Below, one piece after another: positions 1 through 64,000 of a DNA stretch of 64,000 nt. Position 1 is the first letter of the stretch. Each line of letters starts with the position of its first letter. Origin of the DNA: Crateriforma conspicua (GTDB lineage: Bacteria; Planctomycetota; Planctomycetia; Pirellulales; Pirellulaceae); NCBI RefSeq assembly GCF_007752935.1, contig NZ_CP036319.1, forward strand, positions 5,374,501 to 5,438,500, in the 5' to 3' direction. Both the position numbers and the translations under genes were made by a program. The notes beneath the pieces were generated by a model that worked only from the letters and a program-made list of their open reading frames with translations, was not told the DNA's origin and did not search any database.

Positions 1-1790
1 ATCTGATCCTCAGCACCCAAGGCGGGGTTCGAAATCCGGACGGCACGCCTCTGGCACTGGGCTACCACACAGGTCACTGGGAAGTCGGACTGATGGTCGC
101 CGCGGCGGCGGAACAAATCACCGAGGCCGATGGTGTCCCGTTTGCCGCCTTTGTCAGCGACCCCTGCGACGGCCGATCCCAGGGAACCCGGGGGATGTTC
201 GATTCGCTGCCCTATCGCAACGATGCCGCGATGGTGATGCGACGGCTGATCCGATCGCTGCCTCGTCGGCAGGGCGTGATCGGCATTGCCACCTGCGACA
301 AGGGGCTGCCGGCCATGATGATGGCACTGGCGGGGACGAAGGCACTGCACAACGTTTTGGTCCCCGGCGGCGTCACTTTGCCCGCTACCGAAGGCGAAGA
401 CGCGGGAAAAGTTCAAACCATCGGTGCGAGGTACGCTCGTGGCGAAATCAGTTTGGAACAGGCGTCGCTGGAAGGCTGTCGAGCCTGCGGTACACCGGGT
501 GGCGGCTGTCAATTTCTGGGGACCGCCGCCACCGCGCAAGTGGTCGCCGAAGCTCTTGGCATGACCATCCCTCACGCGGCTTTATGCCCAAGCGGCCAAC
601 CGATTTGGCTGCAGATGTGCCGCGATTCGGCGGACGCCGCGATGGCGATGAAACGCGATGGCCTGTCGTTGGCGGACTGCCTGACCGAGGACGCGATCGA
701 AAACGCAATGCTGATGCATGCGGCGGTCGGGGGCAGTACGAATTTATTGCTGCACATTCCGGCGATTGCCGCAGCGGCCGGCTTGCCACGCCCGACCGCC
801 GATGATTTCCGCCGCGTCAACGCCCAAGTCACCCGCTTGGTGGATTGTTTGCCCAACGGACCGGTGGGACATCCGACCGTTCAGTTCTTCTTGGCCGGCG
901 GCGTGCCCGAAGTGGCGTGGCACCTGAGGGAATTGGGTCTATTGAAATCCCAGGCCCGGACCGTTTCCGGACTGACCTGGGATGAGGTCTTGGACCGGTG
1001 GCATACCAGCGATCGACGCATGGCGTGCCGCGAGCGTCTGGTCGAAGCCGACGGCGTGTCCCCCGACGACGTCATCATGCCGCCGGATCGCGCGACCGCC
1101 CAAGGACTGACCAGCACCGTTTGCTTTCCCGAGGGGAACCTGTGCCCGGAGGGCTCGGTCATCAAAGCCACGGCGATCGCCCCCGAAGTGGTCGAAAACG
1201 GCGTCTATCACAAACGCGGTCCCGCACGCGTGTTCACGTCCGAACGCGATGCGATCGCGGCGGTCAAAGGCAACGGTGCCGATCCGTCGATCCAGGAAAT
1301 TCGGCCCGGGGACGTCATGGTGCTGATCGGCCGTGGACCGCTGGGCTGCGGAATGGAGGAGACGTATCAGATCACTTCGGCGCTAAAATATCTTTCTTTC
1401 GGAAAAGATGTCGCACTGATCACCGACGCAAGGTTCTCCGGGGTCAGCACCGGCGCGTGCATCGGCCACGTCGGACCTGAGGCCTTGGCGGGTGGCCCGA
1501 TCAGCAAAGTCCGAGACGGTGACACGATCGAAATCAATGTCGACACCCGAACGCTGCAGGGCAGTGTCCAGCTGGTTCAGACCCACGACGGAGTCCCGGT
1601 CGAGGACGCCTTGCGGCGGCGTACGCCCCATCCGGAGCTATTAGTGGACCCGGATGTACCCGATGACACCCGGTTGTGGGCGGCGTTACAGCAGGTCGGC
1701 GGCGGCACGTGGGGCGGTTGCACGTACGACGTCGACGCGATCATTCGCACGCTTCAGGCCGGCCAGCACGCCTTACGCGATCAACCCTGA
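1..1790 (+). CDS. IlvD/Edd-family dehydratase, YjhG/YagF (D-xylonate dehydratase) type, 5' truncated by window edge
   Basis: The reading frame is open from base 3, so the true start lies left of the window and about 595 codons are visible. Family traits are clear: [13 protein letters not shown], the [12 protein letters not shown] cysteine motif, and near the C-terminus GPLGCGMEE followed by [20 protein letters not shown], the second IlvD/Edd signature. These residues bind the Fe-S cluster and Mg in the family and dehydrate sugar acids to 2-keto-3-deoxy acids. The opening ([20 protein letters not shown]) matches the YjhG/YagF subgroup, which acts on D-xylonate, better than IlvD or Edd. That subgroup is about 650 residues long, so roughly 60 are missing on the left. 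The substrate is inferred from subgroup resemblance. Fructose-bisphosphate aldolase lies 172 nt downstream. Confidence 0.88.
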
Positions 1791-1962
1791 CGCACGCCCG
1801 CAAATCAGCCGGCCGGTCAACCGCCCCCGACTTTCGGCCGACATGTGCGACCGTGCGGCGGTGGGACACTTGATCGCGGCCTCTTGCTTCAAAACCGCAC
1901 TGTCGGATAATCGGCCTTCGTCTCCTTAACCGCCGCACAATCGAACCACAGGACTTTGACCC

Positions 1963-2985
1963 ATGGCACTGGTGCCCCTTCGTGTTGTTTTGGACCACGC
2001 CGCTGAAAACGACTATGGCGTCGCCGCATTCAACGTCAACAATATGGAACAGATTCAGGCGATCATGGAGGCCGCCGAAGAAACCGATTCGCCGGTGATC
2101 ATCCAGGCGTCGCGCGGCGCCCGGGCGTACAGCCAAGACGCTTACCTGCGTCACCTGATGCTGGCCGCCACCGAGCTGTATCCGCACATCCCGACCGTCA
2201 TGCACCAGGACCACGGCAACAGCCCGGAAACCTGCCAGTCGGCGATCGAAAACGGATTTACCAGCGTCATGATGGACGGATCGCTGGAAGAAGATGGCAA
2301 AACCCCGGCCGACTATGACTACAACGTCAAAGTCACCGCCGAAGTGGTCAAGCTGGCTCACGCCAAGGGCGTTAGCGTCGAAGGCGAACTGGGTTGCCTG
2401 GGATCGCTGGAAAGCGGCGGCGGCGAACAAGAAGACGGACACGGCGCCGTCGGCACCCTGTCGCGCGATCAATTGCTGACCGATCCCGAGGAAGCCGCCC
2501 GCTTCGTCGAAGAAACCAACGTCGACGCATTGGCCGTTGCCATCGGTACCAGCCACGGTGCTTACAAGTTCACCAAGAAGCCCACCGGCGAAGTCTTGGC
2601 GATGAAGCGGATCGAAGAAATCCACGCCAAATTGCCCAACACCCACCTGGTGATGCACGGCAGCAGCAGCGTTCCTCAAGAATTGCAGGACATCATCAAC
2701 AAGTACGGCGGGGAAATGAAGCAAACCTACGGCGTGCCGGTCGAAGAGATCCAACGCGGCATCAAGAGCGGTGTTCGTAAGATCAATGTCGACACCGATT
2801 GCCGTATGGCCATCACTGGTGCGATCCGCAAAGTCTTCGCCGAAGACCCGTCCGCGTTCGACCCGCGCGCCTACCTGAAGCCGGCCCGCGCCGCGATGAA
2901 GGAAGTCTGTGTCGCCCGCATGACCAGCTTCGGTCAAGCCGGAAACGGTGCCAAGCTGCGTCAAGCAATGGGCGCCACCGCCTGA
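1963..2985 (+). CDS. fba: Class II fructose-1,6-bisphosphate aldolase
   Basis: A 340-residue zinc aldolase that interconverts fructose 1,6-bisphosphate with dihydroxyacetone phosphate and glyceraldehyde 3-phosphate in the cytosol. Class II features are present: AFNVNNMEQ near residue 20, the metal-binding region HQDHGNS (about residues 81-87) with a second metal-ligand segment EGELGCLG (about 139-146), then [18 protein letters not shown] and the phosphate-binding KINVDTDCR. The length and the insertion [16 protein letters not shown] fit the 'Calvin-cycle' class IIB-like subtype. The start ATG follows directly after GACTTTGACCC without a strong Shine-Dalgarno. A hairpin plus T-run just downstream ends the unit. 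Transketolase is encoded elsewhere in this window (18.0-20.1 kb). Confidence 0.96.
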
Positions 2986-3018
2986 TCCGGCTCACCCGAG
3001 CAACGTTCAAAGTCATCA

Positions 3019-3051
3019 ACGCGGTCCGAAGCTGTCGGGCCGCGTTTTTTT
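3019..3051 (+). terminator. Rho-independent terminator after fba
   Basis: An 8-bp GC-rich stem (GCGGTCCG pairing with CGGGCCGC, one G-T pair) with a 7-nt loop, followed by seven T residues. It starts 33 nt after the aldolase stop codon. Confidence 0.88.
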
Positions 3052-3124
3052 ACGCCACGTCGGCAATCCGGGTGCTAAACCGAAAACACCTTGGCGACCG
3101 ATATCGGTTCAATTCAACTGTTCG

Positions 3125-4573
3125 ATGGCATCTGACCATTTCTGGCCGGTGTTTGCCGGCCATGTCCAACGACAGCCCCGACGCGTCGCCCTGGTCTATG
3201 ATCCGGGGCCCGGTTCGGGGCTCGTTTCGTTGACTTGGTCTGAACTGAACCACCTGACCGGCCGAGTGGCCGCTTGGTTGGATCAGAATTTCGGAATCGC
3301 CAGCGGGCAGCGCATCGTTCACGCCAGCACCAATTCGCTGAGTGATTTGCTGATCTGGCTGGCTTGTTTGCGGACCGGACGCGTCGATGTTCCGATCGAC
3401 GGTCGCCTTTCCCAGTCGATGGCCCAAGATCTGATTCGGCGTGCCGCCGGGCACTGGGTCGAATCGAGCGATGTTCCGATCCGCGACGACGGCGTCGACG
3501 CATCGCCGAAATCGCTCGCTCCGCCCCGACCATCATCGGCAGACGACGACGCGGTCGTGCTTTGGACCAGCGGCACGACATCACGGCCGCAGGGCGTCCG
3601 GCTATCGAATCGCGCCTTGCTGATCAATGCACAGGACAAACTGGAAGCGGTGCCGCAACATGCCGACGATGTTCGGCTGACAGTTCTTCCGATCTGTCAT
3701 GCATACGCGCGAACCTGCGATATCGGCACATGGCTGATCAGTGGCTGCACGCTGGCGATCAGCCGTGGTGGTGAAGGCTTGCAACGCGTCGCGGCGGCAG
3801 TGCGTCCGACTCATGTGAATCTTGTTCCGGTCCTTGCCAAACACTGGTTGAACCAAGCCCCGAACGCTGATGGCCAAAGCTGTTTGCGGGTGCTGGGTTG
3901 CGGCGGCGCGGGTCTGGACGAAGCAACATTTGATCGCTGGACCGAGCGTGGAGTGACAGTCATTCATGGTTACGGATTGACGGAAACCGGACCGGTGATC
4001 GCCAGCGCAACGGTCTCCGATGCAAGGCCTGGTTTGGTCGGGCCCGTCACCCGGCACTGGCAGCATCGCCTGATTGAAGGCCGACTGTTCGTCCGTGGTC
4101 CCGCCGTGATGTCCGGTTACATCGACGATGCCCCGGCGACGGCCCTGCGGATCGATCCCGAGGGATGGCTGGACACCGGTGACGCGGTGGCAGTGGACCC
4201 GACGTCGGGACAATTAAGAATTCTGGGACGCTGCGATGATGTGATCGTCTTGGATTGCGGACACAAGGTCCAACCCACCGAGGTGGAACGTCGACTGGAA
4301 TCGATCCCGCCGATCCGACATGCCATGGTGGGCCAAGAAGACGGCGGTTTGGTGGCCTGGGTTGTGCCCCATCAGCCGAACGATTCTTTGACGCTTGAAA
4401 GCCTACTGGAACCACTCGGCGATCTGCCAACCCACGCCCGTCCCAAGCAGTGCTTCCGCGTCTGGCCGCCACCGACGCAGGCCGACGGATCGTTGACGAT
4501 GAAGGGCACGATACGACGTCGCGAATTTGCCCACAGCCTGGCCTGGAGAACGGTGACGCCGATCGTCGGCTAG
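3125..4573 (+). CDS. AMP-forming acyl-CoA synthetase/ligase family protein
   Basis: A 482-residue member of the ANL (adenylate-forming) superfamily, which activates a carboxylate with ATP and usually passes it to CoA. The P-loop-like core is LWTSGTTSRPQGVRLSN (about residues 140-156). It is followed by HGYGLTETGPVIA, the acidic WLDTGDAVAV and the hinge LGRCDDVIVLDCGHKVQPTEVE. The late lysine in SLTMKGTIRR is the probable adenylation lysine. The open frame extends upstream to 2948, but that would run through the fba terminator, so ATG 3125 (MASDHFWP) is chosen. The protein is somewhat short for the family, and the substrate cannot be read from sequence; it could be OSB-CoA-ligase-like or act on a fatty or aromatic acid. 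It converges on tatC with a 16-nt gap. Confidence 0.82.
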   Translation: MASDHFWPVFAGHVQRQPRRVALVYDPGPGSGLVSLTWSELNHLTGRVAAWLDQNFGIASGQRIVHASTNSLSDLLIWLACLRTGRVDVPIDGRLSQSMAQDLIRRAAGHWVESSDVPIRDDGVDASPKSLAPPRPSSADDDAVVLWTSGTTSRPQGVRLSNRALLINAQDKLEAVPQHADDVRLTVLPICHAYARTCDIGTWLISGCTLAISRGGEGLQRVAAAVRPTHVNLVPVLAKHWLNQAPNADGQSCLRVLGCGGAGLDEATFDRWTERGVTVIHGYGLTETGPVIASATVSDARPGLVGPVTRHWQHRLIEGRLFVRGPAVMSGYIDDAPATALRIDPEGWLDTGDAVAVDPTSGQLRILGRCDDVIVLDCGHKVQPTEVERRLESIPPIRHAMVGQEDGGLVAWVVPHQPNDSLTLESLLEPLGDLPTHARPKQCFRVWPPPTQADGSLTMKGTIRRREFAHSLAWRTVTPIVG

Positions 4574-4589
4574 GACATCGGGGCGTTCG

Positions 4590-5732
4590 TTAGGACACCG
4601 GGTCGTAGGCATCGCTGCCCAAACCACGTCCACGTGGCAGGAACATGCACATGCCGATGCCCAGCAGATAGAGGAACAGCAACGGAATCGCCAACAGAAC
4701 CATGCTGGTCCAATCGGCCGGCGTGACCAACATCGAAATCACAAAGATGACCACCACGGCGACGCGCCAACTGCTCGTGTAGGCCTCCGTTTCCAACAGA
4801 CCGATTCGCTGCAAGAACAGCATGACCAGTGGCAATTGAAACGCGATGCCAAATCCCAGCGGCAACAGCAAAACAAAGCTGACGTAATAATTCAGTCGCG
4901 GTTCAAAGGCGACGTCCATGCTTTCGTTGAACTGCAACAGAAAGTGGATCACGTATTGCAGCACCACGTAAAACGCCATCAACACGCCGCTGACGAATAG
5001 CCCAACGCTGACCGGCAGGTACAGATAGACATAGCGCCGCTCGTGTGCATGCAGCCCCGCGGCGACGAACGTCCACAGGTGATAGAAGACGAACGGCGAC
5101 GAAACCACCGCACCGATCACCAGCGCCGCTTTGAACCAAATCATGAAACCTTCGGTCATTTCAAACGAACTGACGTTGGTCTGAGATTTGCGCAATTGAA
5201 ACTGGGGTGCTTGGTCCGCAAGTTCCGCCAAACGTTCGATCGCATCGGGCGAAATCGCCGCGTCACCGGCCTCGGGATCTGGGACCGCGTCGTCGGACGT
5301 GTCTGAATCCGCATCGGTGGTGTCTTCTGACCGCAACTGAGAAAGGGCATTCTGCAAGTCGCCCGGAACCGGAACGACTTCCTCCACCACCCAGGCTCCG
5401 GCGGCAAAGGCATCGCGAAGCGGCTTCAACTCGGCCGCCTTGGTGTCTTCGACCCCCAACAGTGCCATTCCACGTTCGGCGTGGTACTGATGGATCGCCT
5501 GTTCCAGCGGCGTTTTGATGTAGGCCACCACCTGGTTGGCGAAAAACAGCCCGATCGCCACGCCGATTCCCAGCCAAATGCACGCTTTGGTCAACGCCTG
5601 CTGCAACTCACGGAGATGTTCTCCGAAAGTCATCGTGGAGTTTTCAAACAGGTCGTCGTTGGGGGTGGAGATTCGGTCCACGAAGCGATCGCTGGGGCGG
5701 GGAAAGGTTGGGCGGATGACCAATGCGGACAA
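4590..5732 (-). CDS. tatC: Twin-arginine translocase subunit TatC with enlarged first periplasmic loop
   Basis: TatC is the multi-spanning core of the Tat pathway, which exports folded proteins with twin-arginine signals. The signature N-terminal segment MTFGEHLRELQQ is at residues 34-45, and LHAHERRYVY (around residue 231) holds the conserved glutamate. Hydrophobic helices occur near residues 50-70, 198-222, 237-262 and 282-372. The usual length is about 250 residues; this protein has 380. Most of the excess is roughly 100 residues between helix 1 and helix 2 (about residues 80-185). That segment includes a strongly acidic stretch and would face the periplasm. The annotated start adds about 33 residues before the family start; M34 is an alternative. 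No tatA/tatB is adjacent. Confidence 0.93.
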   Translation of the reverse strand: MSALVIRPTFPRPSDRFVDRISTPNDDLFENSTMTFGEHLRELQQALTKACIWLGIGVAIGLFFANQVVAYIKTPLEQAIHQYHAERGMALLGVEDTKAAELKPLRDAFAAGAWVVEEVVPVPGDLQNALSQLRSEDTTDADSDTSDDAVPDPEAGDAAISPDAIERLAELADQAPQFQLRKSQTNVSSFEMTEGFMIWFKAALVIGAVVSSPFVFYHLWTFVAAGLHAHERRYVYLYLPVSVGLFVSGVLMAFYVVLQYVIHFLLQFNESMDVAFEPRLNYYVSFVLLLPLGFGIAFQLPLVMLFLQRIGLLETEAYTSSWRVAVVVIFVISMLVTPADWTSMVLLAIPLLFLYLLGIGMCMFLPRGRGLGSDAYDPVS

Positions 5733-5956
5733 TGCCGCATCGCTGGGCGAAGGGCCGATTCGAATTGCAGACGCCAGATCGGAGCATGCGGAGATCTAAA
5801 ATCATCGTTCGACGGCTTCCCCAGTGTACCAACTGACCCGAAAATCGAGCCAGTGACGACGGGCCTGGCCGGTCGTTTCGTTTGTAGGGATTGTGCAACT
5901 TTGGCCGTATCGCCGCTTTCACCCTCCGGAACCGCAACGACGCTGAACCAAATTCC

Positions 5957-6982
5957 ATGAGAATTTCCGCCGAACCATCTGTCGACGGCTACCCGCTGTC
6001 CTTCACGCCCGTACTGAAACGCACGCTGTGGGGCGGCCGTCGGCTGGGCGAAATGTTGGGGAAACCACTGGGGGCCGAACAGGACTATGCCGAAAGCTGG
6101 GAAATCGTTGACCACGGTGACGACCAGAGCATCGTTGACGCCGGTCCCCTGAAGGGACAATCGCTGGCGCAAATCCTGGCCGAACGCCCCGAATGGCTGT
6201 TGGGGCCGGCTTGGGAAAAACGGGTCGGGCAAACCGGTGCCAGCGGCGGACGCTTTCCGCTGCTGTTGAAGTACCTGGATTGCAACCGCGTTCTATCGGT
6301 TCAAGTTCATCCGGACGATGCCTATGCCCGCCAAATGGATCCGCCGGACCTGGGCAAAACAGAAGCCTGGTATGTCGTGGCGGCCGAGCCGGAAAGCCTG
6401 ATTTACGCCGGGCTGAAGGAGGGAGTCGATCGTCAAACCCTGGCCGAGGCGGTTGAGGCGGGACAGACCGAACAAGTACTGCACTCGTTTCACCCCAGCC
6501 CGGGTGACTGCGTGTTCATCCCCGCGGGTACCGTTCACGCGTTGGGCGAAGGGTTGATCATTGCGGAAATCCAACAATCCAGCGACACAACGTTTCGTCT
6601 GTTTGATTGGAACCGGGTGGACGCCCAAGGCAACGCACGTCCGCTGCACATCGAACCATCGTTGGCAGTTTCCGATTACCAGGCCGGTCCGGCCAAACCG
6701 TCATCGGTCGACCCTTCGGCCGAAGGCTGGCAATCGTTGGTTCAGTGCGACAAGTTCACATTACGAGCACTCAGCATCGGCCGGCGACCGATCGGTGGCG
6801 ATGGCCGATGCGTCATCCTGACCGTTCCGCACGGCACGGTGGTGTTGCAGTGCGGTGACGAAGAACGGGAATTGCGGACCGGGCAAAGCCTGCTGATCCC
6901 GGCGGCTTGCGCGGAATGTCAGGTCGAGCCCACCGAATCGTCGCTGCTGTTGGCAATGGGATTGCCCGACGAAACGGTCTGA
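5957..6982 (+). CDS. manA: Type I mannose-6-phosphate isomerase (cupin, short form)
   Basis: A 341-residue zinc-dependent aldose-ketose isomerase that interconverts mannose 6-phosphate and fructose 6-phosphate and supplies GDP-mannose synthesis. The zinc-ligand motifs are visible: SVQVHPDD (Q and H), KTEAWYV (E) and GTVHALGEG (H). RTLWGGRRLGEMLGK near the N-terminus and FRLFDWNR further on fit the short, Bacillus-type class I isomerases. The frame is open from 5891 but ATG 5957 (MRISAEPS) gives the expected family length. It is divergent from tatC and share a 224-nt upstream interval. The C-terminal beta domain (residues about 260-341) is the usual degenerate second cupin. Confidence 0.9.
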   Translation: MRISAEPSVDGYPLSFTPVLKRTLWGGRRLGEMLGKPLGAEQDYAESWEIVDHGDDQSIVDAGPLKGQSLAQILAERPEWLLGPAWEKRVGQTGASGGRFPLLLKYLDCNRVLSVQVHPDDAYARQMDPPDLGKTEAWYVVAAEPESLIYAGLKEGVDRQTLAEAVEAGQTEQVLHSFHPSPGDCVFIPAGTVHALGEGLIIAEIQQSSDTTFRLFDWNRVDAQGNARPLHIEPSLAVSDYQAGPAKPSSVDPSAEGWQSLVQCDKFTLRALSIGRRPIGGDGRCVILTVPHGTVVLQCGDEERELRTGQSLLIPAACAECQVEPTESSLLLAMGLPDETV

Positions 6983-7272
6983 CCGGTATCCCGATCGAAG
7001 ATCTGCTCGGATCCGCCCGCGGAATCCTGGGGACCAGACGGTGACCGAGACGATCGTGGATGAAGCACGGTTCGTTCGGCCGAAGCCCGATTCACCTTGG
7101 CGGCAACGTTGGAAACTTCGTACGCTGCCCATCGCCAGCGGAAAGCAGCGGGAATGTGATGTTCACCGTCGCCCACCCGGAACGGCGATTCGGCCGCCAA
7201 CGTTCGCAATTCTTCCATGCCATCGTCAGGCCGATGCCGCCATCAGGCCCAAGCCACCGTCAGGACCACCCC

Positions 7273-7536
7273 ATGACTGCCAGCCAACGCCAAGTCGCCT
7301 TCATCGCAGGTGTCGCCGTTTGCCTGGTTTCACTGGGTTGCCGCGGTCGTGGCTGGTTGCCCGCGGCCGGGCCGATCGGCCAGCAACAAGCCAGCGCGGT
7401 CGTCCACGATCCGTATCCCCAGGCGGATATTGGACCATCCGACGCCGGTGCACGTCCGCCCAGCTATCAAAAACCCTTGGCCGAACCCGTCCGCAATCGC
7501 TTGGTTCCCGACTTGATGCCCTGGCTGGGCCGCTAA
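7273..7536 (+). CDS. Small planctomycete lipoprotein / membrane-or-secreted protein
   Basis: An 87-residue protein starting MTASQRQVAF with a hydrophobic segment ending VSLGC, a plausible lipobox with the lipidated cysteine at about residue 24. The mature part is rich in polar residues and proline and carries QQQASAVVHDPYPQADIGP and PLAEPVRNRLVPD. That pattern recalls short conserved 'membrane or secreted' proteins annotated in planctomycetes; the resemblance is from memory, not a search. The frame is open from 7060, but only the ATG at 7273 puts the hydrophobic segment at the N-terminus. Function unknown. Confidence 0.68.
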   Translation: MTASQRQVAFIAGVAVCLVSLGCRGRGWLPAAGPIGQQQASAVVHDPYPQADIGPSDAGARPPSYQKPLAEPVRNRLVPDLMPWLGR

Positions 7537-7796
7537 GCACGGTTTTGCCGTCGCAATGAAGCCGGGGCTCTCCATGTGCCGGCGGTCCGACGTTTTTTGC
7601 CGCCACCGCGCCCGCATCTCCTACACTGAAGGAATCGTTGGGAACGGTACAGTTCACCAGTCCGTGCGGCGCTCGGTCATCGGATAACGCACCCGTGGAC
7701 GCGTGATTGGTCTGCCACATCACCGGACCGATCACGTTGCGACTTTGCCGTCCCACCTCATGCAGATCTGATTCCGCGTGACCCACGGTGGCATCC

Positions 7797-9167
7797 ATGT
7801 TGCGTCGCAGAAAGTCCGTTCAAACGGCATGCCTTTACGCGTGGTTGGCCCTGACGTTTGTTGTGATCACCGGATGTTCGCGCAAAGTGTACTTGGTGGA
7901 TCTTCGCCCAGACGGGGACGTGATCCATCGCGACATCACCATCGTTCACGAAATCGATTCCAAGCGACAACCGTTGAAAGACATTGGCGAATCGGAGCTG
8001 CGACGGCTGCACGAAGCCTATCCCGATAGCCCGCTGAAATACACCGACGACGGCTATCGATTTAGCGGTGACTTTGCCAGCGCGATGCCGCAAGACATCG
8101 GTGGTCACGGAAATTACCAGCACCTTGCGACATCCCTGGGCGACCACTTCGCCTACCTCGAGCGTTTTCGGGGATCGGTTGACGTCGCTGACAACCTGCA
8201 GCAACGCTACGAAGCGTTTGACACCTGGGCCGATCTGATCGGCGGGTGGTTGGAACAACAAATCGACGATGCCGAATGCCGTGACAAGGTGATGCACTGG
8301 TTCAACGGTGACTTTCGGAACGATGCACGATCCTTGATCTTGTCGCTTTGGACCGCGGAGGCGACCAACCAGATTGTCCCACAAACGGACCCGACTTGGC
8401 TGGCCACCATGGCGATTCAGTTTCTGTTGGAACGCGATTACATTCGGCCATCGGATGCACCACGGTTGGCTCGGCTGGCTTGGCCGACGACCGCGGAACA
8501 CGCCAGTGACCAACTGGTCCGATGCATGCAACGCAAGCTCGAATTGACGCCACAACAGACCAAGGCGTTGCAGTTTGCTTCAGATCCCAAGGCCATGCAT
8601 CGCTCGTTGGAATCGTATGTTCGTGAAACCGACGCTTATCGTGATAGCGTGACGCAATGGCGACACGACCACCCCGATGCAGCCGACGACCAACAACCAA
8701 CGCCTATGGGATTCGTAACCGAGCGTTTATTGGCGGCCGCATCACCTCATCTGTTCGGACCAGGCAGCGAAGTCGCCGAAGTCCATTTATTGCTGGATGC
8801 ACCGCCGCACTGGACCAATGGAACGTGGCAAGCCGACGAAGGTCACGTTTTTTGGTCACTGGGGATTTCGGGGTCCCCGTTGCCACCAATGGCAATGGCG
8901 GCATGGAGCGTTGCGGACGTGTCACAACAGACTCGGGTCTTGGGCGACGTCGTTCTGCGGGAACGCGAACTTAGCCAGTACGTGCTTTGGTATCACGGAC
9001 TTTCTCAATCCGAACAAACACAATGGGACGACTTGCTGGAAAGCCTTTCTGATTCCGACGACCGCGATGCCGACTTGGCCCGCTTTCACTTTTCCGATGA
9101 ATCGATCGACGACAAACACCGTGACAGCAAGATCGGCGTCGACCTGATTCGACAATCCCTTCCCTGA
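7797..9167 (+). CDS. Lipoprotein of unknown function
   Basis: A 456-residue protein with a textbook lipoprotein leader: MLRRRKSVQT, a hydrophobic core, then VITGC with the cysteine at about residue 28. The mature protein starts RKVYLVDLRPDGDVIHRDI and is largely mixed alpha/beta with acidic patches. No catalytic motif or named domain was recognised. An in-frame GTG at 7788 would add three residues; ATG 7797 fits the leader better. It lies 260 nt after a second small lipoprotein gene and before rluB, with no operon evidence. Its length and tidy codon use argue for a real gene. Function is unknown; an inner- or outer-membrane anchored periplasmic role is inference from the lipobox. Confidence 0.8.
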   Translation: MLRRRKSVQTACLYAWLALTFVVITGCSRKVYLVDLRPDGDVIHRDITIVHEIDSKRQPLKDIGESELRRLHEAYPDSPLKYTDDGYRFSGDFASAMPQDIGGHGNYQHLATSLGDHFAYLERFRGSVDVADNLQQRYEAFDTWADLIGGWLEQQIDDAECRDKVMHWFNGDFRNDARSLILSLWTAEATNQIVPQTDPTWLATMAIQFLLERDYIRPSDAPRLARLAWPTTAEHASDQLVRCMQRKLELTPQQTKALQFASDPKAMHRSLESYVRETDAYRDSVTQWRHDHPDAADDQQPTPMGFVTERLLAAASPHLFGPGSEVAEVHLLLDAPPHWTNGTWQADEGHVFWSLGISGSPLPPMAMAAWSVADVSQQTRVLGDVVLRERELSQYVLWYHGLSQSEQTQWDDLLESLSDSDDRDADLARFHFSDESIDDKHRDSKIGVDLIRQSLP

Positions 9168-9274
9168 ATGCCGCGTTTGCCCTGCGCTCCGCTGGGCGAC
9201 GGGTCGGCCTAACAAATCGGCGGCTATTTGGTACGTTGGCACGTTGCATTGAATCGTCCGCGGATAACACAAGC

Positions 9275-10495
9275 ATGCCCAAGCGCGCCAAATCAGCCAA
9301 ACGCCCCTCCCAGAATTCTGCCTCCTCGGGTCCGCAACGGCTGCAACGCATTTTGGCGGCCGCCGGATTCGGCAGCCGGCGGCAATGCGAGGATTTGATT
9401 CAAGAGGGACGGGTCATCGTCAACGGGCAAACCGTGACACAGCTGGGCAGCACGGCAGACCCCAAGTCGGACACCATCCTGGTCGACGATTCGCCGATCC
9501 GGCCGTCACGACACGTGTATTACGCCGTTCATAAACCGACCGGCGTCGTCACGACCAACCGCGACCCCCAGGGACGCCCCCGAGTGATCGACTTGGTGCC
9601 GCCCGACGAACGTGTCTTTCCGGTCGGCCGCCTGGACCGCAACAGCGAAGGTCTGATCCTGCTGACCAACGATGGGGATCTGGCCCAACAATTGGCCCAC
9701 CCCAAGTTCGGTGTTCGCAAAATCTATCGCGTCACCGTCGCCGGTAAGGTTGACGGCGAAACAATGAAACAGATGCGTCGCGGCATTCACATCGCGGAGG
9801 GGATGGTCCGCGTCGAGGGTGCCAAGCTGTTAAAGACTCGCGGCCGATCCACGGAATTGGAAATCGTACTGCGTGAAGGAAAGAACCGTGAGATCCGCCG
9901 GATCCTTGCCAGGCTGGGTCACAAGGTTCAAAAACTTCGTCGGATCGCGATCGGCCCGTTGCGTCTGGGCGATGTTCCCGCCGGGGCGTATCGCGCGCTG
10001 CGGCACGACGAAGTCGCCAAGCTGTACGCGTCCGTTCAACCCGGTGGCGATGACGACACCCCGACGCATCCCAGCCGGCGCAAGGGTGGCAAGAAACCGC
10101 GACAGCGCAGCGGCACCGACGGCCCGCGACCAAAGTCGACGAAATCCACAGCCAAGAAAGCGGCTGCGAAACGGTCCGGCCGCACGCCCGATCCCGACCG
10201 CAATCGCCGCGACGAGCGATCGGATTCATCTTTCCCCCTGCCGTCGTCCCATCGCCGAATCGGCGCCGTCATTGGCGGTGATGCGCCCGAACCAGTCGAC
10301 ACCGTTGAGGGACGGCCCGCCAAACGTTCCAAAAAGCCGTCTCGGAAAAAAGCAGCCAAGCGACCGGCGGCGTCTCGATCCGGATCAGGTCGCACCGGTT
10401 CACAAGGCCGTGCAACAAAACGTGGCACCAAGAAACGCGCTGGCAGCCGATCCGCCGGCCCGAAAGCCAATACGAAAAAACGTCGCCGTCGTTAA
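9275..10495 (+). CDS. rluB: 23S rRNA pseudouridine synthase, RsuA/RluB family, with long basic tail
   Basis: A 406-residue RNA-modifying enzyme. An S4 RNA-binding domain (about residues 23-70, RLQRILAAAGFGSRRQCE...) precedes the RsuA/RluB catalytic domain. That domain carries GRLDRNSEGLILLTNDG, whose aspartate is the catalytic residue in the family, and KIYRVTVAGK. RluB makes pseudouridine in helix 89 of 23S rRNA; RluE/F or RsuA-like specificity is not excluded. The catalytic domain ends near residue 265. The remaining 140 residues are Lys/Arg/Ser/Pro rich, ending KKRRRR, and look disordered and RNA- or DNA-binding. ATG 9275 is chosen over 9236 because MPKRAKSAKR gives the usual short leader. 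pyrK starts 32 nt downstream. Confidence 0.9.
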   Translation: MPKRAKSAKRPSQNSASSGPQRLQRILAAAGFGSRRQCEDLIQEGRVIVNGQTVTQLGSTADPKSDTILVDDSPIRPSRHVYYAVHKPTGVVTTNRDPQGRPRVIDLVPPDERVFPVGRLDRNSEGLILLTNDGDLAQQLAHPKFGVRKIYRVTVAGKVDGETMKQMRRGIHIAEGMVRVEGAKLLKTRGRSTELEIVLREGKNREIRRILARLGHKVQKLRRIAIGPLRLGDVPAGAYRALRHDEVAKLYASVQPGGDDDTPTHPSRRKGGKKPRQRSGTDGPRPKSTKSTAKKAAAKRSGRTPDPDRNRRDERSDSSFPLPSSHRRIGAVIGGDAPEPVDTVEGRPAKRSKKPSRKKAAKRPAASRSGSGRTGSQGRATKRGTKKRAGSRSAGPKANTKKRRRR

Positions 10496-10526
10496 ATTTG
10501 TTCTCTTTCCGGATTTGCATGACGCC

Positions 10527-11405
10527 ATGACTTCGCTGCACGCTGATCACTACGCCGACAACCTCGTGCAATTGCGATCACCGCTGGTGACCAATCGCTG
10601 CGTCGCTCGAGACACTTTTCTGTGCCGAATCGATGCACCGGAGATTGCTGGGGCCGTGATCCCCGGCCAGTTTGTGATGATTCGCATGGCCCAGCATGAC
10701 GCCCCGCTGATCGGCCGCGCCTTTGCCGTTTGGGACATCATCAACGACGATTCGGGTTCCCCACGGTTCATCGAATTGATCTACCTTCGCAAAGGCACGT
10801 TGACGCGAGCGTTGGCTTCCGCACCGGTGGGTACCCCGATGGATGTTTGGGGACCGCTTGGCAACGGCTTTGCCGCTCGCCCGTGTGACCGCCTGATCAT
10901 GACTGCCGGCGGCATCGGCCAGACTCCGATGCTATTGCTTGGAAAAGAAGCGATAGGGACCACCGATTTCGGCCGCGAACATGGTTGGGCAAGCCACGTC
11001 GAAATCATTTATGGGGCTCGAACCGCTGAATTGTTGGCGGGTGTCGAAGCGTTTCGCACCGCCGGCTTTGAAGTCACCGTTTGCACCGACGATGGTTCGA
11101 CGGGACAGACTGGACGGGTGCCGGATGTTTTGGCCACGCGATTGACCGAACTGAAAGACACCGGCACGACGCGTGTGGTGACTTGTGGACCGGAAATCAT
11201 GATGCAGCGAGTTTCCGAAGTCTGCGATCAACACGGGGTCGATTGTCAGGTCAGCATGGAAACCCCCATGGCCTGCGGCATCGGCATCTGTTTTTCCTGC
11301 GTCGCGAAAATTCGACAGGACGATCCAAACCAACCTTGGGACTACAAACGAACGTGCGTCGAAGGTCCCATCTTCGATTCCTCGCGGGTCCATTGGGATG
11401 ACTAA
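10527..11405 (+). CDS. pyrK: Dihydroorotate dehydrogenase electron transfer subunit (PyrK-like)
   Basis: A 292-residue flavin/iron-sulfur reductase of the ferredoxin-NADP reductase fold. FAD-contact segment PLIGRAFAVWDI is near residue 70. The region from GPLGNGFAARPC to LIMTAGGIGQTPML binds nucleotide. The C-terminal C-x4-C-x2-C-x(about 16)-C pattern (CGIGICFSC ... TCVEG) holds the [2Fe-2S] cluster typical of PyrK. In the pyrimidine pathway it passes electrons from the PyrD flavoprotein to NAD. The frame is open back to 9873 inside rluB, but only ATG 10527 (MTSLHADHY) agrees with the family N-terminus. No pyrD is visible in this window, so the partner must lie elsewhere, or this is a related oxidoreductase. 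Its stop overlaps the next start. Confidence 0.88.
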   Translation: MTSLHADHYADNLVQLRSPLVTNRCVARDTFLCRIDAPEIAGAVIPGQFVMIRMAQHDAPLIGRAFAVWDIINDDSGSPRFIELIYLRKGTLTRALASAPVGTPMDVWGPLGNGFAARPCDRLIMTAGGIGQTPMLLLGKEAIGTTDFGREHGWASHVEIIYGARTAELLAGVEAFRTAGFEVTVCTDDGSTGQTGRVPDVLATRLTELKDTGTTRVVTCGPEIMMQRVSEVCDQHGVDCQVSMETPMACGIGICFSCVAKIRQDDPNQPWDYKRTCVEGPIFDSSRVHWDD

Positions 11406-13101
11406 TTTGTTCAGAATGTGGAACCACCTCGTCGCGAACCCTATATCGTCGTTTCGCATGCCGCGATTGTTCGCGGTGGCCGCGCTGCTGGGACTGGCGA
11501 TTCTGGCCGGCTGCAATTCATCGTCCGAAACCGACGTTGTCGACAGCGACGGTCAGCCAACGCCCCCGCTGCCGCAAGAAGACGAAACGGACTTTGCCGG
11601 CCGACCATCACCCACCGGTCGCCCCAATAACAATCCAGTCGCACCGCCGATTTCAGACACTGCCATGACACCTTCGCCCACCGAACAAGGCGGCGGTGAC
11701 TTATTGGACCAGTTGGCCGAGCCACCCGAGTTGGAATTGGCTCAACCGCCAAGTCAGGCGACGGAGCAGCTCAAGGCGAACCTTTCCCCCGATCGTCTGG
11801 CCGTTCTATTGGCCACTGCCGACCGAGAAATGGAAATGGCGTTGACGATGCAAAGCGACGCGTCGCAACAGGAACGCCTGGCACAGGCCAAGAAGATTGC
11901 CGATGCAAAGTTGCAAGCCGCCAGACGATTGGCCTCGCATCCCGACGCTACCCCCGAACAAATGACCCTGGGGAAACGCGCCGAACTGCAGGGCCTATCA
12001 CACTTGGCACAACTGGGTGACTTGCGATCGGCGGAGTTACTGGAAGACTTGGCCAGCGAATACGTCCGCTCCGAATCCGATGATTTGAAGGTGGACAGCC
12101 AACTGGTGCTGATCGGTTTTGGGTTGGAACGTTTGCAAAATGGCGATGAACAGGCGGCCGATGACCTGGTCCAGTTGAACCGGGAACTGATTGAAATCAC
12201 TTCGGATCAAAACGTCATGGCCATCGTCGCGATGGCCCAAGCGAGACAGTGGCTGGCCAAGCTGGATCATCCCGCCGAATCCGACGAAGTCCGCCGGATG
12301 ATTTTGGATAAGTTCGGCGCTTCATCGGATCCGAACATCAGTGCTATGGCCGCACAGTACGCGGGCAATGTGAAGTTCGATGCGATCGACCAACTGGTGG
12401 CCAAGGCCATTGAGGGTCAAACGATCAATCCGACGCGGTGGCGTGAAGCCGTGGAAACGCTGTTGCGTGAAGCTCCCGATTTGTTGTCGGTCCGTTACCT
12501 ATGCGGCACCACATTGCAGTTCGAATCCGGCAACCAACCGGAATTGGCTGACATCACTTACGAGATCTTGGAGCAGCGTTTTGCCGATGATGCATCCGCC
12601 ATGGGGCAAGACGTTCAACTGGCCTTGGAACTGCGCGATGCGCGAGCCGAGAAAATCGGACAACCTATGGACGTACCACTGCGGTCCATTTACGGAACGG
12701 TGGGTCGCATCGAGCAGATGCAGGGGCAAGTCGTCCTGATGCCATTTTGGTCCACGCGTTTTGAGGACTCGCTGCAGCTGATCCCTACGCTACAAAAACT
12801 TGAATCGGAGTTCCCCGACGACGTGTCGGTGGTCGGCATGAACCTGGATCCGTCTGGCGACGACGTGCGCGGATGGATGTCAAAAGCGGGGCTTGAATTG
12901 CCGACCGTGGCACTGCAACAAAACGCCGATGAATCCGTGAAAGTCAGTCCGGTCGCCCGCCAATTTGGAATGGGGGGACGACCGATGACCGTGATCCTGG
13001 ACCGTCAGGGAATCGTTCGAAAAATCCTTTTCGGCGACCAAAACCTGCGTGCCACCGTCGAAGCCTTGGTCCTGGCCGATGCGGGTCAGGGAAACCCGTG
13101 A
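11398..13101 (+). CDS. Lipoprotein with C-terminal thioredoxin-like (TlpA-fold) domain lacking CxxC
   Basis: A 567-residue protein if started at the first ATG, which overlaps the pyrK stop within ATGACTAA and suggests translational coupling. An internal ATG at 11458 gives an ideal lipoprotein leader (MPRLFAVAALLG... LAGC) and may be the true start. After a Pro-rich linker and a helical, TPR-like middle (about residues 120-420) comes a thioredoxin/TlpA-like domain. It includes VGRIEQMQGQVVLMPFWSTRFEDSLQ split over about residues 435-460, then VVGMNLDP and GGRPMTVILDRQGIVRK. The cysteines of the CxxC redox site are absent (STRFED in their place), so a thiol-redox role is unlikely. It is predicted to be membrane-anchored in the periplasm. 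Function unknown. Confidence 0.8.
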   Translation: MTNLFRMWNHLVANPISSFRMPRLFAVAALLGLAILAGCNSSSETDVVDSDGQPTPPLPQEDETDFAGRPSPTGRPNNNPVAPPISDTAMTPSPTEQGGGDLLDQLAEPPELELAQPPSQATEQLKANLSPDRLAVLLATADREMEMALTMQSDASQQERLAQAKKIADAKLQAARRLASHPDATPEQMTLGKRAELQGLSHLAQLGDLRSAELLEDLASEYVRSESDDLKVDSQLVLIGFGLERLQNGDEQAADDLVQLNRELIEITSDQNVMAIVAMAQARQWLAKLDHPAESDEVRRMILDKFGASSDPNISAMAAQYAGNVKFDAIDQLVAKAIEGQTINPTRWREAVETLLREAPDLLSVRYLCGTTLQFESGNQPELADITYEILEQRFADDASAMGQDVQLALELRDARAEKIGQPMDVPLRSIYGTVGRIEQMQGQVVLMPFWSTRFEDSLQLIPTLQKLESEFPDDVSVVGMNLDPSGDDVRGWMSKAGLELPTVALQQNADESVKVSPVARQFGMGGRPMTVILDRQGIVRKILFGDQNLRATVEALVLADAGQGNP

Positions 13102-13173
13102 TCGGGCTGTCTGATCATTTCGCGGTTTCTTTGTATGTCACGATTGCTTTGTTGCTGAACCGTCGCTGATCAC

Positions 13174-13779
13174 TTAGACCAGCACCGCGATGAAAGCCAC
13201 CACCACGATCAATGCCCCCGCGCCCGCCTTGCCGGCGGTCCCAATCGTGCGTCCCCAAAACGCTGACTTTCCGATCAGCCAGCTTTCACGCCAAGGCCGA
13301 CCGTCGGTCCTTTCGGCGTAGATCGCACCGACCGTGGCACCGGCACCGCCGAAAAGCAATGCGGCCAGAACCGGGCCCAAGACCGGGATCGGCAAACCAA
13401 CCATCGCCCCCAGAAACGCGCCCAGCATCGATCCGCCCAGTGAATAGACCGTTGCCCGTCGACTGGCCCCGGCACGGCTGGCCCCCACGGCACCAGCCAA
13501 AAATTCCAAGCCTTCGCCGATCGCTGCCAACACAAACGCCAACACAACGGGCGTCGCTGCCATCCCCATACGCCCGTCATCGGGTGCCAGCCAAGCGTAA
13601 ATCGCCATCAAGCCCACGGCGATCCAGTTGCCCGGCAGCGCGATCAAATTCAACATCCAGCTCATAGCCACGGCGATCACCATTCCGATCGCCAACAAGG
13701 CGGCTCCGGAAGCCGCGATCCACGGGGCCTGCCACCATGCGGTGTCCGGTGCTGCTAGCAGTGAAAGTTCCGAAATCAT
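13174..13779 (-). CDS. DUF456 family membrane protein
   Basis: A 201-residue, very hydrophobic protein. It has about five membrane segments, with glycine-rich helices around residues 105-130 (YSLGGSMLGAFLGAMVGLPIPVLGP split across two segments), LLFGGAGATVGAIYAE and a C-terminal helix GALIVVVAFIAVLV. The spacing GNWIAVGLMAIYAWL and the Gly-rich second half match the DUF456 family of small membrane proteins of unknown role. It converges with the thioredoxin-fold lipoprotein gene and is divergent from the HNH gene. Confidence 0.82.
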   Translation of the reverse strand: MISELSLLAAPDTAWWQAPWIAASGAALLAIGMVIAVAMSWMLNLIALPGNWIAVGLMAIYAWLAPDDGRMGMAATPVVLAFVLAAIGEGLEFLAGAVGASRAGASRRATVYSLGGSMLGAFLGAMVGLPIPVLGPVLAALLFGGAGATVGAIYAERTDGRPWRESWLIGKSAFWGRTIGTAGKAGAGALIVVVAFIAVLV

Positions 13780-14267
13780 CTGGTGAATCTTCGCTGATCT
13801 GAAGTCTGGTCATGGAAGGTGTCGACGGCGAAACCGTGTCGAAGACCGGCCGATTTGGCCCAGCATCGCCAAACGGTCCCCGGCGAATCGGCGACGACAA
13901 AATCAATGGCTGCAAACTTCGGTCCGGTGGCGATCCCCACCTTACGGCCAATTCTGTGCGACACTGCCCCCCGTTGCCGCCATCCTATTGTTCGTTGGGT
14001 TCGTCCACGATTTGGCAAAACGAACCCCGAAACCATGGGATCCGTCTGACCTATACGGGCGGCCTGGGAATTCCCCCCTCCCGGCACCGTTGCCGAGCCG
14101 GGGCTGACGGTCGGCCTTTCCCACCGGCCCGATTTGATGGTTGCCGGCTTCGGCAGCCGGTAAACTGGCAAACAAGTTGTGCGGGGAAGCCACGACGCCG
14201 ATGGTTCGCGGCAGCCGTGGCGCACGGCCTTTTCACCAAGCAAGCATTCGCATGGAGCAGGGCGACG
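13780..14267. other. 488-nt non-coding interval between divergent genes
   Basis: A plus-strand frame is open here from 13812 and continuous with the HNH gene. Its translation is Arg/Pro/Gly-rich with no recognisable domain and no family-like N-terminus. I read it as untranslated upstream sequence of the HNH gene and the DUF456 gene. A weak hairpin occurs around 14138-14160; nothing else is supported. Confidence 0.5.
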
Positions 14268-14879
14268 ATGACCCACAGTGTGCTCGACACCAACGTGTTG
14301 GTACTCAACCGATTCTATATGGCCATTCGCGTGGTCAACGTGCGTCGCGCGTTGACACTTCTTTACCGGCAATGCGCCGAAGTCATCAGCAATGACGAAG
14401 AACAGTTCGTCAGCTACGACTTTGACAGCTGGTGCGAACTTAGCCGTTTGGCATCCACCGACAAGCAAGCCGGCGAAGATTACCTTCAAGCCGTCGGTTT
14501 TGAATTGATGGTTCCACGCATCGTCCGGCTGACGCGATTCGATCGAATGCCGGCACAGACCGTTCGGTTCAACCGCAAAAACTTGTTCACGCGCGACAAT
14601 CACCGGTGCCAATACTGTGGCAAAGATGAACCGACGCATAAGTTGAGCCTGGACCACGTCGTGCCTCGTTCCCATGGCGGTCCGACGACGTGGGAAAACG
14701 TCGTGTGCTGCTGTCTTCGGTGCAACAGCCGCAAAGGTGGGCGAACGCCCAAGCAGGCGAACATGAAACTGCTGACAAAGCCGGTGAAGCCACGTTTTCA
14801 CCCGCTGTGGTCGGGCCCGATCGATGACCCACGGTACGAATCCTGGAAAACGTTTGTCAGCATGCCTGCGGCCTCATAG
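14268..14879 (+). CDS. HNH endonuclease domain protein
   Basis: A 203-residue protein with a C-terminal HNH nuclease domain (about residues 100-165). It shows CQYCGKDEPTHKLSLDHVVP, RSHGGPTTWENVV and CCLRCNSRKGGRTP: the ββα-metal HNH core with two zinc-binding CxxC pairs, LDH as the first catalytic histidine and N in WENVV. The N-terminal half (VLDTNVLVLNRFYMAIRVVN ...) is typical of a widespread class of bacterial stand-alone HNH proteins of undefined role. ATG 14268 is chosen although the frame is open further upstream. No partner methylase or phage gene is adjacent, so a restriction role is not supported. Confidence 0.88.
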   Translation: MTHSVLDTNVLVLNRFYMAIRVVNVRRALTLLYRQCAEVISNDEEQFVSYDFDSWCELSRLASTDKQAGEDYLQAVGFELMVPRIVRLTRFDRMPAQTVRFNRKNLFTRDNHRCQYCGKDEPTHKLSLDHVVPRSHGGPTTWENVVCCCLRCNSRKGGRTPKQANMKLLTKPVKPRFHPLWSGPIDDPRYESWKTFVSMPAAS

Positions 14880-14996
14880 CCGCCTGGCGTTTCAGCAGCG
14901 ATGAACCCCGGCCACGCCCAGTTCGCTGTGGCGATTCGGCCGGTGTGCGGTCCGGGTATCGACAAGGCTGCAGAGGCAAATTTTTGACAAACAACG

Positions 14997-15029
14997 CGAA
15001 AGGCGGCCTGGGTCAGGCCGCCTTTCTTT
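14997..15029 (+). terminator. Strong hairpin terminator between convergent genes, probably bidirectional
   Basis: A 12-bp perfect stem (AAAGGCGGCCTG / CAGGCCGCCTTT) with a 3-nt loop and T-rich continuation (TTTCTTTC). The A-rich left flank gives a short T-run on the other strand. It sits between the HNH gene (+) and fdxA (-) and can serve both. Confidence 0.88.
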
Positions 15030-15106
15030 CGATGGTCGTCGGGTTCACCGACCGACAAACACCACAGTGACGCCTTTTTGAAGCGTCGGCGTTGTCGACG
15101 TGCCGA

Positions 15107-15385
15107 TCACTGATCGGCCAGCGGTGCTTTCTTTTCAGTAATGACTTCGCACTCTTCCGACTTGGTGGCGTTCAATTCCAAGTAGCTCTTCCACTCATCG
15201 GGCAGATTGTCTTCGTGGAAGATCGCCTCGACCGGGCATTCCGGAACGCAGGCTTCACAGTCAATGCACTCTTCTGGGTGGATGTACAACATGTCGTCAC
15301 CCTCGTAGAAACATTCCACCGGGCAGACGACGACACAATCGGTGTACTTACAGCCTTTGCACGGTTCGGCAACAACGTGAGTCAT
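15107..15385 (-). CDS. fdxA: Ferredoxin FdxA (7Fe / di-cluster type)
   Basis: A 92-residue ferredoxin. The first cluster region is [21 protein letters not shown] in two pieces (Cys 9, 12, 17 and 21). The second is [15 protein letters not shown] (Cys 40, 43, 46 and 50). The KYTDC and CPVxCFYEG pattern is diagnostic of FdxA-type 7Fe ferredoxins, which carry one [3Fe-4S] and one [4Fe-4S] cluster and act as cytosolic electron carriers. An acidic C-terminal tail follows. It is a single-gene unit, with the strong hairpin downstream at 14997-15029. Confidence 0.94.
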
Positions 15386-15745
15386 GGTTGGACCTTTCTA
15401 CGAAGTCTCGAGGTGTCGCAATTCTCCACCAATGTATCGGGTGGTCAACGAAGGCATCTGAAGCCGAAAATAAGTTTCGACATGGTTCGTCGACCAACGA
15501 TCAGCGGGGACGTCCGTCACAGCGTCGACGCCGGCCTGATGCTCGGGGGGCCGGCGGCGCCGATTTCGCTATCCGGAAATGTCCGAATCGGATCATTGCG
15601 TGTTGAAACATTAGGATTGCAGCCATTTTGCCGTCCTTTCGCGCCGCTGACGAGACGTGCAAAGCGGCTGGGCAATTGAATCACCCGGACTTGTTAAAAC
15701 CCCCATTTTCGCTCCATCAACCTCGCTGTTCCCTCATTTCATCGC
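15386..15745. other. 360-nt divergent intergenic region (fdxA / rlmI-like)
   Basis: Holds the upstream regions of two divergent genes. The base composition becomes AT-richer just before each start. No operator, riboswitch or small ORF with a convincing start was recognised. Confidence 0.5.
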
Positions 15746-16975
15746 ATGCCTGCATCCACGGTCGCCTTGCGCGTCAAACCCAATCGCCATTTTCCGTTTT
15801 ACGCCCGTCACCCCTGGGTCCACGCCCACGCCCTGGCGGCCGCGGATACCGAGTTTGCTTGTGGCCAGATCGTGGACCTGACCGACCACGATGGCAACTG
15901 GCTGGGACAAGGCCTGGCCAATCCCGACAGCAAGCTTCGGGTCCGTCTGTACAGCTTTGATCCCGATCGTGCGTTGGACGATTCGTTGTGGGCCGAGCGA
16001 ATTGATGCGGCGATCGATCGCCGGCGATTGGATTCCCAGCATCGTGCGGGCGACGACGAAGCGGAGCGGCTGGTTTTCAGCGAAAGCGATTTGCTGAGCG
16101 GTTTGATTGTCGACCGCTATGCCGATTGTCTCAGTGTTCAATTCACCGCCGCAGGAATCTGGCGTTTTCGTGACACGATCGTCAATCATCTGATGCAGGC
16201 GACGGGATGCCGCGCCATCAAAATCCAGATCGACCAGCGAACCGCGCGACTGGAAGGCATGGAACCGATCGACACTTGGTTCAATGAACGCTGGGCTGCC
16301 GATGAGGGCGAAACCGAGGATCCCTTCGCCCGGCCGGTTCAATATCGACAAAACGGGCTGAACCTAAGCGTCGATCTACGTTCCGGCCAAAAAACCGGTG
16401 GCTATTTGGACCAAGCGTTGAACCACGCCCAGGCGGCACGCTATCTGACCGGACGACGGGTTTTGGATGTCTGTTGTTACCACGGCGGCTTCGGACTGGT
16501 CGCCGCCGTTTCGGGCGCCGCTGAAGTCTTGGGGATCGATTCCAGTGAAGCGGCATTGCAGCAGGCGGCCGAAAACGTCCAGCGAAATTCGCTGTCCAAC
16601 GTCACCTTTCGCCAAGCCGACTGCTTCGACGCATTGAAGGAACTGGCCGGCGAATCCCAACAATTCGACGCGGTCATTTTGGATCCGCCGCGATTCGCCG
16701 GTTCAAGGCACCAAGTCGCGTCGGCGATGCGTGCTTACGCCCGACTGAACGCACTGGCTATCGATCTGCTTCCTCCCGGTGGCATCTTGGTCACGTGCAG
16801 CTGTTCGGGACGAGTTTCGGTGGCCGACTTCCACGACATGTTGACGGACGTCGGAAAACGCCGCCGCCGTGATTTGATTTTGCTGCAAACCCGCGGCGCA
16901 GCCCCCGACCACCCGGTAGCGGCATCCTGTCCGGAAAGCGAGTACCTGAAATGCGTCATTGCGCAAGTCCATTAG
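15746..16975 (+). CDS. rlmI: Class I rRNA large-subunit methyltransferase, RlmI type
   Basis: A 409-residue protein with an N-terminal PUA-like RNA-binding region (VKPNRHFPFYARHPWVHAHA) and a C-terminal Rossmann SAM domain. Motif I is VLDVCCYHGGFGL at about residue 238, the acidic motif II is VLGIDSS, motif IV is ILDPPRFAGS and the later motif is VTCSCSG. GQKTGGYLDQALNH corresponds to the conserved GQKTGxFLDQR of RlmI/YccW enzymes, which methylate C5 of cytosine 1962 in 23S rRNA. Target specificity is inferred from the family. The ATG at 15746 (MPASTVALR) matches the family N-terminus. Confidence 0.88.
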   Translation: MPASTVALRVKPNRHFPFYARHPWVHAHALAAADTEFACGQIVDLTDHDGNWLGQGLANPDSKLRVRLYSFDPDRALDDSLWAERIDAAIDRRRLDSQHRAGDDEAERLVFSESDLLSGLIVDRYADCLSVQFTAAGIWRFRDTIVNHLMQATGCRAIKIQIDQRTARLEGMEPIDTWFNERWAADEGETEDPFARPVQYRQNGLNLSVDLRSGQKTGGYLDQALNHAQAARYLTGRRVLDVCCYHGGFGLVAAVSGAAEVLGIDSSEAALQQAAENVQRNSLSNVTFRQADCFDALKELAGESQQFDAVILDPPRFAGSRHQVASAMRAYARLNALAIDLLPPGGILVTCSCSGRVSVADFHDMLTDVGKRRRRDLILLQTRGAAPDHPVAASCPESEYLKCVIAQVH

Positions 16976-17224
16976 GGGACGGGGCCGTCGTCGGACAGGT
17001 TGGGTGAACATCCAGTCCGGTCGACAGCCGAACCGGGCGATTATGCTCAAAAGGGTGACCGCAGGGCTGCCCAACCGTTGCGGGGATAAACAAGCCGCGA
17101 CGCGTTGACCTATAATCAAACGCCTTGTTCCAACGTCCGGGTCGCCAGGATGCAGCCAAATCGCCTACCTTCGGACCATTTCTCGTCACCATTCAAGCGT
17201 GCCGTCCAGCCTGGAGTCCAACCC

Positions 17225-17884
17225 ATGTCGGGTGTAACGATCAAAATTCTTCACGGCGCAGATCGCGGCCGGGTGTACGAAGAAGTACAGCTGCCGATGA
17301 CGATCGGTCGCGAAGAAGGCAACGACATTCAATTGAATGACGAAAGGGTCAGCCGCTGTCACCTGAAGATCCAACGTGACAACGACCGATTGGTGCTGAC
17401 GGATTTGGACAGCACCAACGGTACAAAAGTTAACGGTGTTGAATGCCAGTTAAAAATCCTGCGTCACGGCGATCTGATCGCGGTCGGCCGTAGCTTGATG
17501 CTGGTGGGTTCGGAAGAACAAATCGCAGCACGCTTGGCCGCCATGGGCACCGATGGTCCCACCGTCAAACGTGAAATGGGATCGTCCGACAGTTCAATGC
17601 GGGTGGAATTGCAGGGCACCAATTCGCCGATCCCCGCGGAAATGATGCAGGTTCGCGAACTGCCCAACGTCCCCAAGGATTTGTCACCGGGCCAGAAAGC
17701 GCAGATCTGCGAAGTCCTGGATTACTTGCAAGAACGCCTGCACCGCTTGATCGAATCGGCCAAGCACGACGATTCCGGTCAAGACGTCCAATTGCAACTG
17801 GGTGCATGGCATCGGTTGCTGGACACCCAAGCGGAACTGGCCGAAATGGTGCGCCAGATCACCGACCCGGATTGGCCCAGCTGA
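17225..17884 (+). CDS. FHA domain protein
   Basis: A 219-residue cytosolic protein with one forkhead-associated domain at about residues 5-95. The FHA core is intact: MTIGREEGNDIQL, then DERVSRCHLKI (S and H of the SxxH motif), then LTDLDSTNGTKVNG. FHA domains bind phosphothreonine peptides, so it is likely a reader of Ser/Thr kinase signalling. The C-terminal 100 residues are helical and mention no known domain. The frame extends to 17105, but MSGVTIKILHG at 17225 is the natural start. A terminator follows. Confidence 0.9.
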   Translation: MSGVTIKILHGADRGRVYEEVQLPMTIGREEGNDIQLNDERVSRCHLKIQRDNDRLVLTDLDSTNGTKVNGVECQLKILRHGDLIAVGRSLMLVGSEEQIAARLAAMGTDGPTVKREMGSSDSSMRVELQGTNSPIPAEMMQVRELPNVPKDLSPGQKAQICEVLDYLQERLHRLIESAKHDDSGQDVQLQLGAWHRLLDTQAELAEMVRQITDPDWPS

Positions 17885-17950
17885 TCACGACGCAAAGACA
17901 GTTCAATGCAGATGACGCGTGCGTGAATCTGCAGCATTCCCGTTAACGCC

Positions 17951-17988
17951 AAACGGCCTGGATCTTGGATCCAGGCCGTTTGTTTTTG
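17951..17988 (+). terminator. Rho-independent terminator after the FHA gene
   Basis: A 14-bp perfect stem (AAACGGCCTGGATC / GATCCAGGCCGTTT) with the 3-nt loop TTG, followed by GTTTTTG. It lies between the FHA gene (+) and transketolase (-). Confidence 0.9.
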
Positions 17989-18022
17989 TTCGTAAAGGGT
18001 ACCGCACAACGGCGGTCCGAAA

Positions 18023-20068
18023 TCAAGCCGATGCGGCGTTGACGACCGCTTCGGCATTGATGCCAAAGTGTTCATAGACGGCCGCGTAGGGACCGCTGGC
18101 TCCGTAGCTTTCCATCCCCACGAACTTGCCATCCAATCCGATCCATCGATCCCAGCTCATGCGAATCCCGGCTTCCACGGCAACGCGGTTGGTGACAGCG
18201 GGCGGCAACACTTCGTCGATGTAACTTTGGTCCTGATCCTGGAACAAATCCATACAAGGCATGCTGACGACGCGAACCTTCTTGCCTTGTTCGGTCAGGG
18301 TCTTGGCGGCCTCCACGCACAAGTTCAATTCGCTGCCGCTGCCCATCAAGATCACGTCGGGTGTGCCGTCGCAATCCGACAGAACGTAGCCGCCCTTGGC
18401 ACACCCACTGACGTCGGCGTAAACGTCACGATCCAACGTCGGCATGTTTTGACGCGACAGCACGAATGCGGACGGGTGATCATCGATCGACAATGCTGTG
18501 CGATAACACTCTGCAACTTCGTTGGAATCGCCGGGACGGAAAACCAACAGTCCGGGAATCGCACGGCAAGCCGAAAGGTGTTCGACCGGTTGGTGGGTCG
18601 GACCGTCTTCCCCGACGCCGATGGAATCATGCGTCAGGATATAGATCACCGGTTGATGCATGATGGACGACAAACGCATGCCGCCACGCATGTAATCCGA
18701 AAAGACAAAGAACGTGGCGGCGTAAGAACGCAAACCTGACAGCGACAAGCCGTTGGTGATGCCGGCCATCGCATGCTCGCGGATGCCGAAATGCAGGTTG
18801 CGTCCACCGTAGCTGCCGGATTGGAAATTCCCGGCACCGTCGAACTTCAGATCCGACTTGTTGCTGGGCGCCAGGTCGGCGGATCCGCCGATCATGAACG
18901 GGATGTTTGCGGCAACGGCGTTAAGAACCTTTCCGCTGCTGTTCCGCGTCGCATCGCCTTTTTCATCGGCGGGGAATACGGGGATGTCTTTGTCCCAGCC
19001 CTCGGGCAACTTGCCGGCGAACATGGCGGTCAACTCAGCCGCCTTTTCCGGATGGTCTTTTTGGTACTTGGCCCAGGTTTCGTTCCACGCATCGAAAGCC
19101 TTCTTCCCACGTTCACCGACACCTTCGGCAAAGTGTTGCTGGACGCCGTCGGGAATGTAGAACTTTTCCTCCGGCGGGAACCCATAGCTTTGCTTCGCCA
19201 GTGCGACCTCGTCCCAACCCAACGGGGCGCCGTGGGCACCGTGCGTGTTTTGCTTGTTGGGTGCACCGTAGCCGATGATGCTTTTGACGATGATGATCGT
19301 CGGCTTGTCGTTACAGGCCTTGAAGTTATCGATCGCCTTGCCCAGTGCGGCCAAGTCGTTGGCATCATCGACGTGGACGACGTTCCATCCCAAGCCTTCG
19401 AAACGTTGACCGACGTTTTCGCTGAATGCCAGATCGGTTTCACCTTCGATGGTGATGCCGTTGTCATCGTAGATCCAGCACAGGTTGTCCAGCTTCAGGT
19501 GGCCGGCCACCGATGCGGCTTCGCACGCGACACCTTCCATCAAGTCCCCGTCGCTGCACAGGGCGTAGGTGTTGTAGTCAAACAGCGTGGCCGAATCGGT
19601 GTTGTAGGTCGCCCCCAACCACTTGGCGGCCATCGCCATGCCGACGCTGTTGCTGACGCCCGCGCCCAGCGGTCCGGTGGTGGTTTCGATTCCAGCAGCT
19701 TCGCCAAATTCGGGGTGACCGGCGCAGACGCTGCCGATCTGACGAAACGACTTGATGTCGTCCAGGGTGACAGCCAGGCGGTCGGTGGGCTGGCCGTTGT
19801 CGTCCAAGGCTTTGACGCCGATCAAATGCAACGAGCTGTAAAGCAGCATCGAAGCGTGGCCACAGGACAGCACGAAACGATCGCGGTTGGGCCAAGTCGG
19901 CTGGGCCGGGTCGTAGTCCATCGCGTGCTGGTACAGCTGATAGGCGATCGGGGCGAGCGCCATCGGCGTTCCCGGGTGCCCGCTGTTGGCGGTTTGGACG
20001 GCGTCCATGCTGAGCGTTCGAATCGTGTCGACGGCCAGCGTTTGAATGTCAGTCGAAGCGACGCTCAT
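18023..20068 (-). CDS. tkt: Transketolase
   Basis: A 681-residue thiamine-diphosphate enzyme that transfers two-carbon units between sugar phosphates in the pentose phosphate or Calvin cycle. Domain order is normal. The pyrophosphate-binding domain has SGHPGTPMALAP, GAGVSNSVGMAMA and the TPP motif SDGDLMEGVACEA ... DDNGITIEG. The pyrimidine-binding domain has REHAMAGITNGL and HDSIGVGEDGPTHQPVEHL. A short C-terminal domain follows. Length and motifs match full-length bacterial transketolases. It runs in the opposite direction to the FHA gene and is 97 nt from surE. Confidence 0.97.
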   Translation of the reverse strand: MSVASTDIQTLAVDTIRTLSMDAVQTANSGHPGTPMALAPIAYQLYQHAMDYDPAQPTWPNRDRFVLSCGHASMLLYSSLHLIGVKALDDNGQPTDRLAVTLDDIKSFRQIGSVCAGHPEFGEAAGIETTTGPLGAGVSNSVGMAMAAKWLGATYNTDSATLFDYNTYALCSDGDLMEGVACEAASVAGHLKLDNLCWIYDDNGITIEGETDLAFSENVGQRFEGLGWNVVHVDDANDLAALGKAIDNFKACNDKPTIIIVKSIIGYGAPNKQNTHGAHGAPLGWDEVALAKQSYGFPPEEKFYIPDGVQQHFAEGVGERGKKAFDAWNETWAKYQKDHPEKAAELTAMFAGKLPEGWDKDIPVFPADEKGDATRNSSGKVLNAVAANIPFMIGGSADLAPSNKSDLKFDGAGNFQSGSYGGRNLHFGIREHAMAGITNGLSLSGLRSYAATFFVFSDYMRGGMRLSSIMHQPVIYILTHDSIGVGEDGPTHQPVEHLSACRAIPGLLVFRPGDSNEVAECYRTALSIDDHPSAFVLSRQNMPTLDRDVYADVSGCAKGGYVLSDCDGTPDVILMGSGSELNLCVEAAKTLTEQGKKVRVVSMPCMDLFQDQDQSYIDEVLPPAVTNRVAVEAGIRMSWDRWIGLDGKFVGMESYGASGPYAAVYEHFGINAEAVVNAASA

Positions 20069-20165
20069 CGGTCGTTTCCCCGGGGATCTTTCGGCGGAAT
20101 AATCAGTCAGAAACAGTGAGAAAAAGCGTATCTCGCACGTCGCCGCCGGAAAAGGGGCGGGGGAA

Positions 20166-20954
20166 TCAGCCCTTCAGATTCCAATCCCTCATCGGATCCA
20201 ACATTTCGGATCGGGTCAGGTCAAAATGCAGCGGCGTCAGCGTGACATTGCCATCACGCAACTGGCTGACGTCGGTCATTTCCGGCGGCTGGCTTTCCGA
20301 TTCTGACCACAGAGCCCAGTAGTATCCGCGTCCGCCGGGATCCGTCCGCTTTTCGTAGGTGCGGCCGTATTGTTCCAAGCCCATCGGAACAATCTTCACT
20401 TCCCGTGGTGTTTCGGTCGCCGCGGTCGGGACGTTCAGGTTGAACAGCCCGCCTTGGGAACGCGGCTGCTTGACGATGCCGCCAATGACGTTCCTTGCGA
20501 TGACCGCGGCGCTTTGAAAATCTGCGTCGTCGTCGTGCTCCAGCGAAACCGCGACGCTGGTGATGCCAAAGAACGCTCCTTCGATCGCCGCCGCCACGGT
20601 GCCGCTGTACAGAACGTTGATGCCCGCGTTCAGGCCGCTGTTGATCCCGCTGACGACCAGATCGACCGGGTTGTCCTTCAGCAACTCGGCAACCGCCAGC
20701 TTGACGCAATCCGCCGGTGAACCGTCCACCGCCCAAGCCCAATGTCGGCCTTCGCGATGAATTGCTTTGCACACCAAAGGCGTCAGGTAGGTGATCGAAT
20801 GGCCGACCCCACTTTGTTCCGTTGCGGGGGCCACAATCACGACTTCGCCCAAATGCCGAAGCTGCTGTTCCAACGCCGCCAGCCCCGGCGCAAAAACGCC
20901 ATCATCGTTGGTCAATAAGATTCTCAAGCCGCGTCCTTCGCACTTTTGGGGCAT
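20166..20954 (-). CDS. surE: 5'/3'-nucleotidase SurE
   Basis: A 262-residue metal-dependent nucleotidase/exopolyphosphatase of the SurE family. The hallmark ILLTNDDGVFAPG, with the NDDG metal site, is at about residues 12-24. It is followed by VIVAPATEQSGVGHSITY and DLVVSGINSGLNAG, in which the asparagine and serine complete the active site. SurE removes 5' or 3' phosphates from nucleotides. The frame could start at 21008, but ATG 20954 (MPQKCEGRGLRILL) sets the usual short N-terminus. The next gene upstream ends at 21096. Confidence 0.93.
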   Translation of the reverse strand: MPQKCEGRGLRILLTNDDGVFAPGLAALEQQLRHLGEVVIVAPATEQSGVGHSITYLTPLVCKAIHREGRHWAWAVDGSPADCVKLAVAELLKDNPVDLVVSGINSGLNAGINVLYSGTVAAAIEGAFFGITSVAVSLEHDDDADFQSAAVIARNVIGGIVKQPRSQGGLFNLNVPTAATETPREVKIVPMGLEQYGRTYEKRTDPGGRGYYWALWSESESQPPEMTDVSQLRDGNVTLTPLHFDLTRSEMLDPMRDWNLKG

Positions 20955-21095
20955 GATCGGCAACCAATCGGTTGCCGTCGAATCGGTCAATCCCGATCCG
21001 ACGCCCACCTATCGTGCTGGGCGACTTCCGAAGCGGTCAAGCCGTCATGGACGGATCCGCCGGCGAAGCAGCAAAGACGACAATCGCGAATCGGA

Positions 21096-21764
21096 TCAGA
21101 ATCCGATGCGGACGCTGGTCCCACGCGGGCGGTGATGATGGTACGGCCGCGGCGAATAATAGTGCGGACCGTAGTAGCGCCGAACCGGGTATGCCGGCAA
21201 GACGTGCGTTTCATGAATCACCGTCGGCTGCTGGACCACGACCGGCGCCGGATCGGGCTGCACGACGGCGGGGCTGCCGACAGTGGCTTGTTGCATCGCG
21301 GAGATCACGCTTTCGCGAACACCTTGCTGGTGCATCGCGATGATGTCGGACACTTGGATCTGATGTTGAACGCCGCGACTGTGGATTTGGTTGATGATGA
21401 CTGAATCACTCAGGCCGCTGCGGGTCATGTTGATGACGTCGGTGATCGATACCGCGCCGACCGTCCGTGCAACCTGCTGTTGCTGTTGTTGATACAGGTA
21501 TTGTTGCTGGCGTGCCGCTTGTTCTTTGTCGGCCGCATCGCCCAAGATTCCACCCGCGACCGCTCCCACGACGCCACCAATCGCCGCACCGGCACCGGCT
21601 TCGTCGTTGTGGTCGCCGATGATTCCGCCGGCAATCGCACCGGCCAATCCGCCAAAGGTTGCCCCACGCTGTTTACCCGTTTGCGCTTGGGCAAAATTGG
21701 CCGGAATCATCACGGTCAAAGACACCAGCAACAACGTTGGAATCAGAAAACGTGTCCGTACCAT
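21096..21764 (-). CDS. Exported glycine-zipper protein
   Basis: A 222-residue protein with a signal peptide (MVRTRFLIPTLLLVSLTVMI..., cleavage near AQAQ). A glycine-zipper segment follows, with two GG-rich helices (GATFGGLAGAIAGGIIGD and AAIGGVVGAVAGGILGDAAD). After it come a Gln-rich stretch (about residues 88-100) and a region reading ITDVINMTRSGLSDSVIINQI, repeated in idea as VSDIIAMHQQGVRESVISAM. The tail is Tyr/His/Arg/Pro rich. Gly-zipper helices oligomerise in or on membranes; the real role is unknown. The frame extends upstream to 21878, but only ATG 21764 gives a signal peptide. Confidence 0.78.
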   Translation of the reverse strand: MVRTRFLIPTLLLVSLTVMIPANFAQAQTGKQRGATFGGLAGAIAGGIIGDHNDEAGAGAAIGGVVGAVAGGILGDAADKEQAARQQQYLYQQQQQQVARTVGAVSITDVINMTRSGLSDSVIINQIHSRGVQHQIQVSDIIAMHQQGVRESVISAMQQATVGSPAVVQPDPAPVVVQQPTVIHETHVLPAYPVRRYYGPHYYSPRPYHHHRPRGTSVRIGF

Positions 21765-21995
21765 TGCGGATTGCCATTGATTGGGGGGGAAGAAAGAACG
21801 CGCGGCCCAAGGACAGGCGTGTCGCGGTCGGCCAACGACACCGGTCAAGAAACCGACACCGGCGCCTGAACGGTCCACACAACCCTAGGTCACCGATCGT
21901 CGCCGAACGACAACACGCCATCAAAACGTTTGCCTTAGCCGTCGATCCGAAGTTCGGGATCGATACTTAGTCCTTCTTCGGCCGAAAGGACAAGC

Positions 21996-22466
21996 TCAAT
22001 CCGGTCTTCCCACGCCCTGGCCGATGACCTCAGAAATGGCCTGCAGAAAATCGTCAGCATCGTCAAATTCGCGATACACGCTGGCAAAACGGATGAACGC
22101 GACCGGATCCAGATCGGCCAGGTGCGCCAAAACGATGTCGCCGATTTTTTCAGCCGGGATCTCCGAATCGAACGACGCATAGATGTCCGCTTCGATGCCT
22201 TGAACGCATTTTTCGATTCGCGAACTGGTGATCGGTCGTTTCGAACAAGCCCGCTCGATACCGCGGCGGATTTTTTCTCGATCGAAGGGTTCGCGGGTCT
22301 GTTCGCGTTTAACCACGCGGACCCCCAACTGCTGCATCGTTTCCAGCGTGACGAATCGCCGGTGACAGTTGCTGCACACTCGCTTTCGCCGCACCTGGTA
22401 TCCGTCATCCACCGAACGCGTGTCCACCACGCGATCGTTGTCCACGTGACAAAACGGGCAACGCAT
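21996..22466 (-). CDS. nrdR: Transcriptional repressor NrdR
   Basis: A 156-residue regulator of ribonucleotide reductase genes. An N-terminal zinc ribbon (MRCPFCHVDNDRVVDTR ... CSNCHRRFVT) is followed by an ATP-cone domain starting VVKREQTREPFDREKI. NrdR senses ATP/dATP and binds tandem NrdR boxes upstream of nrd operons. The ATG at 22466 gives exactly the conserved MRCPFC N-terminus; the open frame further upstream is not coding. The C-terminal tail is slightly longer than usual (GVGRPD). No nrd gene is present in this window. Confidence 0.96.
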   Translation of the reverse strand: MRCPFCHVDNDRVVDTRSVDDGYQVRRKRVCSNCHRRFVTLETMQQLGVRVVKREQTREPFDREKIRRGIERACSKRPITSSRIEKCVQGIEADIYASFDSEIPAEKIGDIVLAHLADLDPVAFIRFASVYREFDDADDFLQAISEVIGQGVGRPD

Positions 22467-22671
22467 GGGCAATCCGTTGGCAGAAGTTTGAACGTCGATC
22501 TTGACCCACAACGTCGGGCTTCGTCGTGCGTCCCAGTTCGTTAGATTATCGGCTTCGCCCCAAGGTTGCGAGCAGCCGGGCGAATGGAATCGGGCCCCCC
22601 GCGGCAATCCGGGCCCGCCAAAATTCGCATCGATAGTCACCGACCGCGTCATCCCCAGAGCCAACGATCGC

Positions 22672-23340
22672 ATGTCTGACGAAAACCGCCCCGACGAATC
22701 CCCGTCCCCGACAGCCCCCGAGCAAGCATCATCGGCCGAAAACGCCCCTCCGGCCGATCCCGCTCCGGCCGCGGCGGCATCCGAACCGGCGCGTCATGAA
22801 TCGCCGGCCGACAAGTTCCGCAGGGAAGTGGAATCGAAACAGGGATCCCTGGACGATTTCGAAAACGAGGAAGAACTGTGGGCCGGCGGCTATAGTGCCA
22901 AAGCCATGATCGGCTCGTGGTTTCTGTTGGTCGTCGTGACCGTCGCCCTGACCATCGCCGCGATCATGATGCCCCAACTGACGTTCCCCATTGCACTGGG
23001 CATCATCGCGGTGCTGTGGGTGATCGTCGGACTGTGGTACGCCAGCCGCCGCTTGGGCTTTCATTACCAGCTGACCACCCAGCGATTCATCCACCAGATC
23101 GGAATCCTGACCCGACGTACCGACCGAATCGAAGTCATCGACATTGACGACGTCAGCTACAGCCAAGGTCCGGTCGAACGCGCTCTGGGCGTGGGCACCA
23201 TCGTGATCACCAGCAGCGATCGGACTCACCCAGAACTAAAAATGATCGGCATCGAAAAGGTCCAAGAAGTCGCCGGCCTGATCGATGACGTCCGCCGCAA
23301 GGAACGTCGCAAACGCAGCCTGCATATCGAAGCGATCTAG
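22672..23340 (+). CDS. PH (bPH2-type, DUF304) domain membrane protein
   Basis: A 222-residue protein with three parts. The first 70 residues are Ala/Pro/Glu-rich and probably disordered. Two membrane helices follow (AMIGSWFLLVVVTVALTIAA and LTFPIALGIIAVLWVIVGLWY in parts, about residues 80-125). The bacterial PH-like domain begins YQLTTQRFIHQIGILTRR and has VIDIDDVSYSQGPVERALGVGTI and a final helix. DUF304/bPH2 proteins are membrane-associated and of unknown function. The start is ATG 22672 (MSDENRPDES). It is divergent from nrdR and followed by a hairpin terminator. Confidence 0.83.
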   Translation: MSDENRPDESPSPTAPEQASSAENAPPADPAPAAAASEPARHESPADKFRREVESKQGSLDDFENEEELWAGGYSAKAMIGSWFLLVVVTVALTIAAIMMPQLTFPIALGIIAVLWVIVGLWYASRRLGFHYQLTTQRFIHQIGILTRRTDRIEVIDIDDVSYSQGPVERALGVGTIVITSSDRTHPELKMIGIEKVQEVAGLIDDVRRKERRKRSLHIEAI

Positions 23341-23390
23341 CGACACCGACGACCGCAACGCGGCGTCCCATCATCACAATCAAACGCAAA

Positions 23391-23430
23391 CAAGGCATCG
23401 CGGGTGAACCCCACGATGCCTTGTTTGTTG
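23391..23430 (+). terminator. Rho-independent terminator after the PH-domain gene
   Basis: A 10-bp perfect stem (CAAGGCATCG / CGATGCCTTG) with a 13-nt loop and TTTGTTG after it, 50 nt past the stop codon and before the converging BBP7 gene. Confidence 0.82.
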
Positions 23431-23494
23431 ATCGGATTCACCATCCGCCGGGCGATCGATTCGGCCGACACGCCCGTTCGATCAAACCTAAGGA

Positions 23495-24766
23495 TCAATA
23501 TTTCACTTCGGCTGACAAAGTCAGACCGACGGTGACCACATCGTCGTTGATCCGGACCGTGCGACCGTCGTTGGGACGGACCACCTGGTTAAACTGCTCG
23601 GTGGCGGTTGCGATCCCGGTCAGGTACCACAATTCCGATCCGGCACGCAGCGACAACATTTCGCCCAGATTGAATCGGATGCCCGAACCCAGTTCGAACA
23701 CACCGGCGATGTCTTCGTCATCGTCGCCGTTGAACAAGACCGTGGCTCCGGCGTTCTGCAGACGATAATCCAAGTCAACGAAGTTGGCGTACACACCGGC
23801 ACGTCCGCGGAAGTCGGCGACCACGTGGTTGCAAACCGGATAGAACATGTCCAGTCCGACTTGGCCACCGATCAACTTGTTCTCGGTGTTGCTTTGGAAC
23901 ACGCCGACGTCGCCCGCACCGTTTTGCGAAATGAAACGGTATCCGTCTTGGAAATCGATGTAACGAATCCCGTACAATATTTTGGCAACTTGCCAGCCCA
24001 TGATCGTGCGACTGGCTTCGAACGACCAGTACTCCGATGCTTGGTCTTGTTGCTGATAGACGGCGTTGTCGTTGAAGGCACTCAACTGGGTCGACGCGAT
24101 TGGCAACCCGGCAATGAACAGTGACGAAAGTCCGGTTCCGGTGATTCCAGCCGAACGATCCCATTCCAGTGGACCGGTGAAGCTGCCTTCCCAGCCGTGC
24201 ACGCAATCGGGCACCGCACCGAAAGTGATCCGCGGAGCCAGTTCCCAATCGAATTCACCGACGAAGTAGTTTTGGCTAAGCGTGTATCGCTTGTCATCGA
24301 AACGCTTCATGTACAGCAAGTCGACAAAGCCGTACCGATACGGTTCGCAAGTCGGACAGGCGGTGCTGAATCCCGATGCGACGCCCGGCACATAGTTGCC
24401 ACCGCCTTGATAGACGCCGCCGGTTTGGCAGCTTTGGCAGTTGCTGACTTGGGCGATTCGCTGGTCGACCAACGAATCGACGGAGTCACCGCCGGCATTG
24501 CGGACCTGTGAATTCAACAGTCCCAATTGTGACGGGTCGACGACCTGAAACGCTTGGCCGCCGTTGATCAGCTGGCCGTTATGAAACGTGATGCCCCCGG
24601 TCAAATCGCCGGCGTTGGACGCCGTCGTCGTTCCGGTTTGACCAGCATCACTGGCCGGCTGTTGCGCTTCGGCTGAAACGCCCAGCATTAAAATGCTGCT
24701 AAGGGCTGCCAGCTGGCGAAGCCTGCGGCCGATGCCCTGGCGGATCGCTTGGATCTTCATGATCAA
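23495..24766 (-). CDS. BBP7-type outer-membrane beta-barrel protein
   Basis: A 423-residue exported protein with a twin-helix-like leader (RLRQLAALSSILMLGVSAEAQQ; signal cleavage near AEA-QQ). An internal ATG two codons in (MKIQAIRQ) is an equally good start. The mature protein has a low-complexity N-terminal part, a cysteine-containing CQSCQTGG segment and CPTCEPYRYGFVDLLYMKR. It then alternates short aromatic-rich beta strands to the C-terminus (DDVVTVGLTLSAEVKY). The YGFVDLLYMKR entry and the terminal pattern are characteristic of BBP7, a planctomycete outer-membrane barrel family. The role is unknown. Confidence 0.83.
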   Translation of the reverse strand: MIMKIQAIRQGIGRRLRQLAALSSILMLGVSAEAQQPASDAGQTGTTTASNAGDLTGGITFHNGQLINGGQAFQVVDPSQLGLLNSQVRNAGGDSVDSLVDQRIAQVSNCQSCQTGGVYQGGGNYVPGVASGFSTACPTCEPYRYGFVDLLYMKRFDDKRYTLSQNYFVGEFDWELAPRITFGAVPDCVHGWEGSFTGPLEWDRSAGITGTGLSSLFIAGLPIASTQLSAFNDNAVYQQQDQASEYWSFEASRTIMGWQVAKILYGIRYIDFQDGYRFISQNGAGDVGVFQSNTENKLIGGQVGLDMFYPVCNHVVADFRGRAGVYANFVDLDYRLQNAGATVLFNGDDDEDIAGVFELGSGIRFNLGEMLSLRAGSELWYLTGIATATEQFNQVVRPNDGRTVRINDDVVTVGLTLSAEVKY

Positions 24767-24872
24767 ACCTCGTAGACTCTGATCGCGGCTACTGCGCTGA
24801 CCGCGTGGCTGGAAAGACTAAGGATGGTGAAAGGAAACTCGTTGTGCGGTTCGACGCGTCGAACCACACCAA

Positions 24873-26867
24873 TCAACGGACGACCAATTCATCCCTGACG
24901 GGAATCAAACAAGTCTTCCGAACCAGACGAATGATTTTCTTGGCCGCTTCTTCGCTCGGGCAATGTCCGCTGACGATCAATTCATCCGCCAACAGTTGCA
25001 CGGTCACGTCCGCCGTCGGAAAAGCGTGCCGAATCGCTTGGCTTAGCACCGACATTTTCTCACTTGCCGGGTCGTGCGAAGCTTCAACGGGTGCGGTCAC
25101 GTGAACTTCGAATTCACGCGAGACCACCGAATCGCTGCCAACTGGCGATGCCCACACGGTCATGTGGGTGACACCGTTGCTGGCACCGATCAACTTGATT
25201 TGGCTGGGCCCTGCCGCGACGGCTTGGCATACGCCTTTGTCGTTGACACTGACCTTGTGCAGCTGGCCGCGGATGGTCAGCGAACGAACCTGGGCACGTG
25301 TCATGTACAGCGGCGTTGCCGATGTGGCCCGCAGTTGCTGGGCCGCTTCGGCGGCATCGGTCGTCCCGGTCCCCGGGGTCAACCGAGCCGAAACGTTTTG
25401 GACGGGTGTTTTCCAATGAAGCGTCTGGGGTCCGCGGGGTAGCGGAGGCAATGCGGGCGTTTGGGCCGGCATTGCTTCGGGCATTGGTGTCGGAATGTCG
25501 GCCGCGATGCTTTCGGATAGGTCCGGCGTGTCGTCTTGCTCTGCGGTTTCGACCGACTGCGGATCCACCCGGATCGGGTCAGGTGCCGTGCGAACGATGC
25601 TGGCGCCAGTTTCGGAAGCCGGCCGGAACGATGCCGGTGCCGCTGCAACGGCAACCGGCGGACGCCATTTGACGGCAGGATCCAGATTCGTCGGAGCCGT
25701 GGGTACTTCCGACGCGACAACCGGTTCGGCTTCCATCGGATCGGCCAAGGGCGCAGCCATTTCTGGTTCGACCACGGGCGATTCGATCGGCTGTGGCGAG
25801 GGCAGTTGGCGTTGCCCCGCGGCCAAGTTTTCTGTGTCGACCGACGTTTGAGTCTCATCCACCTCGGGATCATCTGAAACGTCGATGTCGGCACGTTGCT
25901 GCGAGTCCGCGATGTTGCCAGCGGCGTCGGGCGTGGGGCTGACCGATCCCGGGCCGGGAATCTGGTCTTGGGACGCGACGGACGTTTCGGTCTGTTCAGC
26001 AACCACCGCCGGTGCGTCTGCTTGTTCGGGCTCGCTATCCAAAGTCATCGGCGGGACTTCGGCCAAGTCGATTCTTGGTGCTGCTGCCAATCCGGCCTTG
26101 CTCAGTGCGGGCCGTGCCTGCTTGGTCGACGACTTTTGAATCGCTTGGTCCGTCGATCGCTTGGCGGGCTGGACGGTCGGTTCGTCCGACGAATCCGACA
26201 GTGAAAACTCGATCGCTTCACCGATGCGGTCGGCATCATCGCCATCGGCCACGGTGGCTGGATTGGATGCATCGCTTTTCACCGCGGGTGCGGCCTGCGG
26301 TTCGGGGACGTCCGCTAGCGAGAACGAATACGGTTGTGCCGAACCGACCACCGTGTCAGCGGCGGTCTGTTGGATGCGATCGGCAGTGGGCGCGACAGAC
26401 TCCGGTGCAACCACCTGACCTGCGGTGACGTGTCCGGCGAAAGTTGGTGGTTGGTTGAAGTAGGCTCGGCTGTCGGCGTCGACCTTCGTCGCGTCACCTG
26501 CGGTGACCTCGTGTAGTTGACGGGCACCCAGGTTGGTCGATCGCAGCAGCGGGTTGGTTCGGATGGGCGACGGTTGCGGGGCCCGGACTGACATCTGCGA
26601 CGATGCGGCTTGATGCTTCGCCCCCGCATCGATCGGTCGCAAACCGACGACGGAACCCATCGGCTTCAGCAACACGGCGGATTCGGATTGGCCGGACGTT
26701 TGATGGACGGCCGCTTGTTGGATCGGCTGTGTCTGCACAAACGGATTCGTGCGGATCGGTGCGGCCGACGACTGCTGTGCGACGGCCGCCGGCATCCAGG
26801 CAGTTGCAGAAACCCCGGCAGTCATCAACAACGCGAACAGACGCCGGCGTCGCCGGAATCGTTGCAC
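24873..26867 (-). CDS. Large exported protein with CpaC-like N-terminal and BON-like domains, no secretin channel
   Basis: The open frame runs to 27059, but the first residues up to about 26867 have no signal and no domain. A GTG at 26867 gives VQRFRRRRRLFALLM followed by a hydrophobic core and AVAQQ, a good basic export leader, so I start there (about 664 codons). The middle 400 residues are low-complexity Pro/Ala/Asp/Glu. The C-terminal 160 residues hold LYMTRAQVRSLTIRGQLHKV..., a domain of the type found at the N-terminus of RcpA/CpaC secretins. A BON-like unit (AIRHAFPTADVTVQLLADELIVSGHCPSEEAA) ends it. No secretin domain follows. It may be a periplasmic accessory or pilus-related protein; the role is inferred only. 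Confidence 0.65.
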   Translation of the reverse strand: MQRFRRRRRLFALLMTAGVSATAWMPAAVAQQSSAAPIRTNPFVQTQPIQQAAVHQTSGQSESAVLLKPMGSVVGLRPIDAGAKHQAASSQMSVRAPQPSPIRTNPLLRSTNLGARQLHEVTAGDATKVDADSRAYFNQPPTFAGHVTAGQVVAPESVAPTADRIQQTAADTVVGSAQPYSFSLADVPEPQAAPAVKSDASNPATVADGDDADRIGEAIEFSLSDSSDEPTVQPAKRSTDQAIQKSSTKQARPALSKAGLAAAPRIDLAEVPPMTLDSEPEQADAPAVVAEQTETSVASQDQIPGPGSVSPTPDAAGNIADSQQRADIDVSDDPEVDETQTSVDTENLAAGQRQLPSPQPIESPVVEPEMAAPLADPMEAEPVVASEVPTAPTNLDPAVKWRPPVAVAAAPASFRPASETGASIVRTAPDPIRVDPQSVETAEQDDTPDLSESIAADIPTPMPEAMPAQTPALPPLPRGPQTLHWKTPVQNVSARLTPGTGTTDAAEAAQQLRATSATPLYMTRAQVRSLTIRGQLHKVSVNDKGVCQAVAAGPSQIKLIGASNGVTHMTVWASPVGSDSVVSREFEVHVTAPVEASHDPASEKMSVLSQAIRHAFPTADVTVQLLADELIVSGHCPSEEAAKKIIRLVRKTCLIPVRDELVVR

Positions 26868-27123
26868 GTTTTCGGGATTCTTTCGTTGGCCGCTTTGGAG
26901 TCGACGGTCACCCACCTGCGCATCCTTGCATTGAAGCGTCTTGGCCTCTGCACCCCCCCGGCGCAAAAAACCTTGAACCCGATCGATCGCGAACTCAGCA
27001 GGCCACAGGCCATGCGTCGGCGCGGCGACGGACTCGGATGCTTGTGTTATCGGAACCACCCGACCGCGACATTAACGATTCTGTCGATGCGATGTTTGGT
27101 GCTGATTGCCACAGCGAATTTGG

Positions 27124-28029
27124 TCATTCGGATTGACGCCGTCGTGCGGCTTCAAATGCGATCACAGCCGCTGAAATCGACAAATTCAGACTGTCAGCAC
27201 TCCCAGACATGGGGATCCGAATCCCGCGCACCGGATGCCCGCCGCATGACCGCCAGTGGTTCCCCAGGCCCTTCGCCTCGCTGCCCAAAACGACCGCGAC
27301 GGGCCCCGTCAGGTCGCATTCCCACAGCAATTCGGCGGCTTCGACCCGGGCCGCGTAAGCGAGGATGTTCCGCGAATTTAAAAATTCCGCGACTTGGTCA
27401 CGGTCGGCCACCGCGGCCGGCACGGTGAACAGCGTCCCCAAGCTGGACCGGATCGCGTTGGCGTTGAAGGGATCGACGGATTCGCCGGTGATCAGGATCG
27501 CATCGACGCCGGCCGCGTCGGCGGATCGAAAAACGGCCCCCAGGTTCCCCGGCTTTTCGATCGAATCCAGCACCAACAACAACGGGCTGGCCGGCAGATC
27601 CAGACGCGACAGTGACCAATCCGGTTGCAGAAACTCGGCGACCGCCCCACGAGCATTCTGCCCATAACTGATCCGGCTCATGACCGCCGGACTGACCGGC
27701 TGGATGATCGGCGTGGCCTTCAAGACCGTTCGAGCGTCCAGGTCAAATTCATCGCCGGGCAGCCAATCGGACCATGCCGCTTCGCCCGTCGCGGAGACCA
27801 TATCCGAGGCGGCGGCATCCGCCTGTTTTCCCGAATCCGATCCAGGATTCGCCGAAACATAGACCGCTTCGGGGCACAGTCCAGACTGCACCGCGGCCGC
27901 CGTTTCACGCCAACCGTCGATCAAAAATCGTCCGAATTGGCGGCGACGGCGGTTGTCACGAAGCCGCACCAAACGCCGAATGGTGGGATTGGCGGGGCTG
28001 CGCAGGATTGGTCGCGTCGATGAAGTCAC
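27124..28029 (-). CDS. TrmH/SpoU-family RNA 2'-O-methyltransferase
   Basis: A 301-residue RNA ribose methyltransferase. An N-terminal substrate-binding domain (about residues 1-115) precedes the SPOUT trefoil-knot domain. In the knot domain motif 1 is LLVLDSIEKPGNLGAVFRSADAAGVD, motif 2 is VAVVLGSEAKGL and motif 3 is GIRIPMSGSADSLNLSISAAV. The glutamate-arginine pattern and motif order are those of SpoU methyltransferases that act on tRNA or rRNA. The exact target cannot be assigned from sequence. It is divergent from the acetyltransferase-like gene. Confidence 0.9.
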   Translation of the reverse strand: MTSSTRPILRSPANPTIRRLVRLRDNRRRRQFGRFLIDGWRETAAAVQSGLCPEAVYVSANPGSDSGKQADAAASDMVSATGEAAWSDWLPGDEFDLDARTVLKATPIIQPVSPAVMSRISYGQNARGAVAEFLQPDWSLSRLDLPASPLLLVLDSIEKPGNLGAVFRSADAAGVDAILITGESVDPFNANAIRSSLGTLFTVPAAVADRDQVAEFLNSRNILAYAARVEAAELLWECDLTGPVAVVLGSEAKGLGNHWRSCGGHPVRGIRIPMSGSADSLNLSISAAVIAFEAARRRQSE

Positions 28030-28182
28030 CGCTGAAACGTCCGGGGGTGGGTCTGTTATGTTTTGGCCGAAAGTTTAGACCAATCCGATGCCGGGCCAAC
28101 CGTCACCATGCCACCGCGCGGCGTTTCCCGCCATGATTTCGCCCACGTATCGCATTCGCATCCACGTCGACCGAATCTATCC

Positions 28183-29316
28183 ATGACCCAACCGATCCGC
28201 TGCGACGCTGTCACATCCCGCCGTGACCGAAAAGAGTTTTTGGCACTGGAAAAGCGGCTGTACCAAAACGACCCGAACTGGGTTCCGCCGCTGTGGTCGG
28301 TGCGAAAAGAACTGGTGAACTTCAAGCCGCACCCGTTCTATCTGGACGCCGATTCCCAAGCGTTCCTGGCCCGCCGCGGTGATCGCGTGGTCGGACGTGT
28401 GGTCGCCATCGCCAACCATGCCCACAACCGCTACCACGACGACAAACTGGGATTTTTCGGTTTCTATGAATGCGAAAACGATCAAGAAGCCAGCGACGCG
28501 TTGTTGGCCGCGGCCTGCCAATGGTTGAAAGAAAAAGGATTGACCGACATCCGCGGCCCGGTGCACCCGAGCCTGAATTATGAATGCGGTCTGCTGGTCG
28601 ACGGATTCGATACGCCGCCGACATTCTTGATCCCCTACAACCAGACGTTCTATAGCGATTTGATCGAAGCGTTCGGCTTCGTCAAATGCCAAGACATGTT
28701 CTGTTACGACGCCCACATGGATGAATTGAATGACTTGGACCCCAAGTTGGCGTTCGTCATTCAAGAAGCCACCAATCGATTCGACGTGGCCTGTCGTCCC
28801 CTGGATCGGAAACGTTTCGCCAAAGACGTCCGATCCTTTTTGGAAATCTATAATCTGTCGCTGCAGCGGACCTGGGGCTACGTGCCGATGAGCGAAGCGG
28901 AGATCAATCACCAGGCCGCCGGCTTGAAACACCTGATCGTGCCCGAATTGACCAGCATCGCGGAAATCGATGGGGAACCCGTCGGTGCCGGCTTCGGCCT
29001 ACTGGACTACAACCCGATCATCCGGCGGATCGGCGGCAAGCTGTTCCCGCTGGGCTGGCTCAGCCTGCTGACCCAGCGAAAAAATATCAAACGATTGCGG
29101 GTGATCAGCACGAACGTCCTGCCGACCTATCAAAAATGGGGCCTGGGCCTGGTGACGCTGGCCCGAATTTTGCCGGACGCACTGGAATACGGCATCGAGA
29201 TTGGTGAATTCAGTTGGGTGCTGGAATCCAATTCGCTGTCGCGAAACACGATCGAACGGGGTGGAGCCCGTCGCCGCAAAACCCTGCGTCTGTACGACCG
29301 CAGTGTCGATGTTTAA
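28183..29316 (+). CDS. GNAT-like acetyltransferase family protein
   Basis: A 377-residue cytosolic protein. It begins MTQPIRCDAVTSRRDRKEFLALEKRLY split around residues 1-27 and shows LYQNDPNWVPPL, RGDRVVGRVVAIANHAHN, GFFGFYECENDQEASDALL and IRGPVHPSLNYECGLLVDGF. This arrangement matches a conserved bacterial family annotated as GNAT N-acetyltransferase, about 370 residues long, of unknown substrate. The second half contains a second GNAT-like half (WGLGLVTLARILPDAL and then EFSWVLESN). ATG 28183 is preferred to an in-frame ATG at 28063. The ketosynthase-like gene follows after 152 nt on the same strand. Confidence 0.8.
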   Translation: MTQPIRCDAVTSRRDRKEFLALEKRLYQNDPNWVPPLWSVRKELVNFKPHPFYLDADSQAFLARRGDRVVGRVVAIANHAHNRYHDDKLGFFGFYECENDQEASDALLAAACQWLKEKGLTDIRGPVHPSLNYECGLLVDGFDTPPTFLIPYNQTFYSDLIEAFGFVKCQDMFCYDAHMDELNDLDPKLAFVIQEATNRFDVACRPLDRKRFAKDVRSFLEIYNLSLQRTWGYVPMSEAEINHQAAGLKHLIVPELTSIAEIDGEPVGAGFGLLDYNPIIRRIGGKLFPLGWLSLLTQRKNIKRLRVISTNVLPTYQKWGLGLVTLARILPDALEYGIEIGEFSWVLESNSLSRNTIERGGARRRKTLRLYDRSVDV

Positions 29317-29468
29317 ACGGCGGCTTGCCTAGGCATCGGCCCCATCTGCAACCATAATCGGGCTCAACGGCTGGTCTTTCGCATCCGCGCCGTTGCCCGC
29401 CGGTGCCGTCGCCGGAACCCTTGCTCGTCGCCCGTCCGCCGCAAACACGCCGCCGTCCGATTTCGTTT

Positions 29469-30764
29469 ATGCCACAGTCTGACGTATTCATTACCGGCAT
29501 CGGAATCATTTCGCCGGTCGGACTGGGACGGTCGGACTATTGGACCGGATTGACCACCGGACGTTCCGGAATCCGGTCTCTGATCGAACGCGAAGATGAC
29601 GGTGCCAAGCCCACACCCGACCAGGCCCAACAACCGTTCTGGATCGGAGCCCCGGTGACCGGCTTTGACGCCAAACAATACGTGCGTCCGCGAAAAGCTT
29701 TGAAGGTCATGTGCCGCGAAATCCAAACGGCTTTCGCGGCATCCCAACTGGCGATGGATGATTCAGGTTGGTCCGATCGGTTGCCCGCCGACGATGACGG
29801 TGACGTCGCGTCGGACCGTGTGGCGACCGTGTTCGGCAGCGAAATGCTGTACGGTTCGCCCAACGAAATGATCAAGGCCGTCGAAGACTGCCGCGACGAA
29901 GACGGTCAGATCCGCGAAGCCGATTTCGGCCGCTCGGCAATGAAAGGGATCATGCCGCTGTGGATGCTGAAGTACCTGCCGAACATGCCGGCATGCCAAA
30001 TCGGAATCGCGATCAACGCCCAAGGCCCCAACAATACCTTGGTCTTGGGCGATGTCTCGGGACCGGCGGCGGTGATCGAATCGATGTCCTGTTTGAATCG
30101 TGGCATCGCGGATTTGGTCATCTGTGGCGCTGCCGGGACGCGAATCAATTCCACACGTTTGCTGTACCGTCACGATCTGCCCGCCTTTGCACCCGAATCC
30201 GCGGTGACGTTTCCTTGTGACCCGCTGCAGTGCAATGCCGGGGTCATCGGCGGCGAAGGCAGTGTCGCCTTCACCCTGGAAACCGCCGACAGCATGGCCA
30301 AACGCGACGCCGAACCGATCGTCCGTATTACGGGAATCGCGTCGCGGTTCAGCCCAGCGGATTCAATGAAGCAGCGTGACCGCACCAGCAAGCGTTGCGC
30401 ATCAGCCGGACGTGGTTCGTCCACGGCGATTCGCAACGCCATCGACGCGGCCCTGTCCCAGGCGGGTCGCACCGAATCGGACATCGGCGGCGTGGTCAGC
30501 CATGCGATGGGTGATCCATCGATGGACGCCGCGGAAAACGATGCACTGAAAGGCCACCTGGCGGATTGCCCCAGAATCGAACCAATGCGATTGATCGGAC
30601 ACACCGGCGCGGCCAGTGGATCGTTTGCCATTGCGACAGGTGCCTGCTGGTTGGCCGATGCGGGCCGCGGCGATGGCTTTCCCGGTTCACCTGATGGCGA
30701 CGTATTGTGTTTGGCCCACACGTCGGAAGGTTCCGCGGTCGCCAGCATCCTCAGTCGTCCCTGA
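29469..30764 (+). CDS. Beta-ketoacyl-ACP synthase-fold protein with catalytic cysteine replaced by Asp
   Basis: A 431-residue protein of the thiolase/KS fold. ITGIGIISPVGLG at the N-terminus is the standard KAS II-type opening. In normal enzymes the nucleophile lies in a TACTSG-like motif; here the aligned stretch is LVLGDVSGPAA, so residue 195 is Asp. The two histidines are conserved: SHAMGDPSMD (His 345, like HGTST) and LIGHTGAASG (His 378). Loss of Cys with both His kept is known in chain-length factors and decarboxylating KSQ domains (with Gln). This protein probably cannot condense like FabF on its own. ATG 29469 (MPQSDVFITG) is chosen; the frame is open from 29403. No acyl carrier protein or partner KS is adjacent. 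Confidence 0.82.
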   Translation: MPQSDVFITGIGIISPVGLGRSDYWTGLTTGRSGIRSLIEREDDGAKPTPDQAQQPFWIGAPVTGFDAKQYVRPRKALKVMCREIQTAFAASQLAMDDSGWSDRLPADDDGDVASDRVATVFGSEMLYGSPNEMIKAVEDCRDEDGQIREADFGRSAMKGIMPLWMLKYLPNMPACQIGIAINAQGPNNTLVLGDVSGPAAVIESMSCLNRGIADLVICGAAGTRINSTRLLYRHDLPAFAPESAVTFPCDPLQCNAGVIGGEGSVAFTLETADSMAKRDAEPIVRITGIASRFSPADSMKQRDRTSKRCASAGRGSSTAIRNAIDAALSQAGRTESDIGGVVSHAMGDPSMDAAENDALKGHLADCPRIEPMRLIGHTGAASGSFAIATGACWLADAGRGDGFPGSPDGDVLCLAHTSEGSAVASILSRP

Positions 30765-31061
30765 CTCCTGGGATCTCGCCGCCCCCAGATCTTGCGCACC
30801 CGGGATCGAATCTCCTTGCTGCCGATTTCTTAGCGGCTTCGATTATTGCCAGCGGGTCGTCCAGTCGGTGCGGCTGAGCCTCCTTTCGCGATTGTTAAAG
30901 TCGACGCGACCAATACCGTTTTCGTGGCCAATGCACGTGGCGCTCAATTCGTCTGCCCAGAACGGAGGGTGCGGAATTTTTTGTCGCTGTGGTCAGCGTG
31001 ATGCCGATGGCGAACTTACCTCCCGTCGTATCCGTTGTCTGTCCATGGAGAACCCAGGGCC

Positions 31062-31781
31062 GTGAAACTGAAAACATTCAAACTGTTGGCCGGCTTGGCG
31101 ATCGCGATCGCCTGCTGTAGCGCCGACGTACGCCAAGCCGCCGCCGTCGATGGCAGCGAAATCAGTGGCTCCGTCGGCAGCTGGGCCCCCTTCCTACCGA
31201 CCTATGAAGTCGGCGCGGCCAGTGATGACCAAGACGACTACGGGTTCTTGGCACGCCTGCGTGGTCATCACCGCTTCGACGGCTATCGCACCAGCATCGA
31301 AGGTTCGATCTTCTATGGCGATGCGGGCGACACCAGCCTGTTCGGCTACGAAGGTTTACTGCGTGACACCTGGGAATTCAGCTTTGCCGACCTGTCGGCC
31401 GGCGGTGGATTCAGCCAAATGACCTTCGACCAAGACTTCGCCGGCACCAACCTGGAAAACGATTACACCGGCGGTAAAGTCGTCGCGGGATTCGAATCCA
31501 TGTTCGGACATCGCCCGTTTTGGATCGACTTTGGGCTGGGGCTGTATGACCTGAACGGCACCTTCACTCCCGCAGCCGGGCCGGTCGAAACGATCGATGA
31601 ATTCACGACCACCTATTCGGTCGCCCTGCGTACCGAAGCTTGCTTCTTCGGCGTTGCAGCACGCCCGATGATGAAGTTTGAATTCCTGTCGGACATGGCC
31701 AGCTATCAAAACGGCCAACTGGGCACCGACGACGGATTCATCCTGTCGTCGGCGATCGAATTCCGCTTGGTCGGTCGCTAG
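31062..31781 (+). CDS. Exported beta-rich protein of unknown function
   Basis: A 239-residue protein that starts best at a GTG (31062), preceded by GGAG. This gives MKLKTFKLLAGLAIAIACC..., a clear signal peptide ending near RQAAAVDG. An in-frame start at 31035 is also possible but spoils the leader. The mature part is composed of alternating short beta strands with aromatic ends (for example YGFLARLRGHHRFDGYRTSIEGS in parts, FEFLSDMASYQ) and a final strand ILSSAIEFRLVGR. That looks like a small outer-membrane or beta-sandwich protein. No named family was recognised. It converges on uvrB with an inverted repeat between them. Confidence 0.68.
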   Translation: MKLKTFKLLAGLAIAIACCSADVRQAAAVDGSEISGSVGSWAPFLPTYEVGAASDDQDDYGFLARLRGHHRFDGYRTSIEGSIFYGDAGDTSLFGYEGLLRDTWEFSFADLSAGGGFSQMTFDQDFAGTNLENDYTGGKVVAGFESMFGHRPFWIDFGLGLYDLNGTFTPAAGPVETIDEFTTTYSVALRTEACFFGVAARPMMKFEFLSDMASYQNGQLGTDDGFILSSAIEFRLVGR

Positions 31782-31798
31782 TCAAAGGGGATGCGAAA

Positions 31799-31831
31799 CC
31801 AATCGATGCGTCACACCGATGCATCGATTGG
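31799..31831. terminator. Perfect inverted repeat between convergent genes, terminator-like
   Basis: An 11-bp perfect stem (CCAATCGATGC / GCATCGATTGG) around an 11-nt loop, between the exported beta-rich protein gene (+) and uvrB (-). There is no T-run, so intrinsic termination is only possible; it could be a protein-binding site or a convergence hairpin. Confidence 0.45.
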
Positions 31832-31847
31832 AACGATTCGCGAACCA

Positions 31848-33974
31848 TCACCCACGCTTGGGCCGCGGCACCTTTGTCCGGCCCGATCCCTGGCGTTGAC
31901 CTTTGCGACGTTTCCGCTGACGTCCGACATTGCCCGAACCGGACGAATCCTGTTCGATCTCCGACAGCGGTTTTCCGATGTTGTCTTTCAGCTGCATCAC
32001 CCGATCCCTCAGCGCCGCAGCACGCTCGAATTCCAAATCCTCCGCTGCCGCCAACATCTCTTGCTCCAGCGCGTCGACATACTCGATCGTGATGTAAACG
32101 GCTTCTTCTTCCTCTTTGGCCGCCGCCGTGGTTCTGCGATGCTTGGCCGCTTCGGATTCGATTCCCGGCCGGATCGTTTTCAAAACGGTCTTGGGGACAA
32201 TCCCATGCTCGCGGTTGTATTCGATCTGTAACTTGCGGCGTCGTTCCGTTTCGTCGATTGCAAGCTGCATGGCTTCGGTGACCTTGTCGGCATACAGAAG
32301 GACTTTTGAATTGGCATTCCGAGCGGCACGACCGATCGTTTGAACCAGCGACGTCTCGCTGCGCAGGAACCCCTCTTTATCGGCATCCAAAATCGCGACC
32401 AAGGAAACCTCGGGCAAATCCAGGCCTTCTCGCAATAAGTTCACGCCGACCAGACAATCGAACACGCCGCTGCGAAGCTCCTGCAACAGGTCCACGCGTT
32501 CGAACGCATTCAATTCACTGTGCAGCCATCGACACCGCACGTTCTGTTCTTGCAAGAACGTTGAAAGGTCTTCGGCCAAGCGTTTGGTCAACGCCGTCAC
32601 CAACACACGTTCGTTCTTGGCCGCTCGGTCGCGAATTTCTTCCAACAGGTGAGCGACCTGGCCGCGAGCGGATACCACTTCGACCACCGGATCCAAAAGC
32701 CCGGTCGGCCGAATGATCTGCTCCACCACCTCGCCGCGTGTTCGCCCCAGTTCATATTCGGCCGGCGTCGCGCTGACGAAACAAATCTGGTGATTCCGCT
32801 GTTCCCATTCCTCGAACTTCAGCGGCCGGTTGTCCAGCGCACTGGGCAATCGAAACCCATGATCCACCAGCGTCAACTTGCGACTGCGATCGCCCGCGTA
32901 CATCGCACGAACCTGGGGAACGGTCACGTGCGATTCGTCGATGAAAGTGATGAAGTCCTTGGGAAAAAAATCGTACAACGTATCGGGGGTCGCCCCCGGT
33001 GGTTTGCCCGACAACGGTCGGCTGTAGTTTTCGATCCCCGGACAATGCCCGACTTCGGCCAACATTTCCAAATCGAACTTGGTCCGGGCTGACAACCGCT
33101 GGGCTTCCAACAGTTTTCCCTGCTTTTGAAACGTCTCCAACTGCTGCGTTAATTCCTCGCGGATCACGCGCAACGCACGTTGAATGCGATCCTCCGGCAT
33201 CACAAAGTGCTTGGCCGGATAGATGTAAAGCTGATCAACGACCTTGATGACTTCCCCGCTGACCGGCTTGATGATGCTGATCTTTTCGATTTCATCGCCC
33301 CACATTTCAATGCGATAGGCGAATTCTTCATAGCTGGGCCACAGCTCGATCGAATCCCCCCGCACTCGAAACTTGCCACGTTCAAAGGCGACGTCGTTGC
33401 GGTCGTACTGGATGTCGACCAGCTTCAACAGCAAATGATCGCGTCGCGTGTTTTCACCGACACGCAATCCCACGATCAGTTGTTTGTAATCTTCCGGTGA
33501 ACCCAGGCCGTAGATGCTGCTGACCGAAGCGACGATGACAACGTCCCGGCGGCTGACCAGCGAACTGGTCGTCGCCAGCCGCAAACGATCGATCTCCTCA
33601 TTGATCGACGCATCCTTTTCGATGTAGACGTCACGTTGGGGGATGTAGGCTTCGGGTTGGTAGTAATCGTAATAGCTGACAAAGTAGTGGACCGCGTTCT
33701 CGGGAAAAAATTCCTTGAACTCGGCATACAACTGGGCCGCCAGCGTTTTGTTGTGACTCAGGACGATCGCGGGCCGGCCGACGTTGGCAATCACGTTGGC
33801 CATGGTGTAAGTCTTCCCGGTGCCCGTCGCTCCCAACAGAACCTGCGAGTCTCGACCGCTTTCGAATCCTCGCGTCAGCTTCTCGATCGCTTGCGGTTGA
33901 TCACCGGCCGGCGGAAAAGGACACGCCAAATGGAAATCGGCGCGCGGCAATTCGGGGGTAGAATCGGTCGTCAT
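31848..33974 (-). CDS. uvrB: Excinuclease ABC subunit B
   Basis: A 708-residue UvrB. The helicase core has Walker A GATGTGKT, motif FVSYYDYYQPEAYIP with the aromatic beta-hairpin that inserts between DNA strands, and DESH Walker B. LVGVNLLREGLDLPEV and QTIGRAARNA form the second RecA half. A C-terminal UVR motif (YVDALEQEMLAAAEDLEFERAA) contacts UvrC. UvrB verifies lesions loaded by UvrA and recruits UvrC in nucleotide excision repair. The start at 33974 (MTTDSTPELP) removes 86 codons of spurious upstream frame. The tail after UVR is short and basic. Confidence 0.97.
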   Translation of the reverse strand: MTTDSTPELPRADFHLACPFPPAGDQPQAIEKLTRGFESGRDSQVLLGATGTGKTYTMANVIANVGRPAIVLSHNKTLAAQLYAEFKEFFPENAVHYFVSYYDYYQPEAYIPQRDVYIEKDASINEEIDRLRLATTSSLVSRRDVVIVASVSSIYGLGSPEDYKQLIVGLRVGENTRRDHLLLKLVDIQYDRNDVAFERGKFRVRGDSIELWPSYEEFAYRIEMWGDEIEKISIIKPVSGEVIKVVDQLYIYPAKHFVMPEDRIQRALRVIREELTQQLETFQKQGKLLEAQRLSARTKFDLEMLAEVGHCPGIENYSRPLSGKPPGATPDTLYDFFPKDFITFIDESHVTVPQVRAMYAGDRSRKLTLVDHGFRLPSALDNRPLKFEEWEQRNHQICFVSATPAEYELGRTRGEVVEQIIRPTGLLDPVVEVVSARGQVAHLLEEIRDRAAKNERVLVTALTKRLAEDLSTFLQEQNVRCRWLHSELNAFERVDLLQELRSGVFDCLVGVNLLREGLDLPEVSLVAILDADKEGFLRSETSLVQTIGRAARNANSKVLLYADKVTEAMQLAIDETERRRKLQIEYNREHGIVPKTVLKTIRPGIESEAAKHRRTTAAAKEEEEAVYITIEYVDALEQEMLAAAEDLEFERAAALRDRVMQLKDNIGKPLSEIEQDSSGSGNVGRQRKRRKGQRQGSGRTKVPRPKRG

Positions 33975-34134
33975 CAGACACTTTGGATTGACGGCAATGG
34001 ATCGAACCAAGTCACGGGGGCCTGGGAGGGGCCAAAAATCGCAAACAAGCGTTTCGGACGCACGCCGACAACTTTCCCCGCGCGATGCCCCAGCGTACCC
34101 GCTGGCCCCACGATTGTTCCATCGGCGACGACGA

Positions 34135-34713
34135 TTAAGGATGCGCGGCGACGAAACCGTCTGGCACAGGCGAATCAGACGCCGTCTGGGCGACGGCATA
34201 GGGGCGAATCCGCTCGATCGTCTTGGGACCAATCCCGGACACCCGCGACAGGTCGTTCAAATCAGAAAATGGCCCACGAGCCTGACGATCCGACAGAATG
34301 CGACCGGCCAGAACGGGGCCGACCCCCGGCAACAAATTCAGCTCTCGCAGCGGCGCCTCGTTCAAATCGATGACCAGCCCCGTTCGCCGGGTATTCTCGT
34401 CCGGCCAAGCAGGCGCTGTCGACGCTCGGGACGTGTCACCAACCGGGGCAGGGGACTGCGGTCGGAAGCACCAGGCCGCGGTCAACGTCGCCGCCAGCAA
34501 AACCAGCATCACGGTCAATTGGCGGCGGACCGGATCGGTGGCCAGCGGAGGCGTTACCTTCCCATCGATGACGCCTTCATTCGCGGACGGATCTTCCGCC
34601 ACTTCGCGAACACGGTTCGATTCGTCAAGATGATTCTGCCGCACGACGCCCACTCCGTTGCCAACTGCCGAAGTGCCGTCCGCAAAGCAAGCCCCCTGAC
34701 GCCACTCGGTCAC
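34135..34713 (-). CDS. comEA: ComEA-like helix-hairpin-helix DNA-binding protein
   Basis: A 192-residue protein with one membrane segment near residues 68-82 (LTVMLVLLAATLTAAWCF) and a C-terminal pair of helix-hairpin-helix motifs. The first HhH is NLLPGVGPVLAGRIL and the second is LSRVSGIGPKTIERIRPY. It is introduced by VIDLNEAPLRELN, the usual ComEA T/N-A-x-x-x-EL pattern. ComEA-type proteins bind double-stranded DNA in the periplasm during uptake. Other HhH membrane proteins remain possible because no comEC is nearby. The N-terminal 60 residues are polar and unassigned, so the start is uncertain. Confidence 0.8.
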   Translation of the reverse strand: MTEWRQGACFADGTSAVGNGVGVVRQNHLDESNRVREVAEDPSANEGVIDGKVTPPLATDPVRRQLTVMLVLLAATLTAAWCFRPQSPAPVGDTSRASTAPAWPDENTRRTGLVIDLNEAPLRELNLLPGVGPVLAGRILSDRQARGPFSDLNDLSRVSGIGPKTIERIRPYAVAQTASDSPVPDGFVAAHP

Positions 34714-34850
34714 CGCATTGTATCGCCTGAGCGACGAACTCTCGATTCACCATCCCGCGACACGGCAACAATTTCACGCGAAATTTTTGGGGCATTTGCT
34801 AGCTTTCAAACTGCCGACCCCTCCGATCCCCATTCGATCAGGCCAACGTG

Positions 34851-35840
34851 ATGTCCGACGACGCCCCCAGCAATTCAACCGACGCCGATGAAGGCCAAAA
34901 CCCACCGGTTGCACCGGAGTACGCGGAGGTCGCGGCAGACGAGACGATGGAAAACGCTCTTCGCCAATTGGTCCGACTGGCAATCGCCGAAGATCTGGGC
35001 CGATCGGTCGACTGGACCACGGTCTGTCTGATCGGCGAAGAAACTCGCGGCCAATGCTCCATCGTCCCGCGTGCCCCCGGGGTTGCCGCCGGAATGGTGT
35101 TGGTCCCCTGGATCTTGGATGAATTTGATGCCGACATTGATCACAAATGTCACATCGAAGACGGACAACCGCTGGTCCCAGGACAAGAGATCGTGACGTT
35201 GTCAGGCAACGCACGTGATTTGTTGACCAGCGAACGCGTCGTCCTGAACATCCTGTGCAAGCTGTGCGGGATCGCAACCAAGACCCGCGAATTTGTCCAA
35301 GCCATCGAAGGCCACCACGCAAAGGTCTATGACACACGCAAGACCACACCGGGATGGCGTCGCCTGGAAAAGTACGCCGTTCGAATGGGCGGCGGCCAAA
35401 ACCATCGCACCGGACTGTTCGACGGATTTTTGATCAAAGACAACCACCTTGCTTTGGGTGGCGGTCCGGGTGCGACATTGGATCCCGCTGACGCGGTGCG
35501 CAAAGCGCTGCAGTGGCGCTCCGGACGCATCAACCAGTTGCCGGCCCCCGACATCGTCGAAATCGAAGTCGATCGATTGGATCAGTTGCAGTCTGTATTG
35601 CCGGCCGGCCCCGATATCGTCCTGGTCGACAACTTCACCCTGGACCAATTGCGTCAGGCCGTCGCGATGCGAGACCAGCTGAATCCGTCCGTTCAGCTGG
35701 AAGCATCGGGGAACGTCAGGATCGACACGATCGGCGAAATCGCTGCGACCGGCGTGGACCGAATCAGCAGCGGTGCATTAACCCACCGGGCCATGTGGTT
35801 GGACCTGGGATTGGATTGGTTGCCGCCACAGGCAAGCTAG
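34851..35840 (+). CDS. nadC: Nicotinate-nucleotide pyrophosphorylase (quinolinate phosphoribosyltransferase)
   Basis: A 329-residue enzyme that makes nicotinate mononucleotide from quinolinate and PRPP in NAD synthesis. Family motifs in order are LAIAEDLGRSVDWTT, the PRPP/quinolinate-binding VYDTRKTTPGWR, VRMGGGQNHRTGLFDGFLIKDNH in two parts, VEIEVDRLDQ, ASGNVRIDTIGEIAATGVD and the final SGALTH. The N-terminal 33 residues are acidic and not conserved. ATG 34851 is chosen; a GTG at 34848 sits directly in front. Confidence 0.95.
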   Translation: MSDDAPSNSTDADEGQNPPVAPEYAEVAADETMENALRQLVRLAIAEDLGRSVDWTTVCLIGEETRGQCSIVPRAPGVAAGMVLVPWILDEFDADIDHKCHIEDGQPLVPGQEIVTLSGNARDLLTSERVVLNILCKLCGIATKTREFVQAIEGHHAKVYDTRKTTPGWRRLEKYAVRMGGGQNHRTGLFDGFLIKDNHLALGGGPGATLDPADAVRKALQWRSGRINQLPAPDIVEIEVDRLDQLQSVLPAGPDIVLVDNFTLDQLRQAVAMRDQLNPSVQLEASGNVRIDTIGEIAATGVDRISSGALTHRAMWLDLGLDWLPPQAS

Positions 35841-35950
35841 GGTTGCTCGTCGCCGGGGGGGAAACATCTGTTCCGATGCATCTGTTACAGACGCATCCGA
35901 ATCTCCGGTGCATTGACTCGACCCAAGCCAATATTCTCCGGTTCCATTCG

Positions 35951-37414
35951 ATGAGTTCGATTCGGGCACACCGTCACTGGTGGGATTTTCTACAACCGAC
36001 TTTCGATGCGATCGCCATCGTTTTGTCTGCCGCACTGGTCAAGTGGGCCGTCAAAGGCGTCATTGATGACAAAGTCGTCATTGCGGGGATGATCGCGACC
36101 GTCGTGTTTTTGCTGCTGTCGCAGCTGACGGGGCTGCAGCGCAAGTTCGGATCTGGGTCCGCCGACAACGAAATGTCGGGCTTGGCGGTGACATGGACGC
36201 TGACCGTCTTGGTCATGTCGATGATCGCCTTTGCGACACGTTACGGCCAAGAATTCGCTCGCTCGGTGATCCTGGCATGGATCGTCGTCGCGCCGTCAAT
36301 GATCGGGTTCTTTCGAATGTCGATCCGGTTGGTGCAAAACGCGATGAACCGCCGCGGAATCGGCGTGCGGCGTGTGGCGATTGCCGGCTTCAATCAGTTG
36401 GGGCTGCGCACGGCACACAATATTGAACAAGATCCGTCGATCGGTTTTCGCATGGTCGGCTTCTATGACGACCGAAAACAAGTGCGCCCGGACGATTCCG
36501 ACAAAGACGACATCGAAAAAGACGCCAAGCCGATGGACGCATCTGGTCCCGAATCGGAGCAACCACTGTCGGCCGACCACCCGCTTCACGGCGGCTTGGA
36601 TGCATTGGTCACCGCAGCGAAGGCCGGCGAAATCGATACCGTCCTGATCACGTTGCCGATGCGGGCCGAAGCCCGAATCCGCGGTCTTCTGGATCAGTTA
36701 AGCGATACCACGGCATCGGTCTACATCGTGCCCGATTTCTTTGTGTTTGAACTCTTGCATTCCCGCTGGACCAACATGGGCGGTTTGCCGGCGGTCAGCG
36801 TTTTCGAAAACCCGTTGTTCGGTGTCGACGGCATCGCGAAACGACTGTTCGACGTCACCGTCGCCTGTGCCGCGCTGCTATGTGCCGCGGTGCCCATGAC
36901 GTTGATTGCGATCGCGGTGAAAGTGACATCGCGAGGCCCGGTCTTCTTTCGCCAAAAACGATACGGCTTGGACGGCAAGGAAATCTTGGTCTGGAAATTC
37001 CGCAGCATGCGGACCTGCGACAACGGCCCGGTGGTCAAGCAAGCCACCAAAGACGATCCTCGAATCACGCCGCTGGGCGGGATCCTACGGAAAACCAGCC
37101 TGGACGAATTGCCGCAGTTGTTCAATGTCATCGACGGCAGCATGTCCCTGGTCGGCCCGCGTCCCCATGCCACGGCACACAACGAACAATACCGCGGCCA
37201 AATCCGCGGCTACATGCTGCGGCACAAGATCAAGCCGGGGATCACAGGACTGGCGCAAGTCAACGGATGCCGCGGCGAAACGGAAACCATCGACAAGATG
37301 GAAAAACGTGTACACTTTGACCATCAATACATACGGTCCTGGTCGATCTGGCTGGACCTGAAAATCATGTTCAAAACACTGCTGGTGGTTTGGACGCAGC
37401 CAGAGGCCCGCTAG
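35951..37414 (+). CDS. Undecaprenyl-phosphate sugar-1-phosphate transferase (WcaJ-type)
   Basis: A 487-residue polyprenol-phosphate glycosylphosphotransferase that begins a surface polysaccharide repeat on undecaprenyl phosphate in the inner membrane. Four N-terminal membrane helices are followed by a CoA-binding-like nucleotide domain (VRRVAIAGFNQLGLR). That domain carries a roughly 40-residue acidic insertion (RPDDSDKDDIEKDAK...). The C-terminal bacterial transferase domain has KRLFDVTVACAALL, VFFRQKRYGLDGKE, WKFRSMR, TSLDELPQLFNVIDGSMSLVGPRP and KPGITGLAQVNG. ATG 35951 is preferred to 35876. The sugar cannot be read from sequence. nadC sits 110 nt upstream; tRNA-Ala follows 58 nt downstream. 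Confidence 0.92.
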   Translation: MSSIRAHRHWWDFLQPTFDAIAIVLSAALVKWAVKGVIDDKVVIAGMIATVVFLLLSQLTGLQRKFGSGSADNEMSGLAVTWTLTVLVMSMIAFATRYGQEFARSVILAWIVVAPSMIGFFRMSIRLVQNAMNRRGIGVRRVAIAGFNQLGLRTAHNIEQDPSIGFRMVGFYDDRKQVRPDDSDKDDIEKDAKPMDASGPESEQPLSADHPLHGGLDALVTAAKAGEIDTVLITLPMRAEARIRGLLDQLSDTTASVYIVPDFFVFELLHSRWTNMGGLPAVSVFENPLFGVDGIAKRLFDVTVACAALLCAAVPMTLIAIAVKVTSRGPVFFRQKRYGLDGKEILVWKFRSMRTCDNGPVVKQATKDDPRITPLGGILRKTSLDELPQLFNVIDGSMSLVGPRPHATAHNEQYRGQIRGYMLRHKIKPGITGLAQVNGCRGETETIDKMEKRVHFDHQYIRSWSIWLDLKIMFKTLLVVWTQPEAR

Positions 37415-37472
37415 ATTTGCCTCGCCGGCACTGGACCGGCACAAGCCGATTCGACACAATATCGGCTGACCC

Positions 37473-37545
37473 GGGGTTGTAGCTCAGCTGGGAGAGCGCT
37501 GCGTTCGCAATGCAGAGGTCGGGAGTTCGAATCTCCTCAGCTCCA
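37473..37545 (+). tRNA. tRNA-Ala (CGC anticodon)
   Basis: A full cloverleaf of 73 nt. The acceptor stem GGGGTTG / CAGCTCC has one G-T pair, the D-arm is GCTC...GAGC and the anticodon stem is CTGCG / TGCAG. The loop TTCGCAA has anticodon CGC, and the T-arm is GGGAG TTCGAAT CTCCT with one G-T pair. The discriminator is A; the 3' CCA is not encoded. It decodes GCG alanine codons. Confidence 0.95.
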
Positions 37546-37554
37546 CTTTCCGAC

Positions 37555-37590
37555 AAACGCCGCAAAGCCATGTGCCTTGCGGCGTTTTTT
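37555..37590 (+). terminator. Terminator after tRNA-Ala
   Basis: An 11-bp stem (AAACGCCGCAA / TTGCGGCGTTT) with an 11-nt loop, continuing into TTT, only 9 nt past the tRNA 3' end. Confidence 0.88.
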
Positions 37591-38259
37591 CGTTTCGGCC
37601 TACTGAATTCTCGGTGACAAAATTTCGCCAAGGGAACACAGACGCGACTTCACCGTCGAAACGGCACTCAACCTTGCGACCGAGCATTTGCTGTAGCGGC
37701 GTCTCAACCTTCAAGCTCCGCTTGATGTTCAATGCTGCAAGCTGATGGTGGTTGGCTTTCCGCCCAATAACTGAGTGGGCGTGATCCCCAAACACTTTGC
37801 ATCCACCAGGGATCCATTTCGTTTTCGAGCCCCAAATCCGTTGCTCGAATCTGACTCGAAAAGCCTCGCGTGCTGCAAACAAAAAACACAGCAGGCCGTC
37901 AACTCGGCTCGGGGCTTGTGTCGACAACGATTCGGACATCACTTTCTTGGCGCAATACCGTCGCTATCAAGGCCAATGATGCTCTTGGCGAGATGTTTGG
38001 TACTCCAGTGTGGATGGGACACGACTGGTTAATCGGCCTCCTTGCCAATAATCGTGTCTGTGAAGACGTCGCAGATCTGACTTAGCAAAGCCGCTTTTGA
38101 AACACCAATCGGGACAGAATGGCCGAACCCGATCATCGAAGGTCCGCCAGCAAACGGGTCGTCGGTTCTTGGGTGGCCTGTTCTGTTGGATGCTTGCAAC
38201 TTCTTTCGGGTAAACTGGTACGCCTCGACAACTCACTCTTCTTGCGATCAATCACTCCC
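37591..38259. other. 669-nt gene-poor tract, possible degraded interspersed repeat
   Basis: No convincing gene. A minus-strand frame is open over 37484-37942 but it runs through the tRNA on the antisense strand, so it is not a gene. Part of its translation (IGRKANHHQLAALNIKRSL, FDGEVASVFPWRNF) is like short hypothetical ORFs I recall from Rhodopirellula genomes, which would fit a dispersed repeat. This is recollection, not a search. No second copy exists in this window, and no copy of the tRNA 3' end was found downstream, so an integration site is not supported. Confidence 0.4.
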
Positions 38260-39252
38260 ATGAAATTGACACCATTGCACATCGCCTTTGCCCTGGTCAT
38301 GGCGATCCGTTCGATCGGTCCTCACGCCGTATCGGCTGACGATCCGCTTCCGTCCTGGAATGACGCCGACACCAAAACGTCGATCACGAGCTTTGTTCAG
38401 CGAGTGACAGATCCCGATAGCACCGATTTCGTCGAACCGGCACTGCGAATCGCCACCTTCGATAACGACGGAACACTGTGGTCGGAAAAGCCGTTTTACT
38501 TCCAATTGGCTTTTGCGCTTGATCGTGTCAAAGCCATGGCTCCGATGCATCCCGAATGGAAGCAAACTCAGCCATTCCAAGCGGTCCTCGAAGGTGACAT
38601 GAAGACCGTCATGGCTGGCGGCAAAGAGTCCCTGCTAAAAATTGTGGCCACCACTCACGCCGGAATGACGGCGGCCGAATTTGAGGCTCTTGCCTACGAC
38701 TGGATCCAAACGGCCAAGCATCCAAAGACGGGGCGGCTTTACAAAGACATGGTCTATCAACCGATGCTTGAATTACTGACCTACCTGCAGTCCAACGGAT
38801 TCAAAACCTTCATCGTCTCCGGCGGCGGTATTGATTTCATGCGTCCCTGGACCATGGAAACCTATGGCATCCCGCCGGAACAGGTGGTCGGCAGCAGTAT
38901 CAAAACCAAGTATGAGCTTCGTGACGGCAAGCCCGTTATCCTGCGCATGCCTGATATCGACTTTATCGATGACAAAGAAGGCAAGCCCATCGGCATTCAC
39001 TCCCATATCGGACGCCGTCCCATTTTCGCCGCCGGCAACAGCGATGGGGATTGGCAAATGCTGCAGTACGCCACCATGGACCACTCGCCCAGTTTCGGCC
39101 TGATCGTGCATCATACGGACGCGGATCGTGAATGGGCCTACGATCGCCAATCCGCGGTCGGCAAATTAGACAAGGTATTGGACGATGCCCCCAAACAAGG
39201 TTGGACCGTGGTGGATATGAAGCGAGATTGGAAACAGATTTATCCAAAGTAG
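38260..39252 (+). CDS. Exported HAD-superfamily phosphatase
   Basis: A 330-residue protein. A signal peptide (MKLTPLHIAFALVMAIRSIG..., cleavage near VSADD) precedes a HAD hydrolase. Motif I is IATFDNDGTLW with the nucleophile Asp 68 and acid/base Asp 70. Motif II is FIVSGGGIDFM (Ser). Motif IV is FAAGNSDGDWQML with the metal-binding aspartates. The MECAGSDxxx style cap is replaced by a helical insert (residues about 85-170). HAD enzymes use Mg and are usually cytosolic; the leader points to the periplasm. It resembles phosphoserine-phosphatase-like hydrolases. The substrate is unknown. Confidence 0.87.
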   Translation: MKLTPLHIAFALVMAIRSIGPHAVSADDPLPSWNDADTKTSITSFVQRVTDPDSTDFVEPALRIATFDNDGTLWSEKPFYFQLAFALDRVKAMAPMHPEWKQTQPFQAVLEGDMKTVMAGGKESLLKIVATTHAGMTAAEFEALAYDWIQTAKHPKTGRLYKDMVYQPMLELLTYLQSNGFKTFIVSGGGIDFMRPWTMETYGIPPEQVVGSSIKTKYELRDGKPVILRMPDIDFIDDKEGKPIGIHSHIGRRPIFAAGNSDGDWQMLQYATMDHSPSFGLIVHHTDADREWAYDRQSAVGKLDKVLDDAPKQGWTVVDMKRDWKQIYPK

Positions 39253-39601
39253 TCACCGACAACGTCGACATCTCTCACATCACACGTTTACCGATGTGCC
39301 AACACGGCTGGTCAATGTTGCGATGGCGCCGCAAAGATGTTGCAGGACAAGTCTCGAAGACTTCGATCGCTTTGACATCGGATTCGCAGGGAACATCTGA
39401 TCGGGTGGGCTTTCGCCAGGTTTTCTTTGAAAGCTTCCTTTGGCATTGGCTGGCCGCTCACGCTGTGTTGATAGCGGCTGCGGGAGCGGCTAGCATGAGC
39501 CAAACCAAAACCACCCACCAGAACCAGCGTGTCGGCAGGTCGGATCGACGCCGACGCGATGGTTCGATTAGGTACTTCACCCGGATCACCAAGGATATGT
39601 C
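39253..39601. other. 349-nt intergenic region
   Basis: Between the HAD and lipocalin-like genes. A frame open across 39132-39614 has no domain and overlaps both neighbours. No terminator, repeat or RNA structure was recognised. Confidence 0.5.
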
Positions 39602-40516
39602 ATGCGAAAGTTGACCGTCTGTGGCCTTACAGTTGGCTTTGCATTGTTATTGCTTCCATCTTTCCTTCAGGCAGAAACGGCTTCCAAGGTGGACTTGGCG
39701 AAAGCGTTCGCACCGTTCATGGGAACGTGGTCCGGCGACGTCACGCCCAACGGTGGCCCGGCAGGTGAAATGACGGTTGTCGTCGAACAGGGTGGAATGG
39801 GATCCTTTGTTTCCATTTCAACACGCTACAAGATCGGCGGTCAGGGAAAGGCAATTTTGCTGACCCATGGGATTGTTCGCATTAAAGAACCGACCAACAG
39901 GGTGCACTCATGGTTTCATGGCATCGAAGGTCGCATGGATGGCGATACTGAGATCTCAAACAACACGTGCGAAACGTTGGCCACCGGGATCACCAATCGT
40001 GGCCAAGCGATGACGCTTCGTTTGCAGATGAAACTTGATGACGACAAGCTGATTCTGTCACAGTCGGACGGTGTGGCGAATGGTACACCGATTCCGGATG
40101 AACGCGTGGTCTTGGATCGCGTGCCGAATGTTGCAGAAGAGTCGGAAGCTGCGAAGTCTGACCCCGAGTTGTTGGCTGAACTTCAAGGCGTCTGGCGTTT
40201 GGAACGGGGCAACGGCGGTTGGGTCATCAAGCAGATCGACGGCAACCACGAAACGCTGACACGCTACAACGCCGAGGGCGATGTCGACGAATCACACCAG
40301 GCCACGATTTCAGTGCAAAAAGACGGCGACGACAAACGGTTCAGCATCGCCACGATGGAGTTCACCGCTGGACCGCGAAAAGGAATCCAGGTTCCTCAAG
40401 GCCTACTTCAAAACCTGGGATACGCTTACAGGGTCGATTCGTCCGCGTTCACCGAAATTCACAACCGTCCCGACGGAACCACGCAAACGCATCGATGGAA
40501 GCGTGTCGAAAAATAG
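39602..40516 (+). CDS. Exported two-domain protein, lipocalin/DUF1579-like
   Basis: A 304-residue protein with a signal peptide (MRKLTVCGLTVGFALLLLPS..., cleavage near LQAET). The mature protein has two beta-rich halves. The first, about residues 35-175, starts FAPFMGTWSGDVTP, the G-x-W motif common to lipocalin-like and DUF1579-type domains. The second, about 195-304, starts LLAELQGVWRLERGNGG with a similar G-V-W. It is therefore probably a duplicated calycin-like fold. There are no catalytic motifs. Function unknown, presumably periplasmic ligand binding (inference). Confidence 0.72.
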   Translation: MRKLTVCGLTVGFALLLLPSFLQAETASKVDLAKAFAPFMGTWSGDVTPNGGPAGEMTVVVEQGGMGSFVSISTRYKIGGQGKAILLTHGIVRIKEPTNRVHSWFHGIEGRMDGDTEISNNTCETLATGITNRGQAMTLRLQMKLDDDKLILSQSDGVANGTPIPDERVVLDRVPNVAEESEAAKSDPELLAELQGVWRLERGNGGWVIKQIDGNHETLTRYNAEGDVDESHQATISVQKDGDDKRFSIATMEFTAGPRKGIQVPQGLLQNLGYAYRVDSSAFTEIHNRPDGTTQTHRWKRVEK

Positions 40517-40567
40517 CTTTCGGCTCGTCGCAGCGGGGCCGCGCGTGATACCGAACAACAACCCGGC

Positions 40568-41542
40568 TTAACGAATCGTTTGGCCGGCAAGGTCCAACAG
40601 TTGCGAATTGGATACCGCGTTGCCGAAGTCGTCAAAACGGTCCAATGTCCAAACCACTTGTTTGGTTTTGCGGTCGATCTGGACCAACAACGGCTGGCCC
40701 GGTCCTGCGTGACAATTGCCAATCACCAAATGCCCACTCGGCAGAACTTCCAACGTCGTGACCCAGGCCAAGCGAATGCCGGGTAAATCGTCCTGGTGCA
40801 ATTCCCAGACGATTTCCTTGTCAGGCGTGACTTCGATGACGCCGTGTCCGTTTCCGGTTGCGATCAAGGTGTTCCCGTTGGGCAAACGCAGCGCGGCGAA
40901 CAGCCGGTTGCCGAACGCATCCGGGCCATGCCCCTTGGCCGGCTGTTTGCCGAACAGAGGCACCGAATATTCCCAAACCACTTCACCGGTTTCCCGATCA
41001 TACTGCCTGACTTTGCCGTCGGCTTCATGAGCGACCAAGTAATCGTCGTCGGGCGTTCGGCGAACCAATCGGGTATCGCTGTGGGCGCTGGGATGATCGA
41101 CGACCAACGGGATTTCACGTTGGATTTCACCTTCACGATTCATTTCGATGATGCGCGCCGTTCCCGACTCGGCGATCATCGTGTGACCACCGGGCAGCCG
41201 CTCAAACGCATGGACTTCCACACGCTTTCCCGCGTTGCCGTTCGCCGTGGCGGAGTCATAGGCCCAGACGACTTCGTGTGAATCGGGATCGATTTCCACA
41301 ACCTCGGCCTTCCCACGACGGGTCAGTATCCGACCGTTTTCCAATCGATGAATGTCGTGGATCGATCCCCAGGGCATCTGCCAGGAAAGGCTGCCATCGG
41401 GCTCGACGACGACCAATCGTCCATCGCCTTGCAACAGAACCCGATGCTCGGCCCACACGATTCCCGTGAACAAGAAACCGCACAGCAGCACGGCGCTGAA
41501 GCAGAGCGAAGCCAAATTTCGAATCATGACCAATATCGACAA
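40568..41542 (-). CDS. Exported beta-propeller protein (PQQ/arylsulfotransferase-like)
   Basis: A 324-residue protein with a leader (ASLCFSAVLLCGFLFTGIVWAE) and repeated four-stranded blade motifs. Examples are LLQGDGRLVVVEPDGSLSW, EIDPDSHEVVWAYD, YDRETGEVVWEYS, VIEVTPDKEIVWEL and QIDRKTKQVVWTLD. This recurring D-x-x-x-x-x-V-W-x pattern is that of PQQ-type quinoprotein-like or arylsulfotransferase-type propellers. No complete catalytic site was identified, and it may simply bind a ligand. The second Met (MIRNLAS, 41527) is an alternative start. It converges on the lipocalin-like gene. Confidence 0.75.
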   Translation of the reverse strand: MSILVMIRNLASLCFSAVLLCGFLFTGIVWAEHRVLLQGDGRLVVVEPDGSLSWQMPWGSIHDIHRLENGRILTRRGKAEVVEIDPDSHEVVWAYDSATANGNAGKRVEVHAFERLPGGHTMIAESGTARIIEMNREGEIQREIPLVVDHPSAHSDTRLVRRTPDDDYLVAHEADGKVRQYDRETGEVVWEYSVPLFGKQPAKGHGPDAFGNRLFAALRLPNGNTLIATGNGHGVIEVTPDKEIVWELHQDDLPGIRLAWVTTLEVLPSGHLVIGNCHAGPGQPLLVQIDRKTKQVVWTLDRFDDFGNAVSNSQLLDLAGQTIR

Positions 41543-41844
41543 AACGAAGAAACAAAGCGGAATCAGATGCCATGGAGGCCGACCAGCCTAACCGCTGCAT
41601 CACCAACCATGGGCACCGAAACACCGTTCGATGCGGCAGGGTGGTGAAATCCAGGGTCGGTCAACTTTTCCTTTTCAGCGTCGGATCTTCCATTGCGGAC
41701 CGGCTAACTGCAAAGAACCGTCCCCACCGGCGACCGGGCGAGGGCGTTCGGGGGTGGTCCATTTTCGCACACGCGTGAATCACTACAATCGCCGCTTTCT
41801 CGATCCCGATTCGCTCGCGAATTCTTGTCGGTGGAGCCCGCATT
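41543..41844. other. 302-nt divergent promoter region (propeller protein / transporter)
   Basis: Upstream sequence of two divergent genes. A GGAG at 41833-41836 lies 8 nt before the TTG start of the transporter. No operator or riboswitch structure was recognised. Confidence 0.45.
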
Positions 41845-43500
41845 TTGTCTTCGATCGCTACGGCCATTTTGATTCTGTCGTTCGTCGCGATGATCGGCAT
41901 TTGCATTGGCGGCATCACGTTTCGCGGGATCGGTATCGGATCGGCCGGCGTGCTGTTTGCCGGGATCGTGGTCGGCCACTTTGGTGGAACCATTGATCAC
42001 GACATCGCCCACTTCGTCAAAGAATTCGGGCTTGTACTGTTCGTCTTCACGATCGGGTTACAGTTGGGACCGGGGATCATCCAACTGTGGCGTGATCAGG
42101 GGCTAATCCTGAACGCGATGGCGTTGTGCATCGTGGTGTTGGGTGCGTCGCTGGTGATCGCGTTTCACTACATGCTGGACCTGATCCCGCTGGCTGCACC
42201 GGGTTTGTTCAGCGGTGCGACGACCAATACACCGTCACTGGGTGCCGCACAGGGAGCGGCCAACTCACTGATCGAACAAAATGGCATTGAAGGCGCGGAC
42301 GTCGGAACGCTGGCATCCGCTTACGCGGTCGCTTATCCCGGCGGCATCGCGGGCATCATCGCCAGCATGCTGATTTTGCGACGAGTGTTTAAAGTCAAGG
42401 TGGACGATGAAGTTCAACAAATGGATGCCGAAAACAGTTCCAAGACTCAAGCGATTCACCGTCGCTGTATCGAAGTCGACAATCAGCGTTTGTCTTCGAT
42501 GCCATTCGGGGAAATCCCCGGAGTGGAAGAAACCGGCGTCCGGATTTCGCGCATCCGTCCGTCCGATCGTGATGAGGTCTTGGTGGCCAACGATGAAACA
42601 CGTTTGAATCCCGGCGACATCGTTTCGGTCGTGGGGACCGAAAACGACTTGAACCGGTTCGAACCCTTGATCGGACACGCGGTCGATGTCGACCTGACCC
42701 AACAAGAAAGCGATGTTCGCTTTCGCAAGGTATTCGTCACCGAACCATCGGTCATCAATCAATCGCTTCGCGACTTGTCACTGGACCATTTGTACGCCGT
42801 CTCGGTGACTCGGATTCGCCGAGGCGGGGTGGAAATGACGGCTCGTGGATCGACGCGTTTTCACTATGGCGATATCGCGCACTTGGTTGGTGATGAAGAA
42901 GCGGTCGATCGCGTTTCCAAACTGCTCGGCAATTCGGTCAAAGCGATCAACGAAACCCAATTCGCCCCGGTATTTCTGGGGATCGCCGTCGGCGTATTGC
43001 TGGGCATGATTCCGATCCAAATTCCTGGGCTGCCGTTTCCAGTGAAGCTGGGCTTGGCGGGCGGACCGCTGATTGCCGCGATCAGTTTCAGCTTGATCGG
43101 ACGCCTGGGCGGACTGGTGTGGTACATCCCTTATTCGGCCAACCTATCGCTGCGCGAATTGGGCATCATCCTGTTCTTGGCCAGCGCAGGCCTGTCAGCC
43201 GGCGAGACTTTCTTTTCGATCGCTTTGACGGCCAGCGGGCTGAAGTGGATGTTGGCGGGAATCTTCGTGACGATGCTGCCGCTTCTTTGTGTTGGTGCAT
43301 TCGCAAGAAAGCTGCTGAAGATCAATTATCTGACGATTTGCGGCGTCTTCGCGGGAAGCATGACGGACCCGCCAGCGCTGGCATTCGCCAGTTCCCAAGC
43401 GGACCATGATGCCTGTGCGACCGCCTATGCCGCGGTGTATCCGCTGACCATGGTGTTACGGATCGTCGCTGCCCAAAGCTTGGTCTATCTGCTGATCTGA
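41845..43500 (+). CDS. AspT/YidE-type membrane transporter with two RCK_C (TrkA-C) domains
   Basis: A 551-residue integral membrane protein. It starts at TTG 41845, eight bases after a GGAG; no in-frame ATG is near. Five to six N-terminal helices include FTIGLQLGPGII and GLFSGATTNTPSLGAAQ, a family hallmark. Two cytosolic RCK_C domains follow (about residues 205-290 and 290-370, for example RLNPGDIVSVVGTENDLNRF and FHYGDIAHLVGDEEAV). A second membrane half ends it with LGIILFLASAGLSAG and GVFAGSMTDPPALAFA. This is the inverted-repeat AspT/YidE/YbjL architecture of putative antiporters. The substrate is not known. Confidence 0.88.
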   Translation: MSSIATAILILSFVAMIGICIGGITFRGIGIGSAGVLFAGIVVGHFGGTIDHDIAHFVKEFGLVLFVFTIGLQLGPGIIQLWRDQGLILNAMALCIVVLGASLVIAFHYMLDLIPLAAPGLFSGATTNTPSLGAAQGAANSLIEQNGIEGADVGTLASAYAVAYPGGIAGIIASMLILRRVFKVKVDDEVQQMDAENSSKTQAIHRRCIEVDNQRLSSMPFGEIPGVEETGVRISRIRPSDRDEVLVANDETRLNPGDIVSVVGTENDLNRFEPLIGHAVDVDLTQQESDVRFRKVFVTEPSVINQSLRDLSLDHLYAVSVTRIRRGGVEMTARGSTRFHYGDIAHLVGDEEAVDRVSKLLGNSVKAINETQFAPVFLGIAVGVLLGMIPIQIPGLPFPVKLGLAGGPLIAAISFSLIGRLGGLVWYIPYSANLSLRELGIILFLASAGLSAGETFFSIALTASGLKWMLAGIFVTMLPLLCVGAFARKLLKINYLTICGVFAGSMTDPPALAFASSQADHDACATAYAAVYPLTMVLRIVAAQSLVYLLI

Positions 43501-43815
43501 CGCCCCTAGACGGGAACATCGGATCACGGCGATTCGCACCAGCCATCATTGGGTGGGCGTTTTCGCACACGAGTATGCTGGAAGTGGCCCCGCTGGACGC
43601 ACCAAGGGCGCGCCGAATGTAACCACCGGTCGACCTGTCTTCAAAATCGAACAACGCGCACGGCACCGATTCGTGCATGTTCGCAAGGCATTGGGAATTT
43701 GCCAGCGGCTTGGTGACGCGTCGCGTAAGTGTTCAGCCTAACTGGCACGATGGTCGCACCTGGATGTGTGCAACGTCCATCGGCAACGCCCCAAAATTTT
43801 CCAGGAGTGGTCACC
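43501..43815. other. 315-nt intergenic region
   Basis: Between the transporter and CBS genes. A ribosome-binding site AGGAG lies at its right end (43803-43807). No other structure or reading frame with support. Confidence 0.45.
43803..43807 (+). promoter_or_regulatory. Ribosome-binding site of the CBS gene
   Basis: AGGAG with an 8-nt spacer to ATG 43816. It decides that start over the in-frame codon at 43729. Confidence 0.8.
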
Positions 43816-44361
43816 ATGAACCGTTCCAGCTTCGCGCCCCATGCCAGTGATACCGAACGTGCCGTTCCCGCCAACGCCCCCACAGCGGTCTCGTTGATGA
43901 TGCCCAACGTCCGTGTCATCCGACCGGACATGGGATTGGATGAAATCACGTCATTCCTTTTGGAACATCGTCAATGCATCGCACCGGTTGTACGAGCCGA
44001 CGGGAACCGAAAGATCCTGTTGGGTCTGGTGACCGAACAAACCTGTCTGGAATACTTGGTCAACGAAATTTTTTACGGCGATCCATGCCCGCGAACTGAA
44101 GCCCAGACGATCATGCAAAAACATCCTATCTGCGTATCGCGTGATGTGGATCTATTCACCTTGGCGTCGATGTTCCTGCATCATCCCTTCCGGCATTTGA
44201 TCATCGCCGAAGGTGAGGAATTCATCGGCATCGTGAACCGCCACGACGTGATCGCGGCACTGGAACAATATTATCGCCAATGGCTGGGGACACGCGATCG
44301 CGACCGATTCCCGGTCAACGTCCACGAGATCATGAATCATCGTTTCCTGGTCACCCGCTGA
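43816..44361 (+). CDS. CBS domain pair protein
   Basis: A 181-residue cytosolic protein with two CBS domains (about residues 25-90 and 95-165). The first contains VRVIRPDMGLDEITSFLLEH and ILLGLVTEQTCLEYL. The second contains PICVSRDVDLFTLASMFLHH and GIVNRHDVIAALEQYY. A CBS pair binds adenosyl ligands such as AMP or ATP and regulates a partner. The domains make up nearly the whole protein, so the partner acts in trans. The close transporter gene upstream is a possible partner but 315 nt apart, so that is only a guess. Confidence 0.88.
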   Translation: MNRSSFAPHASDTERAVPANAPTAVSLMMPNVRVIRPDMGLDEITSFLLEHRQCIAPVVRADGNRKILLGLVTEQTCLEYLVNEIFYGDPCPRTEAQTIMQKHPICVSRDVDLFTLASMFLHHPFRHLIIAEGEEFIGIVNRHDVIAALEQYYRQWLGTRDRDRFPVNVHEIMNHRFLVTR

Positions 44362-44410
44362 TCAAAACAAGCCTGCCAGCCGGATTCGTTCGACGATGGT
44401 CCCCGGCGTT

Positions 44411-44450
44411 GTGAAGCATTCCACGGCCCTGCGAAGCATCCCACGGCCCT
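44411..44450. repeat. Tandem 20-bp direct repeat
   Basis: Two adjacent 20-bp copies (GTGAAGCATTCCACGGCCCT and GCGAAGCATCCCACGGCCCT) differing at two positions, in the non-coding gap between the CBS and sulfatase genes. It may be a slipped-strand duplication. Confidence 0.85.
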
Positions 44451-44617
44451 GCGTGGTGCGGTCATCACCAGGGGCATGCACCGCGCAGTGGCCTTCGCTT
44501 TTCCGAACGCCTCCGCCATCGCTTGACGACACGGTCGACACCGGTTTGTGCTAGTCTGTTGCCCCGCTTTCGCCCGATTGCGGCCGAACATTCCTTGCAC
44601 AACATCGGTTTGACTTC

Positions 44618-46915
44618 ATGAAAGTTTCTGTGTTGCGTCGCTGCATCCCCAATGGCCTGTTCTTCGCGGGCCTGCGCGGGTTGGCTGTGCTTCTTCTCTT
44701 TGCTTTGACAGCAGATGCCGCAGGTCCGGCGCGGCCCAATATCGTTCTAATCATGGCCGACGACCTGGGCGTGGAGTGTTTGGGATCGTACGGCGGAACC
44801 AGTTACACAACGCCCAACCTGGATGAACTGGCCGGTCAAGGCATTCGTTTTTCCAACGCTCATGCCCAGCCACTGTGCACGAACACTCGCGTCCAATTGA
44901 TGACCGGTTTGTACAACAACCGCAACTGGCAAGCGTTTGGAATTCTGGATCGCAATAGCCAAACGATCGGTCACTACATGAGCGATGCCGGCTATCAAAC
45001 CTGCATCGCGGGCAAGTGGCAACTGTACAGCTATGATCCGCCGGACTATCCCGGTGCCGCGATGCGACGGGGCACAGGCATGCGAGGCCAAGATGCCGGA
45101 TTTGACGAGTACAGTCTGTGGCACAACGGCCACACCGAAGACAAGGGTTCACGGTACGCCGATCCGGCGATCGAACAAAACGGTGCGATGCGCACCGACA
45201 CCGCAGGCCAGTACGGTCCGGACCTTTGGGTCGATTACATCTGTGATTTCATCGATCGCAAGCAATCCGATGACCAACCGTTCTTTGTCTACTATCCGAT
45301 GGCATTGCCGCATGGCCCGATGACGCCGACGCCGATCAGCAAAGACTGGCAAGACCCATCGAAACGTCATGATGACAGCACCGACTATTTCGCCGACATG
45401 GTGCAATACACCGACCGATGCGTCGGTCGCGTGGTCGACAAGATCGACCAACTCGGCTTGGCCGAGCAGACATTGATCATTTTTTATAGCGACAACGGGA
45501 CACACCAAAGCATCACGTCGAACACGGACAACGGACCGATCCGTGGCGGCAAGGGGCTGACCACCGACGCGGGAACTCATGTTCCGTTGATCGTACGCTG
45601 GTCCGGTGTGATCCAACCGGGCGAAAAGCCTCACCTCGTGGACTCAACGGATTTCTTACCAACGGTCTTGGATGCTGCCGGCAAATCGGAATCGCTGAAA
45701 CGGACCGACGGCGTCAGTTTTCTGCCGGTCTTGATGGGCGACGATACCGCTCGGCGCGACTGGATCTTTTGCCATTACGACCCGCGACCGGGTTGGGACA
45801 AGGACCAGTTTTCTCATTCTCGTTTTGCCCGGGACCATCGGTACAAGCTGTACGGTGACGGTCAATTTTTTGACGTCCAACAGGATCCCTTGGAACAGTC
45901 ACCGATCCACCTGGGGACGGAAGATGACGAACGAGTCGCCACGCGACTTCGTTTGCAATCGGTCTTGGACCAGATGCCCAATCCCGAACCGATGCCGCGA
46001 GACCCGTTGGCATTTTCGGCAAGTCATCAAGAAGCGTTTTTTGGTGAATCACCATCGATGGAATTGCTTTGGGGCGAAGGCAAGTTCACCGAAGGCCCGA
46101 CGGTCACCCCCGACGGCGATATCCTGTTTTCCGATGTCCGTGCCGGACGCGTCATGCATTGGAATCATCAAACGGGCCAAACATCCATCTTGATCGATGA
46201 CTTGCCGGGGGTTAACGGCTTAGCGTCAATCGATTCGTCGCACTTCTATGCCTGCCAGGGCAGCGGTCGCCGAGCTCTGCTGAAGGTCAGCTTTGACGGC
46301 AAAGTCGATGTCATCGCTGATCGCTTCGAAGGCAAACGTTTCAATAGCCCCAACGACGTCGTCATCGCCTCCGATGGTGCGCTGTATTTCACCGACCCAC
46401 GGTATGGTGACCAAAGCGATCGCGAACTGGACCACGAAGGTGTTTATCGCATCGAAGACGGCAAGGTGACTCTTGCGACGGATCACGTCCAACGTCCCAA
46501 CGGCTTGGCGTTCAGCAATGACGAAAACCGCTTGTTTGTCGCTGACAACAATAATGATTACGGGGGAGCCCGAACCTTGTTGTCGTTTGATCTGCAAAGC
46601 GACGGATCGCTGGCGAATCGAAAGGTCGTTTATGATTTCGGAATGGGACGCCGTGGCATCGATGGCATGTGTGTCGACCAATTCGACAACGTCTATGCCA
46701 CGGCCGGCAAAGGCGACGATGCGGGGGTGTATGTGTTCGGCCCCGATGGCGAACAGTTGGCCGTCTTGCCGGTTCCCGACGTACCGACGAATTGCTGCTT
46801 GATGTCGGTCGATGACCAGACGTTCTTGTTGGTCACCTGCCAAACCGCACGGGGAACATGCGGGCTATTCCGGGCCGCCGTCACGCCCGTCGACGTCCAG
46901 GCGGATTCGAACTAG
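44618..46915 (+). CDS. Sulfatase fused to SMP-30/gluconolactonase-like propeller, exported
   Basis: A 765-residue protein. A leader (GLAVLLLFALTADAAG) precedes a sulfatase domain (about residues 38-460). It has NIVLIMADDLG (metal-binding Asp pair), GKWQLYSY, PMALPHGP, IFYSDNGTH and GGKGLTTDAGTHVP. The formylglycine motif normally reads C/S-x-P-S-R; here it is LCTNTRVQLMTG at Cys 87, with Asn in place of Pro. From about residue 479 a six-bladed SMP-30-type propeller follows: GKFTEGPTVTPDG, FNSPNDVVIASDG, RPNGLAFSND and GIDGMCVDQF, including its metal-binding E, N, N and D pattern. Sulfatases hydrolyse sulfate esters and SMP-30 enzymes act as lactonases; fused they may work on sulfated polysaccharide fragments (inference). 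Confidence 0.88.
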   Translation: MKVSVLRRCIPNGLFFAGLRGLAVLLLFALTADAAGPARPNIVLIMADDLGVECLGSYGGTSYTTPNLDELAGQGIRFSNAHAQPLCTNTRVQLMTGLYNNRNWQAFGILDRNSQTIGHYMSDAGYQTCIAGKWQLYSYDPPDYPGAAMRRGTGMRGQDAGFDEYSLWHNGHTEDKGSRYADPAIEQNGAMRTDTAGQYGPDLWVDYICDFIDRKQSDDQPFFVYYPMALPHGPMTPTPISKDWQDPSKRHDDSTDYFADMVQYTDRCVGRVVDKIDQLGLAEQTLIIFYSDNGTHQSITSNTDNGPIRGGKGLTTDAGTHVPLIVRWSGVIQPGEKPHLVDSTDFLPTVLDAAGKSESLKRTDGVSFLPVLMGDDTARRDWIFCHYDPRPGWDKDQFSHSRFARDHRYKLYGDGQFFDVQQDPLEQSPIHLGTEDDERVATRLRLQSVLDQMPNPEPMPRDPLAFSASHQEAFFGESPSMELLWGEGKFTEGPTVTPDGDILFSDVRAGRVMHWNHQTGQTSILIDDLPGVNGLASIDSSHFYACQGSGRRALLKVSFDGKVDVIADRFEGKRFNSPNDVVIASDGALYFTDPRYGDQSDRELDHEGVYRIEDGKVTLATDHVQRPNGLAFSNDENRLFVADNNNDYGGARTLLSFDLQSDGSLANRKVVYDFGMGRRGIDGMCVDQFDNVYATAGKGDDAGVYVFGPDGEQLAVLPVPDVPTNCCLMSVDDQTFLLVTCQTARGTCGLFRAAVTPVDVQADSN

Positions 46916-46957
46916 CGAAACATCAGATCCCCTTCCAAGGGAGCTTGCTGACCAACG

Positions 46958-47938
46958 TCACCCGCCGATCGAATACATCGGCCGGGACGGTCGCACAAAG
47001 ACAAGATCGTCGCTGCCGTGGCCCCGTTTTTTTGCCGCTACGGCGGACTTCAATAAATCTGCGATCGCTTGATCATTGGCTCCCGAACGCAACAGCGATC
47101 GCACGTCGCCACTATCATCCCCGAACAGGCAATTGCGAATTTTGCCGTCGGCGGTCAAGCGAATACGATTGCAAGCTTGGCAAAATGGCTCGGTCACCGA
47201 CGCAACGATTCCGATCGTTCCGCCACCCGATTCGATTTTGTAATCGACTGCCGGAGCCCCCTCGCGACGGGGCAGGGGACGCAGCGGACCAAAGTGTTCC
47301 GACAAGCGACGAAGGATTTCCGACCCGGACAAGACGTTGGCCGGGTCCCAATTTCCATCGGCATCCAAAGGCATGTATTCGATGAACCGGACCGGCAACT
47401 TCGTACGGTTGGCAAAGTGCCCAAAAGCGGCCAGTTGCGATTCTGTGAAGTCACGTTTGGCAATCGCGTTGACCTTCACCTTCATTCCGGCATCGACCGC
47501 CGCGTGAATGCTGTCCAGCACCATCGAAAGCCCGCGGCGTCGAGTTGAATGCTCGAATGATGACTCGTCCAAAGCGTCCAAGCTGACGTTGACACTACGC
47601 AGTCCCGCCTCGGTCAAGCGTGGCAACTGTTGCAGCAGCAACACGCCGTTGGTCGTCAACGAAATGCGCGACGGATCCAAAACCTGAGCCAACATTGCAA
47701 TCAGGTGATCCAAGTCGGCTCGTACCAACGGTTCGCCACCAGTCACCCGAACATCGTCGACACCGAGATCAACCGCAACACGAGTGAAGCGAATGATTTC
47801 TTCATAGGTCAACAACAGGGATTTGGCTTGATACTTCGGCGTCACCGCCGGCATGCAATAGGTGCAACGCAGATTACACCGATCGGTGACGCTGATGCGC
47901 AACGATGTGTGTCGGCGTCCAAATCCATCAACCAGCAT
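46958..47938 (-). CDS. moaA: GTP 3',8-cyclase MoaA (molybdenum cofactor synthesis)
   Basis: A 326-residue radical SAM enzyme for the first step of molybdopterin synthesis. The radical SAM motif TDRCNLRCTYCMP (C-x3-C-x2-C) is at about residues 18-30. RVTGGEPLVR is the GGEP motif. The C-terminal [4Fe-4S] site shows CQACNRIRLTADGKIRNCLF. The C-terminus ends MYSIGG, close to the conserved MxxIGG. The open frame extends to 47971, but ATG 47938 (MLVDGFGRRHTSLR) matches the family start. No other moa gene is adjacent. It converges with the sulfatase gene 43 nt away. Confidence 0.96.
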   Translation of the reverse strand: MLVDGFGRRHTSLRISVTDRCNLRCTYCMPAVTPKYQAKSLLLTYEEIIRFTRVAVDLGVDDVRVTGGEPLVRADLDHLIAMLAQVLDPSRISLTTNGVLLLQQLPRLTEAGLRSVNVSLDALDESSFEHSTRRRGLSMVLDSIHAAVDAGMKVKVNAIAKRDFTESQLAAFGHFANRTKLPVRFIEYMPLDADGNWDPANVLSGSEILRRLSEHFGPLRPLPRREGAPAVDYKIESGGGTIGIVASVTEPFCQACNRIRLTADGKIRNCLFGDDSGDVRSLLRSGANDQAIADLLKSAVAAKKRGHGSDDLVFVRPSRPMYSIGG

Positions 47939-48051
47939 CAACGCGACCAGACGGGGCAAAAAGAAAAGCAAAAACTTACACAGGAAACGACCGACAAAAC
48001 GTCAGACGCGTCCGTCACATTACCCCGCGACACAAACTGGAGCGACGAAGG

Positions 48052-48408
48052 CTATTCGGAAAGCCAATTCCAGGCCGATTCCATTTCCGATTGGTCAAAA
48101 TACTTGATCTTTGCCATGGTGAACGGTTTGCACACCGTTGCCATGTACTTTTCCCACTGCTTTTCACCGACCAAGGCGATCTTTTCGATCGACGTGCAAT
48201 GGGTCGTGGCAAAACGGATGTCATCCCATAGTGCGTGCGCATCCCAGCCACTGAAATCATGAAACTGCGCCAGGATTCGCGTCGTTTCGTTTTTCGCGAT
48301 GTGTTCGTCCACCAGCGGCACGAAGGTCTTGTAGTCCTCGTCGTGTAGTTTGCCTGACAGCTGAAATCCGACCACGTCGGGCGAAGGCGATTCCAAGGGG
48401 GTAATCAT
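48052..48408 (-). CDS. SpoIIAA-like (DUF3478) STAS-fold protein
   Basis: A 118-residue protein with the SpoIIAA-like pattern: GFQLSGKLHDEDYKTFVPLV near the N-terminus, ILAQFHDFSGWDAHALWDDI, and KIALVGEKQWEKYMATVCKPF. This combination is typical of the DUF3478 / SpoIIAA-like family of single-domain STAS-fold proteins found widely in bacteria. The role is uncharacterised; some bind small ligands or metals in related structures (family knowledge). ATG 48408 is the natural start. It is upstream of moaA with a 113-nt gap. Confidence 0.85.
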   Translation of the reverse strand: MITPLESPSPDVVGFQLSGKLHDEDYKTFVPLVDEHIAKNETTRILAQFHDFSGWDAHALWDDIRFATTHCTSIEKIALVGEKQWEKYMATVCKPFTMAKIKYFDQSEMESAWNWLSE

Positions 48409-49044
48409 TGCATCTTCACTTTCTTGGTTGGTGGGAAATTTCGTGGTTCGTAGGCGACGCGGTAACAACACGACGCCAATCTTCAATGTCGAAAAAATCT
48501 ATCCAGTACGCCGAAGTCTCGAGTTGTCAATCGACGGGCCTCGGCACCACGGACAGTCTAAAACAAGGCGTTCAGCCAGGCGCTCGCCCGAATCAAAGTC
48601 ATGTCCAGAATGCCGGCAATTTGTACCTCGTCGGCGTAAACCACCGCCTGTCCTTTCGCAATGTTTGGGATTTGCGACCGTTGATCAAAAACCGATTCTC
48701 ACGCCAAACTACTTTAACGGGCCTTCGGAATAATGGGTACAAGCGATTCGTCACGCCGGCATGATTGCCCGATTCGGCCCGCAACACGGGCGGAAACTGG
48801 ATCATTGTGGTTGCCACTGTCGATGATTTCTGTGGTGTGCCGCGATGGTCAACGGTCCGATGGCGGTATCCGCCGACGTGACACTTCTGGATCACTGTCG
48901 CCTGCAGTCGTTGCGATTGTCACAGCTGATGCACTACAGACACCGACAAGCGATCACCGGTGTAAATGGCGGGTTAAAATGGTGATATCCCGTGTGTTTT
49001 CGATGAAGTGGTTTTAAGTTCACCCTAGATTTACCGAGCAGGAC
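48409..49044. other. 636-nt non-coding divergent region
   Basis: Between the SpoIIAA-like gene (-) and the BON-domain gene (+). Several frames of 90-120 codons are open but their translations are Arg/Pro-rich and domain-free. No terminator, tRNA or structured RNA was recognised; base composition falls towards AT just before 49045. Confidence 0.5.
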
Positions 49045-49725
49045 ATGAAGGCTGCACAACGCATGACCGAACGGCCTTCGCTTGCGATCGGAATGACCAG
49101 CTTGGTGATTTCACTGGGCTTGATATCGGTCTGCGATGCCCAGATTTTCAGTCGGCCCCGTGAACTCGGGCAACCACTGACACGCCAAGCTTCGCCGGTC
49201 GCGATGGAAGAGGTGGGTCAGATCACCGGTGCCGAACGTTTTTTGCGCGACAACCGCGATCGTGCCAGCTTTGTCGGGGCCGATCGCACCGAAGGCGGCA
49301 GTTTTGTAGGCAGCACGCAAGGCCGGACATCGGGCCGAATTCTCTCATCAACCGCGGGAATTCAACCGCCGCCTGATCGATCGGCACGTATCAATCGCCC
49401 CTTGACCGCACCACGGCGCGGACAAATGTACTTGCCAAAGCTGAATGTCGTCTTAGAACCGGTGGCTTCGGTCAGCGACCAGCGACTGGCACCGCTTCGG
49501 CCCCTTGAGACTCGGCTTCAACAGACCGTGCGCCTAGCTTCGTCATCACCGATCGAGGTGTCGGTTCAAGGCCGGACTGCCACGTTGCGCGGATTGGTTG
49601 CTTCCGAATCTGAAAAGTCGATGGCGGAAACACTGGTGCTTTTCGAGCCGGGTATTTCGACGGTGACGAATCAATTGCGGGTGACGGCGACGTCGTCAGG
49701 GATTCCCATTGATCCGTCGCGTTGA
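49045..49725 (+). CDS. Exported BON-domain protein
   Basis: A 226-residue protein with a signal segment (LAIGMTSLVISLGLISVCDAQ). A Pro/Arg-rich linker leads to a BON domain at about residues 150-215. It includes LETRLQQTVRLASSSPIEVSVQ, GRTATLRGLVASESEKSMAET and GISTVTNQLRV, the usual VxLxGxVxSxxxxxxAxxxAxxxxGVxxVxNxL pattern. BON domains bind membranes or hold periplasmic oligomers. The 3' 254 nt overlap, on the opposite strand, the end of the lipoprotein gene at 49472. The BON pattern shows this frame is coding through that overlap. Confidence 0.82.
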   Translation: MKAAQRMTERPSLAIGMTSLVISLGLISVCDAQIFSRPRELGQPLTRQASPVAMEEVGQITGAERFLRDNRDRASFVGADRTEGGSFVGSTQGRTSGRILSSTAGIQPPPDRSARINRPLTAPRRGQMYLPKLNVVLEPVASVSDQRLAPLRPLETRLQQTVRLASSSPIEVSVQGRTATLRGLVASESEKSMAETLVLFEPGISTVTNQLRVTATSSGIPIDPSR

Positions 49726-50563
49726 CTGATTCGGCAGTCGTGTTTTCCACGGGCGTCGCCATGGGAATTGCCGAACGAGAACCGGCCGGCGGCAATCGCT
49801 GTAACCCGTCAGTCGTGGCTGGACCTTCGTCCGATTGGAGCGCATCCCCGCTGCGCAAATGTCGTTGAAAATGGCTGGGCAAGGCAAGCGAATACGTTTT
49901 CATCTTGGCTTCGCGATCCCCCGTCGACGCGGTTGCATTTCCGTTTGCCGAGACATCAGTTCCCTGAAGAGTTTCGGTTTCGAATGAAACCTGTCGCACC
50001 GGCGATGGGGCTTGGGCGTTTTCTGGTGGCTCAGACGACTTGTTCGCCAAAGCCGGGGAGATTCCGGGCAACAACTTGTTCGACGCGTCGGAAATCGCGG
50101 TCCCGCCGTTGCGACCATCGAAACGCGTGATCAAGGACAATGCCTTGCTGGGGCCACCGACCTTTTCCCAAGGAATCCAGACGCTGTAGGAATCGCCAAG
50201 GTCCGACTTGCTGTGGTGTTTGGCCAGTTGTTCAGGCGTAAAGACAAACTTGCGCAGTGGTTTGGCTTGCTGGACATCCAACTGTTCGCCATCAAAAACG
50301 TACACGGTTAGCGATCCATCGACCTTGATCGGTTCGCCGCCTTCCTGTTCATAAAAGAACACTCGTCCACCGAATCCTCGAACGCCCGGCTTGCCGGGCT
50401 GATGCAACACCGTATCGGTCCAGATCGGCATCACGACTTCGGGAGTCACGGGCTTGTCTTTGCCCGGCCATTTCCAGTCAGGTTGAATCGTTGTGCAGCC
50501 GCCGACCGTCCATAGGATGATCGCCGCAAAGGTTTGAACCGACAGTCTGATTGGCTGGTTCAT
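49472..50563 (-). CDS. Lipoprotein of unknown function coupled to the secretin gene
   Basis: A 363-residue protein. The leader VQTFAAIILWTVGGC ends in a lipobox with the cysteine near residue 23, followed by a Trp-rich mature start (TTIQPDWKWPGKDKP). Its conserved-looking core (about residues 45-150) has GFGGRVFFYEQEGGEPIKVDG, VYVFDGEQLD, FVFTPEQLAKHHSKSDLGDSY and VWIPWEKVGG. The C-terminal half is low complexity. Its ATG overlaps the stop of the secretin gene (ATGA, 50560-50563), so the two are coupled. No known domain was recognised. A pilotin or T2SS accessory role is inference from position and lipobox. Its last 254 nt are antisense to the BON gene. Confidence 0.75.
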   Translation of the reverse strand: MNQPIRLSVQTFAAIILWTVGGCTTIQPDWKWPGKDKPVTPEVVMPIWTDTVLHQPGKPGVRGFGGRVFFYEQEGGEPIKVDGSLTVYVFDGEQLDVQQAKPLRKFVFTPEQLAKHHSKSDLGDSYSVWIPWEKVGGPSKALSLITRFDGRNGGTAISDASNKLLPGISPALANKSSEPPENAQAPSPVRQVSFETETLQGTDVSANGNATASTGDREAKMKTYSLALPSHFQRHLRSGDALQSDEGPATTDGLQRLPPAGSRSAIPMATPVENTTAESVNATDQWESLTTSPSPAIDSSPSKYPARKAPVFPPSTFQIRKQPIRATWQSGLEPTPRSVMTKLGARSVEAESQGAEAVPVAGR

Positions 50564-53500
50564 GGCAGCACCTCGTAATTCGGCTCGGGCAACTCGCCAG
50601 CATCGGCCGGGTCCAATCGAAAGGTATCCGGGTCCATCGGCGCGACGTTGACCGGCTGAAGGTCGGGCGTTTGTAAGACGGCATCCTGAAATTGGCTGCC
50701 GGATTCAGGAATAGCTGTTCCGGAGATTGCGGAATCAGAAATCACGGATTCCGAAATGATCGCATCCTCCAGTGATCCGGACGGATTCAGGTCGGGATAC
50801 ACCGTCGGCGGCTGTGCGGAATCCAACACATCGCTGTATTGCAATCCCGACATGTGGATGTCCCCATGCACACGGTACACGTCACATTCGCACCAGCTCA
50901 TTCGTGCGAATTCCGCTTGCTTCAGACGTTCGTTGTCGTCGGAGGAACGAATCACATGGGGTGTCAAGATCACCAACAATTCCGAGCGAAACCAGCGATC
51001 CGAATCAAACTTGAACAGATGCTTCAAAACAGGGATGTCGCTCAGGTAGGGCACTCGGCGGCGAATCGATTGTTTGTCCTCGGATATCAGCCCGCCCAGG
51101 ATGATCGTTTCGCCATTGGCCGCACTGACGGTTGCTTGCGCCGTGATGGTGTCGATCGGTGGCGAACGAATCACCGTGCCTTCGGCACCAACGGCCACAG
51201 GGACACCATCGGCTTCTTCGCCCAACTTGGACCGTTCGGCGTCAATTTCCATGACGACCATGTCGTCAGGACTGACCCGAGGTGTCACCCCCAGAATCAA
51301 ACCAACGTTTTCCAAAGTGATCGAATTGGATTGCCCGTTTTGGTTCACCGTCGATCCGATGATCCGCGGAACGCGTTGGCCGACTTGGATGAACGCGGGT
51401 TGATTGTCCAACGTTCGGATTTGCGGACGACTGAGCACGCGAACTTGTCGTGTTTCCGCCAACGCCCGCAGCAACACGCTGACGTTGCTGCTGCTGGCCG
51501 ATAAAACCAGCCCGCCAAAACCGGCTTCGGAGCTTTCACGCCCGACCGCAAAGTTGGAGATCCCTTGTCCGCCGACCACACCGGACGATTGCAGCGACTT
51601 GGCACTGCCGCTGTTGCCAAGCGGGCTGGTGTCATTGAACAGAAAACCAGGCACGTTGGTCGCCGCCTGGATAATTTCCTCGGTCACGGTGGTCACACCA
51701 CCGGGGGTCGAAAACTGGTTCGAATTGGTCGTCGTCAGCAGATCACCCAACAGGCTGCGGTCAAACAAGACGTCACTTTGCACGCCTAGTTCGACGCCAA
51801 ATTCATTGATATTGTTCAAGGCGACTTCGGCGATCAAAACTTGAATCAACACTTGTGGCGGCTGTTCATCCAGCTTGTCAATCAACGCTTTGATTTCGTC
51901 GTAATAGCGTGGTGTCGCTGCCAGAATCAATTTGTTGGCGATCGGCTCGGGGACAACGATCACTTCGTGTTCAATCTCTTGAAAGGGATTGCGTTCGCCC
52001 GGAACCGCATTTTCGATTTGGCGTTGCTCCATCAAGTATTGATTGATCGATGCGGCCACATCGACGGCCGGTGCATTCTTTAATTGAATCACCGTGCTTT
52101 TGCGTTGCTGCGTGGTGGCTTGATCCAGCCGCAACAGCAAAGCTTCGACGATTCGCAGGTCGCCTTCGCTGCCCGTGGCAATGATGCTGTTGCTGCGCAA
52201 ATCCACCGAAAACCGCAGCGGTGCCAATGATGATTCACCTTCGGCACTGGACAACTGGGGCACCGAATTCGTGCCGACTTGCGACGGCAACAACGACCGC
52301 AATGTTTGAATCATGCTGGCCGCATCGCCATTGACGATTTGAAAAATCTTCAGTTGCACTTCACTCGATGGCATGTCCAGTTGGCGAATGAGGGCTTCCA
52401 ACAGCGGAAAGTTCTCGATCGGGGACGCTATGATCAGCGTGTTGTTTCGAACGTTCGGTGTGATGCTGACCTGTTCCAATGATCCCGATTGGATCAACCG
52501 CTTGCCACCATCGTCCTGAACCTCCAATGCCAGGTTGCTGGATTGTTCGTTGATTGCTTCTTGCAATAACGTCGCGATGTCGGCAGCCAACGCATTGGTG
52601 ATTGGAAACACGCGTGTGTGCAGCACGCTGTCACCGCCAGGTTGATCCAAATCTTTGACCAACTTGGCAACCTCCTGCAGATCACGTGGCGACGCGTACA
52701 CGATCAGCGAATTGGTCCGTTGGTCGACGGCGATGTTGACGTCCGGTCCCATCGTGCCGCGTCCGGACAAGAACGTTTCGATCGTCGATCCGACGGTTTG
52801 CGCCGTAGCGTGCTGGATACGAAAAACTGCCGACTGCGAATCGGCCGAAACGGGCGTGTCTAACTGACGCGTCAACTCCATGATTGCATTGACCGCGTCG
52901 CCCCAACCGATCAACAGCAACGCGTTGGGCTTCACCAACGGCGTGACCGATACACGGCCTTGCCGACCGCTGGTCAAGTCTTGGCTTGTCTGCAAAATCA
53001 CCGATGCCACTGACTCGCTGGACGCATGTGTCAGCGGGATGATCTTGATTTCCGGCTGCGTTTCTTGGCTGATCCTTTCCAGCTGTGAAATGACTTCCGC
53101 CAATTGCTGTAGGTCGGGATCGCGGCCTCGCAAGATAATCACGTCCAAGTCGGGCAATGATTCGATTTCGACACCCTCGAATTGACGCAACACATCATCG
53201 GCTTCGTCGGTGTTTGACTGCCCCGACGCTTGCGGGTCGTTGCCTTGAGGTGTCGATTGTGCATTCTGGAATGCGACTTGGCGAATCGTTCCCCACACGC
53301 CCGCCGGCATCATCCACCGACTCTGATCGCCCGAGGCCGGTGTGACAGGCGATCGATTGACATCGCTCCGAATGGCATCGACCGTTTCACGCAAACTGGA
53401 ATGGTTTTCACGTCGAATGCGAAAGACCTGAGTTCGACGATCCAGTTCGGGTGATTCCGCAAGCTTTTGAACCAGACGTCCGGCTTGTTGCACCAACCCG

Positions 53501-54048
53501 GGTGATGACGAAATCTTGACTCCGCTGCGGACCAAGTCGAACTGCAGCGTGATCGATCGTTGGGGGTTGCGAGTTTGCAGCAGCCAAGACACGCCATCGT
53601 CGACTTGTGACGGACGCATCTGCGATCCAAAGATCTGCATCAATCCCTGTTGTACCGACTCCAAGCGGCCCCTTTCGATCGCAACGAACACGCTTTGCGA
53701 CGCTTCCTGCGGCGAACGATTCTTTGCGATCGGTTGGATCTGAGCCGTAGATTTTGGGGACATGGTCATCGTCGAATTCACCGTCATTTGCGACGACGGC
53801 AAATCCGCGCGGCGCATGAATTCCTGGACGATTCGCTGGACATCCTCCGATCCACTGATCAGCAACCGGTTGGATTCCGAATCCACAACCACTTGTGCAT
53901 CCGACTGGGGCGGCAGCAAGGGGCGCAATACTTCCGCCAGTTTCTGCGCCGGTTGATGGCGGCAGGGATGAGCGACGAATGATGATTGGGCGAAGGCAGA
54001 ACTGACCATCAAGATCAGCAGTGCCGACGCAAATGTTCCACGGAGCAT
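50560..54048 (-). CDS. gspD: Secretin (GspD/PilQ family) with about eight N-type repeats
   Basis: A 1162-residue outer-membrane secretin. A signal peptide (residues 1-20) starts at an ATG preceded by AAGGGAGACAGG. Before the channel there are about eight repeated alpha/beta N-domains, at approximately 23-85, 120-200, 207-325, 334-397, 407-469, 479-559, 567-643 and 651-728. Each has a strand-helix-strand-strand-helix outline, such as VFRIQHATAQTVGSTIETFL or VIQLKNAPAVDVAASINQYL. The C-terminal secretin domain (about 729-1033) has the signature VPYLSDIPVLKHLFK and LLVILTPHVI. An acidic tail with AIISESVISDSAISGTAIPES, partly repetitive, follows. Typical GspD has N0 to N3, so this is long. It is the outer-membrane pore of the locus. 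Confidence 0.93.
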   Translation of the reverse strand: MLRGTFASALLILMVSSAFAQSSFVAHPCRHQPAQKLAEVLRPLLPPQSDAQVVVDSESNRLLISGSEDVQRIVQEFMRRADLPSSQMTVNSTMTMSPKSTAQIQPIAKNRSPQEASQSVFVAIERGRLESVQQGLMQIFGSQMRPSQVDDGVSWLLQTRNPQRSITLQFDLVRSGVKISSSPGLVQQAGRLVQKLAESPELDRRTQVFRIRRENHSSLRETVDAIRSDVNRSPVTPASGDQSRWMMPAGVWGTIRQVAFQNAQSTPQGNDPQASGQSNTDEADDVLRQFEGVEIESLPDLDVIILRGRDPDLQQLAEVISQLERISQETQPEIKIIPLTHASSESVASVILQTSQDLTSGRQGRVSVTPLVKPNALLLIGWGDAVNAIMELTRQLDTPVSADSQSAVFRIQHATAQTVGSTIETFLSGRGTMGPDVNIAVDQRTNSLIVYASPRDLQEVAKLVKDLDQPGGDSVLHTRVFPITNALAADIATLLQEAINEQSSNLALEVQDDGGKRLIQSGSLEQVSITPNVRNNTLIIASPIENFPLLEALIRQLDMPSSEVQLKIFQIVNGDAASMIQTLRSLLPSQVGTNSVPQLSSAEGESSLAPLRFSVDLRSNSIIATGSEGDLRIVEALLLRLDQATTQQRKSTVIQLKNAPAVDVAASINQYLMEQRQIENAVPGERNPFQEIEHEVIVVPEPIANKLILAATPRYYDEIKALIDKLDEQPPQVLIQVLIAEVALNNINEFGVELGVQSDVLFDRSLLGDLLTTTNSNQFSTPGGVTTVTEEIIQAATNVPGFLFNDTSPLGNSGSAKSLQSSGVVGGQGISNFAVGRESSEAGFGGLVLSASSSNVSVLLRALAETRQVRVLSRPQIRTLDNQPAFIQVGQRVPRIIGSTVNQNGQSNSITLENVGLILGVTPRVSPDDMVVMEIDAERSKLGEEADGVPVAVGAEGTVIRSPPIDTITAQATVSAANGETIILGGLISEDKQSIRRRVPYLSDIPVLKHLFKFDSDRWFRSELLVILTPHVIRSSDDNERLKQAEFARMSWCECDVYRVHGDIHMSGLQYSDVLDSAQPPTVYPDLNPSGSLEDAIISESVISDSAISGTAIPESGSQFQDAVLQTPDLQPVNVAPMDPDTFRLDPADAGELPEPNYEVLP

Positions 54049-54303
54049 CCTGTCTCCCTTCGAGTGCGATCGGTTCACCGCATCGATGTTGATTTCTTGT
54101 CCGTCGTAACCGACGGAACACAAGATTGTGGCGTAAGAAATCCGCCCGCTTGATGTCAAGTTGACTGAGCGGACCAGTCCATTTTTCCCCTAATTTTGCT
54201 GGTTTTTCCCAGCCGAACGACGTTCAGACGCCGGAAATTTCCCCACGTGCCGGCGGGTAATCTGGTTCACTCTGGGTCAACCGCCTGCCCCGGCCGACGG
54301 ACA
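54049..54303. other. 255-nt gap between gspM/C and gspD
   Basis: Longest gap inside the T2SS-like run. It is relatively AT-rich near 54180-54200 (TTTTTCCCC, TTTTTCCC) and could hold a separate promoter for the secretin and lipoprotein genes. No consensus promoter is claimed. Confidence 0.4.
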
Positions 54304-55203
54304 TCACCCTGAACCTGTCGCTTCGGCAAGAGTTTCACCGGCGCGAACCGTGATGACCTGCCCATCAACGTCCAGCAAAACCTGGCGATCCAACACGTCG
54401 ACGACTTCGATGACGTGGGCTTCGGTTTCAACGGATTGCCCACGGCGCAGTACGCTGGTTTCGTTATCGGGCAACGAAATCCAAGCCTCTGCAACGCCAT
54501 CCGATGACACGGTCACCGCAGTCACGGTGGTTTTGGCAAGAACCGAGTCGCCGCCTCGCGAGAAAAGATTACGCCGGGCAATCGTCAAATAGTCTTGGAA
54601 CGGATCATGAGACAGACGAGTGGCCGCGTAGGGCGACAATTCCCCCTTGCGTTCGCAACGACTTAAACCAATGGCTTCGACAGCCAGCGACATGTCGACC
54701 GATCGTCCCCCACCGACCGGATTCAAACTGATTGATGAAATTTTGTGCAAATGACCGCTGCGATAAAACAGGTAAAGAAACTTGGTGACTTGTTGCAAGT
54801 TGCCACGCGCTCGAAGCGAATAGTTGTAACGAACGTAGATTTCTTTCTGCCGTTTCGAATCGCGGTCCTTGATCTTCACCGGTGCCGGTTGCGATGCATC
54901 GACACTAGCCCCGGTCATTTCGGCCTGTTGCACCAACCCCAGCAACCAGTCTTGATAAGCCGCCCGTGCCAACTCGGGATCATAGGGAAGCGAAAACTGC
55001 TCCAACACGGCCAAGACATCCGCGGCTTTGGATGTCTTGATGATGCTGTCTTGCGTTTCGGCGACTTGCCGAGTCAAACGATCCAGTTCGCGCTCGCGAT
55101 CCGCCGCTGGGCCTTCGATCAGATTTCGATATCCTGCGTCGGCCATCCAAACCAGGCCGACAACCGACATCAGGATCAGCAACAATCGGGTTCGGGCATT
55201 CAT
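54304..55203 (-). CDS. GspM/PilO-like protein with C-terminal GspC/PilP-like domain
   Basis: A 299-residue inner-membrane protein. One transmembrane helix (residues 6-24, LLLILMSVVGLVWMADAG) is followed by a coiled coil (36-65). A PilO/GspM-type ferredoxin-like region (about 75-180) includes YSLRARGNLQQVTKFLYLFYRS and ISLNP. From residue 205 a second domain begins ARRNLFSRG, then WISLPDNETSVLRRGQSV and VLDRQVLLDVDGQVITVRAGE. This resembles the HR domain of GspC and the periplasmic part of PilP (typically FR/NLF... V..G..... V..V....V.L). GspM stabilises GspL and GspC connects to the secretin. The start overlaps the end of gspL by ATGA. Confidence 0.78.
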   Translation of the reverse strand: MNARTRLLLILMSVVGLVWMADAGYRNLIEGPAADRERELDRLTRQVAETQDSIIKTSKAADVLAVLEQFSLPYDPELARAAYQDWLLGLVQQAEMTGASVDASQPAPVKIKDRDSKRQKEIYVRYNYSLRARGNLQQVTKFLYLFYRSGHLHKISSISLNPVGGGRSVDMSLAVEAIGLSRCERKGELSPYAATRLSHDPFQDYLTIARRNLFSRGGDSVLAKTTVTAVTVSSDGVAEAWISLPDNETSVLRRGQSVETEAHVIEVVDVLDRQVLLDVDGQVITVRAGETLAEATGSG

Positions 55204-56990
55204 CGTTGTGCTCCCCCGTTTCCAGCGGATGCTGAATCGATCACCTGAGTTTCGGACGTCGTCGCTTCGTCTTCCCCACCGGTTGATTCATCGGACTTTG
55301 CTTCTGCCGCACCGTCATCGGATTCCGTTGGCATTTTGGTATCACTGGGGGACCTTGGTATCTGCGATTCGTCATTTGCGTCGGATCCATGTTGTGACTC
55401 CGATGATTGCGGATCGACACTTGGCGGACGCTCTGGATTCTCGACCGGCCGCAGCGGACGTCGCTGCGGCTGAAACGTCACTCGAGTCTCGAAAGCCCAA
55501 TCCAATTCTTTAGAATCACCAACCTCACTGACACGCTTACTGCTAACGCTGTGACGATCGTCCCGAATCGCGGCTTCCAGTTCCGTCACAATTTCGGGCG
55601 ACCTGACTTGCAGACTCAAGTCAAACACGCCCGTTCCATCGGAGGCGGACTGGGCCGAAAACCGTCGCACCAAGGCCAAATCCTTGGCCGGAAGTCGATC
55701 GGAAAGGTCTTTGATTTCGTCCAGCCAGATCACTTCACCCGAACGCCAGGATGCCACGGCGTTGACGATGTCCTGAAGTTCCATCGCTTTGTTGGCACGG
55801 CCGCCCAATTTTTTCAGCGTCTCGCGTTTCGTTTCGATCTGATCCAATTGCTCGCTTCGGTCTTGCCAGGCAAAGTAGCCCAGCATCAACAGAAGAGAAG
55901 CGGCGACACCGCCCCATATCGCGTAGCGACGATAGGGACTCGGTTGACGTGGCGGACGTTTGGGCGAAACCAAGTTCACGGCCGGCGATTCAAAATCAGC
56001 ACCAAGAAGATGGCCAATCGCATTGACATTCTCCGTCCATCGCCCCTGGGCATCATCGGGGCAAGCGAGCATTCGATCGGGTTCCAACACCGAAACATCA
56101 CAATCCAGTGCACCGGAGATATCCTTGGCAGCGTCGCCAAAGATCTCCTGGTCGCCCAGCAGCCAGACCGCCATCGCCGGGTCGTCTTCGTCGCTTAAAT
56201 AGGCCGCCGTGCGTTGCAGTTCCGACGCAAGGACCGGCGCCAGTCGTTCCCGGAGATCCGTGCCCCGCTGGATGGTTCGCATCAATACCGGACGGTGATT
56301 TTTGACGACCACCAGTTCGGTCTTCGAATGTGTGCAACTGACACCGATCGACAAACCCGATGTCGCCGATTGCTGGTCCAGGATGTTTGTGATCCCCAAA
56401 CCAGCGTACGTCGCCGACTCCAGACGCAAACCGGCTTGTTTGTACTCATCCCGCCAGGCTTGCAGTTGGCTCGTCGTGCAAGTTACCGCATGGACCAATT
56501 CGCCGTCGGCCTGGGAATCGGATGCTCCCATCAGAAAATCGACTTCGCGCGGGGTCCCGTCATCGGTTTCCTGCATCACCATGGCGGCAACCATCTCTGG
56601 CAACTCATGGTCGTCGGCCGACGGTAAGTTCCCCGTGATGATTTCGACGTCCGGTCGTGTCAACAACAGGGTGACCGACGAAGCTCGCAACTTGTGCTGG
56701 TCCAAAAACTGTCGCACCAACTTTGCATCCGAAACGTTGCTGGTGTCCGGCGTTTCCGTATCGGCAACGGGCGCGTCGGCGGATGAATCGGAGTCGTCGT
56801 CCGTCGGATTGTCCGGTGGGTCCAGCCGACATCGCTGCAAAATTTTCGGCGGATGCTGACTGCGGTCGATCACCAAAACGTTTGCGACTTCATCACTGGC
56901 ATCCACGACCACCGAAAGCGTGGAACGTCGTGGTCGTTGCTTTTGAAACAGGTTCACGGCACGTGACTCTTTCTGATGTTGCTGATTCAT
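55200..56990 (-). CDS. gspL: GspL / PilM-PilN-type assembly protein
   Basis: A 596-residue protein of the type II secretion inner-membrane platform. Residues about 25-345 have the actin-like cytosolic fold seen in GspL/PilM (STLSVVVDASDEVANVLVID, LELQR helix, AVWLLGDQEIFGDAAK). One membrane helix is at about residues 356-374 (YAIWGGVAASLLLMLGYFAW). A periplasmic coiled coil and ferredoxin-like region (about 375-510) is followed by a Ser/Asp/Glu-rich tail of about 80 residues. ATG 56990 (MNQQHQKESR) replaces a longer spurious frame. It sits between gspK (22-nt gap) and gspM/C (ATGA overlap). Confidence 0.83.
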   Translation of the reverse strand: MNQQHQKESRAVNLFQKQRPRRSTLSVVVDASDEVANVLVIDRSQHPPKILQRCRLDPPDNPTDDDSDSSADAPVADTETPDTSNVSDAKLVRQFLDQHKLRASSVTLLLTRPDVEIITGNLPSADDHELPEMVAAMVMQETDDGTPREVDFLMGASDSQADGELVHAVTCTTSQLQAWRDEYKQAGLRLESATYAGLGITNILDQQSATSGLSIGVSCTHSKTELVVVKNHRPVLMRTIQRGTDLRERLAPVLASELQRTAAYLSDEDDPAMAVWLLGDQEIFGDAAKDISGALDCDVSVLEPDRMLACPDDAQGRWTENVNAIGHLLGADFESPAVNLVSPKRPPRQPSPYRRYAIWGGVAASLLLMLGYFAWQDRSEQLDQIETKRETLKKLGGRANKAMELQDIVNAVASWRSGEVIWLDEIKDLSDRLPAKDLALVRRFSAQSASDGTGVFDLSLQVRSPEIVTELEAAIRDDRHSVSSKRVSEVGDSKELDWAFETRVTFQPQRRPLRPVENPERPPSVDPQSSESQHGSDANDESQIPRSPSDTKMPTESDDGAAEAKSDESTGGEDEATTSETQVIDSASAGNGGAQR

Positions 56991-57012
56991 GCTGTCTACA
57001 TCTGCGACCTTG

Positions 57013-58392
57013 TCACCGAACCGACAAGACGCTCCAACGCGTTTTTCCCCACGATGCGTCCACCAGGACACGACACCGATACGTTGGACCGTGCTGTCCC
57101 AATCGTCCGACCACGGTCACTTTCACGACGTCGCCGCCCACCGTCAGATAGGGCAATGCCGTGTCGACAACCGTCGCGGACAGACCACTTGACGCCAGCG
57201 CGGCGATCGGATGCACCCAGCCATTGGAATCGGACGACCGAGCGTTGACGATTGCGCCGGCCGATGTCGTATCCAACCCAGGCACCACGGCAAGCACCTC
57301 CACTGGTGCCGTGGCGACATCGACACGACCGACCAAGCGACGTGCGGATGTCAGCGTCAATTGATCCAGCAACCGCGCCACATCCAACCCTGCTGCACCG
57401 TTGACGCGATCGATCGGACTCGCCACGGTTTGCCGCTTCCGATTCGACTCCGAAACGGACACCGAGCTATCAAAGAGTTCGGTCAGACTTTCAAATCGAT
57501 AGATCGAGCGGCGGTTCAGATCCACGTTGACCGAATCAAGTGGTGTATTGGCGGACGATGTTTTATTGATGCCATGTTGTCGCGCCAGCACAATAAAGTT
57601 TGCCACCGGCAAAGGCACCCGCTTGCTAAGTTGTTGATGCAACTGTGTCAGCGAGTCCGCATTGATGTTGATGCGTGGCAATCCTTCAAAAGTCTCGTTT
57701 CTTTCGGCGCTGCACATCGTCACCCAGGTTCGCCAAGCATCGCTCGGGTTATCGGAATCGGATGACAAATCGGACGTATGCTGCGGCAGCAATTCAACGA
57801 TCGCGGGTCCATCGTCCACGGGCTTGCCAGAATTCCGGGTCGGTCGTCCAAGACTTTGCAGAATGTCCGCCGCCGTTTCCGCCGTCATCCCAGGAAGTCG
57901 AAGCAGACTTTGCTGTAAAGAATCTGGGCTTGGTGATCCACCTGGTCCTGAAGATCGCAAGTTCAACTTGGCCGATTCGGTCAACAACCGTTGTGAAGGT
58001 TCGGATCCGCTGGCGTTTGGTCCCTGATACACCACAGCCTGAAGCTTCCAATCCGATTTGTCGGCGGCATCGGTATCGTCGGGCCAAAGATCAATTGGTT
58101 GGTTGATCGGTAAGGTGTCAGCCAGTCTTTGGCTACGTGGGCGTTCCATGATGGACGCCAAGACTTCGACGACGGAAAACGCGGCTTGGCGACAAGCCAA
58201 ACGGTCACCACCGTTTCGAGTCGCCAGATGCTCGGACTCCATCGACAAGGTGAAGTTGTAAGCCGCCAAGCTGATCAAAATTACAATCACCAACACAACG
58301 ATGATGACCGTCCCTTGCCTTGATGGAGGTCCCAAAACCTTTGCCGAACGCGTGGAAAGTGAAGCCAAGCTCTTCACGGCAGGTCCCCCCAT
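57013..58392 (-). CDS. gspK: General secretion pathway protein K (GspK-like minor pseudopilin)
   Basis: A 459-residue protein. The prepilin leader ends RQG-TVIIVVLVIVIL at about residue 27; as in other GspK proteins the E5 residue is lacking. The hydrophobic helix (about 28-48) is followed by helix-hairpin-helix-like regions: LLRLPGMTAETAADILQSLG and VEVLAVVPGLDTTSAGAIVNAR. GspK sits at the tip of the pseudopilus with GspI and GspJ. Length is above the usual 300-330 residues because of insertions. It overlaps the end of gspJ by 19 nt. Confidence 0.8.
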   Translation of the reverse strand: MGGPAVKSLASLSTRSAKVLGPPSRQGTVIIVVLVIVILISLAAYNFTLSMESEHLATRNGGDRLACRQAAFSVVEVLASIMERPRSQRLADTLPINQPIDLWPDDTDAADKSDWKLQAVVYQGPNASGSEPSQRLLTESAKLNLRSSGPGGSPSPDSLQQSLLRLPGMTAETAADILQSLGRPTRNSGKPVDDGPAIVELLPQHTSDLSSDSDNPSDAWRTWVTMCSAERNETFEGLPRININADSLTQLHQQLSKRVPLPVANFIVLARQHGINKTSSANTPLDSVNVDLNRRSIYRFESLTELFDSSVSVSESNRKRQTVASPIDRVNGAAGLDVARLLDQLTLTSARRLVGRVDVATAPVEVLAVVPGLDTTSAGAIVNARSSDSNGWVHPIAALASSGLSATVVDTALPYLTVGGDVVKVTVVGRLGQHGPTYRCRVLVDASWGKTRWSVLSVR

Positions 58393-59549
58393 TCGTTCGC
58401 ATCGGGATGCACTGACTGCTGAGAATCGTCGACGGTTTTCGTTGCCGCTTGGCTGAGAGCAATGACCCAGCGAACGGGCTGATCTCCCAAAGCCGCGACG
58501 ATGCCCTCTTCGGCTTCGGTCTCGACAGAAACGTCCTGCGACGCAACCAAAGGATCCGCCGAATCCGATGCAAAGACGTCTTGGTCATTGGACCATTCGT
58601 CATCGGGTCCGATCACGACTTCATCCGATGCGACATCTCCATCGTCCGGCGTTTCCGGATCCTGCGATTCAATCACATCGACGGTCACCGCCAACGCACG
58701 TGGATATCCATTGCGAACGGACGATTCCCACCGACTTCGCCAGACCTGCCCGTCAAAAAACTGGAACTGACAATCAGCGATCTCAGGGACCATATCCAGC
58801 TGTCGATCACGTTCGGCTTCTTGTTCAACCGAATCGTCCGTCAAGTCGGCCGGGCCGATGGTCATAAAATCGTCTGCGTCCAAAGCCAATTGCCGGCGGC
58901 CGGAATCCACGCCTTCGATTGCTTCGAACAATTCCGCCGAATCAAGAAAGCTGTCCCAAGATTCGACAACACGCACGATCCCCAGTCGTTGGATTCGACC
59001 CGACGATGCTTCCAACAGTCCTGTATCGGCCTCCATGGCGTCGATTTCCATCGCTTCGTCCCCACGGACATCGCCACCGTCGTCTGACACTAGCAATTCG
59101 TCATGGCCGGGCAAATCGGCAGCCGTTGCGGGGCGATACGTTACCAAGCGAACGACATGACCCGCAGCATCGGAACGTCGCTGAACAATTGCAAAGCAAA
59201 TCCGTTGTCGGTCCCCCGAAAAATATCCGTTGTGAATGCCGTCATCTGCAAAGCCACCGTCTTGAAGATTTGCCGTGGGCAAGGAACGGTCGACGTCACA
59301 CGGCAGCAACCGGACCAGGTCATCACGCATCTGGCGATGAAAAGATCGGATCAAAGACACTCGGTTCGCAGCATTAACACCTTTGTTTTCCAGCTTGGTA
59401 TAGATTCCAAAAATCGACCACACCAACAGCATCAGAACTGAAACCAGGGTCATGGCGATTACGGTTTCCAACAACGTAAACCCACACTTCGCCGCGACAA
59501 TGCCCCCAGGCTTCAATGGATGACGATCCGGTGCGATGGACGGTTTCAT
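58374..59549 (-). CDS. gspJ: Minor pseudopilin GspJ
   Basis: A 391-residue prepilin-like protein. A long 23-residue leader ends in KCG, then FTLLETVIAM with Glu at position 5, and the hydrophobic helix ends near residue 48. The globular part has the RSLIRSFHRQMRDDLVRLLP-like region and FQFFDGQVWRSRWESSVRNGYPRALAVTV, which fits GspJ. Two insertions are strongly acidic (around DDEWSNDQDVFASDSAD and the GDEAMEIDAMEAD stretch). That makes it much longer than the typical 200 residues. Its start overlaps the gspI stop (ATGA). Confidence 0.83.
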   Translation of the reverse strand: MKPSIAPDRHPLKPGGIVAAKCGFTLLETVIAMTLVSVLMLLVWSIFGIYTKLENKGVNAANRVSLIRSFHRQMRDDLVRLLPCDVDRSLPTANLQDGGFADDGIHNGYFSGDRQRICFAIVQRRSDAAGHVVRLVTYRPATAADLPGHDELLVSDDGGDVRGDEAMEIDAMEADTGLLEASSGRIQRLGIVRVVESWDSFLDSAELFEAIEGVDSGRRQLALDADDFMTIGPADLTDDSVEQEAERDRQLDMVPEIADCQFQFFDGQVWRSRWESSVRNGYPRALAVTVDVIESQDPETPDDGDVASDEVVIGPDDEWSNDQDVFASDSADPLVASQDVSVETEAEEGIVAALGDQPVRWVIALSQAATKTVDDSQQSVHPDANEWGDLP

Positions 59550-59986
59550 CCGCTTGCCCCCGGGTGATCACCGGCGCGCATCCATCGCACCAGTTCAAAG
59601 GTGGGGCGTGCATCCAACTCGGACTCGGTCAACTGCGACGCGGCGGCCATCGCATTATCCTGAACGGACACATTTGCGAAGACTCGGATTCGAACACGAC
59701 GCACGCCGGGATAATCGGTCTCCGCCACCTCCGCTTCATAGTCCCAGCCCGGGTGGCCGGGGACCGGTGATCGTTCAACGCTATCAACCGATACGGGGTC
59801 AATTACCCATTGGTCGACCAAATCGTGGCAAACGATTTGGCCCCAAGCCCGTCGCTCGCTGCGATCCTGGTGCTTCGATCCCACCGCGATCAGTCGCAGC
59901 AGGATCATCGAACTGGTGACCAAGATCACGGTGGAAACAATCACTTCCAACAACGAAAACGCATCGGTTGTCGAACGCCGAATCAC
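59546..59986 (-). CDS. gspI: Minor pseudopilin GspI-like, Ala at the cleavage site
   Basis: A 146-residue prepilin-like protein. The leader is MIRRSTTDA followed by FSLLEVIVSTVIL: Glu 5 and the hydrophobic helix are normal, but the -1 residue is Ala rather than Gly. The C-terminal part (WDYEAEVAETDYPGVRRVRIRVF) forms a short globular domain as in GspI. It overlaps gspH by ATGA and gspJ likewise overlaps it, so the whole block is translationally coupled. Confidence 0.8.
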   Translation of the reverse strand: MIRRSTTDAFSLLEVIVSTVILVTSSMILLRLIAVGSKHQDRSERRAWGQIVCHDLVDQWVIDPVSVDSVERSPVPGHPGWDYEAEVAETDYPGVRRVRIRVFANVSVQDNAMAAASQLTESELDARPTFELVRWMRAGDHPGASG

Positions 59987-60762
59987 GTCGAAAAATCCCA
60001 GCCTGTGGTGGGAATCAAATCATCAGCCGAATCAATCACTGCGGATTCGGGAAGCGTGGATTGGAACTCGGTCTCCACCGACGGGTCGACTGACAGATCG
60101 TCTTGTTCCAGCACCATCGCCGAATCTCGTTCGATGTCGCCAATGGTGACGTCACCGGTCAGTGCGCGGACGGTCAACACGACCATCTCTTGGGTGTCCG
60201 CACTGCCCAAGCGAATCTGTGCTGCGGACCCTCGACCGTCGGGGAAAAACGCGATGGTTTGTGATGAATCCGCTTCGACATCCGAAACATCGTCGGTCAC
60301 AGCGGACACATCCAAGATTGATTCCTCGATGTCGTCCGATTCAACCGACGCAATCGTCACAGGTTCAGGTAACGAGTGCTTCACGCACTGCCCGCCGTTC
60401 AAACTGTATTCGGTATCCGCCGATTCGGCGATCGATTCGTTCGCGACCGATTCAAAACCGTTTGATTCACCCGACACCACCGAAATCATCAAACTTTCGT
60501 CCGCTGAATCGGCCGAACGAAGATCCGTGGTTGCGATGACAAACTCGGTGCCGTTCTGTTGGAACGAAAAGCTGGAACGTTGGCCGGTACGCACCGCTCG
60601 GTCGCGTGCCTCGGCTAAACCGGCTTTCACCTGCAGCGCCGCTTCACGCAGCACCGCACGATTGGCAGCCCGCCGCATCCGAGGCCAAGACATTCCCATC
60701 ACCGCCACCATGATCGACAGAACGATGATCAACTCCAGCAAGGTGAAAGCGCGATGGTTCAT
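59983..60762 (-). CDS. gspH: Minor pseudopilin GspH-like, Ala at the cleavage site
   Basis: A 259-residue prepilin-like protein with a very short leader, MNHRA, followed by FTLLELIIVLSIM. Position -1 is Ala, as in the neighbouring gspI product. The start of the mature region (MRRAANRAVLREAALQVKAGLAEARDRAV in parts) is the GspH-type amphipathic helix, and the core ends in FFPDGRGSAAQIRLGS. Between them lies a roughly 100-residue Ser/Asp/Glu-rich insertion (residues about 85-170). Its start overlaps the gspG stop (ATGA). Confidence 0.82.
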   Translation of the reverse strand: MNHRAFTLLELIIVLSIMVAVMGMSWPRMRRAANRAVLREAALQVKAGLAEARDRAVRTGQRSSFSFQQNGTEFVIATTDLRSADSADESLMISVVSGESNGFESVANESIAESADTEYSLNGGQCVKHSLPEPVTIASVESDDIEESILDVSAVTDDVSDVEADSSQTIAFFPDGRGSAAQIRLGSADTQEMVVLTVRALTGDVTIGDIERDSAMVLEQDDLSVDPSVETEFQSTLPESAVIDSADDLIPTTGWDFST

Positions 60763-61304
60763 AAGGCGTCCCCTGTGTCGAAGGACATATCGGTGGACAT
60801 TGAATCGCCGGAGTCAAAACTGTCGCCCGAATCCATCGTTCCCATTTCACCGTCTTCGCCATCTTCGGTGGCACGCCAGTTGACGATGTCATCTTCGGTG
60901 TCGGGTTCACCGTCCAAACCGGGTGAAGAAATATTGGGGAAGTCACGACCACCTTGTGTCGGCGGATACTCATAAACAAATGCATTTCCCCAAGCGTCCG
61001 CCGGAATGACTTCATCATCCAAGTACGGACCATCCCACTTGCGTGCCTTTGCTTCGTCGGCAGGTGGTTTGATCAGGGCCGCCAAACCGTCCTCGGTGCT
61101 GGGGAAGGTCCGCATGTCCACTGCATAAAGTTTTAAAGATGCTTCCAGGTTCCCCAGTTGCGCCTTGGTGCTCTTGATATCCGCTTTCTTCTGAGTCCCC
61201 AGCAATCGCGGTCCCGCGATTGCGAACAACATCACCAAAATCACCAAGACGATCATCAGCTCAATCAGCGTGAAACCGACGCGAATACGTTGATGACGTT
61301 TCAT
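60759..61304 (-). CDS. gspG: Major pseudopilin GspG with acidic C-terminal extension
   Basis: A 181-residue major pseudopilin. Leader MKRHQRIRVG precedes FTLIELMIVLVILVML, with Gly at -1 and Glu at +5. The conserved body is KADIKSTKAQLGNLEASLKLY, DMRTFPSTEDGLAALI, WDGPYLDDEVIPADAWGN and the calcium-binding-type loop LDGEPDTEDDIVNW. GspG polymerises into the pseudopilus that pushes substrate through the secretin. After the usual end there are about 36 more residues, Asp/Ser/Gly-rich (DSGDSFDSGDS ... SFDTGDAL). The start 61304 is fixed by an AAGGA site; ATGs at 61313 and 61343 are rejected. Confidence 0.93.
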   Translation of the reverse strand: MKRHQRIRVGFTLIELMIVLVILVMLFAIAGPRLLGTQKKADIKSTKAQLGNLEASLKLYAVDMRTFPSTEDGLAALIKPPADEAKARKWDGPYLDDEVIPADAWGNAFVYEYPPTQGGRDFPNISSPGLDGEPDTEDDIVNWRATEDGEDGEMGTMDSGDSFDSGDSMSTDMSFDTGDAL

Positions 61305-61312
61305 TGCATTCA

Positions 61313-61317
61313 TCCTT
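61313..61317 (-). promoter_or_regulatory. Ribosome-binding site deciding the gspG start
   Basis: AAGGA on the minus strand with an 8-nt spacer to ATG 61304; the ATG at 61313 overlaps this site and cannot use it. Confidence 0.75.
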
Positions 61318-61348
61318 CGAACAGAGAAATTGATTGTGGGCATGTTTC

Positions 61349-62572
61349 TTAATCCAACGCCGTGTTCATATCGAAAACGGGCAACAACACCGCGACGATG
61401 ATGAACATCACCATCGCCCCGATGATCAATAACATCAGTGGCTCAATCAGACGCACCATTGCATCCAATTTGCGTTCGGTTTTCTCATCCATCCGATCCG
61501 CGATTTTGACCAGCACGGAATCCAAAGAATTGGATTCTTCCGCCACTCGCATCATCGCCATCACCTGGGGCGGAATCAGACCGCTGGCGGCCAGCGGCGC
61601 CGCAAGCGAATTTCCGGATGAAATGTTTTCGGACGCTTTCTGAATCGTTTCCGCCAACAAGACGTTGCCCGTCGATGTGCTGCTGATGTCCAGCGATTTC
61701 AGCAGCGGGACGCCGTTGCGTAGCAGTGTCCCCAAAACGCGGCAGAACCGAGAAACTGCCATGGAATGAAAGATCGATCCGGCGATCGGAATCTTTAGCT
61801 TTAGCCGATCCAGAACACGTCGGCCTTTGGGGGTCCCCACCGCTCGTCGCAACATCACGACCACGCCCGCAGCGGCGATTAAGACCAACACGCCGAAGCG
61901 TACCAGCGAATGACTGAGAGCCAAAAGCACGACGGTCGCCAGTGGTAAACCGGCACCACTGCGTTGAAGTCGTTCAAAGAACGGTTCGAACATCGGTACG
62001 ACGTACATCACCAGCACCACGGTGACGATGCCACCGACCACCATCAAAACGATGGGGTAGGTCATGGCACCGGAAACCTTGCCGCGAATCGCATCCTGCT
62101 TTTGTAGGAAGCCGGCGACGTGTTGCAACGATTCCTCAAGGAACGCACCTTCCAACCCCGCGCGGACCATGCTGACTACCAATTCGGAAAACACCTTGGG
62201 GTGTGCCGCAAGTGCCTCATCCAAGTTCTCTCCATCAGCAACGCGATCACGAACGTCGGCCAAAACATCCGCCATCGTTTCGTCGGCACTCTGTTCGGCC
62301 AGAATCGTCAGCGATTCCAACAGCGTGACGCCGCCGTTCAACAAATCGCTTAACTGTGTCAGCGTGTCGGCGATCGTTTCCGCTTTGACCCGCTTGGGCA
62401 AATCCAACTTCCATTCGAAGGCCCCGGTTCGGGCGGACCGGTCGATCACTTCGATGGGAAACAAAGCCTGGCGACGTAACAACGCCATCGCTTCGCGGGC
62501 GTCACCCGCGATGATCGTTCCGTCGGCGTTGTCACCGCCGGCGGTTTTTGCACGATAAGCGAAATTAGGCAT
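61349..62572 (-). CDS. gspF: Type II secretion inner-membrane protein GspF
   Basis: A 407-residue platform protein of the inner membrane. The typical N-terminus MPNFAYRAKTAGGDNADGTI is followed by two homologous T2SSF domains. The first is around residues 65-190 (LTQLSDLLNGGVTLLESLTIL, then MVRAGLEGAFLEESLQHVAGFL). The second is around 270-390 (FCRVLGTLLRNGVPLLKSLDI, MMRVAEESNSLDSVLVKIAD). Hydrophobic helices are near 170-190, 220-240 and 375-400. GspF links the ATPase GspE to the pseudopilus base. The gap to gspE is 60 nt. Confidence 0.95.
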   Translation of the reverse strand: MPNFAYRAKTAGGDNADGTIIAGDAREAMALLRRQALFPIEVIDRSARTGAFEWKLDLPKRVKAETIADTLTQLSDLLNGGVTLLESLTILAEQSADETMADVLADVRDRVADGENLDEALAAHPKVFSELVVSMVRAGLEGAFLEESLQHVAGFLQKQDAIRGKVSGAMTYPIVLMVVGGIVTVVLVMYVVPMFEPFFERLQRSGAGLPLATVVLLALSHSLVRFGVLVLIAAAGVVVMLRRAVGTPKGRRVLDRLKLKIPIAGSIFHSMAVSRFCRVLGTLLRNGVPLLKSLDISSTSTGNVLLAETIQKASENISSGNSLAAPLAASGLIPPQVMAMMRVAEESNSLDSVLVKIADRMDEKTERKLDAMVRLIEPLMLLIIGAMVMFIIVAVLLPVFDMNTALD

Positions 62573-62632
62573 CGTTGATGTGGAATCAGTTTTGGTCAGG
62601 ATTCAGTTTTGTGATCGGGCCGAACGCCCTGA

Positions 62633-64000
62633 TCAGGCGTCGGCTTTGGTGACACGCAAGACTTCATCAATCGATGTGACACCTTGCATGACTTTGTTCC
62701 ACCCGTCGTGGCGGAGCGTCTTCATGCCGCCGCGAACGGCGGCTTTCTTGATTTCATTGCTGGCCGCTTGGTTGGTTGCCAAGTCACGGATTTCGTCATT
62801 GGCGACCAGCAATTCGTACAGGCCCATCCGGCCGCGATATCCGCTGCCGCGACAGGCCGAACATCCAACGGGACGGTAGACCACCGTGCCGTTTTCCTTG
62901 GCCTGCTCATAAGGAAAATCGTCGGGCAAATCCGCTTGGCGACACAGATCGGGTTCGCGACAATCCGGACACAGTTTGCGTACCAACCGCTGCGCCATCA
63001 CGCCTTCGACGGTGCTGCTGACCAGAAACGGTTCGACGCCCATGTCACACAATCGCATGAACGCGCCGGCGGAATCGTTGGTGTGCAGGGTACTGAAAAC
63101 CAAGTGACCCGTTAGCGAAGCCTGTGTGGCGTTTTCGGCGGTTTCCAAGTCGCGAATTTCGCCAACCAGAACGACATCGGGATCGTGCCGCAGGATGCTC
63201 CGCAGGCTGGCCGCAAACGTCAGCCCGACCTTCTTGTGCACTTGGATCTGGTTGATCCCTTCCAGCTGATACTCGATCGGATCTTCGGTGGTGATGATCT
63301 TGGTTTCTTCGTCCTGGATCTCACTGAGCGCGCTGTAAAGCGTCGTTGTTTTTCCCGACCCCGTCGGCCCCGTCACCAAGATGATCCCGTGTGGCAATCG
63401 GATCAATTTTTGAAAGCGTTGATAGACGTCATCGGGCATCCCGATGTCGGCGAGTGAAAACCGCAAATTTTCCTTGTCCAAGACCCGCATGACGATTCCT
63501 TCGCCGTGCAGCATCGGGATGATTGAAACGCGAATGTCGACTTCGCGTCCTTTGACGCGGATCTTGATTCGACCGTCTTGGGGGACACGCTTTTCCGCAA
63601 TGTTCAATCGCGCCATGATTTTCAGCCGGCTGACAATCGCCGACCGAAATTGATTCATCTCCGGCGGTGCCGGTTGACGCTGCAGAACACCATCAATCCG
63701 ATAGCGGATTTTGATGCCTTTTTCTTGAGCCTCGATGTGAATGTCACTGGCGCGTGCTTCGATGGCTTCGCTGAGAATCTCGTTGACCAATCGCACCACG
63801 GAGGCTTGCTGGGCGACTTCCGCATCTTCCAGATCTTGCCCGGTCAACGAATTCAGTTCACCCAAGTCCTCGTCTTTCTGCAGTGCCAGCAAACCGTCGA
63901 TCGTTTCGGCACCCACGCCCAGAAAACGCTTGATCAAATCGCGGACTTGCTCCGGATCACTAACGACCGGTTGGATGATTTGCCCAGTCGCAGCGCTCAA
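62633..64000 (-). CDS. gspE: Type II secretion ATPase GspE, 5' end beyond window
   Basis: The frame continues past the right edge, so the true start is not visible; the TTG at the edge is not claimed as a start. 455 residues are present. They include the end of the N1E region (LIKRFLGVGAETIDGLLALQ in parts), the N2E domain (RASDIHIEAQEKGIKIRYRIDGV), Walker A GPTGSGKT, the Asp box and Walker B ILRHDPDVVLVGEIRD, the His box STLHTNDSAG and a zinc-binding Cys pair set (LCPDC ... GCSACRGSGYRGR). It powers pseudopilus assembly on the cytoplasmic side. The operon continues upstream outside the window. Confidence 0.95.
   Translation of the reverse strand: MSAATGQIIQPVVSDPEQVRDLIKRFLGVGAETIDGLLALQKDEDLGELNSLTGQDLEDAEVAQQASVVRLVNEILSEAIEARASDIHIEAQEKGIKIRYRIDGVLQRQPAPPEMNQFRSAIVSRLKIMARLNIAEKRVPQDGRIKIRVKGREVDIRVSIIPMLHGEGIVMRVLDKENLRFSLADIGMPDDVYQRFQKLIRLPHGIILVTGPTGSGKTTTLYSALSEIQDEETKIITTEDPIEYQLEGINQIQVHKKVGLTFAASLRSILRHDPDVVLVGEIRDLETAENATQASLTGHLVFSTLHTNDSAGAFMRLCDMGVEPFLVSSTVEGVMAQRLVRKLCPDCREPDLCRQADLPDDFPYEQAKENGTVVYRPVGCSACRGSGYRGRMGLYELLVANDEIRDLATNQAASNEIKKAAVRGGMKTLRHDGWNKVMQGVTSIDEVLRVTKADA

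What the first reader, a model, noticed from the sequence alone, without database searches (positions are those of the whole stretch)
54304..55203. GspM/PilO-like protein carries a GspC/PilP-like C-terminal domain; no separate gspC in the operon
The gene in the gspM position has an N-terminal helix, coiled coil and PilO/GspM-like part, then a second domain from residue 205 beginning ARRNLFSRG. That domain contains the short-strand pattern typical of the GspC HR domain and PilP. A free-standing GspC is missing between gspE and the lipoprotein gene, and this fusion would supply its function. It suggests an inner-membrane platform where the GspM- and GspC-type functions are on one chain.
Basis: partly seen in the sequence, partly recalled or inferred. 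Interest (0 to 1): 0.68.

Follow-up and report, generated by a model that had tools for sequence, protein, structure and literature searches.

The report
GspM protein fused to GspC domain
In this planctomycete's protein-secretion machine, two parts that are usually separate proteins (an inner-membrane scaffold piece and the connector that reaches to the outer-membrane pore) are made as one chain, and relatives across the family share this, which fixes the ratio of the two parts at one to one, a ratio still argued about in other bacteria.

Summary
The 299-aa gene at 54304-55203 (-), in the gspM position of a T2SS-like operon, has two periplasmic domains. AlphaFold2 on 29 orthologues (pLDDT 86.9) gives a PilO/GspM ferredoxin-like domain (residues 73-181; PilO Z 11.4) and a C-terminal beta-sandwich (222-289) whose best solved matches are GspC HR (Z 8.5, 63 of 65 residues) and PilP (Z 8.2). 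Profile comparison links it to stand-alone planctomycete HR proteins (96.4%; reversed control 0.4%). In 23 of 23 loci picked by gspE, PilO and HR share one ORF after gspL. About 45 of 149 family genomes carry the compact form; about 130 carry a longer paralogue. No separate gspC lies in this operon, but the genome has one in a different T2SS. In several other planctomycetes the HR gene stands alone after gspM, so this looks like a fusion of neighbours. PilO-PilP fusions are already reported in type IV pili: new variant of a known kind. Docking of HR on a secretin N-domain is inferred. The operon's own secretin shows no N0, the usual partner; a giant repeat protein beside gspE has one.

The parts
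54304..55203 (-). fused gspM-gspC(HR) gene, 299 aa
54994..55197 (-). residues 3-70: N-terminal transmembrane helix continuing as a long helix
   Evidence: AlphaFold2 secondary structure; hydrophobic stretch seen in sequence
54661..54987 (-). residues 73-181: PilO/GspM ferredoxin-like domain
   Evidence: PilO 2rjz_A Z 11.4, rmsd 1.9 over 96; PulM 8a9x Z 7.4; EpsM 1uv7 Z 7.1
54553..54591 (-). residues 205-217: linker with R-N-x-F motif (R211, N212 and F214 invariant in 29 orthologues)
54337..54540 (-). residues 222-289: GspC HR / PilP-type beta-sandwich
   Evidence: 3oss_C Z 8.5, rmsd 2.0 over 63 of 65; 2ivw Z 8.2; 4wfw Z 7.1; 7oio Z 6.7; 6hcg_e Z 6.1; hhalign
55200..57071 (-). gspL position (PilM+PilN-like by position), overlaps the fusion gene by 4 bases
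   Evidence: synteny in 20 loci; no family match on its own
50560..54159 (-). gspD secretin, 1199 aa, with extra Secretin_N repeats; no N0 detected
49472..50563 (-). lipoprotein gene conserved next to the secretin
   Evidence: lipobox seen in sequence; synteny; paralogue beside another secretin
57013..58392 (-). gspK
   Evidence: NF037980 E 1.2e-10
58374..59549 (-). gspJ
   Evidence: T2SSJ E 3.1e-5
59546..59986 (-). gspI
   Evidence: TIGR01707 E 2.3e-4
59983..60762 (-). gspH
   Evidence: TIGR01708 E 7.2e-10
60759..61343 (-). gspG major pseudopilin
   Evidence: TIGR01710 126.8 bits, over the cut-off
61349..62572 (-). gspF
   Evidence: TIGR02120 E 6e-100, below the cut-off
62633..64000 (-). gspE, runs past the window end (full gene in L001:1134-2861)
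   Evidence: T2SSE E 1.3e-141, MshEN E 1.3e-17

Best explanation
The gene encodes a GspM/PilO-type inner-membrane platform protein with a GspC/PilP-type HR domain joined to its C-terminus. The single N-terminal helix anchors it in the inner membrane, the PilO-like domain pairs with the periplasmic part of GspL, and a linker of about 40 residues carries the HR domain outward to bind an N-domain of the secretin or of a secretin-related protein. One chain thus does what GspM and GspC do together, in a fixed 1:1 ratio. Shown here: two domains, their folds (predicted), conservation in one ORF, no separate gspC in the operon. Inferred: membrane topology, pairing with GspL, docking of HR on an N-domain, and the secretion function.
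For: Predicted folds match PilO and GspC HR/PilP separately and at good confidence. Profile comparison of the fused HR with stand-alone planctomycete HR proteins gives 96.4%, and with the longer-form HR 98.4%; reversed and unrelated controls give 0.4% or less. The paralogue's C-terminal part matches NCBIfam GspC (NF041515, E 4.7e-4, below its cut-off). In 23 of 23 planctomycete loci chosen by gspE that extend past gspL, one ORF carries both domains and no other HR ORF was found. Compact form in about 45 of 149 family genomes, longer form end to end in about 130 of 149. In three other planctomycetes a separate HR gene follows gspM (L036; L039 and L040 also show gspD next), the place expected for a fusion of neighbours. 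HR, PilP and OutB domains bind secretin N-domains (PMC3169554, PMC9239104, PMC3724824).
Against: The folds are predictions; identity to solved structures is about 10-13%, and Z values near 8 are only moderate. No binding or secretion data exist. The fused protein lacks GspC's own membrane helix and any PDZ or coiled-coil tail, so only the HR part of GspC is represented. The operon's secretin shows no N0, the usual HR partner. A separate GspC exists in the genome and could in principle serve this system.
Confidence: 0.75

Rival explanations
1. The machine is closer to a type IV pilus, and the gene is a PilO-PilP fusion of the kind already known, in a T2SS-like operon.
For: PilO is the best fold match; PilO-PilP fusions are reported, e.g. 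in Pseudomonas putida (PMC3169554); gene order L-[M+HR]-D mirrors pilM-N-O-P-Q; the paralogous system's GspL matches Amuc_1101 PilM-like.
Against: GspG scores over the T2SS cut-off, and F, D, H and K best match T2SS models. HR and PilP share a fold, so the domain alone cannot decide.
Confidence: 0.3
2. The HR domain here is a structural leftover; the free GspC of the genome's other T2SS serves this operon as well.
For: A separate gspC exists at 1120.4-1121.1 kb.
Against: That gene lies in its own K-C-L operon with its own secretin, ATPase and GspF. The fused HR is conserved across the family, with W241 and G289 invariant. PF11356 found a free gspC over its cut-off in only 6 of 149 family genomes, though that model missed the one here.
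Confidence: 0.1
3. The C-terminal domain is an unrelated small beta-barrel that only looks like HR.
For: Low sequence identity; no Pfam match above cut-off.
Against: Every PDB chain listed for this region is HR, PilP or GspB/OutB; profile match with controls.
Confidence: 0.05

Closest known systems
PilO-PilP fusions of type IV pili (e.g. Pseudomonas putida Q88CU9, reported in PMC3169554)
   Same: Same two domain types on one chain.
   Different: There in a type IV pilus system; here in an operon with T2SS-type GspG, GspF and GspK, lineage-wide, and with a paralogue carrying a cadherin-like insert. The P. putida entry itself was not examined here.
GspC (PulC/OutC) of type II secretion systems
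   Same: HR domain fold and inferred role of linking the inner-membrane platform to the secretin.
   Different: GspC has its own membrane helix and often a PDZ or coiled-coil tail (own knowledge); here HR hangs on GspM.
GspM/XpsM and PilO
   Same: N-terminal membrane helix and ferredoxin-like periplasmic domain.
   Different: Standard GspM/PilO end after this domain; here about 115 residues with an HR domain follow.
GspB/OutB
   Same: Another T2SS protein with an HR domain on a membrane-anchored chain (4wfw Z 7.1; PMC9239104).
   Different: No PilO-like domain; OutB carries a peptidoglycan-attaching tail.

Membership tests
GspM/PilO | N-terminal membrane helix followed by ferredoxin-like periplasmic domain | tested here: met
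   (PilO Z 11.4; PulM, EpsM listed); predicted structure
GspM/PilO | curated family score above cut-off | tested here: not met
   XpsM-type GspM 24.8 bits against a cut-off of 60
GspC | HR domain fold | tested here: met
   3oss_C Z 8.5, 63 of 65 residues; hhalign with controls
GspC | free protein with its own N-terminal membrane helix and linker ahead of HR | tested here: not met
   HR is attached to the PilO-like domain in one ORF
GspC | HR binds the secretin N0 domain | not testable with these tools
   no binding assay; no N0 found in the operon's GspD, N0 present in the neighbouring giant protein
PilO-PilP fusion | PilO domain then PilP/HR domain on one chain | tested here: met
PilO-PilP fusion | encoded in a type IV pilus cluster | tested here: inconclusive
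   GspG over the T2SS cut-off, GspD and GspF best on T2SS models but below cut-off; no tree made
Type II secretion system | set of E, F, G-K, L, M, D genes in one operon | tested here: met
[quoted passage not shown]
   no functional data

The most novel reading that the evidence does not exclude
In these fused systems the secretin's N0 domain has moved off the secretin onto a giant, barrel-less protein of N0 plus up to about 29 N1-type repeats encoded next to gspE; the HR end of the GspM-GspC fusion docks on that protein, which acts as a long periplasmic extension between platform and pore.
Probability: 0.2. Interest if true: 0.75.

Novelty: new variant of a known kind. Interest (0 to 1): 0.48.

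Why it matters
How many GspC copies sit on each GspM is unsettled: purified Klebsiella complexes gave PulC to PulM of 2:1 (PMC6882859), while PilO-PilP fusions were used to argue for 1:1 (PMC3169554). A family-wide GspM-GspC fusion without a separate gspC in the operon is a natural 1:1 machine that can be tested. It may also explain why annotation models that treat gspC as mandatory (PMC6668835) would miss such planctomycete systems.

Tried and rejected
Pfam and PDB sequence searches with the protein or the 29-sequence profile gave no usable match; weak Pfam hits (Fer2_4, Cupin_2) were taken as chance. PF11356 alone was first read as 'no gspC in the genome'; a family-specific profile corrected this. 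PilP PF04351 gave no match over cut-off in 149 family genomes, but its control genomes also gave none, so this says little. A simple rule 'fused GspM-GspC goes with loss of N0 from GspD' was rejected: in L092 GspD and the giant protein both have N0. The N0 profile misses N0-like stretches in two other secretins of this genome (an STN match in one by Pfam; by eye in the other), so absence of N0 in the window's GspD is a search result, not proof. Fusion-like C-termini in more distant planctomycetes (L061-L064, L066-L069) look like HR by eye but gave weak support against the fused HR set (15.1% and 1.9%), so they are not counted.

Full report
What is there. The window ends inside a T2SS-like operon on the minus strand: gspE (running past the window end), F, G, H, I, J, K, L, the gene in question, gspD and a lipoprotein gene. 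The gene of interest, 54304-55203, is 299 aa; its ATG overlaps the gspL stop. Family libraries see only a weak GspM match over residues 8-145 and nothing usable for the rest.

Two domains. I collected relatives from the same taxonomic family and aligned 28 of them with the window protein (32-56% identical, all spanning both parts). AlphaFold2 on this alignment gave mean pLDDT 86.9: helix 3-70, a ferredoxin-like domain 76-180, a linker, and a seven-stranded sandwich 226-287. Compared with solved structures, residues 73-181 match PilO (Z 11.4, rmsd 1.9 over 96) and more weakly PulM and EpsM. Residues 222-289 match the HR domain of GspC (3oss_C, Z 8.5, rmsd 2.0 over 63 of 65 residues), PilP (Z 8.2), GspB/OutB (7.1), LspC (6.7) and PulC HR (6.1); no unrelated fold is listed for that stretch.

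Independent sequence support. A profile of the fused HR aligned with a set of stand-alone HR proteins from other planctomycetes, themselves found with PF11356, at 96.4% over 84 columns including the R-N-x-F motif. Reversed, N0, cadherin-like and PilO controls gave 0.4% or less. The paralogue's C-terminal part also matches an NCBIfam GspC model (E 4.7e-4, below its cut-off).

Conservation. The compact fusion is present end to end in about 45 of 149 family genomes (my count). A paralogue in a second operon of the same genome (L032) has PilO, the motif, a cadherin-like insert and HR in one 394-aa chain. A profile of that form matches 143 of 149 family genomes, about 130 end to end (my count), and longer forms of about 600 aa occur in another family of the class. 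For a sample not chosen by this gene, I fetched named genomes by gspE: 23 of 23 planctomycete loci that extend past gspL carry PilO and HR in one ORF and no other HR ORF. Named relatives are Rubripirellula, Pirellula and other Pirellulaceae, which places the window in or near that group by inference.

Is gspC missing? In this operon, yes: nothing between gspE and the lipoprotein gene, and upstream of gspE is a 2433-aa repeat protein. In the genome, no: PF11356 finds nothing, but a profile of family GspC proteins finds one at 1120.6-1121.0 kb, inside a third operon with genes in the order D-E-F-G-J-K-C-L. Six of 149 family genomes show such a free gspC over the Pfam cut-off.

Origin. In planctomycetes of other families, separate HR genes follow gspM: L036 (L-M-HR), L039 and L040 (L-M-HR-D). 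The order mirrors pilM-N-O-P-Q. A fusion of neighbouring genes is the simplest account; I made no tree, so the number of events is open.

How it probably works. By analogy with PulC, OutB and PilP, whose HR domains bind secretin N-domains (PMC3169554, PMC9239104, PMC6882859; in Myxococcus PilP binds the Secretin_N region, PMC3724824), the HR end of this chain should hold the secretin end of the machine while the PilO end sits in the platform with GspL. This forces one HR per GspM. Klebsiella complexes were measured at two PulC per PulM (PMC6882859), whereas 1:1 was argued from PilO-PilP fusions (PMC3169554).

An open point on the partner. N0 is the usual HR partner. I found no N0 in the operon's GspD by Pfam, by a profile from the giant proteins, or by profile comparison, although these tests miss some divergent N0 domains. 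The giant protein upstream of gspE does have one: its predicted N-terminal region matches PulD N0-N1 (Z 13.6 over 157) and N0 alone (4jtm, Z 11.9), followed by about 29 N1-type repeats and no barrel. It lies next to gspE in many relatives, and in this genome a shorter one also lies before a second gspE-gspF pair (L140). Whether HR binds it is untested.

Novelty. PilO-PilP fusions are on record (PMC3169554). I found no paper describing the GspM-GspC counterpart in planctomycetes in the open-access library searched, which does not prove that none exists. I rate it a new variant of a known kind.

Noticed in passing
L001:3226-10527 (-), genome 5439225-5446526, just outside the window: A 2433-aa protein with an N0 domain and about 29 N1-type Secretin_N repeats but no secretin barrel lies directly upstream of gspE and is syntenic in many relatives; a shorter one also precedes another gspE-gspF pair in the same genome (L140).
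   Followed up: partly
window 50560-54159: The operon's secretin GspD is 1199 aa with extra Secretin_N stretches (6-8 in the family members scanned) and no detectable N0.
   Followed up: partly
L032:9233-16610: Second T2SS-like operon (G-H-I-J-K-L-MC) about 80 kb before the window; its MC protein has a cadherin-like insert between PilO and HR. A giant-E-F cluster (L140) and a secretin with lipoprotein (L129) lie elsewhere and may belong to it.
   Followed up: partly
L139:8356-9075 (genome 1120.4-1121.1 kb): Separate GspC in a third T2SS operon of the same genome, missed by PF11356.
   Followed up: partly
window 49472-50563 and L129:3061-3933: Related lipoproteins (RGFGGRxFF motif) beside two secretin genes: candidate pilotin.
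   Followed up: no
G000 whole genome: Seven secretin barrels and about 14 T2SSE-type ATPases over cut-off in one genome.
   Followed up: no
L061-L064, L065-L069: In more distant planctomycete families, GspM-like proteins of 333-559 aa end in what looks by eye like an HR domain, suggesting still wider or repeated fusion.
   Followed up: partly
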